Assembly: GCA_030272155.1 (NCBI GenBank)
Contig: CP126196.1
Coordinates: forward strand, 4,650,501 to 4,714,500
Direction: 5' to 3'
From: Tetradesmus obliquus
Lineage: Eukaryota; Chlorophyta; Chlorophyceae; Sphaeropleales; Scenedesmaceae
DNA length: 64,000 bases
Made by a program: the position numbers and the translations under genes. The notes beneath the pieces were generated by a model that saw only the letters and a list, made by a program, of their open reading frames with translations, was not told the origin of the DNA and searched no databases. This document shows positions 1 to 64,000 of the stretch, one piece after another (position 1 is the first letter of the stretch; each line of letters starts with the position of its first letter).

Positions 1-2837
1 GATGCAGGATTGAGCTCTGGAGGTGGTGTTTTCACATGTTTGCGGCCTTGCATGTTTGCGGCCTTGCATGCATGGCGTTGTTTGCTGGCTGTGCATTGGG
101 AGTGATGCAGAGGTTCCCACTTGGTAGCTGCCAGTCACTAATTGCTTTGAGATTGATCGCTACTGCACTTGCTCTTCTTATCTCCTGCTTCATGTGTGCA
201 TATGCCTGGCACATCACGCAGTCATGCAGGCATGCTGTTTTGGCGCGCTTAGCTCTTGTGCTGAGTGCCTTGGGCAGTTTTATGTCCTGGGAGCGGCACC
301 AGTAGCAATGCACTTGGGACAGAGATACGTTTGGTTGGCGGACGGATGGTATCTCACCACATCTGCTTCAGGTGTTCTTAATGGCATGATGATGTTGCAG
401 GGCAAGGTTTGTCTTTCCAGATGTCATGCGTCCACTGCACTCTCATACTTACTCTGCGTTGATGGCTCTACCTCTTTCACATTCAGTTCAGGAGTTCGGC
501 GCTTCGGCAAAGGCGGCTTGCACGTTTGCATCAACCCCTGCTTTGCTGCTCTGATGCCGCGCTCTGCTGTCGGGGGCATCACATCGTCCTTTTACACGAT
601 TGCATGCCTGTACATGCCGGATTTGGTGCAGGCCGGCTTACATAGGGTGGGTCCCTGTTCTCCCGGGGACGTTGTCAAGCTTCCATCTTCCCCACCTGTG
701 CCATGATGTTCGATATATAATCTGGGGCGGGTGTGGAAAGGTGTGCAGGGATATGCCGGGTTGGTGCTGTGCCACTGCTGCAATGAAGCAAATTTGGTGT
801 TGAAGTCCTGGCTGTTGCGCTAATTCTTTCAGCGCGCTGCTGAAGATACTCCCACATGTGCTTGGCGGCCTGCTGCCGAAGTTGCTGCTACCTTTTTGCC
901 ACAGCTGAAGGTCAAAACTTTGAAGATTGGGCGCATGGCTTTGCAGATTGTCGTTCGCAACGCCGTCTGCCTTGCTGACGTATGCATACGTGATGCAGCG
1001 AGCCAGTTGCTGCGGTTTGTGTGCGCTGCTGTTTGTGTGTGCGGTACGACTGGCACATGCGTGCATGTGCGTGAAGGTGCATGAAGGCCGGTGTACCTGA
1101 CTACGGCGTTTACACACAGAAGTACAGAGGAGTGCTTGTACATGCTGCTGTCATCTACGTGTCCATTGTGTGATGTGGTCTACTGCAGCAGCCCATCAGC
1201 TGATGCACTACTTGTGCAGTTGTGAGAGCTGGGCGTGGCGCCGCTCTTGTGAAGCGGAGGCTACAAAAAGTGGTTCTTGAGCAGAACCAGTGTAACGGGT
1301 CTGCTTCCGCGCGTACCCATATAAGGAAAGTTGCCGAATTGCATTCATTACAAGCATAAGTATCATGCAACATAATGCGCACTCACATGGCAAGAAGTGG
1401 TCCCCCGAAAGGCCACCATGGCTGCTGAGCCTCAGATTAGCATGTGCAGCTCCTGCTTCTGCTCCTATGTCGTCTAGTATTATTCATACGGCTGGAACCT
1501 TATGGGCAGGGTAACGCTCGTGCTACACATCACGCGTGCTGTGTGTTGCAGATGGCATCTGGCTCAGCCGCGCTGGCCGAGCCTGGCAGATCTTTCATCA
1601 AGGCTTGCAAAGTTGGAGAGTCGGTAGGGGTACTAGGCGGACACGATTACAGTGCAGAGTGCATGCACTGCCAGCGTCAAGCTGGGCCAAGCGCTAAAGA
1701 ACAACCCAAATGTATGAAGTTTCGACGCCTCTGTCATCATGGTATAAGCCTTCAGCCTACAGCCGTTGGCTATGCCTTCTATCAACCATACCCCTCTTGA
1801 GCATATGTGCGCTGCTGCCATGCCATGGCCATGGCCGCAACTGTCAGGCCTGCGCCGACCACTAGTAGGGCGTTGTCAGTGCAAATGCATCTAGTCAGCA
1901 GCTGCAAGTGGATCCAGTGACCCCTGACAACCACCTGCTGAGCAGTAGCTTACTGTGGAAGTTCCACACGAATCCCTGCAAGCTTCTATGCGCAGACATT
2001 GCCTTGGCAGCACAGGTCACTCTCCATGCATGCGTTAGTGCAACTAGAATGTGATGTCAGCTGGAGTACAGGAGGGTCTACTGCATCTACATCGTTACGC
2101 CACCCCTGCACGCCAAAAGACCGCGTGGATGCACAAGCCAGTATAAGCAAGGCCTGTTATTCCAAATCTAGTCCAGCAGCTGTGCTGCAATGCATCCTGA
2201 GGTCCATTTGTGTGTGCACATGCAGAGTCATAACGCATGCCCGACACAGGCAGCTTCATCATCACAATGTTGCCTGGCAAATTCACACAATTCCTCTGTC
2301 AACACAAAAGAGTGGTGGCGCGGGACACTCTGCAGCTGCAGCACTGCTGGCAGCCTTATGCATGATGCCATCATGGCAGCCCTGTGCACAAAAGAAGCAT
2401 CACGAGTGGATTCAGCCCTGCCAGAACGTTTGCCAGAAGCAGACTGATTGTTATTGTAACAGTTCAGGCACATAATGCTGAGCACTGCCGGCCTGTGCAC
2501 GCGCACACACGTAACACACAAAGAGATGACAAGTTCACCCCACCCCCGCTGCATGTTTCAACACAGTTCAACAACATGGCATTTTTGCAGAGCAAGTGAA
2601 CACGAGTGCCTAAGCCAGTGTTGTGCTGTAACCTGTAAGCAGTCTTGCAATGCATATCATCAAGTCTGTTGTTATTAGCTGCAGGCCACTACCTGGCCCA
2701 GCTGTGCCTAGAAAGAAGCCACTGACTGCAGCAGCAGCAGCAGCTAGTCAACTTTGACCAGCCCCAACCAACGTTAGCAGCGGAGAGCAGCAGCTCAGAA
2801 ACAAGTGCTGCAATGCATAGCCGCCTAAACGCCTGCC
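1..2837. other. No supportable gene
   Basis: Only short open frames without recognisable motifs. A 17-bp direct repeat (CATGTTTGCGGCCTTG) starts at 36. The 89-codon hydrophobic plus frame at 36-305 could be an exon tail, but nothing corroborates it. Further 3' exons of the cellulose synthase-GH9 gene may lie here. Confidence 0.5.
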
Positions 2838-3260
2838 CACAAGCGCTCCCCCGCAGCACCCGGCAGCCCCTTTTGCCTTGGGCAGTGCACAGCGCAGCAG
2901 CTGCAGTGACACTATCAACACATAAACCATAATCCAACTGCCAGCAGCAGCTTACTAGGTGTGTGACACACCCTCCCACCAGCGCTGCCCCGCTGCATCT
3001 GGCAGCCCTTTGGCCTTTTTGCGCAGTGCACAACACTGCTGCAGCAGCCCCGAAACAACACCTGCAAACTAGCTGCCGGCAGCAGCCTACACGCCCTCCA
3101 ACTATCGCTGCCCTGCAGCTATGGGCAGTGCACAGTGCTGCAGCTGCAGTGACGCCCAGCAAAACGCACACATACCTAAGCTAGCTGGAAGCCCCCTACA
3201 CGCCCTCCCACCAGCGCTGCCCCGCTGCACCTGGCAGCCCCTTTGCCTTCAGCAGCATCT
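2838..3260 (-). repeat. Three partial copies of the GH9 terminal-exon end
   Basis: Imperfect copies of the last bases of the 3393-3763 exon occur at about 2838-2880, 2978-3020 and 3205-3275. Each includes the CAGCGCTGGTGGGAGG-like boundary. Elsewhere in this gene such arrays always duplicate an exon edge plus its splice donor. The pattern therefore hints that GCGCTG/GTGGGA is a real donor and that another exon lies further left. Confidence 0.5.
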
Positions 3261-3392
3261 GGATGAACCCGTGTGCACTGTAGATGTAGCAAAACACCCG
3301 ACGAGCTCACACACGGCTGCTGCTGCTACAGCTGCTGTAGTGACGCTCTCTGACAGACAAAAAGATTAACATCCCAGCAGCTAGCAGCAGCC

Positions 3393-6300
3393 TTATTGCA
3401 CGCCCTCCCACCAGCGCTGCCCAGCTGCATCTGGCAGTCCCTTCGCCTTCAGCAGCACCGTCTGAATGAACCCGTTGCCCTGCTGGCACTTGGCCATGTT
3501 AATATCGTCCGCAACCAGCCCTGCCACGGCCGCCGAAAAGCCTGCGGAATTCAGCAAGCTGACCGTATTCGCCGGATTGTTCATGTCGCGGTCATCAACC
3601 CAAGCATCATTATCATCTGGGCCACCGACTAAGCCGCCACGCAGTGTGTGGAAGTTAGGGTCAGTTGTGTAGTAGGCCGTCTCCCAGGTGCAGTCGGAGA
3701 TGTCTGCTGGGGGGCAAGAGGCAGCCTTGTGTGGCGTCTTGCGCGGTTGCACAGCACCGTAGCCTGCACGCATAAGCGGTGAAGGAGGCAGCGGCAGCGT
3801 CAAACACCTTGTGAGGGTGATGAAATGCACAGTTGAAGTTCATAACAGCGCGCACATGCATGTCAGCTCAACGTTTGTGATTTTGACGATGACGCGTGCA
3901 CGCCCAGCACCTCTTATGCATGGCAACGACACGTCATCCACATGTCTAACATGTTGCAATGACACAAAGTGACAAGCAAGGACTTGAGTAACAGCACACA
4001 TGTCACGTGCGAACGCCCCGCACGATGCGGGCCGCATTTCCTACGCATGGCAGTGACATGTCATCAACACGTATGTAACATGTTACTAACACATAGTGAC
4101 AAGGCAGGCCTGCCGTAACAGCTCACCTGTCACATAGGAGCGCCCGGCATCTCCCAGCATATAGCCAATCTGGTTGCGCGCCCAGCATGCATACAGCATG
4201 TAGTTGCCCTTGAGCACGGTTTTGGCAGCAAGCAGTGTGTAGAACGCCGCGTTCGCGGTGTGCTGCAGCGTGCCGTCCGGCGAGGCCTTTGCTAAGCCCT
4301 TGCGCGTGTAAAACACCTCGCTGGAGCCTGCATCGCGCTGCTGCTGACTATTCATCCACTTGTTGACGAACGCGGCCACGTTGGCTTTGTACGTCGCCTC
4401 GCCGGTCACTTGCGCGAGCAGCAGGTCCAGCGCGGGAATTACGTTTTCGTAATTCCATTGGTACGGATTCGAACTCACGTGGCCCTCCGAGGCGACGGAT
4501 TTGCCGTAGAACGCGATCGCCTCGGAAAGATACTTCTGCTGCCCTGTGCCGATGTAGAGCCACACTGCTGCGTAGGCCAGGTCGTCGTGCATTGACACGG
4601 AAGGGTAGAGCTTGCCGGAGTCGATGAACTTGGCGTAGAGGCCGCGCCAGCGCTGCGCGTAGGTGTACAGCAGCTGCGCCTTGGCAAGGTACTTTTGAGC
4701 CACCTGCGGTTGAAAACAACGGGTGGCGGACACGCAAAGGTGAGTGTAAGATCTTCGTGTGCGGAGCGCTGCCAGGAGCATTGCCAGGTACCTCTGACTC
4801 AGAGCTCAGCGCCAACTGCGGGTGAAAACAGAAGGCGTCGAAGATGCAGTGACACCTGGCAAAAGTGACACCAGCTGGCAGTGACACCCGTTTCATGGTG
4901 ACAAATGTACAGCAGCTGCGCCTTGGCCACTTCTGAGCCGCCTGCGGTGGAGGCGCAGAGTGACAGATGTGCTTGAAGATGCAGCCGTAAAGTGCAAGCT
5001 GCACAGCAGCTGCGCTTTGGCCGATGTATCTGAGCCACTTGCGGGTGAGGAATGAGGTGACACACATGCTCAAAGGTGAAATCTTGAAGTGCAAGGTGTG
5101 CGTGAAAGCTTGCTGTTAGCGTTGCCAGCGGGGGCCAGCACACCCCGGGCGTGTGTGGATGTTGCTCAGCCGAGCCCAGAGAACACGCTACAACCCGCGC
5201 TTACTTGCAGTGAGCCTCCCTGAACCGCCACAGCAGCAGCAGCAGCCAAGCCAGCAGCTGCCATGGCCATGTCGTTAGTGCCTGGCACGACTACAGCCGC
5301 ACATCATCCACAAACCTAAAAGCCGCGCTCACCTGCAGAGAGTCCCCTTGCACCGCCACAGCAGCAGCAGCCAGGCCCGCAGCCGTCATGGCCATTGCGT
5401 CAGTGCCTGGCCGGGCCTGTGACAGGAAACTTGCAGGGCGGGGGATGGTGGAACGTTCTGGTTGCCCCCAGTAGGCGCGGTCGCGGGTGATGTCGCCAAC
5501 CTGCAGGGATCGAGTAAAAGTAACAATGTCATAACACACAGCAGGTAACATGAGATGCGGCAGTGCACAGGGGATGCAGCACTGCGTGTGTACGTGGGTG
5601 GGGAAGCAGAATCACTGCTGCCAATCAAAGCAAGTTGAACCATTGCGATGTTACAGCTTGATACCGCCCCTAGAGCTGAGCGCGGACGCATGCTGTCGCC
5701 CAGTCTGCTGATGGCACTCTTAACATTCATCACATCGCGCCATAGGTCAGAAGGCCCATTGCAGACATGTGAATAATAATGATAATAATATCTGCGCGCC
5801 GCACCTGTGCCACAAAGATGGGTTGCACCGTGCCGCTGCTGCTGGTGATGTTTGTGATGGCCACCGTGTTCAGGTAGTCAGCGCCCCAGCGTATGGTGTT
5901 TGCACCGAATTCCAGGTTGTCACTCGCAGCATAGCCCTGTTTGAACTCCCAGTAGGCCCAGCTCAGCAGTGACACCGTAAAAGCAGTGGGGTAGGTCAGC
6001 TTGAGCATGCCGCCTGCAGCACAGCAACATATGTTTTCAGTGTTCACTCTTTTTCATCTGGTCGCTGACCACGTGTTCGCCCTGTTGTGGCTCATACCAT
6101 TCAAGATCAGATGAGCAGTGACACTGTGAAGGCGGTGGAATAGGTCAGCTTGAGCATGCCGCCTGCAACGCAGCGTGGCGACGACAATGGTGAGTTCACA
6201 TCAGCTGGCTGTGGTCAGAGTTGCAAGAGAGGAGTTGAGGAGGCAGTACACATCACTAACACTTTTAAGGTCGCTCGTACCAAGCCACAACCACGCAGCG

Positions 6301-9223
6301 CAACGTAATAACATCGTACCACTTTGTGATGGCACATGCACAAAACACAGGTTCAGGAGCAGGCGGCTGCTGCGTGCAGCACAGCATGCTGTACATCACT
6401 GTGGGCAGGGGTCTCCTGGTTCAGCACTAATAAAAGGGGCTATGCATTGACTGTATAAGTTCGTCCTTTCACATGGCTCACCGTCGTCGTACCAGCCTCC
6501 CAGCAGCGAGTAGTTCTTGCCGTTGGGCAGCAGCACGCTGTCCCAGACGCCGCTGTTGCCGCGCCAGGGCGTGTTGCTGATGCGAGGGAGCTTGCCGGAG
6601 CGCTGCATGCATAAGATGACAGGCAGGCAGACAATATGATGTCAGGCGACTCCTATGTGCGCCTTGTAACTAGTGACACCTGCTGCCAACAGTCACAAGT
6701 GACACCTGCCGAGAAGCTTGCTGGAGCGCTGCATAAGCAATGTAACAGACAGCCAGGTGATGAGCAGGTGGAAATAGCGGGGTGAATATGCGCCAGGGCG
6801 TGTTGATGATGAGAGGAAGCTCGCCGGAGCGCTGCACAAGGAATGTAAAAGACAGCCAGATGATTAGCAGGTGGAAATAGCGTGATGATTCTGCGTCAAG
6901 ACGTGTTGATGATGAGAGGAAGCTCGCCGGAGCGCTGCATAAGGAATGTAACAGACAGCCAGACGATTAGCAGGTGGAAATAGCGGGACGAGTATGCGCC
7001 AGGGCGCGTTGCTGATGCAGGGAAGCTTGCCTGAGCGCTGCATAACGAATGTAACAGACAGCCAGATGATTAGCAGGTGGAAATGGCGGGACGTTGAAAT
7101 GTATGCGGCAGGGCGTGTTGCTGATGCGCGGGAGCTTGCTGGAGCGCTGCATGCATTAGCGCGTCGGACACATCAAGAAAGACAGTCAGCACGTGGAAAG
7201 CAGCGATGGCGATTTTCGCCTGATTGAGCCCACCTGCTGCAGTGATAGGCCGCATGATGCCGTAGTGCCACCCACCTGCATTTAGGGACTGTATTAAAAC
7301 ATCAACGTTACGTGACGTTGCACGTGCTTCAGGTCGAGTTCTTTGAGCACCAGCCAGGTGGACTCCCATAACCATGACACCCGCAGCAGGGACACCCAGA
7401 CCGATGCTAGTGACACCTGCTGCCGAGGTTGTCACTAGTGACACCCACCTGTGCCTCGAAGAACTGTAGTGACACATTCAGCACTTGTCCGAGGTTGTAA
7501 TCATCGGGCACCAGCCAGGTGCAGGCAATGCCTCCAACTGCCATTGCGAAGCTCAGCGCAAAAGCAAAGCTGCAGAAGTCCTCAAAGAGCTCCAGTGACT
7601 TTTGCTTGGGCTTGGGGTCGTCACCTTCTGCTGCTGGCGGGTCCACATCCATGTAGATGTAGCGCAGGAACAGCGCGGGCGGGATCTGCAAGTATGAAAG
7701 CAGGCGCTTTTGTGATATGTATGGACAATGTGACCGCTGCATGCTTATACTTGGGAGTACTGGAGCGGGTCTCCGTCCATGTAGATGCAGCGCAGGAACA
7801 GCGCGGGCGGGATATGCGGGCGACAATAAAATACGTAAAATGACAAATTTATACAGCTCCTGGATTCCAAAGACGTGATTTTGTCACAGGCAAACAACCC
7901 ATCTCAAACGCGCATGCCACAATTCTTCACCTTCGCTGAGGCTTACAGTCGTGTGCAGTCATGCATGGGGACATAACAACAGCAACACGGCAAGTCACTT
8001 CAAGCAACGTATCATGCATTGCACCCTTGCCTGTTCCTTTCCTTTGTAAAAGTGAGATTTCATGAAGCAACACGTCACATAACAGATCTACACAAGCTGA
8101 CCCGCTCACCATGTTGTGGATGGCCCAGAAGACTGACAGCAGCAGGAACCAGCGCACCTCGCCCTGCGCTGTATACGGCTTGTCGATAATCCCAAAGATG
8201 CCAACTGCCGCTGTAATAAACGACAGCAGGAATGACACCAGCAGAACATAGTGGTCCCAGGTACCAGCCATATCTCCGAGGTACTTTGGCTTCAGCCAAG
8301 AGAAGCATCCCCCGCTGCAGATCCTGCGTTTGGGCTTGGAATCGGCGCCATTCGCTGCCGCTGCCGCGTTCTTGGCGCCCGTGACTTTGAAGCCGAGCAT
8401 CTTGCCGGTCAGGGGAGCGATGATCGCTACGTTGATGACGGCTTTCGTGAAGGTGAACCACAGCAGGTGGCAGGAAACGATGCAGAACCACACCGGCTTC
8501 AGGTGCTCCCAGCGGCGCGCGTACTGCACAAGGCGTGGGCAGGCGGGCAAAAACAATTCAGAATCAGCAAAAATTCAACTGTAAAAACATCACAGCGGCT
8601 TCCAGTGCTCCCAGCGCGCATACTGCAAGGGCGAGAGGGATGGGCAACTGGTGACAGCGGATTTGAATTTAGGTTTGCATTTGAATTTCTGAATGCAGAA
8701 CCACACCGGCTTGAGGTGCTCCCAGCGGCGTGCGTACTGCACAAGGATGGGCAGGCGGGCAATCAAGTCAGAGACAACCAGAGGAAGTGATGTGAGTGTT
8801 GGTTTGCAATCAGTGTTCTAGAGTCACACCAGCCGCAAAGGATCCTTGCGGCATGCAGACTGCAGGAGACACACCAGCAGCGACATGCAACTGACATTGC
8901 ATCTTTACCAGCCACGTGCTACTGCAAGCCGTGAATGTCATTTATAGAATCATACATGTCATTTTGGATATTCCAGCTCACCATAGTGACCATGGTTGAC
9001 GAGGTGTAGTACAGCGTAGCCGCAAGTGCAAAGTCGCGGTTCAGCACCAGCGGGTAAACCCCAAACACCAGCGCAATGAAGGGCACCACCACGCTGCAGG
9101 GTACTGCCAGCATGTTGGTGATGTAGCTCCAGGTGACGCTGGTGTACAGCAGGCGCATGTCCAAGGTTAGGCCGGTGTCCAGGAGAGGGCACTCCTTGGA
9201 GAACAGCACCTGTGGAGAAGAGT

Positions 9224-9257
<34 letters not shown>

Positions 9258-9473
9258 GTGATTGGCGTGTACAGCAGCTGCATGTCCAGGGACATTCATG
9301 CGAGAACGTCGCCTGCAGCAGCAGCTGCAGCAGCAGCAGCAGCAGCAGCAGGGTGATCAGCATGTTGGTGATGTAGCTCCAGGAAACGCTGGTATACAGC
9401 AGGCGCATGTCCAAGGTTAGGCCGGTGTCCAGGAGAGGGCACTCCTTGGAGAACAGCACCTGTGGAGAAGAGT

Positions 9474-9507
<34 letters not shown>

Positions 9508-9726
9508 GTGATTGGCGTGTACAGCAGCTGCATGTCCAGGGACATTCATGCGAGAACGTCGCCTGCAGCAGCAGCTGCAGCAGCAGCAGCAGCAGCAGCA
9601 GCAGGGTGATCAGCATGTTGGTGATGTAGCTCCAGGAAACGCTGGTATACAGCAGGCGCATGTCCAAGGTTAGGCCGGTGTCCAGGAGAGGGCACTCCTT
9701 GGAGAACAGCACCTGTGGAGAAGAGT

Positions 9727-9758
<32 letters not shown>

Positions 9759-11311
9759 CATGATTTTGGTGATGTCCAGGTGACGCTGGTGTACAGCAGC
9801 CGCATGTCCAGCGTGAGGCCAGTGTCAAGGAGGGGACACTCCTGGGAGAAGAGCACCTGCGGCAGCAGCAGCAGCAGCAGTAGCAGCAGCAGCAGGTTGA
9901 TCGATGTGTACAGCAGCCGCATGTCCAAGGTTAAGCCGGTGTCCAGTGTGGAGCACTCTTAGGAGAAAGGCACCTGCGGAGAGGACAGTGGAAGCAGCAG
10001 CAGCAGCAGCAACAGAGCCACGCTGATGTACAGCAGCCTTCATCTGGACCTCGCACTAGCGTGAGCGCTGCTATGAGACCTAAGCAACAATCCACCCAAA
10101 GAGCCTGCGAAGCATACAGCTACTGTGCATGTGTCGCCCGGCTTGGCAATCCGCAAGTATGTCAACATGACTCCGCGCACCTGCGTCTGCCCTTTGGGCC
10201 AGCGCGAGCGCTGCTGGGATGGAAGTCCCGACCAACACACAATCCAAAGAGCAATTTGCAAGTTTGTCACAACGTCATGTATGCCCCGCACCTGCATCTG
10301 CCCCTTGCACCTTCACAAGCGCTGCTGGAAGGCCAAACCAACCAGTCAACCCATCACTCTGCAAAGCTGTGGTTGCTTTGTCTACATGCTGCATTTGCAA
10401 CTGCAAATGTGACATGTATTAACGTGTTTACCCCCACCTGCATCTGGCCCTTGCACCAGCGTGAGCGCTGCTGGAAGACCTTGCGCACCGTCTCGGGCGA
10501 GGTGCCAAACACCAGGTACTCGTTGAGGTACCTGGCAGCAGCAGCATGAAGCAGCATGAAGCAGCATGAAGCAGCATGTCAGCCTGTGTACCAACGACTA
10601 AAATTATTTATTCCGTCTGCTTGTATGCTGTGTTAGGTGGGGAAGGCTATGCAGGTAAGCAGATGCAAAACACTAGAACTGTATAAGCCTGCAACGATCC
10701 AAATTTATTTACAATGCTAAGCCCCACCTGGCCTTGTAGCCCTTCGCCTTGAGGTTCATGCCCAGGGTGTAGTCCTCAGTGACTGACCAGGTGGGGAACC
10801 AGCCGCACTTGAACAGCGCATCGCAGCGCAGCCCAAAGTTGGTGCCGGTGCAGGCAATGTACTCCACCGCGTCAGTGCCTGCAGCAGCAGCAGCAGAAGC
10901 GCAGCAGCAGCAGCGGCAGCAGCAGCAGCAGCAGCAATGGCAACGGCGGCACCAGCAAGGCAACATGTGTGTGAGCAAGAGGATGTATACTCGACATGCC
11001 GGGTGCTGCATGGTGTGCATGCACGAGGCCGCAGCAGCCAATAGAGCAGCGGCTGCAGCTGCCGGCAGCAACTGCAGCCTTGAAGAGACGAAACCTGAGC
11101 AGCGTGATGCATGTACAGCTGGCAGGACAACAACGCCATGGGCTGCAACGGCAATGCCAGCTTAAGGGTTCAGGGTTTGGATCCTCTATGTGACTTTTTG
11201 ATCAGTCAGTCCACAAGGCTGCTGACCTGGCAGCATGTACTCCCAGAAGGAGAGGTTGAGGCAGTTGAAGATGTCGTAGGAGGCCTTCACGTCATCAAAG
11301 CTGCGAGGTGG

Positions 11312-11392
<81 letters not shown>

Positions 11393-11751
11393 GGTATTGA
11401 CAGCAGCAGAGCACGCTGTGCATGTATGGGTGGTTCCAATGCAACTGCATAAAGTATGGCTGACGCAGGTTTATCTGCAACTCAGACCGCCAACAATGCG
11501 TACAGAGAAGGACGATCGCAATGTCAACAATAGTATATACTAACATATATGTTATGAAACCACGCTCACTTCTGTGATATGCGGCACAGCGCAATCTCCT
11601 TGTCAGCCGTCACAGTTCTAAGCACAGCATGCGTAACAGGAACATCTCTGTCATGTGCAGTCACCCCAACCTACTCACTTCTGTGGTGTGAGGCACAGCG
11701 CAATGTCCTTGTCAGCCATCACTTCCAGCACACGGCAGAAGAAGCTCTCCT

Positions 11752-11834
<83 letters not shown>

Positions 11835-14800
11835 TGCATTGTTGTGGGAGTGTCCCAACACATCCCTGCCAGCTGTTGGTAAGCACCACAGCATGAACGC
11901 AGACCTGCAGCCGCAGCAAACATTCGGTCAAGCAAGCAAGTCTTGCGGAAGCCATCACTTGCACAGCCAATGACAGCAGCTGCCCCGTACTGCACTATAC
12001 ACTAGGACGCCTCACAGCGACTGCTCCTGCTGCTGTACACATGTGCATGGCAGATGCGCCTCTGAACCTTTTCAAAACAACCAAAACCCCTACGCCTCAA
12101 ACCCCTAAACCCACCACTGGGGCCTGGTCTGCGTCCAGCACCATCATGATCTCGTTGTCCGGGATGGTCTGGTTCTTGGGGTCTGTGAACCCTGGGTAGA
12201 TGACGTTCTTGAGGCAGTTGTTGAGGTTGTTTGACTTGCCGTTGACCTCCCTTACTCGACCTGACCAGAAGCTCGGCACACAGGTATAAGTCTGTAAGAT
12301 AAGACACATTCACCCATTAGTTGCAACGTCCCATGGTCAAGACATGCCGTTGACCTCCCTCACGCGGCCTGCGCACAGCGTGCAACAGAAACAAGCATGC
12401 AAGGCTTCATGTGCAATTGCAGGCATGGTCACTCACATACTGCAGAATGGCTGTGGCACTGTCCGTACCAGACTAGGTGTTCATACATTTTGCTGCACCA
12501 GTGCCATGAAGTGGCGGCTGTGGCAGGCCCAGCCTTACGAATGCAAACTCAGGGCATGCCAAACCCTGAGCACCACCAGCACCATGCTACTCATATGACA
12601 TGCACGCAAGCTTGCGCCACTCACCGTTGACCTCCCTCGCTGTGCGGCCGTCTGCCACGCGCACGCGCCCAGTGATGTAACGCAGCTCAGTGCGGGAGTC
12701 GCTGTACCTCTCAGACAGCCTCTTCACGATGTTGGCCTTGCTCTCCTCACCCTTGTCGTCACCTGTTAGTGACAGTTAGTGACAAGCAAATGTTGTCACA
12801 TTTGGAACATGGCAACAAGTTTGCTGGGGCTGTCGCTGTACCTCTCAGACAGCCGCTTCACAATGTTCGCCTTGCTCTTCTCACCCTTGTCATCACCTGT
12901 TAGTGACAGTTAGTAACAAGCATAACATAATGTTATTGAAATCAGGGAGTCTCGACTCCGTATCCCGGACGATCGTTTCTTTGCTTGTGTGCGAGGCACG
13001 CGCCATTTCGCGTGCACGCATGGGTGCAAGCACAGGTACTGTACTTGCTGGTCACAGGTGTTGCCTGGTATGAAGCCATCCGGCCACCCACCCACCCCTC
13101 CCAGCCCCTACGAGGCACTTCATCACCTGAATACATTGGGAAGTATCTTTTCGTGACGTGCTGTGGGGAAACACCTGCCTGCAAAGTCTGGCAAAGTCAA
13201 AACCCACAACCCAAAACACCAGAAGCCATTGACCCTGGCGAAGAGGCAGAACTGGACGTCGTAATTTGCACGTTTGCTGAAGCAAATTACTGAATAGTTT
13301 ACGAGGCAGCATGTTTTGCCTGATTTTACGTATACATAGACTGTTACTGCTCCACGATGCTCTCCAATGCCTGCGCCTCGCGCGCTCAAACTTCAGCTAT
13401 CAAGGGGGACCACATCTCACATTGCAATGAATCCTCGCTTGCCGTCACAGCTTCATTGACTTCAGAGCAGTTTGAGTCGGAAGAGCCGGTGTAACACGAC
13501 AAATAACGCTGGCCGGAAGGCCACAGTCTCCGTCCTCATTCTATTCGTCCGGGTAAAGTGGTGTGATAACAATCTGACGCGTGAGTCGCTGATCTCCTCA
13601 GACAGCCTCTTTTGATGTGCAAGGCTTCTGGCATTCAAACGCTGCCAAGCATTCAGCCGCCACTCACAGAGGTAGATGGTGCGCTTCGTCTTAGCGGGCA
13701 GCTTCTCCAGCAGCGTCTTCTCCACTGTGTTGCCAACCACGCCATCAACGTGCGTCGATCTGAACTTCTACACATGTGATCTTCTAATATCAGGAAGGCT
13801 ATCAGCTGCGTGACAATGTGCACCTGCCACGACCACTCTGGCAATCCGAAAGAGCCACTCACAGAGGTGGGTGGTGCGCTTGGTTTTGGCGGGCACCTTT
13901 GCCAGCAGCGTCTTCTCCACTGTGTTGCCCAGCACGCCATCAACATGTGTCACTTACTGAACTCCTAAATGTGATATACTTGTAACTAGGAAGGTTATCA
14001 GCTGCACGCTGATGCGCAGCTGCCACTGCCTCTCTGGCAATCCGATGCCCAAATCCCTGCATGCAAGCATTCAACCGCCACTCACAGAGGTAGATGGTGC
14101 GCTTGGTTTTAGCCGGCAGCTTTGCCAGCAGCGTCTTCTCCACCGTGTTGCCCACCACGCCATCATCCTCCCCATAGCAGCAGATCAGCACGTGAACTTG
14201 GAACTGGATATCATCTGGGTCCAGTGGGCTGGCTTCATCTGCCACCGGAAGGCCCTTCACGGCTTTCGGTTGGGTGTAGCGGGTGAGGAGGATGCCGTAG
14301 CTGAGCGTGGCAGTTGCAGAGATGACCTCGATGGCGAGCACCAGCTGCCCGTACCTGTTGTGTAGTGATGGTTGTAGCAGCATTGACAGCGGTAGCAGTA
14401 CGCAGTGCCTCAGTGTGCTTGCGTGAATTGAGTTTTCAGATGTTGTGGGTAGCAGCAGCAGTGGCAGCGGTACCAACGGCGGCGGCAGCAGCGGGTCAGG
14501 AGGATGCCGTAGCTCAGCGTGGCTGTTGCGCTGATGACCTCGATTGCCAGCACCAGCTGGCCATACCTGAGATGGAGGTGGCAATTTCAATAGCAGTGGC
14601 AGTACACATAGTGTCGGTAGCAGGCAAGGTGGTGCATCCATAGCTAAGTGTGGCTGTTGCATATATGGCCTCAATCGCCAGCAGCAGCTGCCCGTAACTG
14701 TTGTGCAGTGATGGTGATAGCAGCATTGACAGCAGCAGTAGCAGTACAAAGTGCCTCAGTGTGCTTGCGTGAATTGAGTTTTCAGATGTTGTGGGTAGCA

Positions 14801-16654
14801 GCAGCAGTGGCAGCGGTACCAACGGCGGCGGCCGCAGCGGGTCAGCAGGGTACCGTAGCTGAGCGTGGCTGTTGCACTGATGCCCTCAATTGCCAGCACC
14901 AGCTGACCGTAGCTGTTGATATTTGCAGCAGCAGCAGGTGGCAGTGGCGGCAGCTCCGGCGGCAGAGCATAACGTGCCGTCAGCAGTATGATGACCACTA
15001 TGGCCAGCACCACCTGGCCGTAGCTGACCAGCAGATGGTGAAGTCGTACGCCACGGCAGCAATGAAGTTCAATGGATGGACAGGCCGCCGCAGCTCCAGC
15101 TTGAAACCTTGCGCCCCTGCCAAATATCAATGCAAACTCAACCCATGCCACAGCAACAGTAGCATGCAGAAGCGCCCAGCAGCACCCCAATACAAAAAAC
15201 TGCAGCGCCCCCCCCCCCCCCCCCCACCACCAAAGGGATGATCACTCACGAGGTGTATCCGATGTTGAGTGTGCGCGTGGCACGGATGATGAAGTAGTAC
15301 ACAGCAGCAGCGATGAAGTACAGAAAGATAGCCAGGCCGCTCCAGCTCCAGCGCTTGACAATGACCGGGTCAGGGCGCGGCGGCTTGCGCTCGTTCAGCG
15401 CATAGATGGGTTCCTTGATCGGCTGTTAGGGTTGGGGTGGCGGCAGCAGCAACAGCAGTGACGTCAGATTGATGTGTATGGTGAGCCATGATTCAGCGGA
15501 ACAACCACTGGGCAATGTTTTGATGGCGTTGATGGGCTGCTTCAGGCAGCAGCGGCGGCAGCAGCAGCAGCAGCAGTTGCTTGTGGAGTTTAAAGATGCC
15601 TCCTGCCGCTGCATAGCATTCTCACACGAATCAACGACAAAGTCATGTGCTGCGCTGCATGCTGTGCAGTGCACGCAGAGACACCCACTCACTGTCCCTG
15701 CTGACCGATCTGATCCCACCCACCTGCGGCAGCGGCAGCTTGCCATACACCTCCTGCTGCTCCATCAGCAGCCGCTGCTTGGGCAGCATGCTGTAGCCCT
15801 GCCTCATATGAAGCTCCTCCTGGCTGCCGCTGGTCAGCACAGCCACACCGCCACCTGCAAGAACATTAGATAACAGTATGCTAGCGTGAGACATCCAGCT
15901 TCCAGACACACGAGCGCAATTGTTTTGGTGCGTGCAGCTCCTCCTGGGAGCCGCTGGTCAGCACAGCCACGCCACCACCTGTAAGAACGTTGGATCAGAG
16001 TATGCAGAGTGACACATCCCAGCTGCAAGGTGCAAGAGTGCGTTTGGCTGTGTGCATGAAGCTCCTCCTGGCTGCCACTGGTCAGCACAGCCACACCACC
16101 ACCTGCACATGCAATCACGAATGACAGAGTCAGGCCATGTAAAACGTATTGTTGCAATCGTGCCATATGGCCCTGCCGCACATGCAGCTCCTGGGAGCTC
16201 CTGGGAGCCACTGGTCAGCACAGCCACGCCGCCGCCTGCACATGCAAGCACGAATGACAGAGTCAGGCCATGTGAAACATACTGTTGTGATTGTAGCATG
16301 TGGCCCTGCCGCACATGCAGCTCCTGAGAGCCACTGGTCAGCATAGCCACGCCGCCACCTGCAACAATGAAGGATAACAGAATGCTTGTGTGAGACACTC
16401 AGCATCTAGGTACACAAGTGACATTGTTTTGGTGCATGCAGCGCCCGGCGAGAAGAGGGCCTCTTGGGAGCCGCTAGTCAGCACAGCCACGCCGCCGCCT
16501 GCACATGTATTCAGGAAGAAGCCAGAATATGTTGTGTGGCGTGTTGTTGGTGCTGTGCACTGTGAGCCACAACAATGCGATTGTGCTGCCACTCCTGCAA
16601 ACAGTGTGTCGCCTGCCCTCTGCTCAACCACATACAGCAGCAGCCACAGCTGCC

Positions 16655-16689
<35 letters not shown>

Positions 16690-18194
16690 CCCCACCTGCT
16701 GGGATGTGGTACGCCTGCACGCCGCCATATGACGCCGGCAGCCCCGAATTCGAACTTGACTGTGAATTTGAATTCACTGCCTCCAGGTACTGAAGTTCAC
16801 TGTGAGCTGGGATGCGGAACTTCGGGTCGTAGGGCTTTGCATTTAAATCGCAGGGGTCATGATGATGTTGGTGGTGGTGCTGGTGGGCTTGGTGGTGGGC
16901 TGCCGGGCTGCCGGTGGCATGCTTGGGCGTGCCAATGCGCTTGTGTACGTTCAGTTGGCTGCAGGCGGCAGGCAGAAAGGTGGCAGGTGATGACTCTCAG
17001 CGCATTGCTGTGTTTGGTGCAGTGAATAGTGGGCGAGGGCGAACGGTGGCGTGCTTGGGCGTGCCGATGCGCTTGAGCACGTTCAGCTGGCTGCAAGCGG
17101 CAGGCAAAAAGGCGGCAGGTGATAGGTCTCAGCGCATTGCTGGGTTTGATGCAGTGAATAGTGGGAGAGCGCAAATGGTGGCATGCTTGGGTGTGCCAAT
17201 GCGCTTGTGTATGTTCAGCTGGCTGCAAGCGGCAGGCAAAAAGGGGGCAGGTGATGGATCTCAGCGCATTGCTGTGTATGATTCAAAGAGCAGTTGGCTG
17301 CTGGGCTGCCGGTGGCGTGCTTGGGTGTGCCGATGCGCTTGTGCACGTTCAGCTGGCTGCAGGGTGGCAAGAAAAGAGAATTTGCATGGATGTGGCAAGT
17401 GGTGAGGGCTTTTCATTGTCGCAGTAGGATACCAGCAGTGGGTGGTCATCAGGTTGGTCTCTTGAAGTGATGCAGCACGGGTGGCTCTGCATTGATATGC
17501 TCTGCAATACTTGCAGGTTCACTTCCATCAGCGCGCTGCAATGCAGCATTGGATATGCTGCATCTAATGCAGCAACATGCTAATTTCACTCAACCAGGCA
17601 CTCACATGGCAGTGCTGTGGGCAGAGCTGGACGTCTCACGGCACACAAAGCACTAACTGCCCGGACCCACATGTAACTATCCTCTCTCTCTAAAACAGGC
17701 ATGCTGGTCACAGATCACGTTGTTGCCAGTCACATAGTTGTCTCACATGGCAGTGCTTCGGGCAGAGGTTGGCGTCTCAGGACATACAAAACACCAAACA
17801 CAAGCAGGCTTTTGTACATATCACACTGTTGCCAGGTACCAAAGTTGACTCACATGGCAGCGCTTCTGGCAGAGGTGGCCGTCTCTTGCCACACAAAGCA
17901 ATGCAACAATTTGCTGTTCACACACAACACGTTTCACTCAATCAGCCACGGACACTGTCCGGCATGGCATGGCTTTGCTGCAGTCACAATCAATCAAACA
18001 AAATTTAACACTCACATTGCAGTGCTGCGGGCAGAAGTGGGCGTCTCATGGTCCTCTGTGATGCTCCTGCTGCTGCTGATGCCCCCATTCAGGCTGACCG
18101 ACTGCAGCTCTGCTGATGATGCAGCTGGCTGTGCATGCCTCCCCGTGTTTATGGCCTTCAGGTTTGGTTTTGGGGGGTCGTGCATCTTATCCAT
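3393..18194 (-). CDS. CESA: Cellulose synthase (GT2) fused to a GH9 endoglucanase-like domain
   Basis: Polymerises UDP-glucose into cellulose at the plasma membrane, with a C-terminal GH9 module. I read exons 18016-18194 (ATG), 16696-16958, 15724-15854, 15250-15422, 14086-14354, 12625-12762, about 12115-12250, 11679-11749, 11227-11300, 10728-10878, 10438-10531, 8982-9209, 8110-8523, 7449-7685, 6482-6602, 5805-6013, 5333-5500, 4127-4703 and 3393-3763, about 1,330 residues. Junction phases agree except around 12250-12630, where the boundary is unclear. Order: His/Gln-rich cytosolic N-terminus, two helices, GT domain, further helices, linker, one extra helix, GH9. GT motifs present: CDDKG, DAD in VLDADQAP, TED in VTEDYTLG, QRSRW, and a gating-loop-like FKVTGAK. 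Plant RING, P-CR and CSR regions are absent, so it resembles the non-plant eukaryotic cellulose synthases. The last exon may continue further left: a donor-like site overlaps its end. Confidence 0.5.
4785..5275 (-). repeat. Copies of GH9 exon edges in the intron between 4703 and 5333
   Basis: Degenerate copies of the 5' edge of exon 4127-4703 lie near 4905-4935 and 5000-5046. A copy of the 3' edge of exon 5333-5500 lies at about 5200-5275. All keep the exon orientation. Confidence 0.5.
6046..6108 (+). repeat. Dispersed repeat, copy 1
   Basis: Shares about three quarters identity by eye with 41342-41438 and with the complement of 47563-47653. It contains GTGTTCGCCCTGTTGTGG and, translated, VFALLWLIPFK. 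Confidence 0.5.
6700..7150 (-). repeat. 103-bp tandem array of a GH9 exon head with splice acceptor
   Basis: Five copies of the 5' edge of exon 6482-6602 end at 6728, 6831, 6934, 7037 and 7146, against the real edge at 6602. Spacing is about 103 bp for most steps. Each copy keeps the CAG/CGCTC acceptor context and the RSGKLPRISNTP-like reading, so the intron carries several decoy or alternative 3' splice sites. Confidence 0.5.
8590..8745 (-). repeat. Two copies of the head of cellulose synthase exon 8110-8523
   Basis: The acceptor plus the YARRWEHLKP-coding edge recurs at about 8596-8625 and 8703-8742 upstream of the true exon. Confidence 0.5.
9210..9980 (-). repeat. 250-bp composite repeats: exon head plus CAG tracts
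   Basis: The head of exon 8982-9209 recurs with junctions near 9459 and 9711 (steps of about 250 bp), and again in diverged form near 9855 and 9970. Each unit holds the VLFSKECPLLDTGLTLDMR-type edge, an acceptor and two CAG microsatellites. These units create long open frames on the minus strand that are not genes. Confidence 0.5.
10030..10330 (-). repeat. Copies of the QxxRW exon tail with donor
   Basis: The 3' edge of exon 10438-10531 (coding RSRWCKGQMQ) recurs at about 10180-10222 and 10284-10330, with a fainter trace near 10040-10075, each with a GT donor. Confidence 0.5.
11314..11391. repeat. (CAG)26 microsatellite
   Basis: Perfect CAG run about 13 bp upstream, in the transcribed sense, of exon 11227-11300. 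It reads CTG on the transcribed strand. Confidence 0.5.
11753..11833. repeat. (CAG)27 microsatellite at a splice acceptor
   Basis: The run (one CAA interruption) directly abuts exon 11679-11749. On the minus strand the intron ends in CTG repeats whose last CTGCAG supplies the AG acceptor. Confidence 0.5.
13600..13950 (-). repeat. Two copies of the tail of cellulose synthase exon 14086-14354
   Basis: Blocks at about 13660-13752 and 13850-13945 repeat the VGNTVEKTLLAKLPAKTK-coding tail and its donor, still open. If spliced in they would duplicate part of the GT domain. Confidence 0.5.
14500..15030 (-). repeat. Four copies of the head of cellulose synthase exon 14086-14354
   Basis: Copies of the SYGQLVLAIE-coding edge with acceptor end near 14568, 14698, 14913 and 15024. 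The true edge, chosen because its phase joins the previous exon and continues into the GT domain, is 14354. Confidence 0.5.
15208..15225. repeat. Poly-C run of 18
   Basis: Homopolymer in a cellulose synthase intron just upstream of a CCACCACC stretch. It is a likely site of length variation. Confidence 0.5.
15930..16500 (-). repeat. 125-bp array of cellulose synthase exon head (15724-15854)
   Basis: Five copies end at about 15978, 16102, 16235, 16358 and 16498, roughly 125 bp apart. Each keeps an acceptor and a GGVAVLTSGSQE-like reading. Confidence 0.5.
17040..17360 (-). repeat. 133-bp array of cellulose synthase exon head (16696-16958)
   Basis: Three copies with acceptors at about 17090, 17222 and 17356 repeat the QLNVHKRIGTPKHAT-coding edge at steps of 132-134 bp. 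Confidence 0.5.
17606..17900 (-). repeat. Copies of first-exon tail with donor
   Basis: The 3' edge of the first cellulose synthase exon (18016-18194) recurs with donors at about 17616, 17747 and 17854. Confidence 0.5.
17663..17692 (+). repeat. Dispersed repeat, short fragment
   Basis: Matches only the end of the family: GGACCCACATGTAACTATCC followed by TCTCT. Confidence 0.5.
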
Positions 18195-19564
18195 GGCTGG
18201 TGCTGCTGTTGCTATCGTATGTAGCTGGCTATGATTAGATGCTGCTATGTGTTAAACATGTTATGTGTAGTGCGTGGGCTGTCTGCTGTGTTGCTGTCTA
18301 GAAGCTGGTGAGAGCTGGCACAAAGCCAGCAGCTGCAGCGGGCGCCAAGGGGCTGCAAGCTCCTGCAGGCAAAATCAAAGCAATGAAATAAAGGGCATGT
18401 AAGCGGCCGGTCAGTATGATGACGAATAGCTGGCGGAGGTCCTGATGAGTGCCACTTGCAGCAACCCCAGAAGAGCTGCTGCTCATTTTTGCAAAACCAA
18501 CAGCTTGCGGGTACCGTTGAACAAACAACGCTTGCGTACTGTTTGAATGTTCAAGTGTGCGCATCAAGCGTCTAAGGCGAGTCTGCTGCTAAGCTGTACA
18601 GGCACGTCTTGTCTTCGCAGCAGCACACCTCAGCCCGCCCTTCCACACAGCTGGCGCATTACGCATTTGCGTAGCCTGCTTAACGCTAATAAGACATACC
18701 TTGTAAGTCTATCGTGTTCGCTTTGTTCCACAACTCTGCAGCAGTGCGTGCACTATTGCTTTCGCCTGGCCTATATCCGTCGCTGCAAAGCTTCAATGTC
18801 TACGCTTGCTGCTAACGCTAGGAAATACGAATGAACACTGAATGGGTGCTGCAAGGCTGTACATACAGCGGTTTCACAGAAGCTGTAGCACCACCAAACC
18901 CTAACAGGCTCTCGCTGCCTGCGTTCGTATAGTCCAAACGTGATGCTTAAGGCACATCAATTGGGCGATACTCGCTTGTTGCACTGCCACCAGCGAGCTG
19001 TCGTGCCAGCAGTACGCACATGCCATGTGCACATGCCATGACGGCACAACTCGACTTCAAGCCTGAGAAGTGCTTGCCTTCCGACATCAAAAGCAGCACG
19101 AGTGCTGCATGCATGCCAATCATAGTAAAGTAGGGTGGTATGTGCCATCCACCATCATGTAGCATATGCCAGCATACACGCAGCGGCTGTGCCGAGCTGC
19201 ACAATTGCATGCAGGGAACTCACATATGTTTGTAGACCTGCATCGCTGCTGTGGCCACCCATGGGCATCAACCCTGCCCACTGAATGGCAAAAAGGAGCA
19301 TTGCGGACAAAAATCCCAAGTGCCATGCTGCAGTGCATTTGGCACATCAGCATATGTTGAGCTCACACTCGCAGGCACAGCTGCACAAATAGCTCTGCAC
19401 ATGCACATGCCATCGCTGCCACTGCTGACACACGGGAAACACGCTGCAAACCTTGACAGCTGCTGTATGGCACCTCCGGCTGCTGCTGGTGGTGTGATGG
19501 TGCTGCTGCATGCCCTCTCTTGAACCCTTCAAAAGCTACGTAAACATCATTGAAAGCATTCCAG
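18195..19564. other. Upstream region of the cellulose synthase-GH9 gene
   Basis: Lies between the cycloartenol synthase 3' end and the fusion-gene ATG, so it should hold the fusion promoter and the synthase 3' UTR. A minus frame at 18298-18567 contains MSSSSSGVAASGTHQDL and could be a 5' exon or leader; no other signal was recognised. Confidence 0.5.
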
Positions 19565-19725
19565 CTTCCAAACCTACTTCTTCTTGCTAGGCTTGCTGCT
19601 GCGCTGGCTGTTCTGCCAGAAGTCAGAAACCGCACACTGCCACGCCCTGTCGCCCTGGCCACTGCTGCTGCTGCTGGTGCTGCTGTCCCTGCTGTGTCCC
19701 AGCACCACCAGACCTGATACTGATG
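19565..19725 (-). repeat. Copy of the cycloartenol synthase last exon tail
   Basis: A diverged copy of the C-terminal coding end ([18 protein letters not shown]) and its stop lies 3' of the real stop at 19828. Confidence 0.5.
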
Positions 19726-19827
19726 CTGCTGCTGGTGCTGCTGCACTGGCGGAGCAAGCATCCCTCTTCAACAACCATTAACACGTGGGTGGAAAACACA
19801 GTGAACAACTCCAAAGCTTTCAAGCGC

Positions 19828-22800
19828 CTACTTCTTGCTAGGCTTGCTGCTGGGCTGGCTGTTGTGCCAGAAGTCAGACACAGCACACAGCCACGCCCTG
19901 TCGCCCTGGCCACTGCTGCTGCTGCTGTCCCTGGTGTGTCCCAGCAGTACCAGCCGCCGGTACAGTCCCAGTGCCCAGATGGGGAAGATGTTCCTGCAAG
20001 CAGCACAACAGGTGGCGACAGTTGAGCAGTATAACATGTGTGAACAGTATGATGACAATCAATCAGCAGTACAATGACAGATGGTAGGCAGGGGTAGGCA
20101 AAACAAACACTTAGCAGGACAGCACCACAAGGATTATTTGAGCAGCAGCAACAGTACACAGCCTGGCAGAGTTCGCCGTGGTAAAACATGCATTCGCTTA
20201 AACCCGTGGTAAAACAAGCATTCGCCCAAACACAACGCGCTGCCAAAAGCAACTGCAGTTGGCGTGCGAGTGTCGATGCAGTCAAGGCAGCCACCCTCCA
20301 CCCTAAAACACCTGACCAAGTCTATGACGCAGTAACATGTAGTCAGCGTAAGTGATCATGCAGTTGCGATTGAACACCCCGCTGATGTGCTGCTACTTAC
20401 ACGACCCCAACCCTCTATAGCCTCTACCCTGCACCCCAAACCCCAAACAAAATTTATCCAACCCCTTACCTGTAGTTGGCGTAGGTGATCATGCAGTTGC
20501 GGTTGAAGACGCCGCTGATGTGCAGCTGCGGCCAGTCGCCGCTGGCCTGCTGCGCCCCCAACACGCCAGTGATGTGCTGCCATGCAGGAGCCTTGACCCT
20601 GTACCCTGCTTTTATAAACCCCATACCCAACACTTTACCAAACCCTCACCTGTAGTTGGCGTAGGTGATCATGCAGTTGCGGTTGAACACCCCGCTGATG
20701 TGCTGCTGCGGCCAGTCGCCACTAGCCTGCTGCGCGCGCATCAGGAAAGCAGCGCACTTGTGCAGCGGCTTAGGGTCTATGGTGTGGTACCCGGCAGCCA
20801 GCAGCGCCATCATGGCCCAGGCGGTGTTGACCACGTGGCTCTCGCCCTCCAGCTGGCTGTACACCTGTTATGTAACACGTTACAGTGTCATTGTGAGATG
20901 TAAATACATGTGGAATGATGTGGTACGGTAGCTGACAGCCAGCAGGGGCAGCATGGCCCAGGCGGTGTTGACCACGTGGCTCTCGCCCTCAAGCTGACTG
21001 TACACCTGTTACACAACATGTTACATAACAAGTAAGGCAGTGTGTTATTTTTTGCATGAGTTTTTCGAAATGGTGTGACACCCGGCGGCCAGCAGCGCCA
21101 TCATGGCCCAGGCGGTGTTGACCACGTGGCTCTCGCCCTCCAGCTGGCTGTACACCTGTTACGTAACATGTTAAGTAACACGGCAACATGTCACATCAGG
21201 GCCTGCTGTGAATGCTGCTGCCAGACAGTGCCAAGGAGGACATGCATCCTGCTGCACACATCAACCCCACTGTAACAGACACGACCGCCGCCACCCGCAC
21301 CTGCACAAAGCTTCTCTCCAAATTCTCACGCAGCTGTCATGAAACCCACGCTGCGACGCACCTTGTCCTGGCAGGAAAGGTAGCTCTCGCCCCAGCCACC
21401 ATCCAGGCGCTGCTTGTTCACCAGGAAGGAGCAGGCCTTGTGCAGTGCGGGGTCACATCACGCTGCCAGCCAGTAGTGTGAGATCGCAGAACACCTCCTT
21501 AGCACACACGCACATAACCCAATAACCACCAAAAGCAGAACCCAACCCACCTTGTCCTGGCAAGACAGGTAGCTCTCGCCCCAGCCGCCGTCCAGGCGCT
21601 GCTTGCCCACCAGGAAGGAGCAGGCCTTGTGCAGTGCAGGGTCACTAGCTGCTGTGTGGCCGCGGCAGGCCAGTGCTGTGGCACCGAACCAGGTGCCATA
21701 GGTGAAGCACACGCCCCAGCTGCCGTACCTGCATGTTGAAACAATGTGTTGTTTGAAGTGTTAATCTCCATATTGATGACAGAGTGATGTGGCCAGGTTC
21801 AACACCAGGCTGCGGCAGTTCAAGCCGGCTGCATGCTTGCGCTGCAGGTCTCAACATCAGCAACACATTCGGAATTTGAACATTATTCATGCGGGTTCGT
21901 ACGGGTTTAATACGTTTTTCATACAAGCAGCAGCCTCACCAGGTGCTGTTTGGCTGCTGCTTTCAAAAAATGACACAATCAGGCCTTTAACCGTATCATG
22001 TGATGTTAGTATGAGCAGCCAGCCTCACCAGGAGCCGTCAGGTCGCTGGATGCGCCGCACGAAGGCCTCCGCCTTGGCCAGCGCTGCTGCGATGGGATTG
22101 GACCAGCTGCAGGGCACAGGCAACAAGCAGGTGGGTGCGGAAGGTAGCAGGTGCAGTGATTGTGAGTGGCGACTCAAGCACATATGGGCATGGCAAAAAT
22201 GTATATTGCAGCACGGCGTCGGGCAGCAGCATAGCACGGGGCAGCAGCTGCAACAGAGACAAGCAGCAACGCAACGGCACTAGCTAGTCGGTGGGTGTGA
22301 AGATGCGTAGCAAGCATGCGCCGCACGAAGGCCTCAGCCTTGGCCAGCGCTGCCGCGATGGGCTTTGACCAGCTGCAGCAAGCAAATGCAGATAGGTGCA
22401 GTGGGTTGGTGTGTGGCCACTGAAGCACACATCGGACACAGCAAAGAGAGGGTGTGGAGATGCATAGCAAGCATAAACCGCACGAAGGCCTCAGCCTTGG
22501 TTAGCGCTGCTGCGATGGGCTTGGACCAGCTGCAGGGCGCACAGGCAGCAAGTAGGTGCAGAGGGCAGTATGTGCATCAGCAAATAATTGGTGTGTGGCC
22601 GCTGCAGCGAGTATGGGACATAATGAGGCAGAAAAAGGGATGCGATTCAACAGGGGCAGCAGCGCTGCTGCGAAGGGACCTGGCCAGCTGCAGGCATCAG
22701 CGTCAAAAAGGGACAGGTGAGTGGAGTGCCATACCCATCTACGAACACCTCAAAACTCAAAGCACACCTGCTGCCTGGGTAGAGCCTGTCGAATGCGCTC

Positions 22801-23201
22801 AGCGCAGTGATGCAGGCGCTGGTGCACTGTGAAGGCAGCACACGTCTGACTAATATGAACCATAACACAGCACGCCTGCTGCCCGGGCGCAGCCTGTCAC
22901 ATGCGCTCAGCAGGTGCTGTGATGTGCAGACAGCATTGGCTGCTGCAGTGTGTTGTAGAAACCAGATGCATACCTGCTGCCTGGGTAGAGCCTGTCGAAC
23001 GCGCTCAGCGCAGTGATGCAGGCGCTGGTGATGTGCTGACAGTGTCAAAAGCTGTAGTGTGAGTTTGAACCCTGAAACACACCTGCTGCCCGGGTAGAGC
23101 CTGTCGAACGCGCTCAGCGCAGTGATGCAGGCACTGGTGCACTCCACGTAGCTGTAGTCCACAATGATGTCGCCAAAGGTCTCAGCGGGGTTCAAGATCT
23201 G

Positions 23202-23239
<38 letters not shown>

Positions 23240-23331
23240 GCAGCAGTGGTCAGAGCAGTGCGAAGATGAGCACTCCACGTAGCTGTAGTCCACAATGATG
23301 TCGCCAAAGGCTTCGGCGGGGTTCAGGATCT

Positions 23332-23362
<31 letters not shown>

Positions 23363-26300
23363 TGGTCAGAGCAGTGCCAAGTTGAGCACTCCATGTAGCT
23401 GTAGTCCACAATGATGTTGCCAAAGGTTTCAGCAAGGTTCAGGATCTGCAGCAGCAGCAGCAGCAGCATGATGCTCAACAGCAGTCCACAACAACGTCGC
23501 CATATGTTGCCGCGGGGTTCAGGATCGTGCCAGCAGCAGCAGCAGCAGCAGCAGCAGCCCACCCGCAGCACTCCCACTACCCCACCCACCTCCAGCCAAT
23601 GGAAGCTCCTCGTGTTTTCATACGTGGCCATGCCGCCATCGCTGTTCTGGTAGCTCAGAATGACCCGCACAGCTGCCTCCAGCCTCTCTCTGCTGATGCC
23701 TTCTCCCACTAAGCCTGGCTGCTGCAGCGCCGCTAGGCCCAGTGCTGCTTTGAAGCCCTCCCCTGTGCAGTCGGAAATGGGCCAGCCGTGGTCTCTGCTG
23801 CTGAAGGGCCAGGCGCCGCGGCTTATGTGGCGGTAGTAGCGGGAAAGGGGAGGTGCTGCCTCGGTCACAACCTGCAAACAGTCGAATCAGTTGAAAGAGT
23901 GGCAAACTGAGGCGAATTGAGGTGTTTTACAGGGATTTGGGGTGAAAAAACAAAAACCGGTGCAGTCGGAAATGGGCCAGCCGTGGTCTCTGCTGCTGAA
24001 GGGCCAGGCGCCGCGGCTGATGTGGCGATAGTAGCGGGAGAGGGGAGGTGCTGCCTCGGTCACCACCTGAAAGCAGTCAAACCAGATGGCAAAAAGGCAA
24101 ACAAGGGTTGAAGGAGGTGAGATGGTGTGTATTCAGGGTGTCGAGGGTGAAAAAGGTAGAGAGCCGGTGCAGTCAGAAATGGGCCAGCCGTGGTCCCTGC
24201 TGCTGAAGGGCCAGGCGCCCCTGCTTATGTGGCGGTAGTAGCGGGAGAGGGGAGGTGCTGCCTCGGTCACAACCTGAAAGCAGTCAAACCATATGGAAAA
24301 AAGGCAAACAAGGGTTGAAACAAGGTGAAATAGTGCGTATTCAGGGTTCTGAGGGTGGAAAAGGTAGACAGCCGGTGCAATCGGAAATGGACCAGCCGTG
24401 GTCTCTGCTGCTGAAGGGCCAGGCGCCGCGGCTAATGTGGCGGGAGAGCGGCGGCGCCGCCTCCATCACCACCTGAAAGCAGTCAATTTAGTTGAGAAAC
24501 GGGCAAGAAAAAGTTTAAAGTAAGGTGAAATAGTGCGTATTCAGGGTCACGAGGTTGGAAATAAATAGTAAGCCGGTGCAATCAGAAATGGGCCAGCCGT
24601 GGTCCCTGCTGCTGAAGGGCCAGGCGCCGCGGCTTATGTGGCGGTAGCAAGAGAGCGGCGGCGCCGCCCCGGTCACCACCTGAAAGCAGTCGAGTCAGTT
24701 GAAAGAATGGCAAACAAAAGGTGAAATGCCGCTTTTGAAGTGATTTGTGGGTGAAAGTACAGCCGGTGCAGCCAGAGATGGGCTAGCCGTGGTCCCTGCT
24801 GCTGAATGGCCAGGTGCTCAATAAACAAAACCGCCCAGGCTCACCTGGCTCTGTTCGCTGTAGCTGTGTGCCTTTTCCAGTGCCCCTTCCGGCACATCTG
24901 TGAGCTCACTGTCCAGCATGGCCTAGAACAACCCTGAAAACTGACAACAGCCCTATACTTCACCCAGAACCACAAACAATAAACCCCAAATAACACCGCA
25001 ACGGCTGTGCTCAATGTAGGCGTGCGCTTTCCTCAGTGCTGCCACAGTCATACCCGCGAGCCCGCATGAAATAAACAAACCACCCCTGAGTTAAACTTGA
25101 ACATTGCCACACCTGGCTCTGCTCGATGTAGGCGTGTGCCTTCTTCAGCGCCCCTGCCGCCACATCCGTGAGCCCGCTATCCAGCATGGCCTGCACGGCA
25201 AAGCTGGTGTCCCACAGCTGGCTGCCGTTGTAGCCCTGCACGGCAGCAGCAGGCAACACATGGATGTGGCTGCTGAACATGTGAACTCAGCAAATGATAT
25301 CACCTTGCAAAGCTGGCGGTGAACATCTGGCTTTTGGTGTAGCCCTGCGCAGCGGCATCAGCAGGTTCGCAGGTCAGAGGTCACACATACAGGGATGAGC
25401 CAAGCATGCATTCCTCATGTCCTCCGTGACACCCAGGTAACATGCCATGTATACGATGTATAACAACAAGGAACAGCTGAGACTAACAAACAGCAACACC
25501 CACCTGCATCTTCATGCCGTCCTCAGCCACCCACAGGTAGTCGTGCAGCCGCGGCAGGTGCCTGGGCAGCAGCAGCAGCAGCAGCAGCAGGTGTCAGGAA
25601 AGTCAGCACTACGGGTGACGATATCGACGAAGGTTTGCCAGGATCAAAGGGTCTAGGCTGTGGATGGGGCTGGCATGATGTGGATGGATGGGGCTGGCAT
25701 GATGTGGATGGATGGGGCTGGTATGATGTGGATGGATGGGGCTGGTATGATGTGGATGGATGGGGCTGGCATGATGTGGATGGGGCTGGCATGATGTGGA
25801 TGGATGGGGCTGGCATGATGTGGATGGATGGGGCTGGCATGATGTGGATGGATGGGGCTGGCATGATGTGGATGGATGGGGCTGGCATGATGTGGATGGA
25901 TGGGGCTGGTATGATGTGGATGGATGGGGCTGGTATGATGTGGATGGATGGGGCTGGCATGATGTGGATGGGGCTGGCATGATGTGGATGGATGGGGCTG
26001 GCATGATGTGGATGGATGGGGCTGGCATGATGTGGATGGATGGGGCTGGTATGATGTGGATGGATGGGGCTGGTATGATGTGGATGGATGGGGCTGGTAT
26101 GATGTGGATGGATGGGGCTGGTATGATGTCGCAACCTAGCGCCCAGCGCAGTGCAGTGCCGCACACTCTCCTATTCAAGGCGGCGCTTGTGGGGCCTTGC
26201 ACCAGCAGCACAGGCTGTTGACATACCTCACCACATGGGGAGTTTGTTACACTTGATACTCATATACACATAGGCCACCCACGATCAAACACAGTGGTGC

Positions 26301-27105
26301 TCATTTCTTGAAGGCGAGGCTGTCGGGGTCCTCGAACCATCAGCACAGCATGTTGATGACCTTATTCACGTGCAGATCCTGTCAATCCATAATTGACCAA
26401 AATGCCAGACCTAAAACAGCCAACCTACTGCAGCGCATTGGCCCACACTCACTTCTTGAAGGCGAGGCTGTCGGGGTCCTCAAACCAGCAGCACAGCATG
26501 TTGATGACCTTGTTGACAGGCCCGATGTCCACGTAGCGCGTGTTCTCGTCCTCATAGTGGATGTGCGTCATCACCTGCATCATTTGAATGCGGCAGCAAG
26601 GATTTTGGTGACGTACAGGCTTCAAATGACTACAAAGTTGGTGGATCCCTGTGTTGCTGGTGTGTGCCGAAGTAGCGCGTGTTTCCGTCCTCATGGTGGA
26701 TATGCTTGATCACATGCGCGGCACGTGGCATGCAAGGTTTTGAGTAATACACAGGCACTTACTATATGGACAAGGCAGACATCAAGCCAGATGCAGTAAG
26801 CCTGAGGGTGATCCATCATCTAGAGAGGGGCTACACCACAATGCGGAAACACACACAAGTACCCATGCTGCTATCTGTTTTGTTTGGCAATAGATGCTGA
26901 AGCATAAAATTGTGCCGTCTTAATCGTGCCAATGCCAGCGTTTATACGCTCTCTTGATGACAAGTGACGACAGGTGCTGGTCCTCTTGTATGATGTGTCG
27001 CTGCCCTGTTGCCCCCACCCCTCACCTCTGCCAGTGCCGCCTTGCGCAGCCTGCTGCCCAGCAGCACCGCCTCAGCCTTGTACAGCACCCACCACAGCAC
27101 GTCCT

Positions 27106-27141
<36 letters not shown>

Positions 27142-27249
27142 ATGAAAACACACTTCAACATGCGGCAATTGCATCAAGAGGTATAGGACAGATGTGACTG
27201 TTGCTGTGGCGAAGGCCGGCCTTGTACAGCACCCACCACAGCACGTCCT

Positions 27250-27300
<51 letters not shown>

Positions 27301-28537
27301 GCAGACAAACACAAATAACTAGCATGTGGCTGTTCCTTCAAGTGCTTGATCACACATCTAGCTCAGTGCGAATGCATGTGCTTGGCTAACTGCACGCAAG
27401 TCCCCAGACATCCCCAGAATGACACGCACCTGGATCATGGGGTGTGGGTAGTACAGGTCCTCCTTGGCGATCCGGCACACAACCACCCACAAACATTGGA
27501 CAAACCCCCAAAACAGCACACAAAACTCATAGCTACATGCAAATGCGCACCTGGATCATGGGGTGCGGGTAGCACATGTCCTCCTTGGCGGATATGGCAC
27601 ACACAGACAGCCATCCATACCCATGAAATAGTCCAGAGTTACAACGCAATTCACAAATACAGGCAAACCCGCACCTGGATCATTGGGTGCGGGTAGTACA
27701 GGTCCTCCTTGGCGATCTGGCTGCGCGCCGCATTCCAGTCGATGCTGGCGTAGGGCACAGGGTACAGCTCGTCACTGCAGCAGCAATAGTTGCGACAGAG
27801 AAGTGTGAGGACTGTGCGGCAGCCAAGGGAAAGAGTGAGGGCAGTGCAGCTGTTTGCAGTCGATGCTGGCGTAGGGCACGGGGTACAGCTCGTCACTGCG
27901 GCAGCAAAAACGGCATCAGCGGCACGCAGCGGTTGTGTTTCAGGGCTATGTGTGAAAAGGCGATGGAACAGCTCACAACCAACGCGATGCACTGCCAGCA
28001 GCCGAAGAAGTGCAGTAGCAACAGATCTTAGCATTGCAGTGCTGCATCTACAGCTGTACTGCTGTTGCACTTCAATGTTTAATGTACGCACCGGATGGCT
28101 GCTGTGAGTGGCGTCTCCTTGCAGGTGCCCCTGATGCCGTAGATGTAGCTCATGGGCAGGTACACCTGCATAGCAACACAGCACAGCAAACCATAAGTTC
28201 CCACCAACACATTACAACCAATGACATTGATATGTAATTCCAAGATGCTTTTGTTCTAGTCAAGAACCAAATGGCAGTGCACGCGCCATGCGGCAGTGGC
28301 ACCAGAGGTGCACCCGGGTGCATGTAGCTGATGCCACAGAGCAACACAGGTAAGCATATGCTAGCCAACATAACAGTCATTCTAGTTGTTGACAAGAGCA
28401 AAAGAAGAATGCAATGCCACACGCACCATGCGGCAGTGGCACCAGAAGCGCCCCGGGTGCAGGTATCCGATGCCGCTCCAGCTGCTGTACGGCAGCAGCC
28501 ACATCTCAGGCGGCAGCGGGTTCTGGCCGTCCCAGCT

Positions 28538-28579
<42 letters not shown>

Positions 28580-29134
28580 ACATCTCAGGCGGCAGCGGGT
28601 TCTGGCCGTCCCAGCTGCAGCAGCAGCAGCAGACAGAGGCTGAGGTGCAGCATATCGTTGGAACCTCAGTGCAGGCGATTCAGGGGATGCAGGAGAGCAA
28701 CACACTACCCACACCACAGCCCAGTTGCGGCTGTGGCTGCCTGCGCATACGAGCTGCCTGCGCACAGCGGTGACGGCCGCAGCGGCAGCGGGCACACTAT
28801 GTATCAGTGTGCTCAGGTGAGTGACAAGTGTGATCAGTGTGCTCAGGTGAGTTGCAAGTGTGATCAGTGTGCTCAGGTGAGTGACAAGTGTGATCAGTGT
28901 GCTCAGGTGAGTGACAAGTGTGATCAGTGTGCTCAGGTGAGTTGCAAGTGTGATCAGTGTGCTCAGGTGAGTGACAAGTGTGATCAGTGTGCTCAGGTGA
29001 GTTGCAAGTGCTGATTGTGTGTCTTCCTGCTGCTGCCGCACCTGTATACGCCCAGCACTGCCAGCCAGAACTTGCCCCATGAGGTGATGTAGTTGGCACC
29101 ACCACGCGAGTGGATCTGCAGCAGAACACATCAT

Positions 29135-29166
<32 letters not shown>

Positions 29167-29470
29167 AGAGGCAGCAGCAACATGGGCGGCGGTGCATTGT
29201 GCATGAATGAGCAGCAGCTGCATGTGGGCGGCGGCAGCTTGTAGCTCACCCCCCGACAGTGGGCTATGTTTTGACACAGTGCACACATGTGTTTGGTGCT
29301 GCTTCTTGTGCCTGACGCTGCTGCCTCCACCTTCTGCTGCTGATGGTGCTGCTAAGCTCGCTGCTGCTGCTGCTGCTGCTGCTGCAGGCCGTGCTCCTCA
29401 CCCAGTTGCGTGCTGCTGTCGCTGCAGGCGTGTCTGCGCTCTCGCCCAGCAGGCGCAGCGTCACGTAACT

Positions 29471-29522
<52 letters not shown>

Positions 29523-30058
29523 GTCGTCGAGCTCAGTCCCTCAGAACAATGTCCTGTTGCCAGGAACCGAAGTCATTGCTCCACTGAGATCACTCATTCT
29601 ACCTGCCTACCTGAGCGCGGTGCCAAACATAGTGGACCCTCCCTCAAGGTGCAGGCCACAGCCGCCAACAAAGCCTACCCCAAACACAATGCTCTGAACC
29701 CTCAGTTTTCAAACACACCTCAGCGCGGTGCCAAACATGGTGGAGCCTCCCTCAACGTGCAGGCCAAAGCCGCCGTCACAGCCTACCCCAAACACAACGC
29801 TCTAAACCTTCAACCTGCGAACGCACCTCAGCGCTGTGCCAAACATGGTGGAGCCCCCCTCGATGTGCAGGCCAAAGCCGCCAAAACAACAAACGAGCCG
29901 CCCCTAAAACCCGCCCCTCAACTGTAAAAACGCCACACACCTCAGCGCAGTGCCAAACATGGTGGAGCCTCCCTCAATGTGCAGGCCGAAGCCGCCGTCG
30001 CTGTTCTGGTGGTTGTGCAGGTAGCGCACCATCTCCGCCTGCGCCTCCTTGCGCAGCA

Positions 30059-30091
<33 letters not shown>

Positions 30092-30212
30092 GGCAGCGGC
30101 AGCAGTTATTTGCAAATGCATTGTTTCCACGCCCACGTCGAGGTCATCTGTGGAACCTGGTTTTTGCAGAGTAGTGTGTTGGCAGTGCTTCGGCTGTCTA
30201 TGCATGGCCATT

Positions 30213-30244
<32 letters not shown>

Positions 30245-30731
30245 TGGTGCAGGCCAATGCACCCTCTAGCTTTGGCAGTAGTGCATGCAGAGCTGGTGCT
30301 TATTGCGGCGTTGCTGCTGCTGCTGCTGCTGCTCATCTGCAGATGCAACAAGCAGGTAGCACACACATACAGACAGCACCACACCGGCACGGCCACCTGC
30401 CTGCAGCTGCGGACATTGCTGCATAAGCACCCTGGTGCTGCTGCTGCTGCTGCTGTCGCTGCCGCAGTGGCTGCTGCTGTTGCCGCCACTCCTCCTGCTG
30501 CTGCCGCTGCTAATGCTGCTGCTGCTGCTGCTTCTGCCGGGTCCGCACCTTGTCCAGCTGGCCGCAGGTGTACAGCGCGATGACCATGCCAGGCATGAGG
30601 AACATAGGGCCGCCATAGTCGCCTGAAGCAGCAGCAGCAGCAGCAGCACTAAACTGGGGTTGCCTGCATACAAAGTGCAATGACCATGCCAGGCATGAGG
30701 AACATGGGGCCTCCACAGTCGCCTGCACAAC

Positions 30732-30763
<32 letters not shown>

Positions 30764-31574
30764 GCACAAGGGGCGGCACAGAGCGGCAGCAGAGCAGCAC
30801 AGTAGGCCTAAGAAACATGAGGCCGCAACAACGGCCTGCAGCACACAAATGCACGAACACAAGCATTTTATGAGCTGTGTTTGGTGCACTGCGCCCTCTC
30901 TTGCAGCTGCTGCTGCATACGCACAACCGCTCGCAGCAGTTCTCCTTCTGCCCGTAGTCTCTGAGACAGCGCCATTCCAACATTGGTTCAACTGCTATTT
31001 GTTAACAAGGTTGTACACATAGCTATCCCTGAATGAGGCGGAATTCTTGCGATTTGCAGCAAGCATGCCAGCTTGCTGCCAGTACAGTAACTGCTGCTGC
31101 AAACTGCATATCAGGCTGGCCTCAGCCTGCACAGGGAGCCTGCAAGAGCTGCCACAACACAAGATCATGCAACCATATAACTATTGCAGCGTAGCTATTG
31201 ATTGCTTGCAGCAGCATACCTGGGAAGTGACCATCGTCCTGCTGCAGGCACTCGTAGAAGCTAATGGCTCCTTTCAGGTGCTGCTCGACCTGCTCCGCCT
31301 TGGGCACTTCGCCCTCTGCGATACGCTCCGTGGGTGGAGCGTGCTGCTTTGCTGCGATCTTATCAGCGCACTGCAGGCGCAGCAGTTCATCAGCACTATG
31401 GCGCTGCACATGCCTGTTTGCTGCAAAGGCCGCACGCAGCTGCTCTACACGTTCACGTTGCTCGGTTGTGCCTGCTTTGGCGTCGAACTCCCACGTCTGC
31501 CTGCCCTTGTTGCCGTTGAGGGAAACAAGGTGGGGGTGCCCCCCGCTATCGCTCGCACTCAAGAATTTCCACAT
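19828..31574 (-). CDS. CAS1: Cycloartenol synthase (oxidosqualene cyclase)
   Basis: Cyclises 2,3-oxidosqualene to cycloartenol at the ER membrane, the entry to phytosterol synthesis. Eighteen exons give 795 residues with consistent phases: 31220-31574 (start MWKFLSAS), 30549-30622, 29941-30059, 29402-29468, 29042-29115, 28427-28535, 28092-28165, 27675-27774, 27026-27103, 26453-26574, 25504-25561, 25113-25235, 23590-23871, 23083-23198, 22029-22106, 21551-21728, 20650-20864 and 19828-19993 (stop TAG). Family landmarks include [67 protein letters not shown] and [19 protein letters not shown]. The His and Ile of DHGWPISD match the residues that distinguish cycloartenol from lanosterol synthases. 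The usual DCTAE motif reads DCTGE, keeping the catalytic Asp. A Ser/Lys-rich tail of about 35 residues extends past the usual end. Confidence 0.5.
20340..21160 (-). repeat. Edge copies around cycloartenol synthase exon 20650-20864
   Basis: Tail copies ([11 protein letters not shown]) lie at about 20350-20395 and 20470-20530. Head copies ([16 protein letters not shown]) lie at about 20945-21005 and 21085-21157. Confidence 0.5.
22310..22700 (-). repeat. Copies of exon head 22029-22106
   Basis: Three copies of the [16 protein letters not shown]-coding edge end near 22373, 22531 and 22692; the last is strongly diverged. Confidence 0.5.
22760..23530 (-). repeat. Edge copies on both sides of exon 23083-23198
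   Basis: Tail copies with donor lie at about 22760-22830, 22870-22925 and 22975-23035. Head copies ([17 protein letters not shown]) lie at about 23268-23332, 23385-23445 and 23485-23528, separated by CAG tracts. Confidence 0.5.
23950..24840 (-). repeat. 200-bp array of cycloartenol synthase exon head
   Basis: Five copies of the first 60-110 bp of exon 23590-23871 have acceptors at about 24066, 24273, 24472 and 24679, plus a partial near 24755-24815. Steps are 195-207 bp. The copied part includes the [10 protein letters not shown] catalytic segment. Confidence 0.5.
25661..26130. repeat. 24-bp minisatellite, about 20 copies
   Basis: The unit GGATGGGGCTGGCATGATGT with GGAT repeats about 20 times in a cycloartenol synthase intron. 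Two copies are 4 bp short, and a C/T change (GGCAT/GGTAT) marks subfamilies. It keeps several frames open on both strands, giving spurious long open frames. Confidence 0.5.
28803..29010. repeat. 30-bp minisatellite, 7 copies
   Basis: Unit GATCAGTGTGCTCAGGTGAG plus TGACAAGTGT, seven times, in a cycloartenol synthase intron. Each copy carries CAGGTGAGT, a perfect splice-donor consensus, on the plus strand, antisense to the gene. Confidence 0.5.
29605..29900 (-). repeat. Three copies of exon tail 29941-30059
   Basis: The [11 protein letters not shown]-coding tail and donor recur at about 29610-29665, 29718-29775 and 29826-29885. Confidence 0.5.
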
Positions 31575-32985
31575 GTTTGACACAGCTGTTGATCTGTGTT
31601 TGAAGTTGATAAGTATGTGCAGCTGCCTCTTGCTAGATGCCAGAAGACACGTCTCATCACACTCCCGCGTAATGTGCCAGTATCTCACACCAGGCAGGCA
31701 TCCAGGACAGACGAGAACAGTCAAAGTCCAGCAACAGAAGATCAATAGCCTCCAAACTCTTAGTGTGTGGTGTGAGCCGTGATACGTGCTACGAGCAAAA
31801 CGATGCAGTGGCAGGACCAGCACCAGCATTGGCGCTCAGCGCTGTACGGTACAGGCAAGCATGCAGAAGCCCTGCTGCGATTAACCAGTGGAGTGAGTGC
31901 ACTCCACGAGTGCAGATAGCGGATGGTAGCAGCGTGTTGGGCGCCAGGGAAGAAACCTGCAGCAGAGTGGCAAGAGTTTGGCTGCTCAGCACTGGGTGGG
32001 GAGTTGCGGCAGACGGGCCACATGCTTGGTGCCACCAAGCATATGCAGTGCATGCATGTGCAGTGCACCAGGCCTGCACAACGTTGATCCTAATCAATTG
32101 AAAAGCTGATAACGGTACATGTACACCAAACTGGCGTGTCTCATAGGACTGATTGTCCTCCAGCCACGTGTGTGGGTAGAACAGTGACTGCAGCAGCAGT
32201 GCTCAGCACTAGGCCGCCTAGTGGCTGGTGCTGGTGGCAGCAAAAGCACAGCATGAGGCGGCCAGTCCCCCAGGAGCTCGCTGCAGACTACCAAAATTTA
32301 TGTTCTGACAGAATTAAGATGCTTGTGTAATGTATGTCTGGAATGCCTGCCCTCAGCTGACCATTTTTTGCCAATGACACTGTTCACGGGAAAGGCAGCA
32401 TACTCGACTATGCGTGCCAGCACTACATAGAAATATCGTTCAAGTAAACTCCCAAGATACTGATGAAGATATCGAGAACATACGCACCGTCGATCAAGTG
32501 TCTTCGACGGACTAAACGTATGTTACGATTTATGTGCTGATTAGGTCTTCCGTTCTGGGTTCAAAGAGCATCCCTCAGGCTGTCTCATCGATGCATCTGT
32601 ATTGTTAGTGATCATGAACAGGAAATGACACGAGCTACCCGTATCAACAGCAGGGAATCAACCCCGTTGTGGCACAGCAGCAGCCATCATGAGCCCTGCA
32701 CCAATGCGATTCGGCATATGTTTGCGTTTGCATCCTGCAAACGGAGAGCAGGAGTTCTGGCAGAGCCAAGCCGCTCGCAGGTGAGCTACAGCTGGTCGCA
32801 CCCCGCCACTGTGAACTGCCATGCTCGACGGTGGTGCTGCAATCTTATGCGTGACACAGCACATGCAGGCCTGTTTTCATCATGTCCACATCTCGAGCAT
32901 TGATGGCGATGCAATCGGAAGATGCCTGCCAACTTTGGGTTATCTGCTGCTGTGCTGAACCTTACATGCTCATGTGCAACTCTGC
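31575..32985. other. Divergent intergenic region
   Basis: Separates the cycloartenol synthase start (minus) from the membrane-protein gene (plus), so promoters of both probably lie here. No TATA-like or other element could be assigned with confidence. Confidence 0.5.
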
Positions 32986-35222
32986 AGGCTGCTGACGACC
33001 TTCGACGTGCTTAATGCCTGCTACAACATCTCTCTAAACACGATGATCCTGAGGGCTTTCGGGTTCGGCACCAGGGCCAGGCAGTGGGTCCCCACTGCAG
33101 TGCTGCTATCCCTTCTCATAGCGCAGCTGCTCCTGCTGGCCCTGCGGCCAGTAACATACAGGTGCCACAGGACAAAGATTGCACTGTTTAACCGCATTGT
33201 GCGGCTCGCGCTGCTTACACTGATGGCTATGGTGCAATCACCAGGGTTGCTGGATATCATGCGCCAGCAGCACAGGTCAGCAGCAGCGGGCAGCCAACGC
33301 AGCAGCTGGCTGGTGTTTGTACGTAACGCTGTAGGGCCTCCGCTGGTCTATATGGGCCATGCAAACAACGTACTGCCTTTTCAGTGGGTGCTGCCGATGC
33401 AGCTGTACATGTTATTTGTCACCAGCGTCAGCGTGTTCAGGAGCGGTGCGTGTACATTAGCAGTTTCTGCGAGCAACGCACAGATGGCAGCGATTGTCTG
33501 CAGCTATGCGAAGCAGGTGGTGTTCTACATGAGTAGAGCGGTCGGCAGGGCTCCGGCAGGACCTATGCTTGCAGCAGCAGCAGCAGACACCTGCCATGGG
33601 GTGGCAGCAGTGCTGCTGCTGCTGCTGTACGTGCACGTGGTGATGATACTTATTGTGCCACTTGTCATCATGTTTCGGGTTGAGCTCTCGATGAAAGCAG
33701 AGTTTGTGCGGTTGCATGGCGGCTGTGTGCCTCAGGCTCTGCAGTCGCTAAACTCAGATGGTGCGATGGCACTCATTGCTTATACACTGCTGGTTGGGGG
33801 TTGGTGTCTTTGCGAATCTGCTGTGGCATGGCTAGGGCCCATAACGTGCAGCGACAGTGGTGGCGTGCTGCTGCTGTCACGATAGCTGCTGTAGAGGGTT
33901 GCAGGCGGGGTTGCGGTCTGCGCATCTGCTCTGTTGTAATTAGTTCCTCTCAGGCGGCCGCGTGCCCTAGGCCTTTCAGGTGCTGCATTTAGATGGTGCG
34001 ATGGCGCTCATTGCTTATACACTGCTGGTTGGGGGCTGGTGTCTTTGTGAATCTGCTGTGGCATGGCTAGGGCCCATAACGTGCAGCGACAGTGGTGGCG
34101 TGCTGCTGCTGTCACGATAGCTGCAGCTGCTTTAGGGGGTGGTTTGCAGGTGGGATTGTGTTGTGTGCGTCTTGTTGTGCCGTGTCGCAGCCGTTGTTTT
34201 CCTCAGCAAGCAACGGCCATAGCAGGGAGTGAGTGAGTGGCTGCTTTTTGTTGATGGCTGACAGCAAGGCACCTCACAAGTTTGTTGCTGTGAATGCCGC
34301 CTACATTTGCTTGGATGCAGGCAGAATTGTTGGCGCCAGCATGGATTGTGGATGGCTATCGCGTGTCTTTCATGGCGCTGCAGCCTTGCTCTTGCTGGTT
34401 TCCGGGGATGGTGTGCCACAGTGAGAGTATGCCACTTGCAGCCATCGATTGTGCAGTACTTAGCGTAGCAGTGACATACATGGCGCCTTAACAGACTCTG
34501 CTACTGAGTTGATTTGCACATGTGCAACATCAGCTTGCTGCAATTGCCCTGTTTTTCTTTTAGCAATCCACTTCACAGTGCTCGGGATCCGGATCCTGCT
34601 GATTCGTTGGGTACAGCAAGTACAGCTCAGCAAGCAATCACGTGAGTTGCGCAGATATGTTGGCGTGGGATTGGCGCCTGCCCTGCTTGCTGTGCACAGG
34701 CAGATGCCATCTTACACATACAAGCCTGCTCAACCGTACAGGTTCACAGGTGCAGGTGTGGCAGCTGGCCTTGGTATCATGCTACAATGTGCTTCCAGCT
34801 GGCCGTGCTATTGATTACATTATTATCAGACAATATGCTTACAGACTATCATGATGGTGGCCACAGGTTGTTGCTGCTGCTGGCTGCAGCGTGTGTGGGC
34901 CGCTCGCCCAGCTGTGCTTGAAGGTACGCAGCCTTGCTTTTACTGTGTAAAATCATCTACACAGGTGGTGGCTGCAGCGTGTGTGGGCTGCTGCCCCAGT
35001 TTTGCTTGAAGGTACGCAGCCTGGCTTTTCTGCGCACAGTCATCTGTATAGATGCTGGCTGCAGTGTGTGTGGGCTGCTGGCCCAGCTTTGCTTGAAGGT
35101 AACGCAGCCTACTTTTGTTTGTTACTGGCCCTTGGCCCACTGCAAGTGCAAGTCTTTATACTGCGAGACTGCGGGATCCGGGACCTTGTGTGAGCTTGCT
35201 CAATCTTTTGCCTTGGACTCCT
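32986..35222 (+). CDS. Hypothetical multi-pass membrane protein (exon set partly resolved)
   Basis: I do not recognise this protein. The main exon begins after the acceptor at 32985 and is open to a stop at 33885. It has hydrophobic segments near VLLSLLIAQLLLLAL, LALLTLMAMV, LPMQLYMLFVTSVSVF, LLLLLYVHVVMILIVPLVIMF and MALIAYTLLVGGWCLC, so five or more spans. The first coding exon was not found; an in-frame ATG is not evident close upstream. Downstream, acceptor-flanked open pieces occur at 34324-34490 and 34565-34631, the latter after a strong pyrimidine tract. A roughly 50-bp exon-like unit lies at 34870-34921 and repeats twice, and a short tail ends near 35222. A TGTAA polyadenylation-type signal follows at about 35236. 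Whether the later pieces belong to this transcript is inference. Confidence 0.5.
33968..34122 (+). repeat. Direct duplicate of the membrane-protein exon end
   Basis: About 150 bp matching 33740-33890 (DGAMALIAYTLLVGGW through the stop) recurs directly downstream. Confidence 0.5.
34870..35100 (+). repeat. Triplicated 50-bp exon-like unit
   Basis: Three copies (34870-34921, 34965-35012 and 35052-35099) of a unit ending CTTGAAG followed by GTACGC or GTAACG. The first two follow an AG acceptor. They look like a micro-exon copied with both splice sites. Confidence 0.5.
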
Positions 35223-35516
35223 GAATGAGGTACATTGTAACCCACTGTTGTTCATGTCGGCGACTGGCATAGATGATCGAGTCAAGCTCAAGGCCTGCTG
35301 GTAACGAAGCACTGCTTAGGAGTCATCCACTCAAAATTTGCAGCCGGTACGACTTCACCGTGAAACCTTCAATCACAATCACAGCTGGCTGTCAAACCCT
35401 AAGATAGAGATACGCACAGAAGCAAGCTGCCGCTTGCATCATCATTTGCGTCTGAGGAACGGTTGAACCCTCGAGTACACTTCGCAAGCGCCGTCGCAGG
35501 CAAGGAGCCAGGTTGA

Positions 35517-35987
35517 TCACACCCAAGAGTGCGCGCGCCAGCCCCGCTGCCGCAGCTCGTAAAACAGCGCGAAAGCGTCCGCCAAGCTTTTGGCGGGATC
35601 CGCCTGGCTCTTCCAGTAGCGCAGCATCTCACCAAAAGTAACATGATATTCAAAGAAGAACTCGTCGACCAAGGCAGAGGCTTGCGGGTCGCCCAGCAGT
35701 GCTTGCAGGATGGCGGCTTCAGACTCTGCGTGGTCGATGTCCAGCTTGAACACTGCGGCAGCAGTAGTCAGGCACGTGCTTAGGCAACATAACAACAGTC
35801 GCGTACTTGTCTGTTGGAGTGCTCATAGCAAGTTGAGGTGTGAAGGGTAAACCTGATGCATGCAGCAGCTGGCAATGGGGGAAGAATAGGTGCAGCATGC
35901 ATGTTGCTTACACAGCACCAGCAACAACTGCCTGGCTGTGATCAGACAGTTGCTGTTGTAGCATGCATGTGCGCTGTCACAGAACCG

Positions 35988-36050
<63 letters not shown>

Positions 36051-36132
36051 ACCCACAAAGTCTCCCGGCTGTGCAATCTGCTTGAGGATCCTCACTGGGT
36101 GGGAGGGGCTGGACAGGTCGGTGTGAGCCTGG

Positions 36133-36170
<38 letters not shown>

Positions 36171-38533
36171 AAACCAAAGTGCAACCGGAGGTGATTGAAA
36201 CAGTCCCATTAAAAATGTGTTCCTATATGTATGCTGAGCAGCAACTTTGCATCGCAAGCCGTTAAGCCCGCAGCACCCCGCGCAGCCACCCACTGGGATA
36301 TTGTAGTATTGATGCCTTTGCAGCAGCACGTCGCTAGTGCAGCCATAGTGCTTCACCCCCTCAGAAGGTGCTTGTGCTCATAGTACTAATATTTTATGCA
36401 CACCATGCAGGCTGTGCTACAACTATATCATGATCTTCTGCAGGATCAGACTGTGAATTGCTGTTTAGGTCACAATCTCTGAACAACCACGCCACCACTC
36501 ACCGGGATGTTGAAGTACTGGTACTTGTGCAGCAGCTCAGGCGGCACCTTGCTGTACACCCTGGCAGGGTCCAGAGGTTTTGCCTCCCACAGCAGCAGCC
36601 GGTCAAAGGCCAGGCCTAGCCTCTCATAGCTTCGCACGAACCAGCCTTGACCCTGCAGCAACAGACATCATGTTGTGTTGCAGTGCACAGGATGCGTACA
36701 GCAGCATTGCCATTGGCCTTCCACAGCAGCAGCGGTCAAAGGCCAAGCCTAGCCTCTCATAGCTGCACACAAACCAGCCCTGGCCCTGCAGCAACAGACA
36801 TCAGCATGTTGTGTTGCAGGGCGATCAGTTGTGCACAGCAGCATTGCCATTGCCTCCCGCAGCAGCAGCGGTCAAAGGCCAAGCCTAGCCTCTCATAGCT
36901 GCACACAAACCAGCCCTGGCCCTGCAGCAACAGACATCAGCATGTTGTGTTGCAGGGCAGTTAGCTGTGCACAGCTGTTGCAGCAGCATTGCCATTGCCT
37001 CCCGCAGCAGCAGCCGGTCAAAGGCCAAGCCAAGCTGCGCACAATCCAGCCCTGACCCTGCAGCAACAGACATCAGCATGTTGTGTTGCAGGGCAATCAG
37101 TTGTGCACAGCACCATTGCCATTGCCTCCCACAGCAGCAGCCAGTCAAAAGCTACCCCAAGGCGCTTGTAGGAGCGCTTACCCAGCCTTGGCCCTGCAAC
37201 ACAAGGCATCACCAAGTCATAAATCATGCAGCCCCAGACGCAGGTCCACAGCAGCCATATATCATGCAAGTCAGAGGCCAAGAAGTGCCCATCGCTGCCC
37301 AATTTTTGCCCATTGTTGCTGTCAATCTGTTGCTGACATAGAAATTGCATGAGTTGCATGTGATGACCTGGCAGCTTTTTCCACTCTTCAATCAGTTGCC
37401 TGCAAGGCTGAAACAATAACAAGGACATGCCTTCAATACTCACTCACCGCAATGTCCCTGTCATCATATGTGGTGGCTCCCAAGTCCATGAAGATAGTTT
37501 GGCAGGTGCGGTTCACGCAGCGCTGCCTGCTGGCCTCTCGTGCCGTTGCCACTTCATGGCTGTGAGCCAGCAGCAGGTAGTCTCTGCTCATGACTGCTGC
37601 TTTGCTGGTGGTGCCACACAGCGCGCCTGGGTGCCTGCAGCAGCGGCGGCAGCAGCAGCAGTGTTGGATGTTCCAGCTGCTGCTTTGCTTTCAAAAGATA
37701 CCACGTGTTGCAGCCCAAGCACAGCTGAGAGAAGGATCAAACGGCACAGCACAGTGACAATGCCCGGCTCCCTTGCAAGCTCAATTGCTATGCAAGCCCA
37801 ACTGCTGGCGTGGCTGAGCTGCAGCTGCTGCAAACCGCAAGTTGTCCTGCAAACCCCAATGTCCTGCTGTCAGCTGCTGCAGAGCTGTATGTACGCCTGA
37901 GTGCTGCTTGCTGCTCAATGTTATATGACGTTAACGCCACTAGAACTAAACAAAAGTAACAAGGCAACCAGGCTCCCACCTGAGGCCATGTGCCAGCGGC
38001 TCGATCCATGTGACTGTCTCCACGCTGTCAGCCCCGTTACATGTGCTGGTTGTAACATACTTTGAAAACACCTTCGGGTCATATGACAGCTCATGCTGTT
38101 CCTCAGCAGGGGTTGCTCTCTCCTGCTGAAGTGTGTTCAGCCAGGTTGCCGCAGCTGCTGCCTGCTCTGGCATGTCAATTGCACTGCAGAAGTCTTCCTG
38201 CCAGCGACTAACATTTCCTAGCCAAGATAGCTCGAATTCTGAGGGAAAGTACTCGGTTTTAGTTACGCAGCTGTCGCCTGCAGCTGCTGCACTACTAGCT
38301 AAGCTGTGACTGTCAAGTGTCACTGGCGTCGGCAGCATGCGACGTGCTGCTGCTGCCGCTCCTGCTCCTGCTGCTGGTGCTGTGTGCTCAGAGTATTTGC
38401 AGTGCAGCAGTGCAGTTGCCAGGAATATGCAGAGGATCAGGGTTCCCCTGTTTGGTGGGGGTGGCTGGTGCTGCTGCTGCTGCTGCTGCTGCTTGCCATG
38501 GCTATGAGGCTTCATTTCTGTGTACTGCTGCAC
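35517..38533 (-). CDS. Signal-anchored methyltransferase-like (FkbM-type?) protein
   Basis: Five exons with matching phases (37980-38533, 37448-37634, 36503-36652, 36053-36128, 35517-35752) encode about 400 residues. The N-terminus is Gln/Pro-rich and followed by one hydrophobic anchor (LILCIFLATALLHC), which suggests a type II membrane protein of the secretory pathway. The C-terminal half has a Rossmann-like pattern: TIFMDLGATTYDD (glycine motif), GWFVRSYERLGLAFDRLLLW, KYQYFNIP, then DFVVFKLDIDHAESEAAIL and VDEFFFEYHV, ending LRQRGWRAHSWV. The acidic LDID and DEFFFEYH segments resemble algal proteins that I associate with FkbM-like methyltransferases. That assignment is tentative and the substrate is unknown. 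A second in-frame Met six codons in could be the true start. Confidence 0.5.
35991..36048. repeat. (CTG)19 microsatellite at a splice donor
   Basis: On the transcribed minus strand the intron after exon 36053-36128 starts GTGAG and runs straight into CAG repeats. Confidence 0.5.
36720..37193 (-). repeat. 136-bp array of exon head 36503-36652
   Basis: Four copies with acceptors at about 36785, 36921, 37057 and 37193 (steps of 133-136 bp) repeat the GQGWFVRSYERLGLAFDRL edge in the methyltransferase-like gene. Confidence 0.5.
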
Positions 38534-39083
38534 GCTACTGCTGTGCTGCCGAGGAGTTACTGCTGCTCACAAACTGCGATGAAGTGTTGTAGCGCAGTCA
38601 CTCGCGCTCTCAAAAGCATGTATCTCCGTTGCAAGGCATGTTACGCGTGTATCGGCGCAAGCACCCGGGCGGGAACGTTCAAGGATGTACTGCTGTTGCC
38701 GAGAGTGTGCGTTCAAGCTGCGGGCTTGAGGCGGCAAAGCATGCAGTTAGATTGTTTGTAAATGGGTAGATAACTATGAATAGGAAGAATTTCGACAACA
38801 ACTAGAGAGTGCAAGTATGGTGCGGCGCCCATGTGACTAGATGATGACAAATGGCGGTGCGACGAGCCCGCCATTGCCCGCGCAACAGCTGCAGAACATA
38901 GATGCCGGCTCTACACCAGCAGTCTTAACGTTTAGTGGGTGGAACTTATGCTGAGCGATTGAGGTCTATGTTGGAGTTGCTGCTGCGATCCATGTGCTTA
39001 TATTGATGATGTGCATGTGCAGTCTTGATCACCTGGTATATCCTGCACAGAGTGTCTCGTTCCTGCGAACATGACACTGGTCT
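38534..39083. other. Intergenic, no gene seen
   Basis: Upstream region of the methyltransferase-like gene and downstream of MYND copy A. It lacks the exon-edge copies found in introns. Confidence 0.5.
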
Positions 39084-39088
39084 TTACA
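39084..39088 (-). terminator. TGTAA polyadenylation-type signal
   Basis: TTACA on the plus strand is TGTAA in the sense of MYND copy A, about 87 bp after its stop. TGTAA is the usual signal in Chlorophyceae. Confidence 0.5.
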
Positions 39089-39174
39089 AGCATCAGCACC
39101 ACCAATGTTCGTGTACAGCCACAACCTTGTTAAGAAAAACACCAGCGTCTCAACAGCTCAGAACTCAGCTTTTC

Positions 39175-39678
39175 TCAGCTCTTCCTGCCGCCAGACAGCT
39201 GCTTGCACAGCCGCTTGTGCTGCTTCCAGTGCACCAGCTGGCACTCCCGGCTGCAGTAGAAGACAGCCTGGCAGGTACTGCATCTAGTGCCTGTGCCGCC
39301 TGCCAGCTGCTTCTCACTCATCTCAGCCATGTTCAGACACTCTGGGCTGTTGCAGATCTTCCACACATGCTGCCGCCCACAAACAGCTGCAGCAAATTCC
39401 AGAAGCTGCTGCCCCACCTCACCAGCCATCACTGCTGACGCCTCGTGCCGGTGAGTTGCAGCTGTGCCACTGCTGCTGCTGCTGTATGCTGAGAGTGCTG
39501 CTGCCACCTCCTGCCCCTGCTGCAGCACATCCTGCAGTTCAGCAGGAGCTCGCCCGGCAGCAGCAGCGGCAGCAGCTCCAGATGGCGCCTTGGCCCCTGC
39601 TGCTGCTGCTGCTTCTAGGTTTACAGCCAGCCAGGCTGCCGCCTCCCCACACTGCTGCAGCAGCTCCGCAGCAGTCAA

Positions 39679-39715
<37 letters not shown>

Positions 39716-40342
39716 ACCTGACCCAATCCTGGTTGGCGACCCATGCTGCCATCTTGGTTGATCGTGGCTGATGCCATCACCGCCTGCACCGTCAGCAGCG
39801 CCCGTGCCACAACAACCAATGCCTCCGGCCCAGCAACTGACTGACTGCTGCGGCCCCTGCTGCTGCTGCTGCTGTCGTGAAGCTTGCGCAGCTGCGCAAC
39901 CCTGCACGCGTTATCCGCGGCGTCCCAAGCAACAGCAGCGCCGCCTGATGTCCCGCAAGCAACTGCATGCTTCAGCACTGTCAGCAGCAGCGACAGCTGC
40001 TGCTGCTGCTGCTGCTGTCCCTGCTGGCGCTGCGCTGAATCGGCTGCTGGCTGCAGCGCTGCTTCCAGTACCTTCTTTGCAGCTGCCAGCGAGTGCCGCG
40101 GAGCCCAACAGGTGATGCCTACACCTGCAATTGCAGCACCCGCTGCTCTTGCCCCGCTGGCATTGTCACCCACCTCAAGCACGGCTAGTAATCTCTTAGG
40201 GTCAAACGCTGACGGTTTTGGAGCCCCGCAGTCTGGAATTGTGGTGTCTGCGGTTGCTTCCCAGCGCAGTGCGGCCTCCAGCGCGGCAGCGCAGGGGCCT
40301 GGCTGCTCAGCAAAGGCAGCAGTGAGCTCGGCCTGGGGGGCT

Positions 40343-40374
<32 letters not shown>

Positions 40375-41118
40375 GGCAGCAGCGGCAGCAGCACGGACAG
40401 CAGTTGAAGACCTTGCAAGCCTCATGCACTGGACAGCTGTTTGGTATGGCCGTTTGTTGCTGACACGACTGCAGGATTGCATGAGCACCTCCACACAGCC
40501 TCGAACAAATATCCCAACACACTGCCATTCTCAGTATAAAGCTGCTGCAGCGCGGCAATGCCCTACCTGCCAATGCAACTGCCAGCAGCGTCTTTCCGAA
40601 GGCCAGCTGCGCAACCCTAGACTGTGCCTCCTGCTCCCGCTCCGGCAGCTGACCAAATGCCGCGCCGCTGCTGCCAGTGCTGCTGGTGCTGCTGCTGTCG
40701 GGGTGCATGCACAGCACAGCAGGCGCCAGCAGCTGCAGCAGCGGCTGCAGCACAGTCCCTGCCAAACCTGCCACACAACTGTGCGCTGCTGTTGCTGTGG
40801 TGGCGTCTGCCCGCGCTGCCGCTGCTGCTGTTGCTGTGGCGCCGTCTGCCCGCGCTGCCGCTGCTGCTGCTGCTGCTGCGGTGGCGTGAACGGCCATGTC
40901 AAAGACATTGCGGATTTGCAGGGCGCCTGACATGAGCGGCAGTCCCCCAGGCAGCAAGCATAACTCTGTCAGTGTGAGCATCACAGGACCCCATCCGGCG
41001 TGGTGCTGCAGGGTCTGCAGGTGCGCCGATGTACTGCTGCTGCTGCTGCGTGGCCCTGTCATCATCTCCAACTCGTGCAGGGCCCAGCAAGCGATGACCA
41101 GCTTCCTGAACTCCACCT

Positions 41119-41188
<70 letters not shown>

Positions 41189-41724
41189 GCTCCTGAGTCC
41201 GTAACTGACGTGGCACAGACATGACCAGTGTCAAACAGCCCACCCAAAAGCAGGCAAGAGGGCAGGGGCACTGCAAGCACCCATGCGCTGCGCTACACAC
41301 ACAACAAGAAGGTGCAGCCATGGCTGCAGCTACAAACCAATGCTCACTCTCCTTTTCTGGTCTGAGACCTGTGTTCAACCTGTTGTGGGTCATACCAAAA
41401 AAGATGGTGCCAGGACCCACATGCAACTATCCTCTCTGTAAAATGCCACTCGCATTGCGACTGATGTACTGATGGCTTTATGCAGCAGCCTCGTGCTTGA
41501 CGAACACTGCAGTCTGGCACGGTTGCAATGCATTGGCTGAACGACTCTGCCTGTCACACCCGCACCTCCAGACCTCAGCCCCACCTGAGTCATTAGCATC
41601 CATCTGTGCAACTGCCTCCCTCTGCGCTGCAGGCATGCCAAGCGCATCAAAGAGCTGCTCGTGGTACTTGGGCACCTGCAGCGGCCGCTGCTGCTGCTGC
41701 TGCTGCTGCCGCGCACGGCTACTG

Positions 41725-41756
<32 letters not shown>

Positions 41757-44307
41757 TGTCATGAGGTAAGATTTGCCCCTGTTGACAGCGTGCAGCTGGC
41801 CTGCCACCCTGCCCAGGTTAAGGCAAAGCAGCATATGCAGCTCCTCAAATGGTGCTAATGCTGCTGCTGCTTGCTGGGGCTCAACCTGCATGAGTTGGTG
41901 GGCAGATTTGCTGTGCCGAAATAGCAGCAGCAACAGCACCATGAGGCAGAGATGTTGACAACAGCAGGGTGATGAGGCAGTTGAAGTGCTGGGCAGCCTC
42001 GCCGTTGATTCGGGCAGTGACTGAGGCTAGCTGCTGGCTTCTCCCCAGTCGCCTGACTTGCCTCACCCCCACCACAACACACACAGATGTGAGGCAACAC
42101 CTAGAAGGCAGAGAGAGAGGTCTGGTTACAGGGGTGGGCAAGCTATCACCCTAGAGTGAGTCACTTGCCCCACTTTCAGTTCACAGAAGGCAGGACTGCT
42201 GCATGCTGGCAAGACCATGGCAGGCAGCTGCATCGCCTTACGCCACTGCGCTGCAGCTGCATGTTACTCTTGAAAAACGCCGCGCAGCCGCAGCGCCATG
42301 CAGATCCCGGTTCAAACCCCGCTGCCGCACCTGTTTCAGCGACTGGAACACAATGGCGGCCAGGCAGCGGGCCGTGCCTCACACCCACCACAACACACAC
42401 ACAGCTGTGAGGCAACGCATAGAAGGCATGACTGCTGCATGCTGGCGAGACCCAGGCAGGCAGCTGCATCGCTTCATGCCACTGCGCTGCAGCTGCATGA
42501 GACTCTTGGAGAAGCCATGCAGCCGCAGCGCGATGGCGCATGCAGATCCCGGTTTAAACCCCGCTGCCGAACCTGTTTCAGCGACTGGAAAACAATGGCT
42601 GCCAGGCAGTGGGCCGTGCCTGTGGCAGCCCGTATGGCCTCCTGGGCATCTGGCGGGCAGGTCTTGTGGCTGCAGCGCGCGGCATGTGCTGCTGCAGCGG
42701 CGGCTGCGGCAAGCGCCTCCGGGCCCTGTTAGCAGGATCAGTGCAGCCAATACCAAGAGACGCAAAGGTGTTGTGGGCAGGGTGCATGGGGTTGCTGCAG
42801 CTGCGGCTGCAGCGTGCGCCTCCGGGCCCTGTTGGCAGGTAGCAGGTGGCAGGGTCAGTGCAGCTGGCATCACCACATGTTGCGGCTGTTGCTGGCAGGC
42901 GCAAACTGGGTTATGTTCAATCATGTGAAGCGCAGCCGTGCAAAGGTCGAAGCTATGATGAGGCGCTGTCGCGGCTTGCGGTGTGTCCTGCTGCTTGCAC
43001 TGCTGCAGCCGCGCCGGTGTACAAGTATGCATCGGCTGCAGGTGGCGCAGAGCCCCGCTGGTCGTCACTACAGCTGGGCTTTGCAGGAACATGCGAGGTG
43101 ATGGCCCCGCACCTTCTGCTGCCGCCCAAATCTGTCAATGTCTGCTCTGCATGATTACATTAAAGCTACTTCGTTCGACTCCTTCCATCTTCTTCACATG
43201 CTAAAAAAACCCTGAAAACTCCATGTTAACGATGTGGAGTTCCATCGACGTAAAACCCAGGTAGCAACAAAGTAGCAATAAGTGGATGTAACAGTCACCT
43301 GCCAGCTGCGCATCAGTGCCGCTGCCAGGTTGGCTGCTGGCGCCACAGTCGGCCCAACTAGCGGGCAGAGCAACCCAGGTGTGGCGCTTTGCAGACCCAC
43401 CACCAGGGAGGTCCAAAATTGGAGCAGCGACACTGCCAGCTCATGCGTGCTGGGCTTCAAAGGGCTTGGCGCCTGCCGCTTTGCTGCTGCGTGTAGCGCT
43501 GTGAGTGCTGCTGCCAGTGCAGGCATGAGGCCTGCGAATAGGGGAGTGATATGTTGAAAGTGTGTTGTAGTTGGGGCGTGCACGCGAGTCTGGGCAAGCG
43601 CTCAGGGCAGCTCGGCTGGTTCCTGCGTGCTGTAATGTTGAGCGAGTGTTAGGCTACAGGAAGCACCAAGCGCTGCAAGCAGCGCCGAGTCTATTTCTGC
43701 TTGCAGGAAAGGCAGCAAAGCTGGTGGCTACTGCTGCATCGACTGGCACAAAGCAACTCCTGCACAATGGCAGCAGAACTGCTATGGGAAAGTTCAAACC
43801 CTACGGTAGGTGTGCACAGCTGCTGCAGAAATTTACCACGGCTGTAGCCTGACAGTACGTGCCTGTGTGTGCCACCTGCTGAGTGATCTGTGCAAAGGCA
43901 GTAGGCTGGTCCCGCTTGCACCAGCACTTCACACACTTGTTGCTGCTGTCTGCCAGCCATGAGATGCACTCCTGCTGCTCCATGCTGAGCGCCTGCAGGT
44001 CCGCTGATGTGCTCAGCAGCTGCGTCATGCCCATACAGAGCTTCTCGATTATGCAGAGCGTGCTGAGCAGGCTGTTTATGACTTCATTGGCAAGTGCTTG
44101 TCCAACTGCTCTAGGCAGGTCGTCTAGGTGCTGCAGGAACCGCAGCATGTCCTGGATTCGCCGACGCTCCTGAACTACGTTGTTGATGCTGAAGTTTGGG
44201 TCGCACAGTTTTGTCACGAGGTGGTGGAGGTCCTGTGCTGTAGCGCTGATTGAGTTCGCAGTGGGCACTCGCTGCCCGGCAGGGCCCCGCCTTTGCCTGC
44301 TCGCCAT
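39175..44307 (-). CDS. MYND zinc-finger protein, copy A
   Basis: The large Ala/Ser/Gln-rich protein ends in a MYND finger: CNSPEC, CSTC, YCSREC, then HWKQHKRLC. MYND domains usually mediate protein-protein contacts. Resolved exons are 43863-44307 (start MASRQRRG), 43299-43531, 42573-42725, 41585-41885, 40567-41116 and 39175-40436. One middle region (about 41950-42120) is not settled. The first exon seems to end in a GC donor (ACAG/GCACGT), because this is the only junction that keeps frame with the next exon, and copy B has a normal GT at the homologous point. Homopolymer runs in the last exon are encoded by CTG/CAG repeats. The rest of the protein matches no family I can name. A TGTAA signal lies about 90 bp past the stop. 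Confidence 0.5.
41342..41438 (+). repeat. Dispersed repeat, copy 2
   Basis: Begins GCTCACTCTCCTTTTCTGGT and ends GGACCCACATGCAACTATCC. It lies in an intron of MYND copy A, antisense to that gene. Translated it reads VFNLLWVIPKK. Confidence 0.5.
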
Positions 44308-44729
44308 TGTGGCAGAAAGTTTTACGTTACGTGCGGGTGAATCAAGCAAAACAAGACTCCACCCATGCAATGCTGGCCACTTGTAGTCAAGCCCCGCACG
44401 CCGAACATACGACTGGCAGTTGAACAGCGACCTGGTAGTGACAACTGACACAGCTGCAGGGTTGAGTGACACCAGATCTCACACAGTTGTCCGTTCCGGC
44501 TGGCCCTGATCGCGACCTTGATAAGCCAATTCATATGACCAACCAGTCAATCCACTTCTGCAGAGCTTGGCAGGACACGTTGACATAACAATGCTGCAGA
44601 GCACCAACTTCGTGTCACCAAGGCATTTGAACGCGCCCTCGCAAACACGACAACACAACAACAAAAGCACAACGACAAACACCTCAGCACCACGCAAACT
44701 GGTCAACAGCTCAGCTCCCACCGCTGCCA
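44308..44729. other. Spacer between the MYND paralogues
   Basis: About 420 bp with the copy A promoter and the copy B 3' UTR. No TGTAA in the minus sense was found, so the copy B polyadenylation site is unknown. Confidence 0.5.
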
Positions 44730-45218
44730 TCACTTCTTCTTGCACATCCGCTTGTGTTGCTTCCAGTGCGCCAGCTGGCACTCCCGGCTGCAGTACGACA
44801 CAGCCCTGCAGCCGCTGCACACCGTGCCCCTGCCACCTGCCAGCTGCAGCTCACTCAGCTTGGCCATGTTTGCGCAGTCAGGGTTGTTGCAGCACAGCCG
44901 CACAGGCAGCAGCCCACACACTGCAGCAGCAAAGCCGCGCAGCTGCTGCCCCACTGCCCCAGCCATCTCTGCTGACGCTTCGTGCCAGCGCGCTGCAGCT
45001 GTGCCACTGCTGCTGCTGCTGCTGCTGCTGCCTGTGTATGCTGAGAGTGCTGCTGCCACCTGCTGACCCTGCTGCATCAGCTCCTGCAGCCTTGTGACTT
45101 GTGCACCAGCAGCAGCAGCAGCTCCTGCTGCTGATGCCGCTGCTGCTGCTGCTTCTAGGTTTGCAGCCAGCCAGGCAGCCGCCTCCCCACACTGCTGCAG
45201 CAGCTCCTCGGCAGTCAA

Positions 45219-45257
<39 letters not shown>

Positions 45258-45413
45258 TGCATGCAGCAGAAGTTGTAGCTGCAACTGCTCGCCGTCTACT
45301 CGTCCCTCTGCATCGAACATGGCCACCAGCAGCAGCGCCTGAACCGTCAGCAGCGCCCGAGCCACTACAACCAACGCCTCAGGCATAGCGCCTGCCTGGC
45401 TGCTGCTTCGGGC

Positions 45414-45449
<36 letters not shown>

Positions 45450-45906
45450 GCAGTGCTTGTGCAGCTGCGCAACCCTGCATGCATTGTCAATGGCGGCCCA
45501 GGTCACGTCAGCGCTGCCTGCTTCAAGCTTAAAGCCAGTCAAAAGCGCATGCTTCAGCAGTGTCACCAGCAGCGAATACTGCTGCTGCTGCTGCTGCTGC
45601 TGCCCTGGCTCAGCTGCTGATTGCATCATTGCCACCAGCACTTTCCTGCAAGCTGCCAAAGACAGCAATCTAGCCCTGCAGGCCTCAACTGATGCGTTGT
45701 CATTCAATGCAGCATCCACAGCTGGTTGGCCAAGCAGCCTGCAAAAGGCTTCTGCTTGCACATGGTTGAACACGAGGCCGTGTGAGGTGAGGCTGCCTGC
45801 AGCTGTGGCGTCAGGTTGCACTGCGCAGCGCAGCGCTGCCTCCAGTGCAGCGGCGCAGGGCCCTGGCTGCTCAGCAAACGCGGCAGAGAGCTCGGCCTGG
45901 TGGGCT

Positions 45907-45956
<50 letters not shown>

Positions 45957-46597
45957 TGAGGCGGTCGCAGGCCTTGCATGGCTAAGCTTTGATCCCAAAA
46001 GCTTGGTGGAGCACTCTGAACGGCTCATTGGACTTTGACATGTGCCAACGTTGCCGAAGTGCATGCGATCCAAATCTTGATCAGTCACGCAACTGCTGCA
46101 ATCCATTATCGGCCGGTGGCCGCAGTGGTGCAGTAATAGCCTTGTCAACATGGGCCGTGCCCACCTGCCAACACCAGCGCAAACAGCGTCTCCCCAAAGT
46201 TCAACTGCACAGCCTCGGCTGCGGCCTCCCGCTCCTGCTGTGAACACTGACCCAGCCGCATATCACTGGTGTGGCTGCTGTCAGGATGCATGCACAGCAC
46301 CGCAGGCGCCAGCAGCAGCAGCAGCGGCCGCAGCACAGTCCCTGCCAGGCCTGCCACTAAGCCTGCTGCTGCAGCTGCTGCTGCCATCCTCTGTCTGCTG
46401 GCATCATCACTGCTGCTGGCTGCAGCAGTATGTTTATCCAGCGCCGCTGCAGGTATGAATATGCCCATGTCACACACAGCGCGGATGTGGTGCATGCCAC
46501 TCAGCAGCGGCATCCCACCAGGCAGCAGGCACATCTCAATCAGCGTCAGGGTGGCAGGGGCCCATCTAGCATGCTGCGTCTGCAGTGCTGCTGCCGC

Positions 46598-46629
<32 letters not shown>

Positions 46630-46843
46630 GGGTGCGGGTGCAGTCAGTGTTTACTGTGCTTGCTTCCAGCAGCTGCAGGGCGCAGGCAGTCATTGTCACC
46701 TTCTGGAAGTCAACCTGCAGCAGCAGCAGCAGCAGTGGCACAGAGTGAACTGCAAAGACTGACGCAGCAAGTGACACGTCTGTTGCATCTTAGCATTGCA
46801 TTTTGATAGCATCCTGAGTTTGTCAGCTTCTGGAAGTCAACCT

Positions 46844-46904
<61 letters not shown>

Positions 46905-47405
46905 CAGCAACAGCAGTTGTGTGACCGTTAGTGTGCTTGCTCCCAGCCAGGGGAAGGCCCAATAGGAAGTGAGTGGCTTCTGAACGTCCACCTGCAGCAG
47001 CAGCAGCAGCAGCAGATGCAGGTGCCACCTTGAAAAGCAGGCTGCAGAGGCCATTCACACTTGCTTCTCAAACACCCAAAAGCTCAAGCCCACCTGCTTC
47101 ACAACCAGATCCAGTTGAGCCATCGTCTCCTTCTGTGCTGCGGGCATGCCAATTGCATCATACAGCTGCTCATGAAACTTGGGCACGTGCAGCGGCCGCT
47201 GCTGCTGCCGCCGCGCACGGCTGCTGCTGCTGCTGCTGCTGCTGCTGGAGGTGAGGTAGGACTTGCCCTTGTTGACTAAGTGCAGCTGGCCTGCTACCCT
47301 GGCCAGGTTGAGGCACAGCAGCATGTGCAGTTCTTCAAATGGTGCTAGTGCTGCTGCTGCTTGCTGAGGGGTGGCCTGCAGGACTCCAGGGTGGATGGCA
47401 CGTGC

Positions 47406-47437
<32 letters not shown>

Positions 47438-49713
47438 GGAGAGCAGCAATGTAACCGTAAGCAGGGCAGCAGCGTATTGGGTTCATGCAGCATGCGGTGC
47501 TCTGCAGCAGCTGCATGATGATAGCATCAAGTGAGCCATCAAAGACAGCCACCTCAACTTTTTGAGAGGGGATAGTTACATGTGGGTCCAACTTAAATGG
47601 TGTGAGCCACAACGGGTTGAACACAAAGTCTGAGACCAGAAAAGGAGAGTGAGCACCGAAGAATTTTAGCATCATACACAGCAGACATCTGCATGCTTGC
47701 AGGGCAGCTGCCAGCTCTGTTGTCATCCATCTGTAGCTGCAAGTAAAAAGAGCGCTGCATCATGCAGTGAGCCCCCTGCAGGCTTATGTCAGGGATTTGG
47801 CAAGCAACACAAGCACATGCAACACCTCTACACCTCCGCACCATGCGCAGAGACCGGAAAATGATAGCCGCCAGCGTGTGGGCTGTGCCTGTTGCTGCCC
47901 GCATTGCCTGCTCCGCATCTTTCGGGCCGCTTTTGAATGGCCGGCTGGCTGCATGAGCTGCTGCAGTGACGCCCGCAGCTTGCGCCTCTGGGCCCTGTCG
48001 GCAGTCAGCAGTGGGCGGTTGGCAAAGTCAGTGCAGTCACAACGCCGTATATTACATGTTCAGGTGCGGCAGCAGATGGCATGTGCTGCTGCAGCGACAC
48101 CCGCAGCTTGAGCCTCCGGACCCTGGCGGCAGTTAACAGTTGGCAGTTGGCAGGGTCAGCGCAGTCACAACACATACGTGTTCAAGTGCTGCAGTTGGCG
48201 GCATGTGCTGCTGCAGCGAAGCCCGCATCATGTGCCTCTGCACCCTGGCGGTTGGCAGGAAGCAGTCAGCATACGCAGATGCCAGGTGCTGTTGAAGAGA
48301 TGCTGGGAGATGGCTGGGGACAACAAGGGCGGCTTTGCCTGAGCAGCGGAGCAGGTATTGCTGTTGCTGCATGCTGGACCAACAAGGGTGCATACAGCAG
48401 CAGAGAGCACAGAACTGCTGCTGTGCCTGGCGTGGGTGTGCATGGTTGATGGTGTGACAAGGTGCGCGGGCGGCCTGCGGCTGTTATGTGCTGCTGCAGC
48501 AGCACCAGTTTGCAATCATGCACCACGTGCTGCAGCAGCGCCAGACTGCAACATTGGTTCAGCTGTTGCAGCACTGCCAGTGTGCATTGTTGTACCGCCT
48601 GCAGCGAGTGGGCACAGTGCTTCTGTGCTTTGGGCTTGCAGGAAAACTGGCGATGCCAACGTGCTTGCTGCCACCACCCAAATCTGAACCCCTGCGCTAC
48701 CCGCCTCAACATGCGAGTTATGACACAAAGTAACAAACAAATGGCACACCTGCCAGCTGCGCATCAGTGCCGCTGCCAGGTTGGCTGCTGGAGCCACAGT
48801 AGGTCCAATCAGCGGGCACAGCAGCCCTACGGGAGTTGGGCTTTGCAACGCGACCATGAGTGGATTCCAGAGTGAGAGCAGCGCTGCTGCCAGCTCGTGA
48901 CTGCCGGGGTCCAGGGGCTTTGGTGCGCAGCGCATTGCTGCTGCATGCATCGCCGTGAGTGCTGCTGCCAGTGCAGGCATGACGCCTGCAAGGGAGAGTG
49001 AATGGTATGATTTTGTGCATGTGTTTGAGTCTGCTGCAGCGCTGCGTGACAGCCCTGCTGGTGCCAGCCTGGTGCGAGGAGAGCACTTTCAAGTCACGGA
49101 AGGCATAACTGCAGGTAGCAATAGCATAACAATGCTTGCAGGAAAGGCGGCAGGGGCTGGGTGCTACTGCTGCTTTCTGTGTTAGCTCACACACAGCAAG
49201 TCCCGCACCGTGGCAGCAGCACTGGCTGCAAGTGCAGTGCTGCATGCAAGCATGCTGTGCGACTCAGCAGCACTTACCTGTCTGCGCCACCTGCTGCTTT
49301 ATCTGCATGCTGGCTGTGATCTGGTCCTTCTGGAGCCAGCAAATAACACACATGTTGCCGCTGTCTGCCAGCCAAGAGATGCACTCCTTTTGCTCTATGC
49401 TCAGTGCCGGCAGGTCTGCTGCTGTGCTCAGCAGGCTTGTAAATGCCATGCATATCTTCTCGATGATGCGGAAGGTGCTGAGCAGGCTCTGCAGGGGTTC
49501 ACAGGTAATGTCTGGCCCTACTGCTTTGGACAGGTCAGTAAGGTTCTGCAGGTACCCCAGCATATCGATGATTTGCTGGCGGTGCTGCTCAACATTGCCA
49601 GCATTCGCGTTGCTAAGCTGCGTCAAGAGCTGCTCGACGTCTGGTGCTGCAGCGCGCGACCAGTGCACACTGTGCACTCGCTCCCCGGCATGGGCGCCTT
49701 TGCCTGCTGGTCA
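44730..49713 (-). CDS. MYND zinc-finger protein, copy B (tandem paralogue; start unclear)
   Basis: This is a head-to-tail paralogue of the neighbouring downstream gene. Exons are 49278 to about 49680, 48750-48985, 47842-47994, 47094-47375, 46165-46714 and 44730-46015; the 153-bp third exon and 550-bp penultimate exon have exactly the lengths of their partners in copy A. The end carries CCNNPDC, CSGC, YCSREC and HWKQHKRMC, a MYND finger. The start is odd. The sequence matching copy A's MASRQRRG (here MTSRQRR, near 49713) is two bases short just afterwards, so this ATG reads into a stop. The frame that continues homology has no ATG nearby. Either an upstream exon supplies the start or this copy is losing function. 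A stretch around 47460-47720 is not resolved and overlaps a dispersed repeat. Confidence 0.5.
47563..47653 (-). repeat. Dispersed repeat, copy 3
   Basis: The same element, in sense orientation within MYND copy B, where it reads FVFNPLWLTPFK in an open frame. It may be intronic or exonised. Confidence 0.5.
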
Positions 49714-52700
49714 TTGTCGAGACGAAGGCTAACGTTACGTGAGGGCATGTCAAAACAACAGCATTTCCATTATTGACACATATGACCCTGAACGATATGC
49801 AAGACTTGCACATCGAAGACACGACAGGACATTTGAACAGTCACCAATGCCAAATTGTCACTGACAACTGACAGCTGCAGGATACAGCGACACCGAGCAG
49901 CGCAGCCCTACCGCCGATGCCTGCTGCCCGTGATTATGCATCAACGACAGCTAATGGTCAGTCAATCCGCTTCTACTGAGCTCGTCGGGAACACTGGCAT
50001 AGCTCTGCTGAAGACCCACAAGGCATTTGAGCAGTCACCAGAATGCAGTAGTCAGAGACACACACCTTGTTTCTCTGCGATGACACCTTGCCAATGCTTT
50101 GGAGGGGGTAAGGTAGGGGGTGGAGAGACCTTGCTCGCAAGATTATCCTCTACAAAAGTTGCACTCAACTGCAACAACTGCAACAACTGCAACTTGCGAT
50201 TTGGCCCAACCGTCAACACCACAGACCTACGCTACCTGGCGCCCCACCACATGCACAGTGCCACAGCACCTGCTGGCCCCCTCGGGCAATTGTTCCAAAC
50301 CACCCAAAAATAACATGCAACACAGCCTGCTGTGGTGCGCCACAGACGACAATCAGTTGACCCAGGTGGTCCAGCCATTTTGCTGCAAAAGACTGTCAAT
50401 AACACGCCAACACGCATGCTGTGAGATGCAAACACGCGGCGCGACGTTGCAGCAGCATGCGTGATGTGCGCGCCAGCAACACTCATATAATGCCAGCCAA
50501 GGAGACACAGCAGACACAGCAGAGTTAGGCCCAAACAAGACACACACCAAGTCGTTTGCAGGAGATCCATGAGCCACTGGCAGCATGATAGGGAGCTGCC
50601 CTACTGACATGCTGCAAACCATCAGGTGATGCTGCACAGTGTGCAGCATGCTGAGTACAAGCAGGGCAAGCAGTGCGACGACATGCGGAAGAGTGAGACA
50701 GCAGATTGCAAAACAAGACCTCACGGCAGCAGCCAAACCCCAATCAAAGAACCCATGTGTGCATGCTAACGGCACGGCTGCAGGCAAAGAGCTCCGTGCT
50801 AACGGTGCATGGAAGGGCCAGCTGCAACTGCAAGCCACCAAAACCCTAAAGACGGTCACACGCCGCAACTCGAACGCTTCTTGTGCAATTTCATGGTACG
50901 CTGATAATAAAGAGGCCAACGTGCACAATCCTGTTGGCTCCTTGGCATGGTGACACCCGTATGCTCAATCACCATGTCTGTTCCGCCTCCATGTGCTGCT
51001 GCTGCAGTGTACTGCTGCTGCTATAACTGACAATGCCTCAGCCCCACCACAACACACCCCGGAAAGAAGGCACCTAAGCTCCCTGATAGGCAGCTAACAC
51101 AATATAACACGCGTACTACTCACATACAAACAACAAAATGTAGGTGGTGCTGCACCGGATACCATTGTCAGCGTTGCAGAATTTGCTGACATAACTCACA
51201 TTCTCGGCAACTGACACAGCTGGAAAGATAGCGATTGTCACACGTTTCAATGGGTTGTAGAAAGAGTCCAGCCAGCCAGCCAACGCATGCTTGTTGCAGC
51301 ACCAGTACTGCACGAAACACTTCAGATGCTACGCAAAGAAGCCAACGAACCAAGCAGGCACATTCAAACAGCCGCTGCCCCAACAAGCACACCAGTAGCA
51401 CCCAAACCTGCCGTTCTACAACCATGCAGCACGCTTGGTGCACAGTTGCACCTTGAAACCTTTTTCCACACGAGTCCATACAAAGCACGCATGCATAATA
51501 CACAAAGCACGCATGCATGATACACTGGTTCTGCATCACAATGTCACCACCATCGCAACAATGTCTGGCAACACTAACCTGCGCAGCAGTCCTGTTGCAA
51601 CCCGCTGAAGATAGCACAATTACGACACATTGCCTCAGTGTAGCAGCTGACAACCCATTAGCTAGGATTGCATGCAGCTGTTTTGTTCAACTTCCGGACT
51701 TTCGGTTCCAACCTTCAACAACAATCTTCACAGCAAGCAGGATGAAACACGACACTGTTCAACACTGACAACGCTGCAGACTATTCACAGAGGTCAACAC
51801 TGGCAGCAACACCAAACGTGCTGCTTGCCGCCTGCCGTTTATTGCTGCATGTCATACGCAACAAAAGCAAATAAAGCTCAACCTCCAGAGTGCATGCTGC
51901 ACCGCAACACGACCGCACACATAACATTTTGTCAACACACCACAGCAGCTTGATTGCAGCTGCTCCCAAGCACAACACACCATCACCCTCTCTGTGCGGC
52001 GTACTGCGTCATAGCTGCATGATGCTACACTGTACATTCAGGTTTAGCACAGGGCCTGTTGCAGTTGCAGCAACTACCCCGCAAGGCAAAGAGAAAACAG
52101 CAAAACAATACAAACATAACTGCCTCTTAGAGCTGCCATCACACAAGTAACCGACCCTGGTAGGCTTGCCGTTCTCTACTGCCTGTCACCCACATTCAGC
52201 ACGTAGAGCTAGTCAAAGTGAGTCAAAGAAGAACAGAAACCAACCATGAGCACTGTGCAAGCACTGCTCAGTGTCGACAAAGCACGGGCGCTTCGCCAAT
52301 CACACGGCAGAACAGCAACGCCACCTGCTGCAACGCCAGAGCTAGCACCAGCAGACCAGCATGCCCTGTTGCACACCAGCCCACCCTGCAGCTGCTTATG
52401 CCTCATACACACTATCTCAGGCAGCAGAAGCCCAACCAGCTGCGCTGACAGCACAACTTTGTCTCGCCGCCAGCCAGGCACATTGTGCGCACTTCACACC
52501 ATCTCAAAGCTCCTTTCGCAGGAGGAACAGAGACCAAGAAAGAACATGGCAAAACATACAGCAGCTCTCCCCGCAAATGCACAGCGCATGCGCTGAACGC
52601 CTTAACCACCGACAGCAACGCTCTCTCTTTATCAAAAAGCAGAAGCACAGGGTATGCTGTGCTGCAGCTAATGTACACGGCTCGAGTGCTGCACTGAGCT

Positions 52701-53123
52701 GCACCAACCTATAAACAGAAGATACTAACGCTGCAACAAACAATTGATCACAGCAGCTTCTAGTCCATCCAGTGCATTAAACACCAGGAAGCCCAGGACA
52801 GCCCAATTCAGCTGCCTGAGGAAGCCGATTCACACTGCAACCATCCAGAAAGTGTCCTAAATCTACCCGCCCTGCACACACATTTTGCATGCAACGCATG
52901 CAAGAGCAGCTCCCTGGCCAGTCGAGTCATCATACTGCCTCGCAACTTGAAAACTCCTGAACAGCACGCTCGCAGCATGGCACAACTGGCTAAGCAACTT
53001 TTCACTAGGCTCCGCCACAACACACACAGCGCCATCGAACCATCGGCACGCACACATTGTCGCTCAGCCATGCTCAGCAGCATGCTGCAACCGCAAACTG
53101 CCTGAGCAAACCACAATCCCCTG
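49714..53123. other. 3.4-kb region without a supportable gene
   Basis: Open frames up to 191 codons exist on the minus strand (for example 50353-50928), but they have Cys/His-rich composition, no motif and no paired splice sites. The plus strand is A/C-rich and CAG tracts are scarce. A short direct repeat with CACAAAGCACGCATGCAT lies near 51480-51520. Confidence 0.5.
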
Positions 53124-53128
53124 TTACA
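53124..53128 (-). terminator. TGTAA polyadenylation-type signal
   Basis: TGTAA in the sense of the 417-residue hypothetical gene, about 155 bp after its stop. Confidence 0.5.
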
Positions 53129-53280
53129 GCAAAAACCAGACATGCAAATGCACATCTAGCTGGCCAGGCCCAGCAGTGCGCTCAGGCCATTTGTGAGCTG
53201 CTGAAATTGTGCACCAGCATCAACACAACACAGCGATGCAGCCACAACACCTGTGTGCATTCAGAGCAGTCATCACACAT

Positions 53281-54802
53281 CTAGCTGGCCAGGCCCAGCA
53301 GTGCGCTCACACCATTCGACAGCTCGCTGTAGTTGTGCACCAGCACGCCAGCCTCGATCAGAGCCAGCAGCAGCGCAGGGCTCAGCCGCCCCTGCAGCGC
53401 CTCATTCGCGCTACTCCTGAACTTCCTTTTGAGCTTGTTAGCACGCTTGAACTGGCCCAAAAGTAGAGACACAAATGCGCTACGGGCTGCCAGGCGGGCT
53501 TTTTCAGACTGGCTAAGCCCCTCCTGCTGAAGCAGGCTGCTGCTCAGGTCCTGGAAGGAAGGTGTGGATGCCTTGAAAGATGCGGCAGTGGTTGTGGCGG
53601 CTGTGTAGCAGGCGAATGCGGAAGATGAAAAGGCCGAGCTGCTGCTGCTGCTGCTGCCGGAAGCGGCACCCATCGAGAACGCCGGCTGCAGCTGCAGCTG
53701 CTGCTCCTGCTGCGCTGGCTGCACTGATTCAGAGATCAGCGCAGCAGCAGCAGCCTCTGCGATTGCATCGGTGAGTGATGCTGCTGGTGACAGCTGCCGC
53801 TCGAGCTTTGCAGGATGCTCCTGCTGATATTTCACAACCAGCTGCCGCACCACCAGTGCCACGGCTGCTGCCACACCCAGCCTCAAAGCTGGAATGCTTC
53901 CGATGTCACCGCTGAGGTCTAGCACCCCATACATCTGCTGAAACAGATCAATCAGCGACTTGTCAATCAACCCCTCCAGCAGGGAAAACCCTAGCAGGTT
54001 GTGCAGGTTCTGCGCGAGCTTCTCTAAACCCCAGCTGACGGCTGCGTTGCTGCCGAAGAGGCTGGAGGTTAGGGTTTTGAGCGCAGCCTGGCCTGCGCCG
54101 AGGGCTGAAGGGTTTAGGGCTGCTGAAACGCTGTCTAGCTTTGCCACATCACCAAGGACCTCGCAGACGTCGTCGAAGGATGCGGAGGAGACTCCAGGGT
54201 CGGTCAACTGCGCAGCAACAGGAAGTTTTGACCAGAGAGAAACAGGAAAATGAGCATGGTGTTGGACAGAGGGATGTGCAGGCAAGCTGCTGAGCTGCAC
54301 GTGCCAATCGTGAGCAGGGCTGTTGCAATGCACATGCCACACACACATTGCTGGTTCTCTGCTGCTGTGCCTGCTGCTGCCCACACATACTACCAGCACA
54401 TGCAGCTGTCAACACGCCAGCAACGCCGTGCACCTCAACACGCATGCACAAGCTAAACCAGACTAGCCCACTCACCATGCCCAGCAGCTTGCTGTTGCCT
54501 GCTGCTGCCTCTGCTGCCTCTGCCACTGTGCCCAGTGCCTGCGGAGGAGCAGCAGAAGCCCTGCGGGACAGTCCGATGCTGCAGCTGCCGCTGAATTGCC
54601 GCTGCATGCCGGTGTCCATGCTGCTCTTGCGCTGCATGGCAGAAGCAGCAGAGCTGCTGCAGCCTGTGGTGGATGCTGCATGGTGTGGCCTGGGGAGAGC
54701 GCATGCGCCTGCTGCTGCTGCGGATGATCTGCTGCTGCTGTGGGACGTGGCGCGGCCTGCTGCTGCGCGGCCCGTTGCAGCCGGGCGGGCTGTGAGCATC
54801 AT
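53281..54802 (-). CDS. Hypothetical protein with plastid-transit-like N-terminus
   Basis: Two exons, 54476-54802 and 53281-54207, join in phase to give 417 residues from MMLTARPAATGR to LLGLAS and a stop. The first 60 or so residues are rich in Ala, Ser and Arg with few acids, as in algal plastid transit peptides. The second exon holds an Ala-rich hydrophobic segment (LRLGVAAAVALVVRQLVV), a Gln/Ser-rich stretch and a basic segment (FKRANKLKRKFRSSANEAL). It ends in a hydrophobic ALLLALIEAGVLVHNY region. I do not recognise a family. The Ser run near the middle is a CTG repeat in coding sequence. A TGTAA signal sits about 150 bp after the stop. Confidence 0.5.
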
Positions 54803-56086
54803 GATGATGGCTCCTGTGGATTGAAACTGGATTCAAACAAAATTGGGGTCAGCAAGCTGAGGTGAGTTGGCCAGACTTGCACGGAAGAGCAATGCAGTCC
54901 CAGTGCTGCTGCTGGCGTTGCATGTGGTCCAGCTGGCATGCACCTAAGCATGCACCTAAGCATCGGGCACAGCAGCTGCGTTCAACTTAAAAATCTGACA
55001 TGTTTATACTAGTCGGCCAGCTGCACACAGCGATGGATGCTGCGGTAGTGCCTGCCGGGCAACTGACAGGCAGCTGCTCGTGGTAGGTTGGGCTGGCGAT
55101 GCTGTGCAGCTGGGCAGGGACTCACCCTTTCAGCAGCTCCTTTTAGCTTACTACTACGTTTTGCTTTGTTCTATTGCGCTAGAAAGCTGATCGCGAGGAG
55201 GCTAAGCTCTAGAGTGATGTGCTTAAACGAGCTGAACCAGGTCTATTTTAGGCGCTTTAGATAGAAGCGTTGTTGATGTTGTGTCTAAGATCAGTGAAAG
55301 ACAGCGGCCCGTGAGGGCTGCGCGTGCATGAAGGGGCTCCTGCTGAACAGGTCGCAGGTGTGACGTGTAGACGACGTAAGTCTACCACGCTGCATCCGCA
55401 GCTTACAGTATGTGTTTGTGCTGAGATGTTTCACACATCGAGTTTTCTATGTCATGGCGAATGTTGGGGTGCTCTGACTGCTGTATGGAAACTCCGGACT
55501 TGTGGCAGTCTGGCATGTTTTGTCATACATTTGATGCGAGCACACCGCGCCCAAGTGCCAACCCGGTAGGTCCCTGCGCTTGGATATAGCTCAAGCTTTT
55601 ACAAAATACATGCACCTCACGCAATGAAAAGGACGATAGAACAGATTTACCTCTACAGCCTGTAGCCAACTGCCAACTTGGCATTGCCTGCCGCAGGCAG
55701 ATGCTAACTTGGCATAAACTGCAGTGTGCACAGCACAGACACCTGCACTGCTGATGCCTGGAAGCACACTCCCACGCATACATGAGTTTCCTTCGAAGAT
55801 CCAGATGCAACAAGAGACACCTGAATTTTCACGGCGCTGGGTGGCTGGCGCCGCACCCACCGGGTGTGCAGACTGCACATGTCACACACTGACAAAGGTG
55901 TAGTTCATTGATCCATCATAGCAGCAATAGTTGCTTAAGTGCCAACCTTTCAAGTGATGTGACAGGAAAACCCCAAACACAGCTTTTGTCAGCAGCTGCA
56001 CAGGAAGCATCTGCCACTTCACACAAATCGCCAGCCATCGCTGCGTAGTGATTACTTCACTTTGATTGTTATGCTATGGCACTGCA
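54803..56086. other. Intergenic, no gene seen
   Basis: Upstream of the 417-residue gene and downstream of unknown-family copy 1. Short frames only. Confidence 0.5.
55599..55603 (-). terminator. Possible TGTAA polyadenylation signal
   Basis: TGTAA in the sense of the gene ending at 56087, about 485 bp downstream. The distance is long, so this is only a candidate. Confidence 0.5.
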
Positions 56087-56767
56087 TCACGCATCACCTG
56101 CTGCGCCTGCTGCCGCCTGTCCTCCAAACAGCAGCGCAGCAGCGTCAGGGTCGGCCACATCTGCAGCAGTCAGCCCAAGGCCTGCTGCAGCTGCTGCTGC
56201 TCCCGGCTGGCTGGCAAGCCACGCCATCACGCTGCGTCTGCCTGGCGTCATTCTCGCCATGAAAACATCTGCTGCTACAGCTGCTGACGGGCCCCGCAGC
56301 AGTGACAGCAGCACCTTAGCTTGCTCAGCAGTGAGCTCCCTGCCAGACAGCAGCCCAAAAAGTGGCGAGGCACACAGCGCTGCATTAGCCCTTGGCGCTT
56401 GCACTGCCTGTTGCGCCAGCTCCAGAATAGCTGCTGTTGGCAGCTGCGGCGCTGCAGGCAGCTCACATAACATCTCAATAACGTCCGGCCAGGTGGCTGT
56501 TGTTGCTTGGTCCGAGGTCTTGCAGCGCAACTGCACTGCCAGCCGCAGCAGCGCCTCTACTGCTGCTGCTGGCAGGTGGACTGTGGCGGTGTCCATGGGC
56601 TGAATAAACATGTCATACAGGTTGTTGGCCGCTGTTGAGAGACGGGTACCAAACGGCTGGAAGTTTGGGTCGCGGGCTGCTGCTTTGAAGGCGGCAACGA
56701 GCACGGTGAGGGCCACAGCCAGCAGGTCTGCGGTGCGGGCTGGTGTCAAATCCTGCAGCAGCTGCAG

Positions 56768-56806
<39 letters not shown>

Positions 56807-57689
56807 CTGTTGCTGACAACGGCAGGTGCAATGTAGTGAACTTGTGTGTTGCACATGTCATGCAACACATAGCATGCATGGCAAACTCTCTGTGAAAAGC
56901 ATGCATGGCATGCGCAGTTTGAGCAGGTTGGGGATGACATGATGTGCATGTGCCGACTGCACTGACGATAGCAAGTAATATCGGTGCTTGTGGCAATGCC
57001 AAATCTGCAATGCATGGCAGCTCTACATGTGTTGTATTCTCAACACACCTTAGAACAAACCATGAATCCTTTGTTGTACATCAGTGCTGCGCACTTACAT
57101 GCTCATTTGCAGGTCCGCCTATGCCTTCAAAGCAGCACAATCGCCGCAGCTCATCAGGCAGGTCAGCAGCCCACTCCTCCAGCGGGACAGCAGCACTGAA
57201 AGCCTGCACTCACACCTCAAAACAGGCGTATGCACGGTCCGCCAGCTGCTGGGCTGTGATTTGCACGCGTAAACCAGCCCGCATGAGCGCCTCCGCAGCA
57301 GCAAGTGGCACGCCAGGGATGGCCAGCAGCTGCTGGCTGCACTGGTTGATCGTGGCTGCTGTCACTGCCGGCTGGTGCAGCAGCCAGCGCAGCGCCTTGA
57401 TACTGTTGGTTTTTTCAGTTACTGCTGCAGCTGGTGCTGGGGCTGGTGCTGCTTCCAGCGCAGCTGCTGTTGCTGCTGTTGCAGCCTGCGCTGCTGCAGC
57501 TACGCTGCGCACCAGCAACGCACTGCTCAGCCGTTCACTGCACAGCTGCTGCAGTGCTCTGCTGCACGCCCACAGACGTACAGTGTCTTCTGCGACCAAT
57601 TGGTGCTGCACACAGGCATCAAGAGCTGCTGCTACACGCACTTGCTGCTTCTCTGCATCTGCACCTGCAGCATGCGCTGCAGCATCCAT
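56087..57689 (-). CDS. Unknown family, tandem copy 1 (possibly F-box-like)
   Basis: Exons about 57216-57689 (start MDAAAHAAG) and 56087-56752 encode an Ala/Leu-rich protein. Near residue 30 it has the pattern EDTVRLWACSRALQQLCS, which recalls an F-box helix, but this is weak. It then has SQQLLAIPGVPLAAAEALMRAG, and in the second exon DLTPARTADLLAVAL, LPAAAVEALLRLAVQL and a conserved end, [23 protein letters not shown] homologous stretch present in copy 2 (VPLEEWAADLP) lies at 57115-57205 behind an in-frame TGA, so it is probably intronic or lost here. Alternating Leu/Ala helices suggest an all-helical repeat fold. Function unknown. The intron ends in a CAG/CTG tract at 56770-56807. Confidence 0.5.
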
Positions 57690-59120
57690 CTGCCTGTTTA
57701 CAAAAAGCAGTGTGTTCAGAGATGTCAGGTGGGCAAGCCAAACATTGATACAGCTGCGTATTGCTCAGCAGCTGTGCAAGCACTGGCTGTACCTGCAACG
57801 TACTGTGCAGCCCGCAGCGTGGTGTAGTGAGACAGCTTACCTGTACCACGTGTTATGCGCTTCAGTTTACAATCTTGGTGACAGGCTTTAGATGCGATCG
57901 CAGTGTTGCTGATGCCCTGACGGACAGGTGCCTCGGCTGGGCACAGTTGCTGACGGAAGGGCAGCGGCTTGCTGTGTGGGGCAGTTGACATGTCATTCAA
58001 AGAGACAATATTTTTCAGTCAGCAGCAAATTAGAGTTGAAGTTACACCGAGCAAGTGGCTTGTCAAAGCAACAGGGTTCAGCCAGAGCTTCAACGTGCAG
58101 TGCAGCACTGCACATGTGACTGCACTGTGTAATACAGCACTGCACATGTGGTGTACATCAGGCGGGAGGTGCACCTTCAAACTTCAGGACTCTTCCTACG
58201 GAGCTTTACCTTGGTGTGAAGTGTGCAAATACCCTAGTCACTGCTTGTGGGTGCACTTGAGCCGGCTGCAGCGTGACGCTGCAGACTGCTCACTGCGTGG
58301 CATGGCACGCTTGAGCATGCCGACAGAAGCCACGCGACTCGCCCAAAAGACCACCTACCATGATTGACGTGACATGAGCATACACGCTGCACCCTTGCAA
58401 CCCGCCAATGCCTCCCGCTGGCGCAGCAGTGCCAACCCAACGCATGGTACCAACTGCAACCCTTATGTTTAGCCGAAGCAGATGCATTCCCCTGCTGCAG
58501 CATCAGCAGCTCCAACCTAGGGCAGCCGCGGCCGTGCCAACCCAGCGCATGCAACCAACTGCAATACTCCATACGCGAGGCTGCCTGCAGGACGCCGGGC
58601 AGGCCAGCGCACTGGGCCAGCACTCTGATGAGTGTGCCTATCCGTTAACCAGAGATGCGACCATGACCCCCTTGTCAGCTGTACACATGTAGAATGACGG
58701 ATTTGAGGCAAAGCCAGGACCTCGAAGGGCGCTGGTCATGCACATGTAAGACCAACCCCGTATCAAGACGAGCCCCAAAACAGAGACGCAGCACACCCAC
58801 CGCAAGAGAGACACATGCGGGTCATGCACTTGATCACTCTTTGAACAGCTACCGTAGCTAGTGTGACACTGGTCGGCACTATAACATCCAGCACTTTTTT
58901 GCAGCCCACAAGATGTTCTAGGATGCTTCAACAGCCTGCTTGCATGCAGCTGATGCAATTTCTATGTCAACAACACCCACCACCGCCGCCTGACAGTAAG
59001 CAAACTCAACAAACAAGCAACCCTGTGCAGCTACACCCAGGCCAGTGGCCACTGGAAGGAAGGCAGGCGCAGAACCTGCAGCAGCTACAGTCACCAGCCC
59101 AGCCCAGTCACTACCACTCG
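57690..59120. other. Intergenic, no gene seen
   Basis: Lies between unknown-family copies 1 and 2. Direct repeats of about 25 bp (GCACTGCACATGTG) occur near 58105-58150. Confidence 0.5.
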
Positions 59121-60485
59121 TCATCGTCTTATGCCAAACAGCAGCATAGCGGCCGCAGGATCCCGCACATCTGCAGCCGTCAGCCCCGGGCGCACTGCCG
59201 CTGCTGCTGCCCCCGGCTGGCTGGCAAGCCACAGCTCAACTGTGCACACGTCTAGTCCAGGGATCGCAACCTGACAAGACCTGGCTGCTGCTGCTGCCGG
59301 GCCCCGCAGCAGTGACAGCAGCCCCTCAACCTGCTCATCAGTGAGCTGCCTGCCAGGCAGCAGCTTCATAAATGGTTGCACACACAGTCCCGGATGGGCC
59401 CGCGGGAGGTGCGCTGCTTGCTGTGCTAGCTGCGCTGCCTGCTGTGCTAGCTCCACCAGTGCTGCTGTTGGCAGCTGCGCAGCCGCCGGCAGCTGGCAGA
59501 ATGAAACAACAATACCTGGCAAGTTGTGCAACAGCTCCAAGTTGATGTTCCGACCCTGTAACTGCACAGCCAGCCGCAGCAGCGCCTCCACTGCTGCTGC
59601 TGGCAGCTGAAATAACAAAGCGTAGGTTGACGGATAATCAAGCACATTGAAGACATTGTCGAATGCCTGGCTGCCCAAACTGACATGCTGGTTGCTGCTC
59701 AAGCGCACATGTGCCGCCACGTTGAGGGCCACAGCCAGCAGGTCTGCTGCACGGGCTGGTGTAAGATCCCACACCATCTGTGGCACCACCACCACCAGCA
59801 GCAGCAGCAGCAGAAGCAGCAATGAAATTGCATTTAAAAGCAGCAGTTGGGAAAAGCTGCTTCTGCACATCACGCTGCTGTATGTTGCATAATATGTCGC
59901 ATGTAGCTGTACATTTTCTTGTTCACAGCTCAAAGTCTGTTTTCAAGTTGCAGTGTGCACACGCTGGAAGACACACCATTGAACCGTTACTTTGTTTTGA
60001 TGTGGTTTCGTCAGTGCTGCCCAACTCACTTGCTTGATTGCAAATGATCCTATTGTCTAGCAGCAGCACGCTCGCTGCAGCTCTGCGGGCAGGTCGGCAG
60101 CCCACTCCTCCAGAGGCACCCCAGCAGCACTGAAAGCCTGCACCCACAACCCCAGCCCGTCAAAGCACTGATATGCATGGGCCGCCAGCTGTTGTGCTGT
60201 GATTTGCACCCGCAGCCCAGCCCGCACGAGCGCCTCCGCAGCAGCAAGTGGCACGCCAAGGATGGCCAGCAGCTGCTGGCTGCACTGGTTGATCACGGCT
60301 GCTGTCTCTGCCGGCAGGCGCAGCAGCCAGCACAGCGCCTGCATGCTGTTGGCCTCATCTGTAACTGCTGCAGCTGGTGGTGGTGCTGGTGCTGCTTCCC
60401 TCGCAGCTGCTGTTGCAGCTGTTGCAGCCTGTGCTGCTGCTGCCACGGCGTTGCTGCTGTGCATTATGTCTGCATCTGCATGCAT
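59121..60485 (-). CDS. Unknown family, tandem copy 2 (lacks the N-terminal part)
   Basis: Paralogue of the gene at 56.1-57.7 kb. The first piece (60485 down to about 60070) starts MHADADIMHSS and enters homology only at the Ala-rich linker, so it lacks the F-box-like segment found in copies 1 and 3. It keeps SQQLLAILGVPLAAAEALVR, QITAQQLAAHAYQCFDGLGL and VPLEEWAADLP. The last exon, 59121-59777, runs from MVWDLTPARAADLL to LTAADVRDPAAAMLLFG and a stop. The exact donor near 60065 is unclear. It may be a truncated but expressed copy, or the true first exon was not found. Confidence 0.5.
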
Positions 60486-61289
60486 GTTGCTGCACTATGT
60501 GCACTAACGCTGTGAATGCTGCATCTGCATTGGCTGCTTGGCAGTTTGTGGTTTTTCTGCAGCTCTCATTCTATTGATGTGCAGGCAAGGTGGGCGTCAC
60601 CCCCACCCGTAAACTGTGTGGCAACCCCTCGTAGGGGGCTCGCAGGAGTCCCGGTGCATGACCGAGGTTTTGTGCGTCGGCCCTGCCTTCTTCCCTCCGT
60701 TAATTCCGCCCTCTGAAAAGACGGCGTAGACACTTTCAACTTTCAACTGCTGTAGGAGCTCCTGTGGATGGCGCCTTGCAAGCTGCATTCTCTGCTTTTG
60801 TTTGTATCGTTACAGTCCCCTGCCAGTGCTGCTGCGCCAACAGCACTTTATTTGTTTCCCCCAGTACACCGCCATCAGGACAGCTGCTATGCTGCAACTG
60901 CAGAGCAACCACCATGCCCTGCAACCCCCACCAACCCATTACGCCGAACAACCCTCCAACAGAACGAAGACCATGTCATGCCCCAGCATCATGTCATCAT
61001 GCCTCAGCACAGTCACAGCCACAGCCACAGCCGCTACACAGTCACTATTGCAGGATCACAGTTTTGCCCAAACAAGAGCGTTCGTTCATTGGTTACCCGG
61101 GAGGGCCAGGGGCATCATCCCACCAGCTGACCACACAGCCACAAAAACAAAAAGTCAAAACCCAGCTGCCCAGGATCCACGGCACTGCCTCCGCTTCTCA
61201 ACGTCATCAACTCTGAGACTCGCAGCTGCTGTGCACGTCCACTCCATAGACTGACATCCCAGTGGCTGTTTCAACCTGCCTTCCGAACA
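60486..61289. other. Intergenic, no gene seen
   Basis: Between copy 2 and the decayed copy 3. A stretch at 60595-60730 has a distinct composition but no recognised feature. Confidence 0.5.
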
Positions 61290-62920
61290 GCAGCGCAGCA
61301 GCACTAAGGAACGCCAAATCTAAAAAGTCTATGTTATACAATTTTACACATCTGCAGCCCTTGTCCCAAGGCCCGCTGCAGCTGCTGCTGCTGCTCCCTG
61401 CGTGCTGGCAAGCCCACCATCACCGCCCGCCTGACTGACCTAATCCTCCTCTCCTCCGAAAATGAATTGCCATGTGTCTTCTGGCGAGCATGGTGCAGCA
61501 GCTATCAGCCTCCTGACCTGCTCCAAGCTCAAGTCAGCCCTGCCCCTTTAACAGCCCTCCAAAAATTGGTGCTGCGACCGCTACTGGATTGACATGTAGG
61601 GAGTGCAGCACCTGCACTGATAGCTCCACCAGGGTCTCTGTTGGCAGCTGCACAGCCGCCGGCAAACTGCAGTATCCTGTCATGAAAAGGAACCAGCTGC
61701 TTGCCATATCTTTATTGACAGCTCTGCAATGACTCTGCACGGCCAGCCGCAGCAGTGCCTCCACTACCGCTGCTGGCAGCTCAGCGGCAGCAAGCAGATC
61801 AAACAGACGCGATGCTTCACAGGCTGTCATCATACGGTCGGTCAGTGCATCGCGGCTGATCGGGTGCCCGGATGCAAGCACGTTGAGGGCAACAGCGAGC
61901 AGGTCGGCTGTGCGGGCTGGCGTCAGGTCCCGTGCCAGCTCCTGCTACAGCAACAGCAGCAGCAGCAGCAGCACCTTCAGTGACAATGGTAGGCGTAGTA
62001 TGCTCAGCATTCATATCTAAGATGTCATCTATCACGTACGTGTACACAGGTGATGCAGCAAACTTGCAACAAGTATGTAAGTAGCCCGCTGTGCAGGTGC
62101 ATTGCTGTTCTGCGTACAAGTGTCTAGTGCAAGTGCTGCTACAGCGTGCTGCACCGTCACAGGTACTGCAGGGTGGCAGCATCAGTAACAGCACATGACA
62201 ACGCTAAAGAGTTAGCATAGTGTGCACAGTAGCCAAGTTGACAAATAGAGACACACTGAAGAGAGTGGCTTTGCATCATTGCTGCAAACTCACTGGTTCA
62301 CTGTCGCCTGTGACCTCGCTGCAGCACACATGCCGCAGTTCTGCGGGCAGGTCAGCAGCCCACTCCTCTAGCGGCACCCCACAGCACTGAACGCCTGCAC
62401 CCACACTCCCAACCCGTCAAAGCACTCGTATGCGCGTGCCACCAGCTGCTGGCCTGTGATCTGCACCGAGCCGCAACCCAGCCCGCACAAGAGCCCCCGC
62501 AGCAGAAAACGGCACGCCAGGGATGGCCAGCAGCTGCTGGCTGCTCTGGTTAATCATGGCTGCTGTCACTCCCGGCTGGCGCAGCAGCCAAAGCAGCGCC
62601 CTGACACTGTTGCAGTCATCACCGTCATCATCTCTGCGACCAAGAAGCGTTGCTGATGCCGCTGCTCCTGCGGTTGCCGCCGCTGCTGCTGCCACGCTGC
62701 GCACCAGCAGTGCACTGCCGAGGTGCGAGCTGCATAGCTGCTGCGCTGCACGGCTGCTGGCGCACAGACGCACAGTATCCTCTGCATTGAGACAGTGCTG
62801 CATGCATATGTCCAGCGCAGCTGCTGCGTGCTCTTGCTCATCCTTAGCAGGATCCTCTTGCAATTGCCGCTCCCATGTGCCTGCAGGATTCGCTGCCACC
62901 GGGTTGCGTGCTGTAGCCAT
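61290..62920 (-). pseudogene. Unknown family, tandem copy 3, decaying
   Basis: The N-terminal exon (62417-62920, start MATARNPVAAN) matches copy 1 through EDTVRLCASSRAAQQLCS and SQQLLAIPGVPF. Compared with copy 2, about four extra bases near 62465 shift the frame into a stop, and a missing base near 62385 would shift it back, so the VPLEEWAADLP block survives out of frame. The second part (61534-61960) keeps DLTPARTADLLAVALN and LPAAVVEALLRLAVQ but stops early at the GLLKGQG point. Recognisable yet broken homology continues to about 61290. It is best read as a pseudogene, unless these are assembly errors. Confidence 0.5.
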
Positions 62921-64000
62921 ATGAACTTAGGTAAATTACAACAAGTTGTTTAACAAGGATCTTAAAGGGGCCAAGGGGACGCAACAGTTCTGCAGCTGCG
63001 CGATCTCAGCAGCGCGGCAAGCACGTGACTGCAAGAGCTGTGCAGAACGCTTCGTTTTGTTGCTAGACAGCTCAACAAAAAGTTATAAAGATATAAACAA
63101 TTCCGAAGTTGAGGCGCTATATGTCAGGTTTGAGGTGCAACTGGTCCATAGGTCATGACATGATCTGGTGCCCCGATCGCGGCAGTTGCTGGGACGCTGC
63201 GCGCCGAGCGGGCGAGATGGCGCCAGCAACAATGACAGAGAGATGTTCAAAGTTAATCGCAGTGAAGAATACAGTAGTTTTAACACCAAGATCTGCTGAC
63301 TGATATGATGGAGAAGCTGCTCCATGCGAGTGGGTGAGAATCTCCAGAGGCACTTAAGTGGAATGGAAGCTTCCATCACATAGGGGTTCCCTTCGGGCAA
63401 AATCCGCCATAGCGGGGATACAACGGGGATGAAATTACATTGCAACTTTCAAAATGGAATCTTGAGGAATTTACGGGTCTGCACCCTCTGCGAGCCGAAA
63501 AAAATCCCGGATTCGGGTTCTGCATGTTCGAAAACCTTTGTTTGCCCAGTTTCGCGGCCGGTCGCTCAATATTATGCGAGAAAACCACAAAGGAATCTTT
63601 TCAGAAATGCAACCGGAGTGCAACGGGAGTGCAATTTTGGGCCAACGGCGATGGCGGATTTTGGCCAAAGGGAAACCCTATGATAAGCCCTCACTTGATG
63701 CACCCCCAACCCGCACACAAATAGTGCCAAATGTGTGACAAATTCATGATCACTACAACGCAGTCTGAGCATCCACACTCAAGCTGGAAGAAAATATGCT
63801 GGTGTTCCCGAGGCCTGCCTGCCTGCTTGCCGGCTGCAGCTTGCAATCGCAATTGCTGGCGCCGCGCGTCCTGTGCAGCGCAACCACTGCTGCTGCAGGT
63901 GCAGTCGCAGCTGGGGCCTATCACACCGCAGCTGGGGCCAAATAACTTTTGTTTCCTAAGTGACTCTGCATCCCGTTCTACTCCTGCCTCTGGTGTTCAA
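62921..64000. other. Right end of the window, no gene seen apart from the MITE-like element
   Basis: Upstream of copy 3. Apart from the inverted-repeat element at 63379-63682, the sequence shows only short frames. Confidence 0.5.
63379..63682. mobile_element. MITE-like element with imperfect terminal inverted repeats
   Basis: The left end CATAGGGGTTCCCTTCGGGC and the inverted right end CATAGGGTTTCCCTTTGGCC match, and the match continues through AAAATCCGCCAT, giving imperfect inverted repeats of about 33 bp around a 304-bp unit. The composition is more AT-rich than the surroundings and lacks CAG tracts. No transposase is encoded and no clear target-site duplication is seen; a flanking AT dinucleotide is possible. 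It is best read as a non-autonomous DNA transposon. Confidence 0.5.

Follow-up and report, generated by a model that had tools for sequence, protein, structure and literature searches.

How glucan chains gather into microfibrils after the synthase, and why a protein of cellulase fold often accompanies cellulose synthesis, are open questions. Bearing on both is a locus in the window analyzed here, i.e., the whole 64,000-nucleotide stretch of Tetradesmus obliquus contig CP126196.1 (positions 4,650,501 to 4,714,500), where a GT2 cellulose synthase reads directly into a GH9 domain. A synthase that carries a cellulase fold minus its cutting residues would separate binding or assembly from hydrolysis. 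We therefore asked whether the two halves form one gene, whether the GH9 half retains its catalytic residues, and what role it may have.

The gene lies on the minus strand and was modeled from DNA only, with exon borders picked by hand from reading frames, motifs, and splice sites. Fifteen exons running from 14354 to 3393, linked by phase-consistent GT-AG joins, encode 1088 residues of GT2 and GH9 in one protein with no internal stop (Table 1). Base 14354 completes a codon with the preceding exon and is omitted from this translation. That preceding exon, containing the first transmembrane helix, has tblastn matches at all five paralogous loci described below (E = 1e-16 to 0.004) and extends the model to 15422; the ATG at 18194, proposed as the start by a first-pass annotation, is outside it. 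A spliced aligner supplied with the protein and the helix-1 stretch gave identical borders, which follows by construction and is no second proof. The junction between exons 12762-12625 and 12260-12115 introduces a few repeated residues that are missing from the paralogs, and the border there is uncertain.

Table 1. Exons of the GT2-GH9 gene in window coordinates, listed from the 5' to the 3' end of the gene.
Feature	Position	Strand	Basis or remark
Exon, transmembrane helix 1 (SGLAIFLYFIAAAVYYFII)	15250..15422	-	Read by eye; AG 5', GT 3'
Exon, transmembrane helix 2 and GT2 start	14086..14354	-	CAG before; ends CTCT/gtgagt
GT2 exon, LCDD motif completed by splice with preceding exon	12625..12762	-	Spliced model
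GT2 exon, DAD (DxD) motif; 5' border uncertain	12115..12260	-	Spliced model, alignment
GT2 exon	11679..11749	-	Spliced model
GT2 exon	11227..11300	-	Spliced model
GT2 exon, TED motif	10728..10878	-	Spliced model
GT2 exon, QRSRW (QxxRW) motif	10438..10531	-	Spliced model
Exon, transmembrane helices 3 and 4 (in this copy, the latter is subthreshold by hydropathy)	8982..9209	-	Model, hydropathy
Exon, interfacial-type segment, FKVTG gating-loop-like motif, helix 5, most of helix 6	8110..8523	-	Model, hydropathy
Link exon, helix 6 end, linker, helix 7, start of GH9 match (NVSLQFFEAQ)	7449..7685	-	Model, Pfam
GH9 exon (RSGKLP ... GGWYDD)	6482..6602	-	Spliced model
GH9 exon (GGMLKL; Gly at Asp57 position of 1KS8)	5805..6013	-	Model, phmmer, alignment
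GH9 exon	5333..5500	-	Spliced model
GH9 exon	4127..4703	-	Spliced model
Last GH9 exon; NTVSLLNSAGF, Thr for catalytic Glu; stop TAA	3393..3763	-	Model, phmmer, alignment

Profile searches detected both domains in the spliced protein, and the model supports a single gene, as the first-pass annotation had proposed. The GH9 profile PF00759 matched residues 595-1043 almost end to end (E = 7.2e-88; profile positions 3-442 of 444), and the GT2 profile PF13632 matched residues 175-363 (E = 5.1e-19), with further matches to PF13641 (E = 6.5e-15) and PF03552 (E = 1.8e-6). The spliced protein contains the motifs LCDD, LDAD, TED, and QRSRW of processive cellulose synthases; the DD, DxD, TED, and QxxRW columns do not vary in an alignment that covers four of the six fusions described below. 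The closest structures in the PDB were GH9 endoglucanases (1KS8, E = 9.1e-79) and a bacterial cellulose synthase (5ej1, E = 5.5e-21); we take entries 4hg6 and 5ej1 to be BcsA from Rhodobacter. On the basis of motifs and profiles, the first half is a GT2 cellulose synthase, predicted to make beta-1,4-glucan, and the sequence places it in frame with GH9 in one gene. The proposal that the link lies within one exon also stands: the exon at 7685-7449 reads from the end of one helix through a linker and a further helix into the GH9 match, which begins 13 residues before RSGKLP.

The fusion recurs elsewhere in the genome (104.66 Mb searched, 17 contigs). We refer to the window copy as W and to five paralogous fused loci by contig. 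The W protein as query retrieved two closely similar loci (C2:6208-6213 kb; C3:89-95 kb); a profile of these three sequences retrieved more distant fusions at approximately C8:1580-1594 kb, C14:4170-4189 kb, and C12:3454-3470 kb, for which the models are approximate, with some very short exons and, in C8 and C14, low-complexity stretches. In homology-guided models, all six loci have the order GT2, last hydrophobic helix, and GH9 on one strand, and the printed spliced models of the fused loci contain no stops. Helix 7 and the start of GH9 share a single exon in W and C8, and one exon of C14 contains the second half of helix 7 with the start of GH9. In C2, helix 7 is followed by an intron of 251 bases; in C3, it is followed by one of 107 bases, with another of 215 bases ahead of RSG. 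The link is least direct in C12, where the passage is split by three introns (2030, 623, and 230 bases) and a 3-residue exon.

Introns and flank of the W gene (2967-14911, minus strand) contain 25 partial extra copies of exons of this gene, adjoining 12 of the 15 exons tested; exon 9209-8982, for example, has four. At the same threshold, none were found in the models of C2 (9 exons) or C3 (14 exons). The span from the helix-1 exon to the end of the gene is approximately 12 kb in W versus 5 kb in C2 and 6 kb in C3. Exons of an oxidosqualene or squalene-hopene cyclase adjoin the fusion gene at 20646-21760 on the minus strand (PF13243, E = 2.1e-9 and 8.9e-12); a third stretch tested for cyclase (23323-23886) gave no match.

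By grouping, the genome contains at least 16 GH9 genes, i.e., the six fused and ten stand-alone. No GT2 was detected beside the stand-alone genes by genome search or by tblastn of the surrounding stretches (approximately 2-5 kb upstream), a check that leaves a remote GT2 exon possible. The GH9 gene at C15:2264-2270 kb was considered as a seventh fusion since its alignment extends slightly upstream of RSG, but was rejected because the upstream 2 kb contained no GT2 match. Its catalytic residues are intact, and by eye a Cys-rich stretch upstream resembles a cellulose-binding module of the CBM1 type. Two other GT2 genes, of a BcsA-like type, are located at C15:3904 kb and C6:318 kb; both read HAKAGNINSALL and they form a long separate branch. 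Weak scans with two to six short peptide patterns found no relative of the GH9 query or the GT2 alignment in viral contigs, nor of the GT2 alignment in bacterial and archaeal contigs.

We compared the catalytic columns in an alignment of the six fused and ten stand-alone GH9 domains with two PDB sequences, using the numbering of 1KS8, whose catalytic residues we take to be Asp54, Asp57, and Glu412, the last being the catalytic acid. In the phmmer alignment of W with 1KS8, DDGG is paired with DAGD and NTV with NEV. The Glu412 column is occupied by Thr in W and C3, Ala in C2 and C8, and Arg in C12; for C14, whose aligned sequence ended early, this region was read after adding 2 kb of DNA and contains no Glu. 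Asp57 is replaced by Gly in W, C2, and C3, and Asp54 by Met in C12, C8, and C14. Hence, every fused domain lacks the catalytic Glu together with one of the catalytic Asp pair, and five of the six also lack the first His of PHHR. In contrast, the Glu is kept in all ten stand-alone domains and both Asp residues in all nine with a readable N-terminus (the C11 model is without that part). A splicing artefact at DAGD was considered for the Asp57 to Gly change and rejected, since C2 reads GGWYDDGGM inside a single exon. The difference in Glu loss between fused (6/6) and stand-alone (0/10) domains gives p = 1.2e-4 in Fisher's test, although kinship reduces the six losses to one or two events: the fused GH9 domains form two clades, with a single origin in 32% of bootstrap trees. 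We conclude from the sequences that catalytic residues have been lost in all six fused domains. Inactive-looking fused and intact-looking separate GH9 domains are thus available side by side in one genome for direct tests.

Where the GH9 domain would reside depends on the membrane topology. Hydropathy analysis, by a permissive method that also marks stretches within GH9, showed, in every fusion, two helices ahead of GT2 and one final helix that immediately precedes GH9. In W, C2, and C3, helix 4 falls short of the threshold. The stretch preceding FKVTG has scores of 1.74 (W) and 1.49 (C3), and is below the threshold in C2, C12, and C8; we take this stretch to be interfacial, as in BcsA, and likewise assume the gating-loop and interfacial assignments in the exon at 8110-8523 from work on BcsA. 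Should this hold, the synthase would have seven helices and the GH9 domain is predicted to be outside the plasma membrane, in line with the first-pass annotation, which had made its proposal under the same condition. If both this stretch and helix 4 cross the membrane, GH9 would be inside. All six fusions contain one to five N-glycosylation sequons in or just before GH9; these lend weak support to the topology because the GT2 part also contains one or two.

The helix before GH9 had been regarded as new with the fusion. This is contradicted by an unfused GT2 relative at C2:8451-8457 kb that has the same last helix, and by tunicate CesA, which joins its hydrolase after helix 7; helix 7 is therefore not specific to the fusion. 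Neither the genome GH9 search nor spliced alignment found GH9 at or downstream of the unfused gene. A candidate hidden GH9 in the last 2.1 kb of this stretch (of which approximately 1.8 kb is downstream of the gene) scored 38.5 versus 29.0, 28.3, and 24.8 for three shuffles of this DNA, and was rejected since its 35-residue reading is unlike GH9. In the GT2 tree, only 2% of bootstrap replicates unite the fused genes, yet more than one change is not required by any branch with good support; this gene may therefore have lost a GH9 domain or never had one.

Selection was estimated for the three closest copies, i.e., W, C2, and C3. For GH9, NG86 dN/dS was 0.20 (W-C2), 0.17 (W-C3), and 0.22 (C2-C3); the YN00 method yielded a value for one of six comparisons, GH9 of C2-C3, at 0.085. 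The GH9 domain is kept, with low dN/dS across these copies. For GT2, the corresponding NG86 values were 0.41, 0.29, and 0.15. The GT2 half of W (window 8110-15422) is on a long branch, of length 0.60 compared to 0.06 for C2 and 0.13 for C3, and so this synthase half may be changed or weakening despite the presence of its motifs. Branch lengths for GH9 were 0.23 (W), 0.12 (C2), and 0.14 (C3).

We propose that these genes encode a synthase of seven helices whose GH9 domain is an extracellular pseudo-glycosidase, located at the exit of the channel and serving binding or assembly rather than cutting, a reading that we hold to be somewhat favored. The seventh and last membrane helix of the GT2 synthase would run straight into the GH9-fold domain, which would be positioned on the outer side of the plasma membrane, where the glucan channel opens. 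There, the domain would probably not cut the chain, given the loss of the catalytic Glu and of one active-site Asp; instead, it might hold, guide, or dock the nascent glucan or neighboring synthase units, for example during microfibril assembly. At the sequence level, this proposal is supported by recurrence at six loci, by the residue losses, and by the low dN/dS in W, C2, and C3. Set against it are the small number of events (one or two), the possible substitute residues described below, the divergence of the second GH9 type (C8, C12, and C14), the long GT2 branch of W, and the ambiguity in hydropathy. Trp301 of 1KS8 is conserved in the controls but absent from all six fused domains, a loss that speaks against straightforward binding of glucan in the former cleft.

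The main rival holds that the fused GH9 is a module for protein-protein contact or assembly of the terminal complex that no longer touches glucan. The combined loss of active-site residues and Trp301 from all six domains fits this explanation, as do the low dN/dS and the retention of other positions: 59 of 92 control-conserved columns are kept in W, C2, and C3. However, the retention of Tyr53 and Trp221 in every fused domain would be compatible with some remaining contact with glucan, and both the partner and the interface of such a module are putative. We regard this explanation as plausible but the less probable of the two.

A pseudo-glycosidase acting on the emerging glucan is also preferred to a hydrolase that works with altered residues and, tethered to the synthase, trims disordered chains in the manner of KORRIGAN. 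The GH9 fold is matched end to end, and substitutes can be suggested: Asp54 persists in W, C2, and C3, which also carry an additional Asp at position 55; Asp57 persists in C12, C8, and C14; and C12 has a Glu in the Tyr408 column, four positions before the lost Glu. Nevertheless, such activity appears improbable given that the Glu column is without Glu and one Asp is lost in every fusion, that the first PHHR His is lost in five, and that the stand-alone GH9 genes of the same genome retain these residues.

It is slightly more doubtful still that the GH9 half is an evolutionary relic in the process of being lost. The unfused relative without a detected GH9, the many partial exon copies in the introns of the W gene, and the strong divergence of the second GH9 type would all suit decay; this type keeps 30 of 71 control-conserved columns, counted among those readable in all three domains. 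Nevertheless, GH9 dN/dS remains at 0.17-0.22 (NG86) among W, C2, and C3, and the spliced frames of these copies are open across GH9. Finally, a false join of a GT2 gene to a neighboring membrane-anchored GH9 gene, conceivable given a model built from DNA alone, the existence of such GH9 proteins (KORRIGAN) in land plants, and the intron-rich passage in C12, is very improbable in view of the link within one exon in W, C8, and (from mid helix 7) C14, the short introns after helix 7 in C2 and C3, the same order at six loci, and an independent report of the fusion in Coccomyxa (PMC3446292). The last three alternatives are each less likely than a pseudo-glycosidase.

The GT2 core resembles that of BcsA, with which it shares the DxD, TED, and QxxRW motifs and a significant match (5ej1); BcsA has a C-terminal PilZ domain and no GH9. 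KORRIGAN of land plants is a separate, membrane-anchored GH9 protein with a single helix and is regarded as an active hydrolase, whereas the GH9 here is fused to GT2 and lacks catalytic residues. The two are alike in being GH9 domains anchored in the membrane. KORRIGAN (GH9A) is reported to take part in cellulose synthesis (PMC3537678). The suggestion that the fusion hard-wires the KORRIGAN pairing is partly supported, but it implied an active hydrolase: with the catalytic Glu and one Asp gone from all six fusions, this is not simply KORRIGAN hard-wired.

The fusion itself is not new, contrary to the initial view that no GH9 version had been described, because GT2-GH9 proteins were reported from Coccomyxa subellipsoidea C-169 (Blanc et al., 2012; PMC3446292). 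As in T. obliquus, GT2 and GH9 occur there in one protein and in several copies, with four of nine GH9 proteins carrying the fusion compared to six of at least 16 here. The relevant passages of that report speak of glycosyl hydrolase or cellulase domains and make no mention of catalytic residues (PMC3446292). No report of an inactive GH9 in a GT2-GH9 fusion was present among the matches listed in a search of the open-access literature, a body that excludes most subscription journals.

Tunicate CesA, which had rightly been named as a precedent, offers a parallel in organization. A GH6 domain follows helix 7 of its seven-helix cellulose synthase (PMC6523144), the catalytic Asp of this fused GH6 is not conserved, and many stand-alone GH6-1 proteins keep it (PMC7464555). 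In both systems, a synthase bears a C-terminal cellulase fold that lacks a catalytic residue, whereas separate proteins of that fold (many of them in tunicates) keep it. The activity of the tunicate domain is disputed: the Coccomyxa paper ascribes cellulase activity to it (PMC3446292), whereas the later account states that this is yet to be determined (PMC7464555). The tunicate protein differs in using GH6 rather than GH9 and in belonging to an animal lineage; the hydrolase fold was chosen independently. Taken together with the tunicate GT2-GH6 protein, the algal fusions suggest that, on more than one occasion, cellulase folds evolved to serve at the channel exit without cutting. Our broader and more tentative proposal, which we would not yet rate as probable, is that at least twice, with GH6 in tunicates and GH9 in green algae, a cellulase fold was fused to the exit side of a single-subunit synthase and its chemistry then switched off, yielding a pseudo-glycosidase outside the cell that directs nascent chains into microfibrils or builds the terminal complex.
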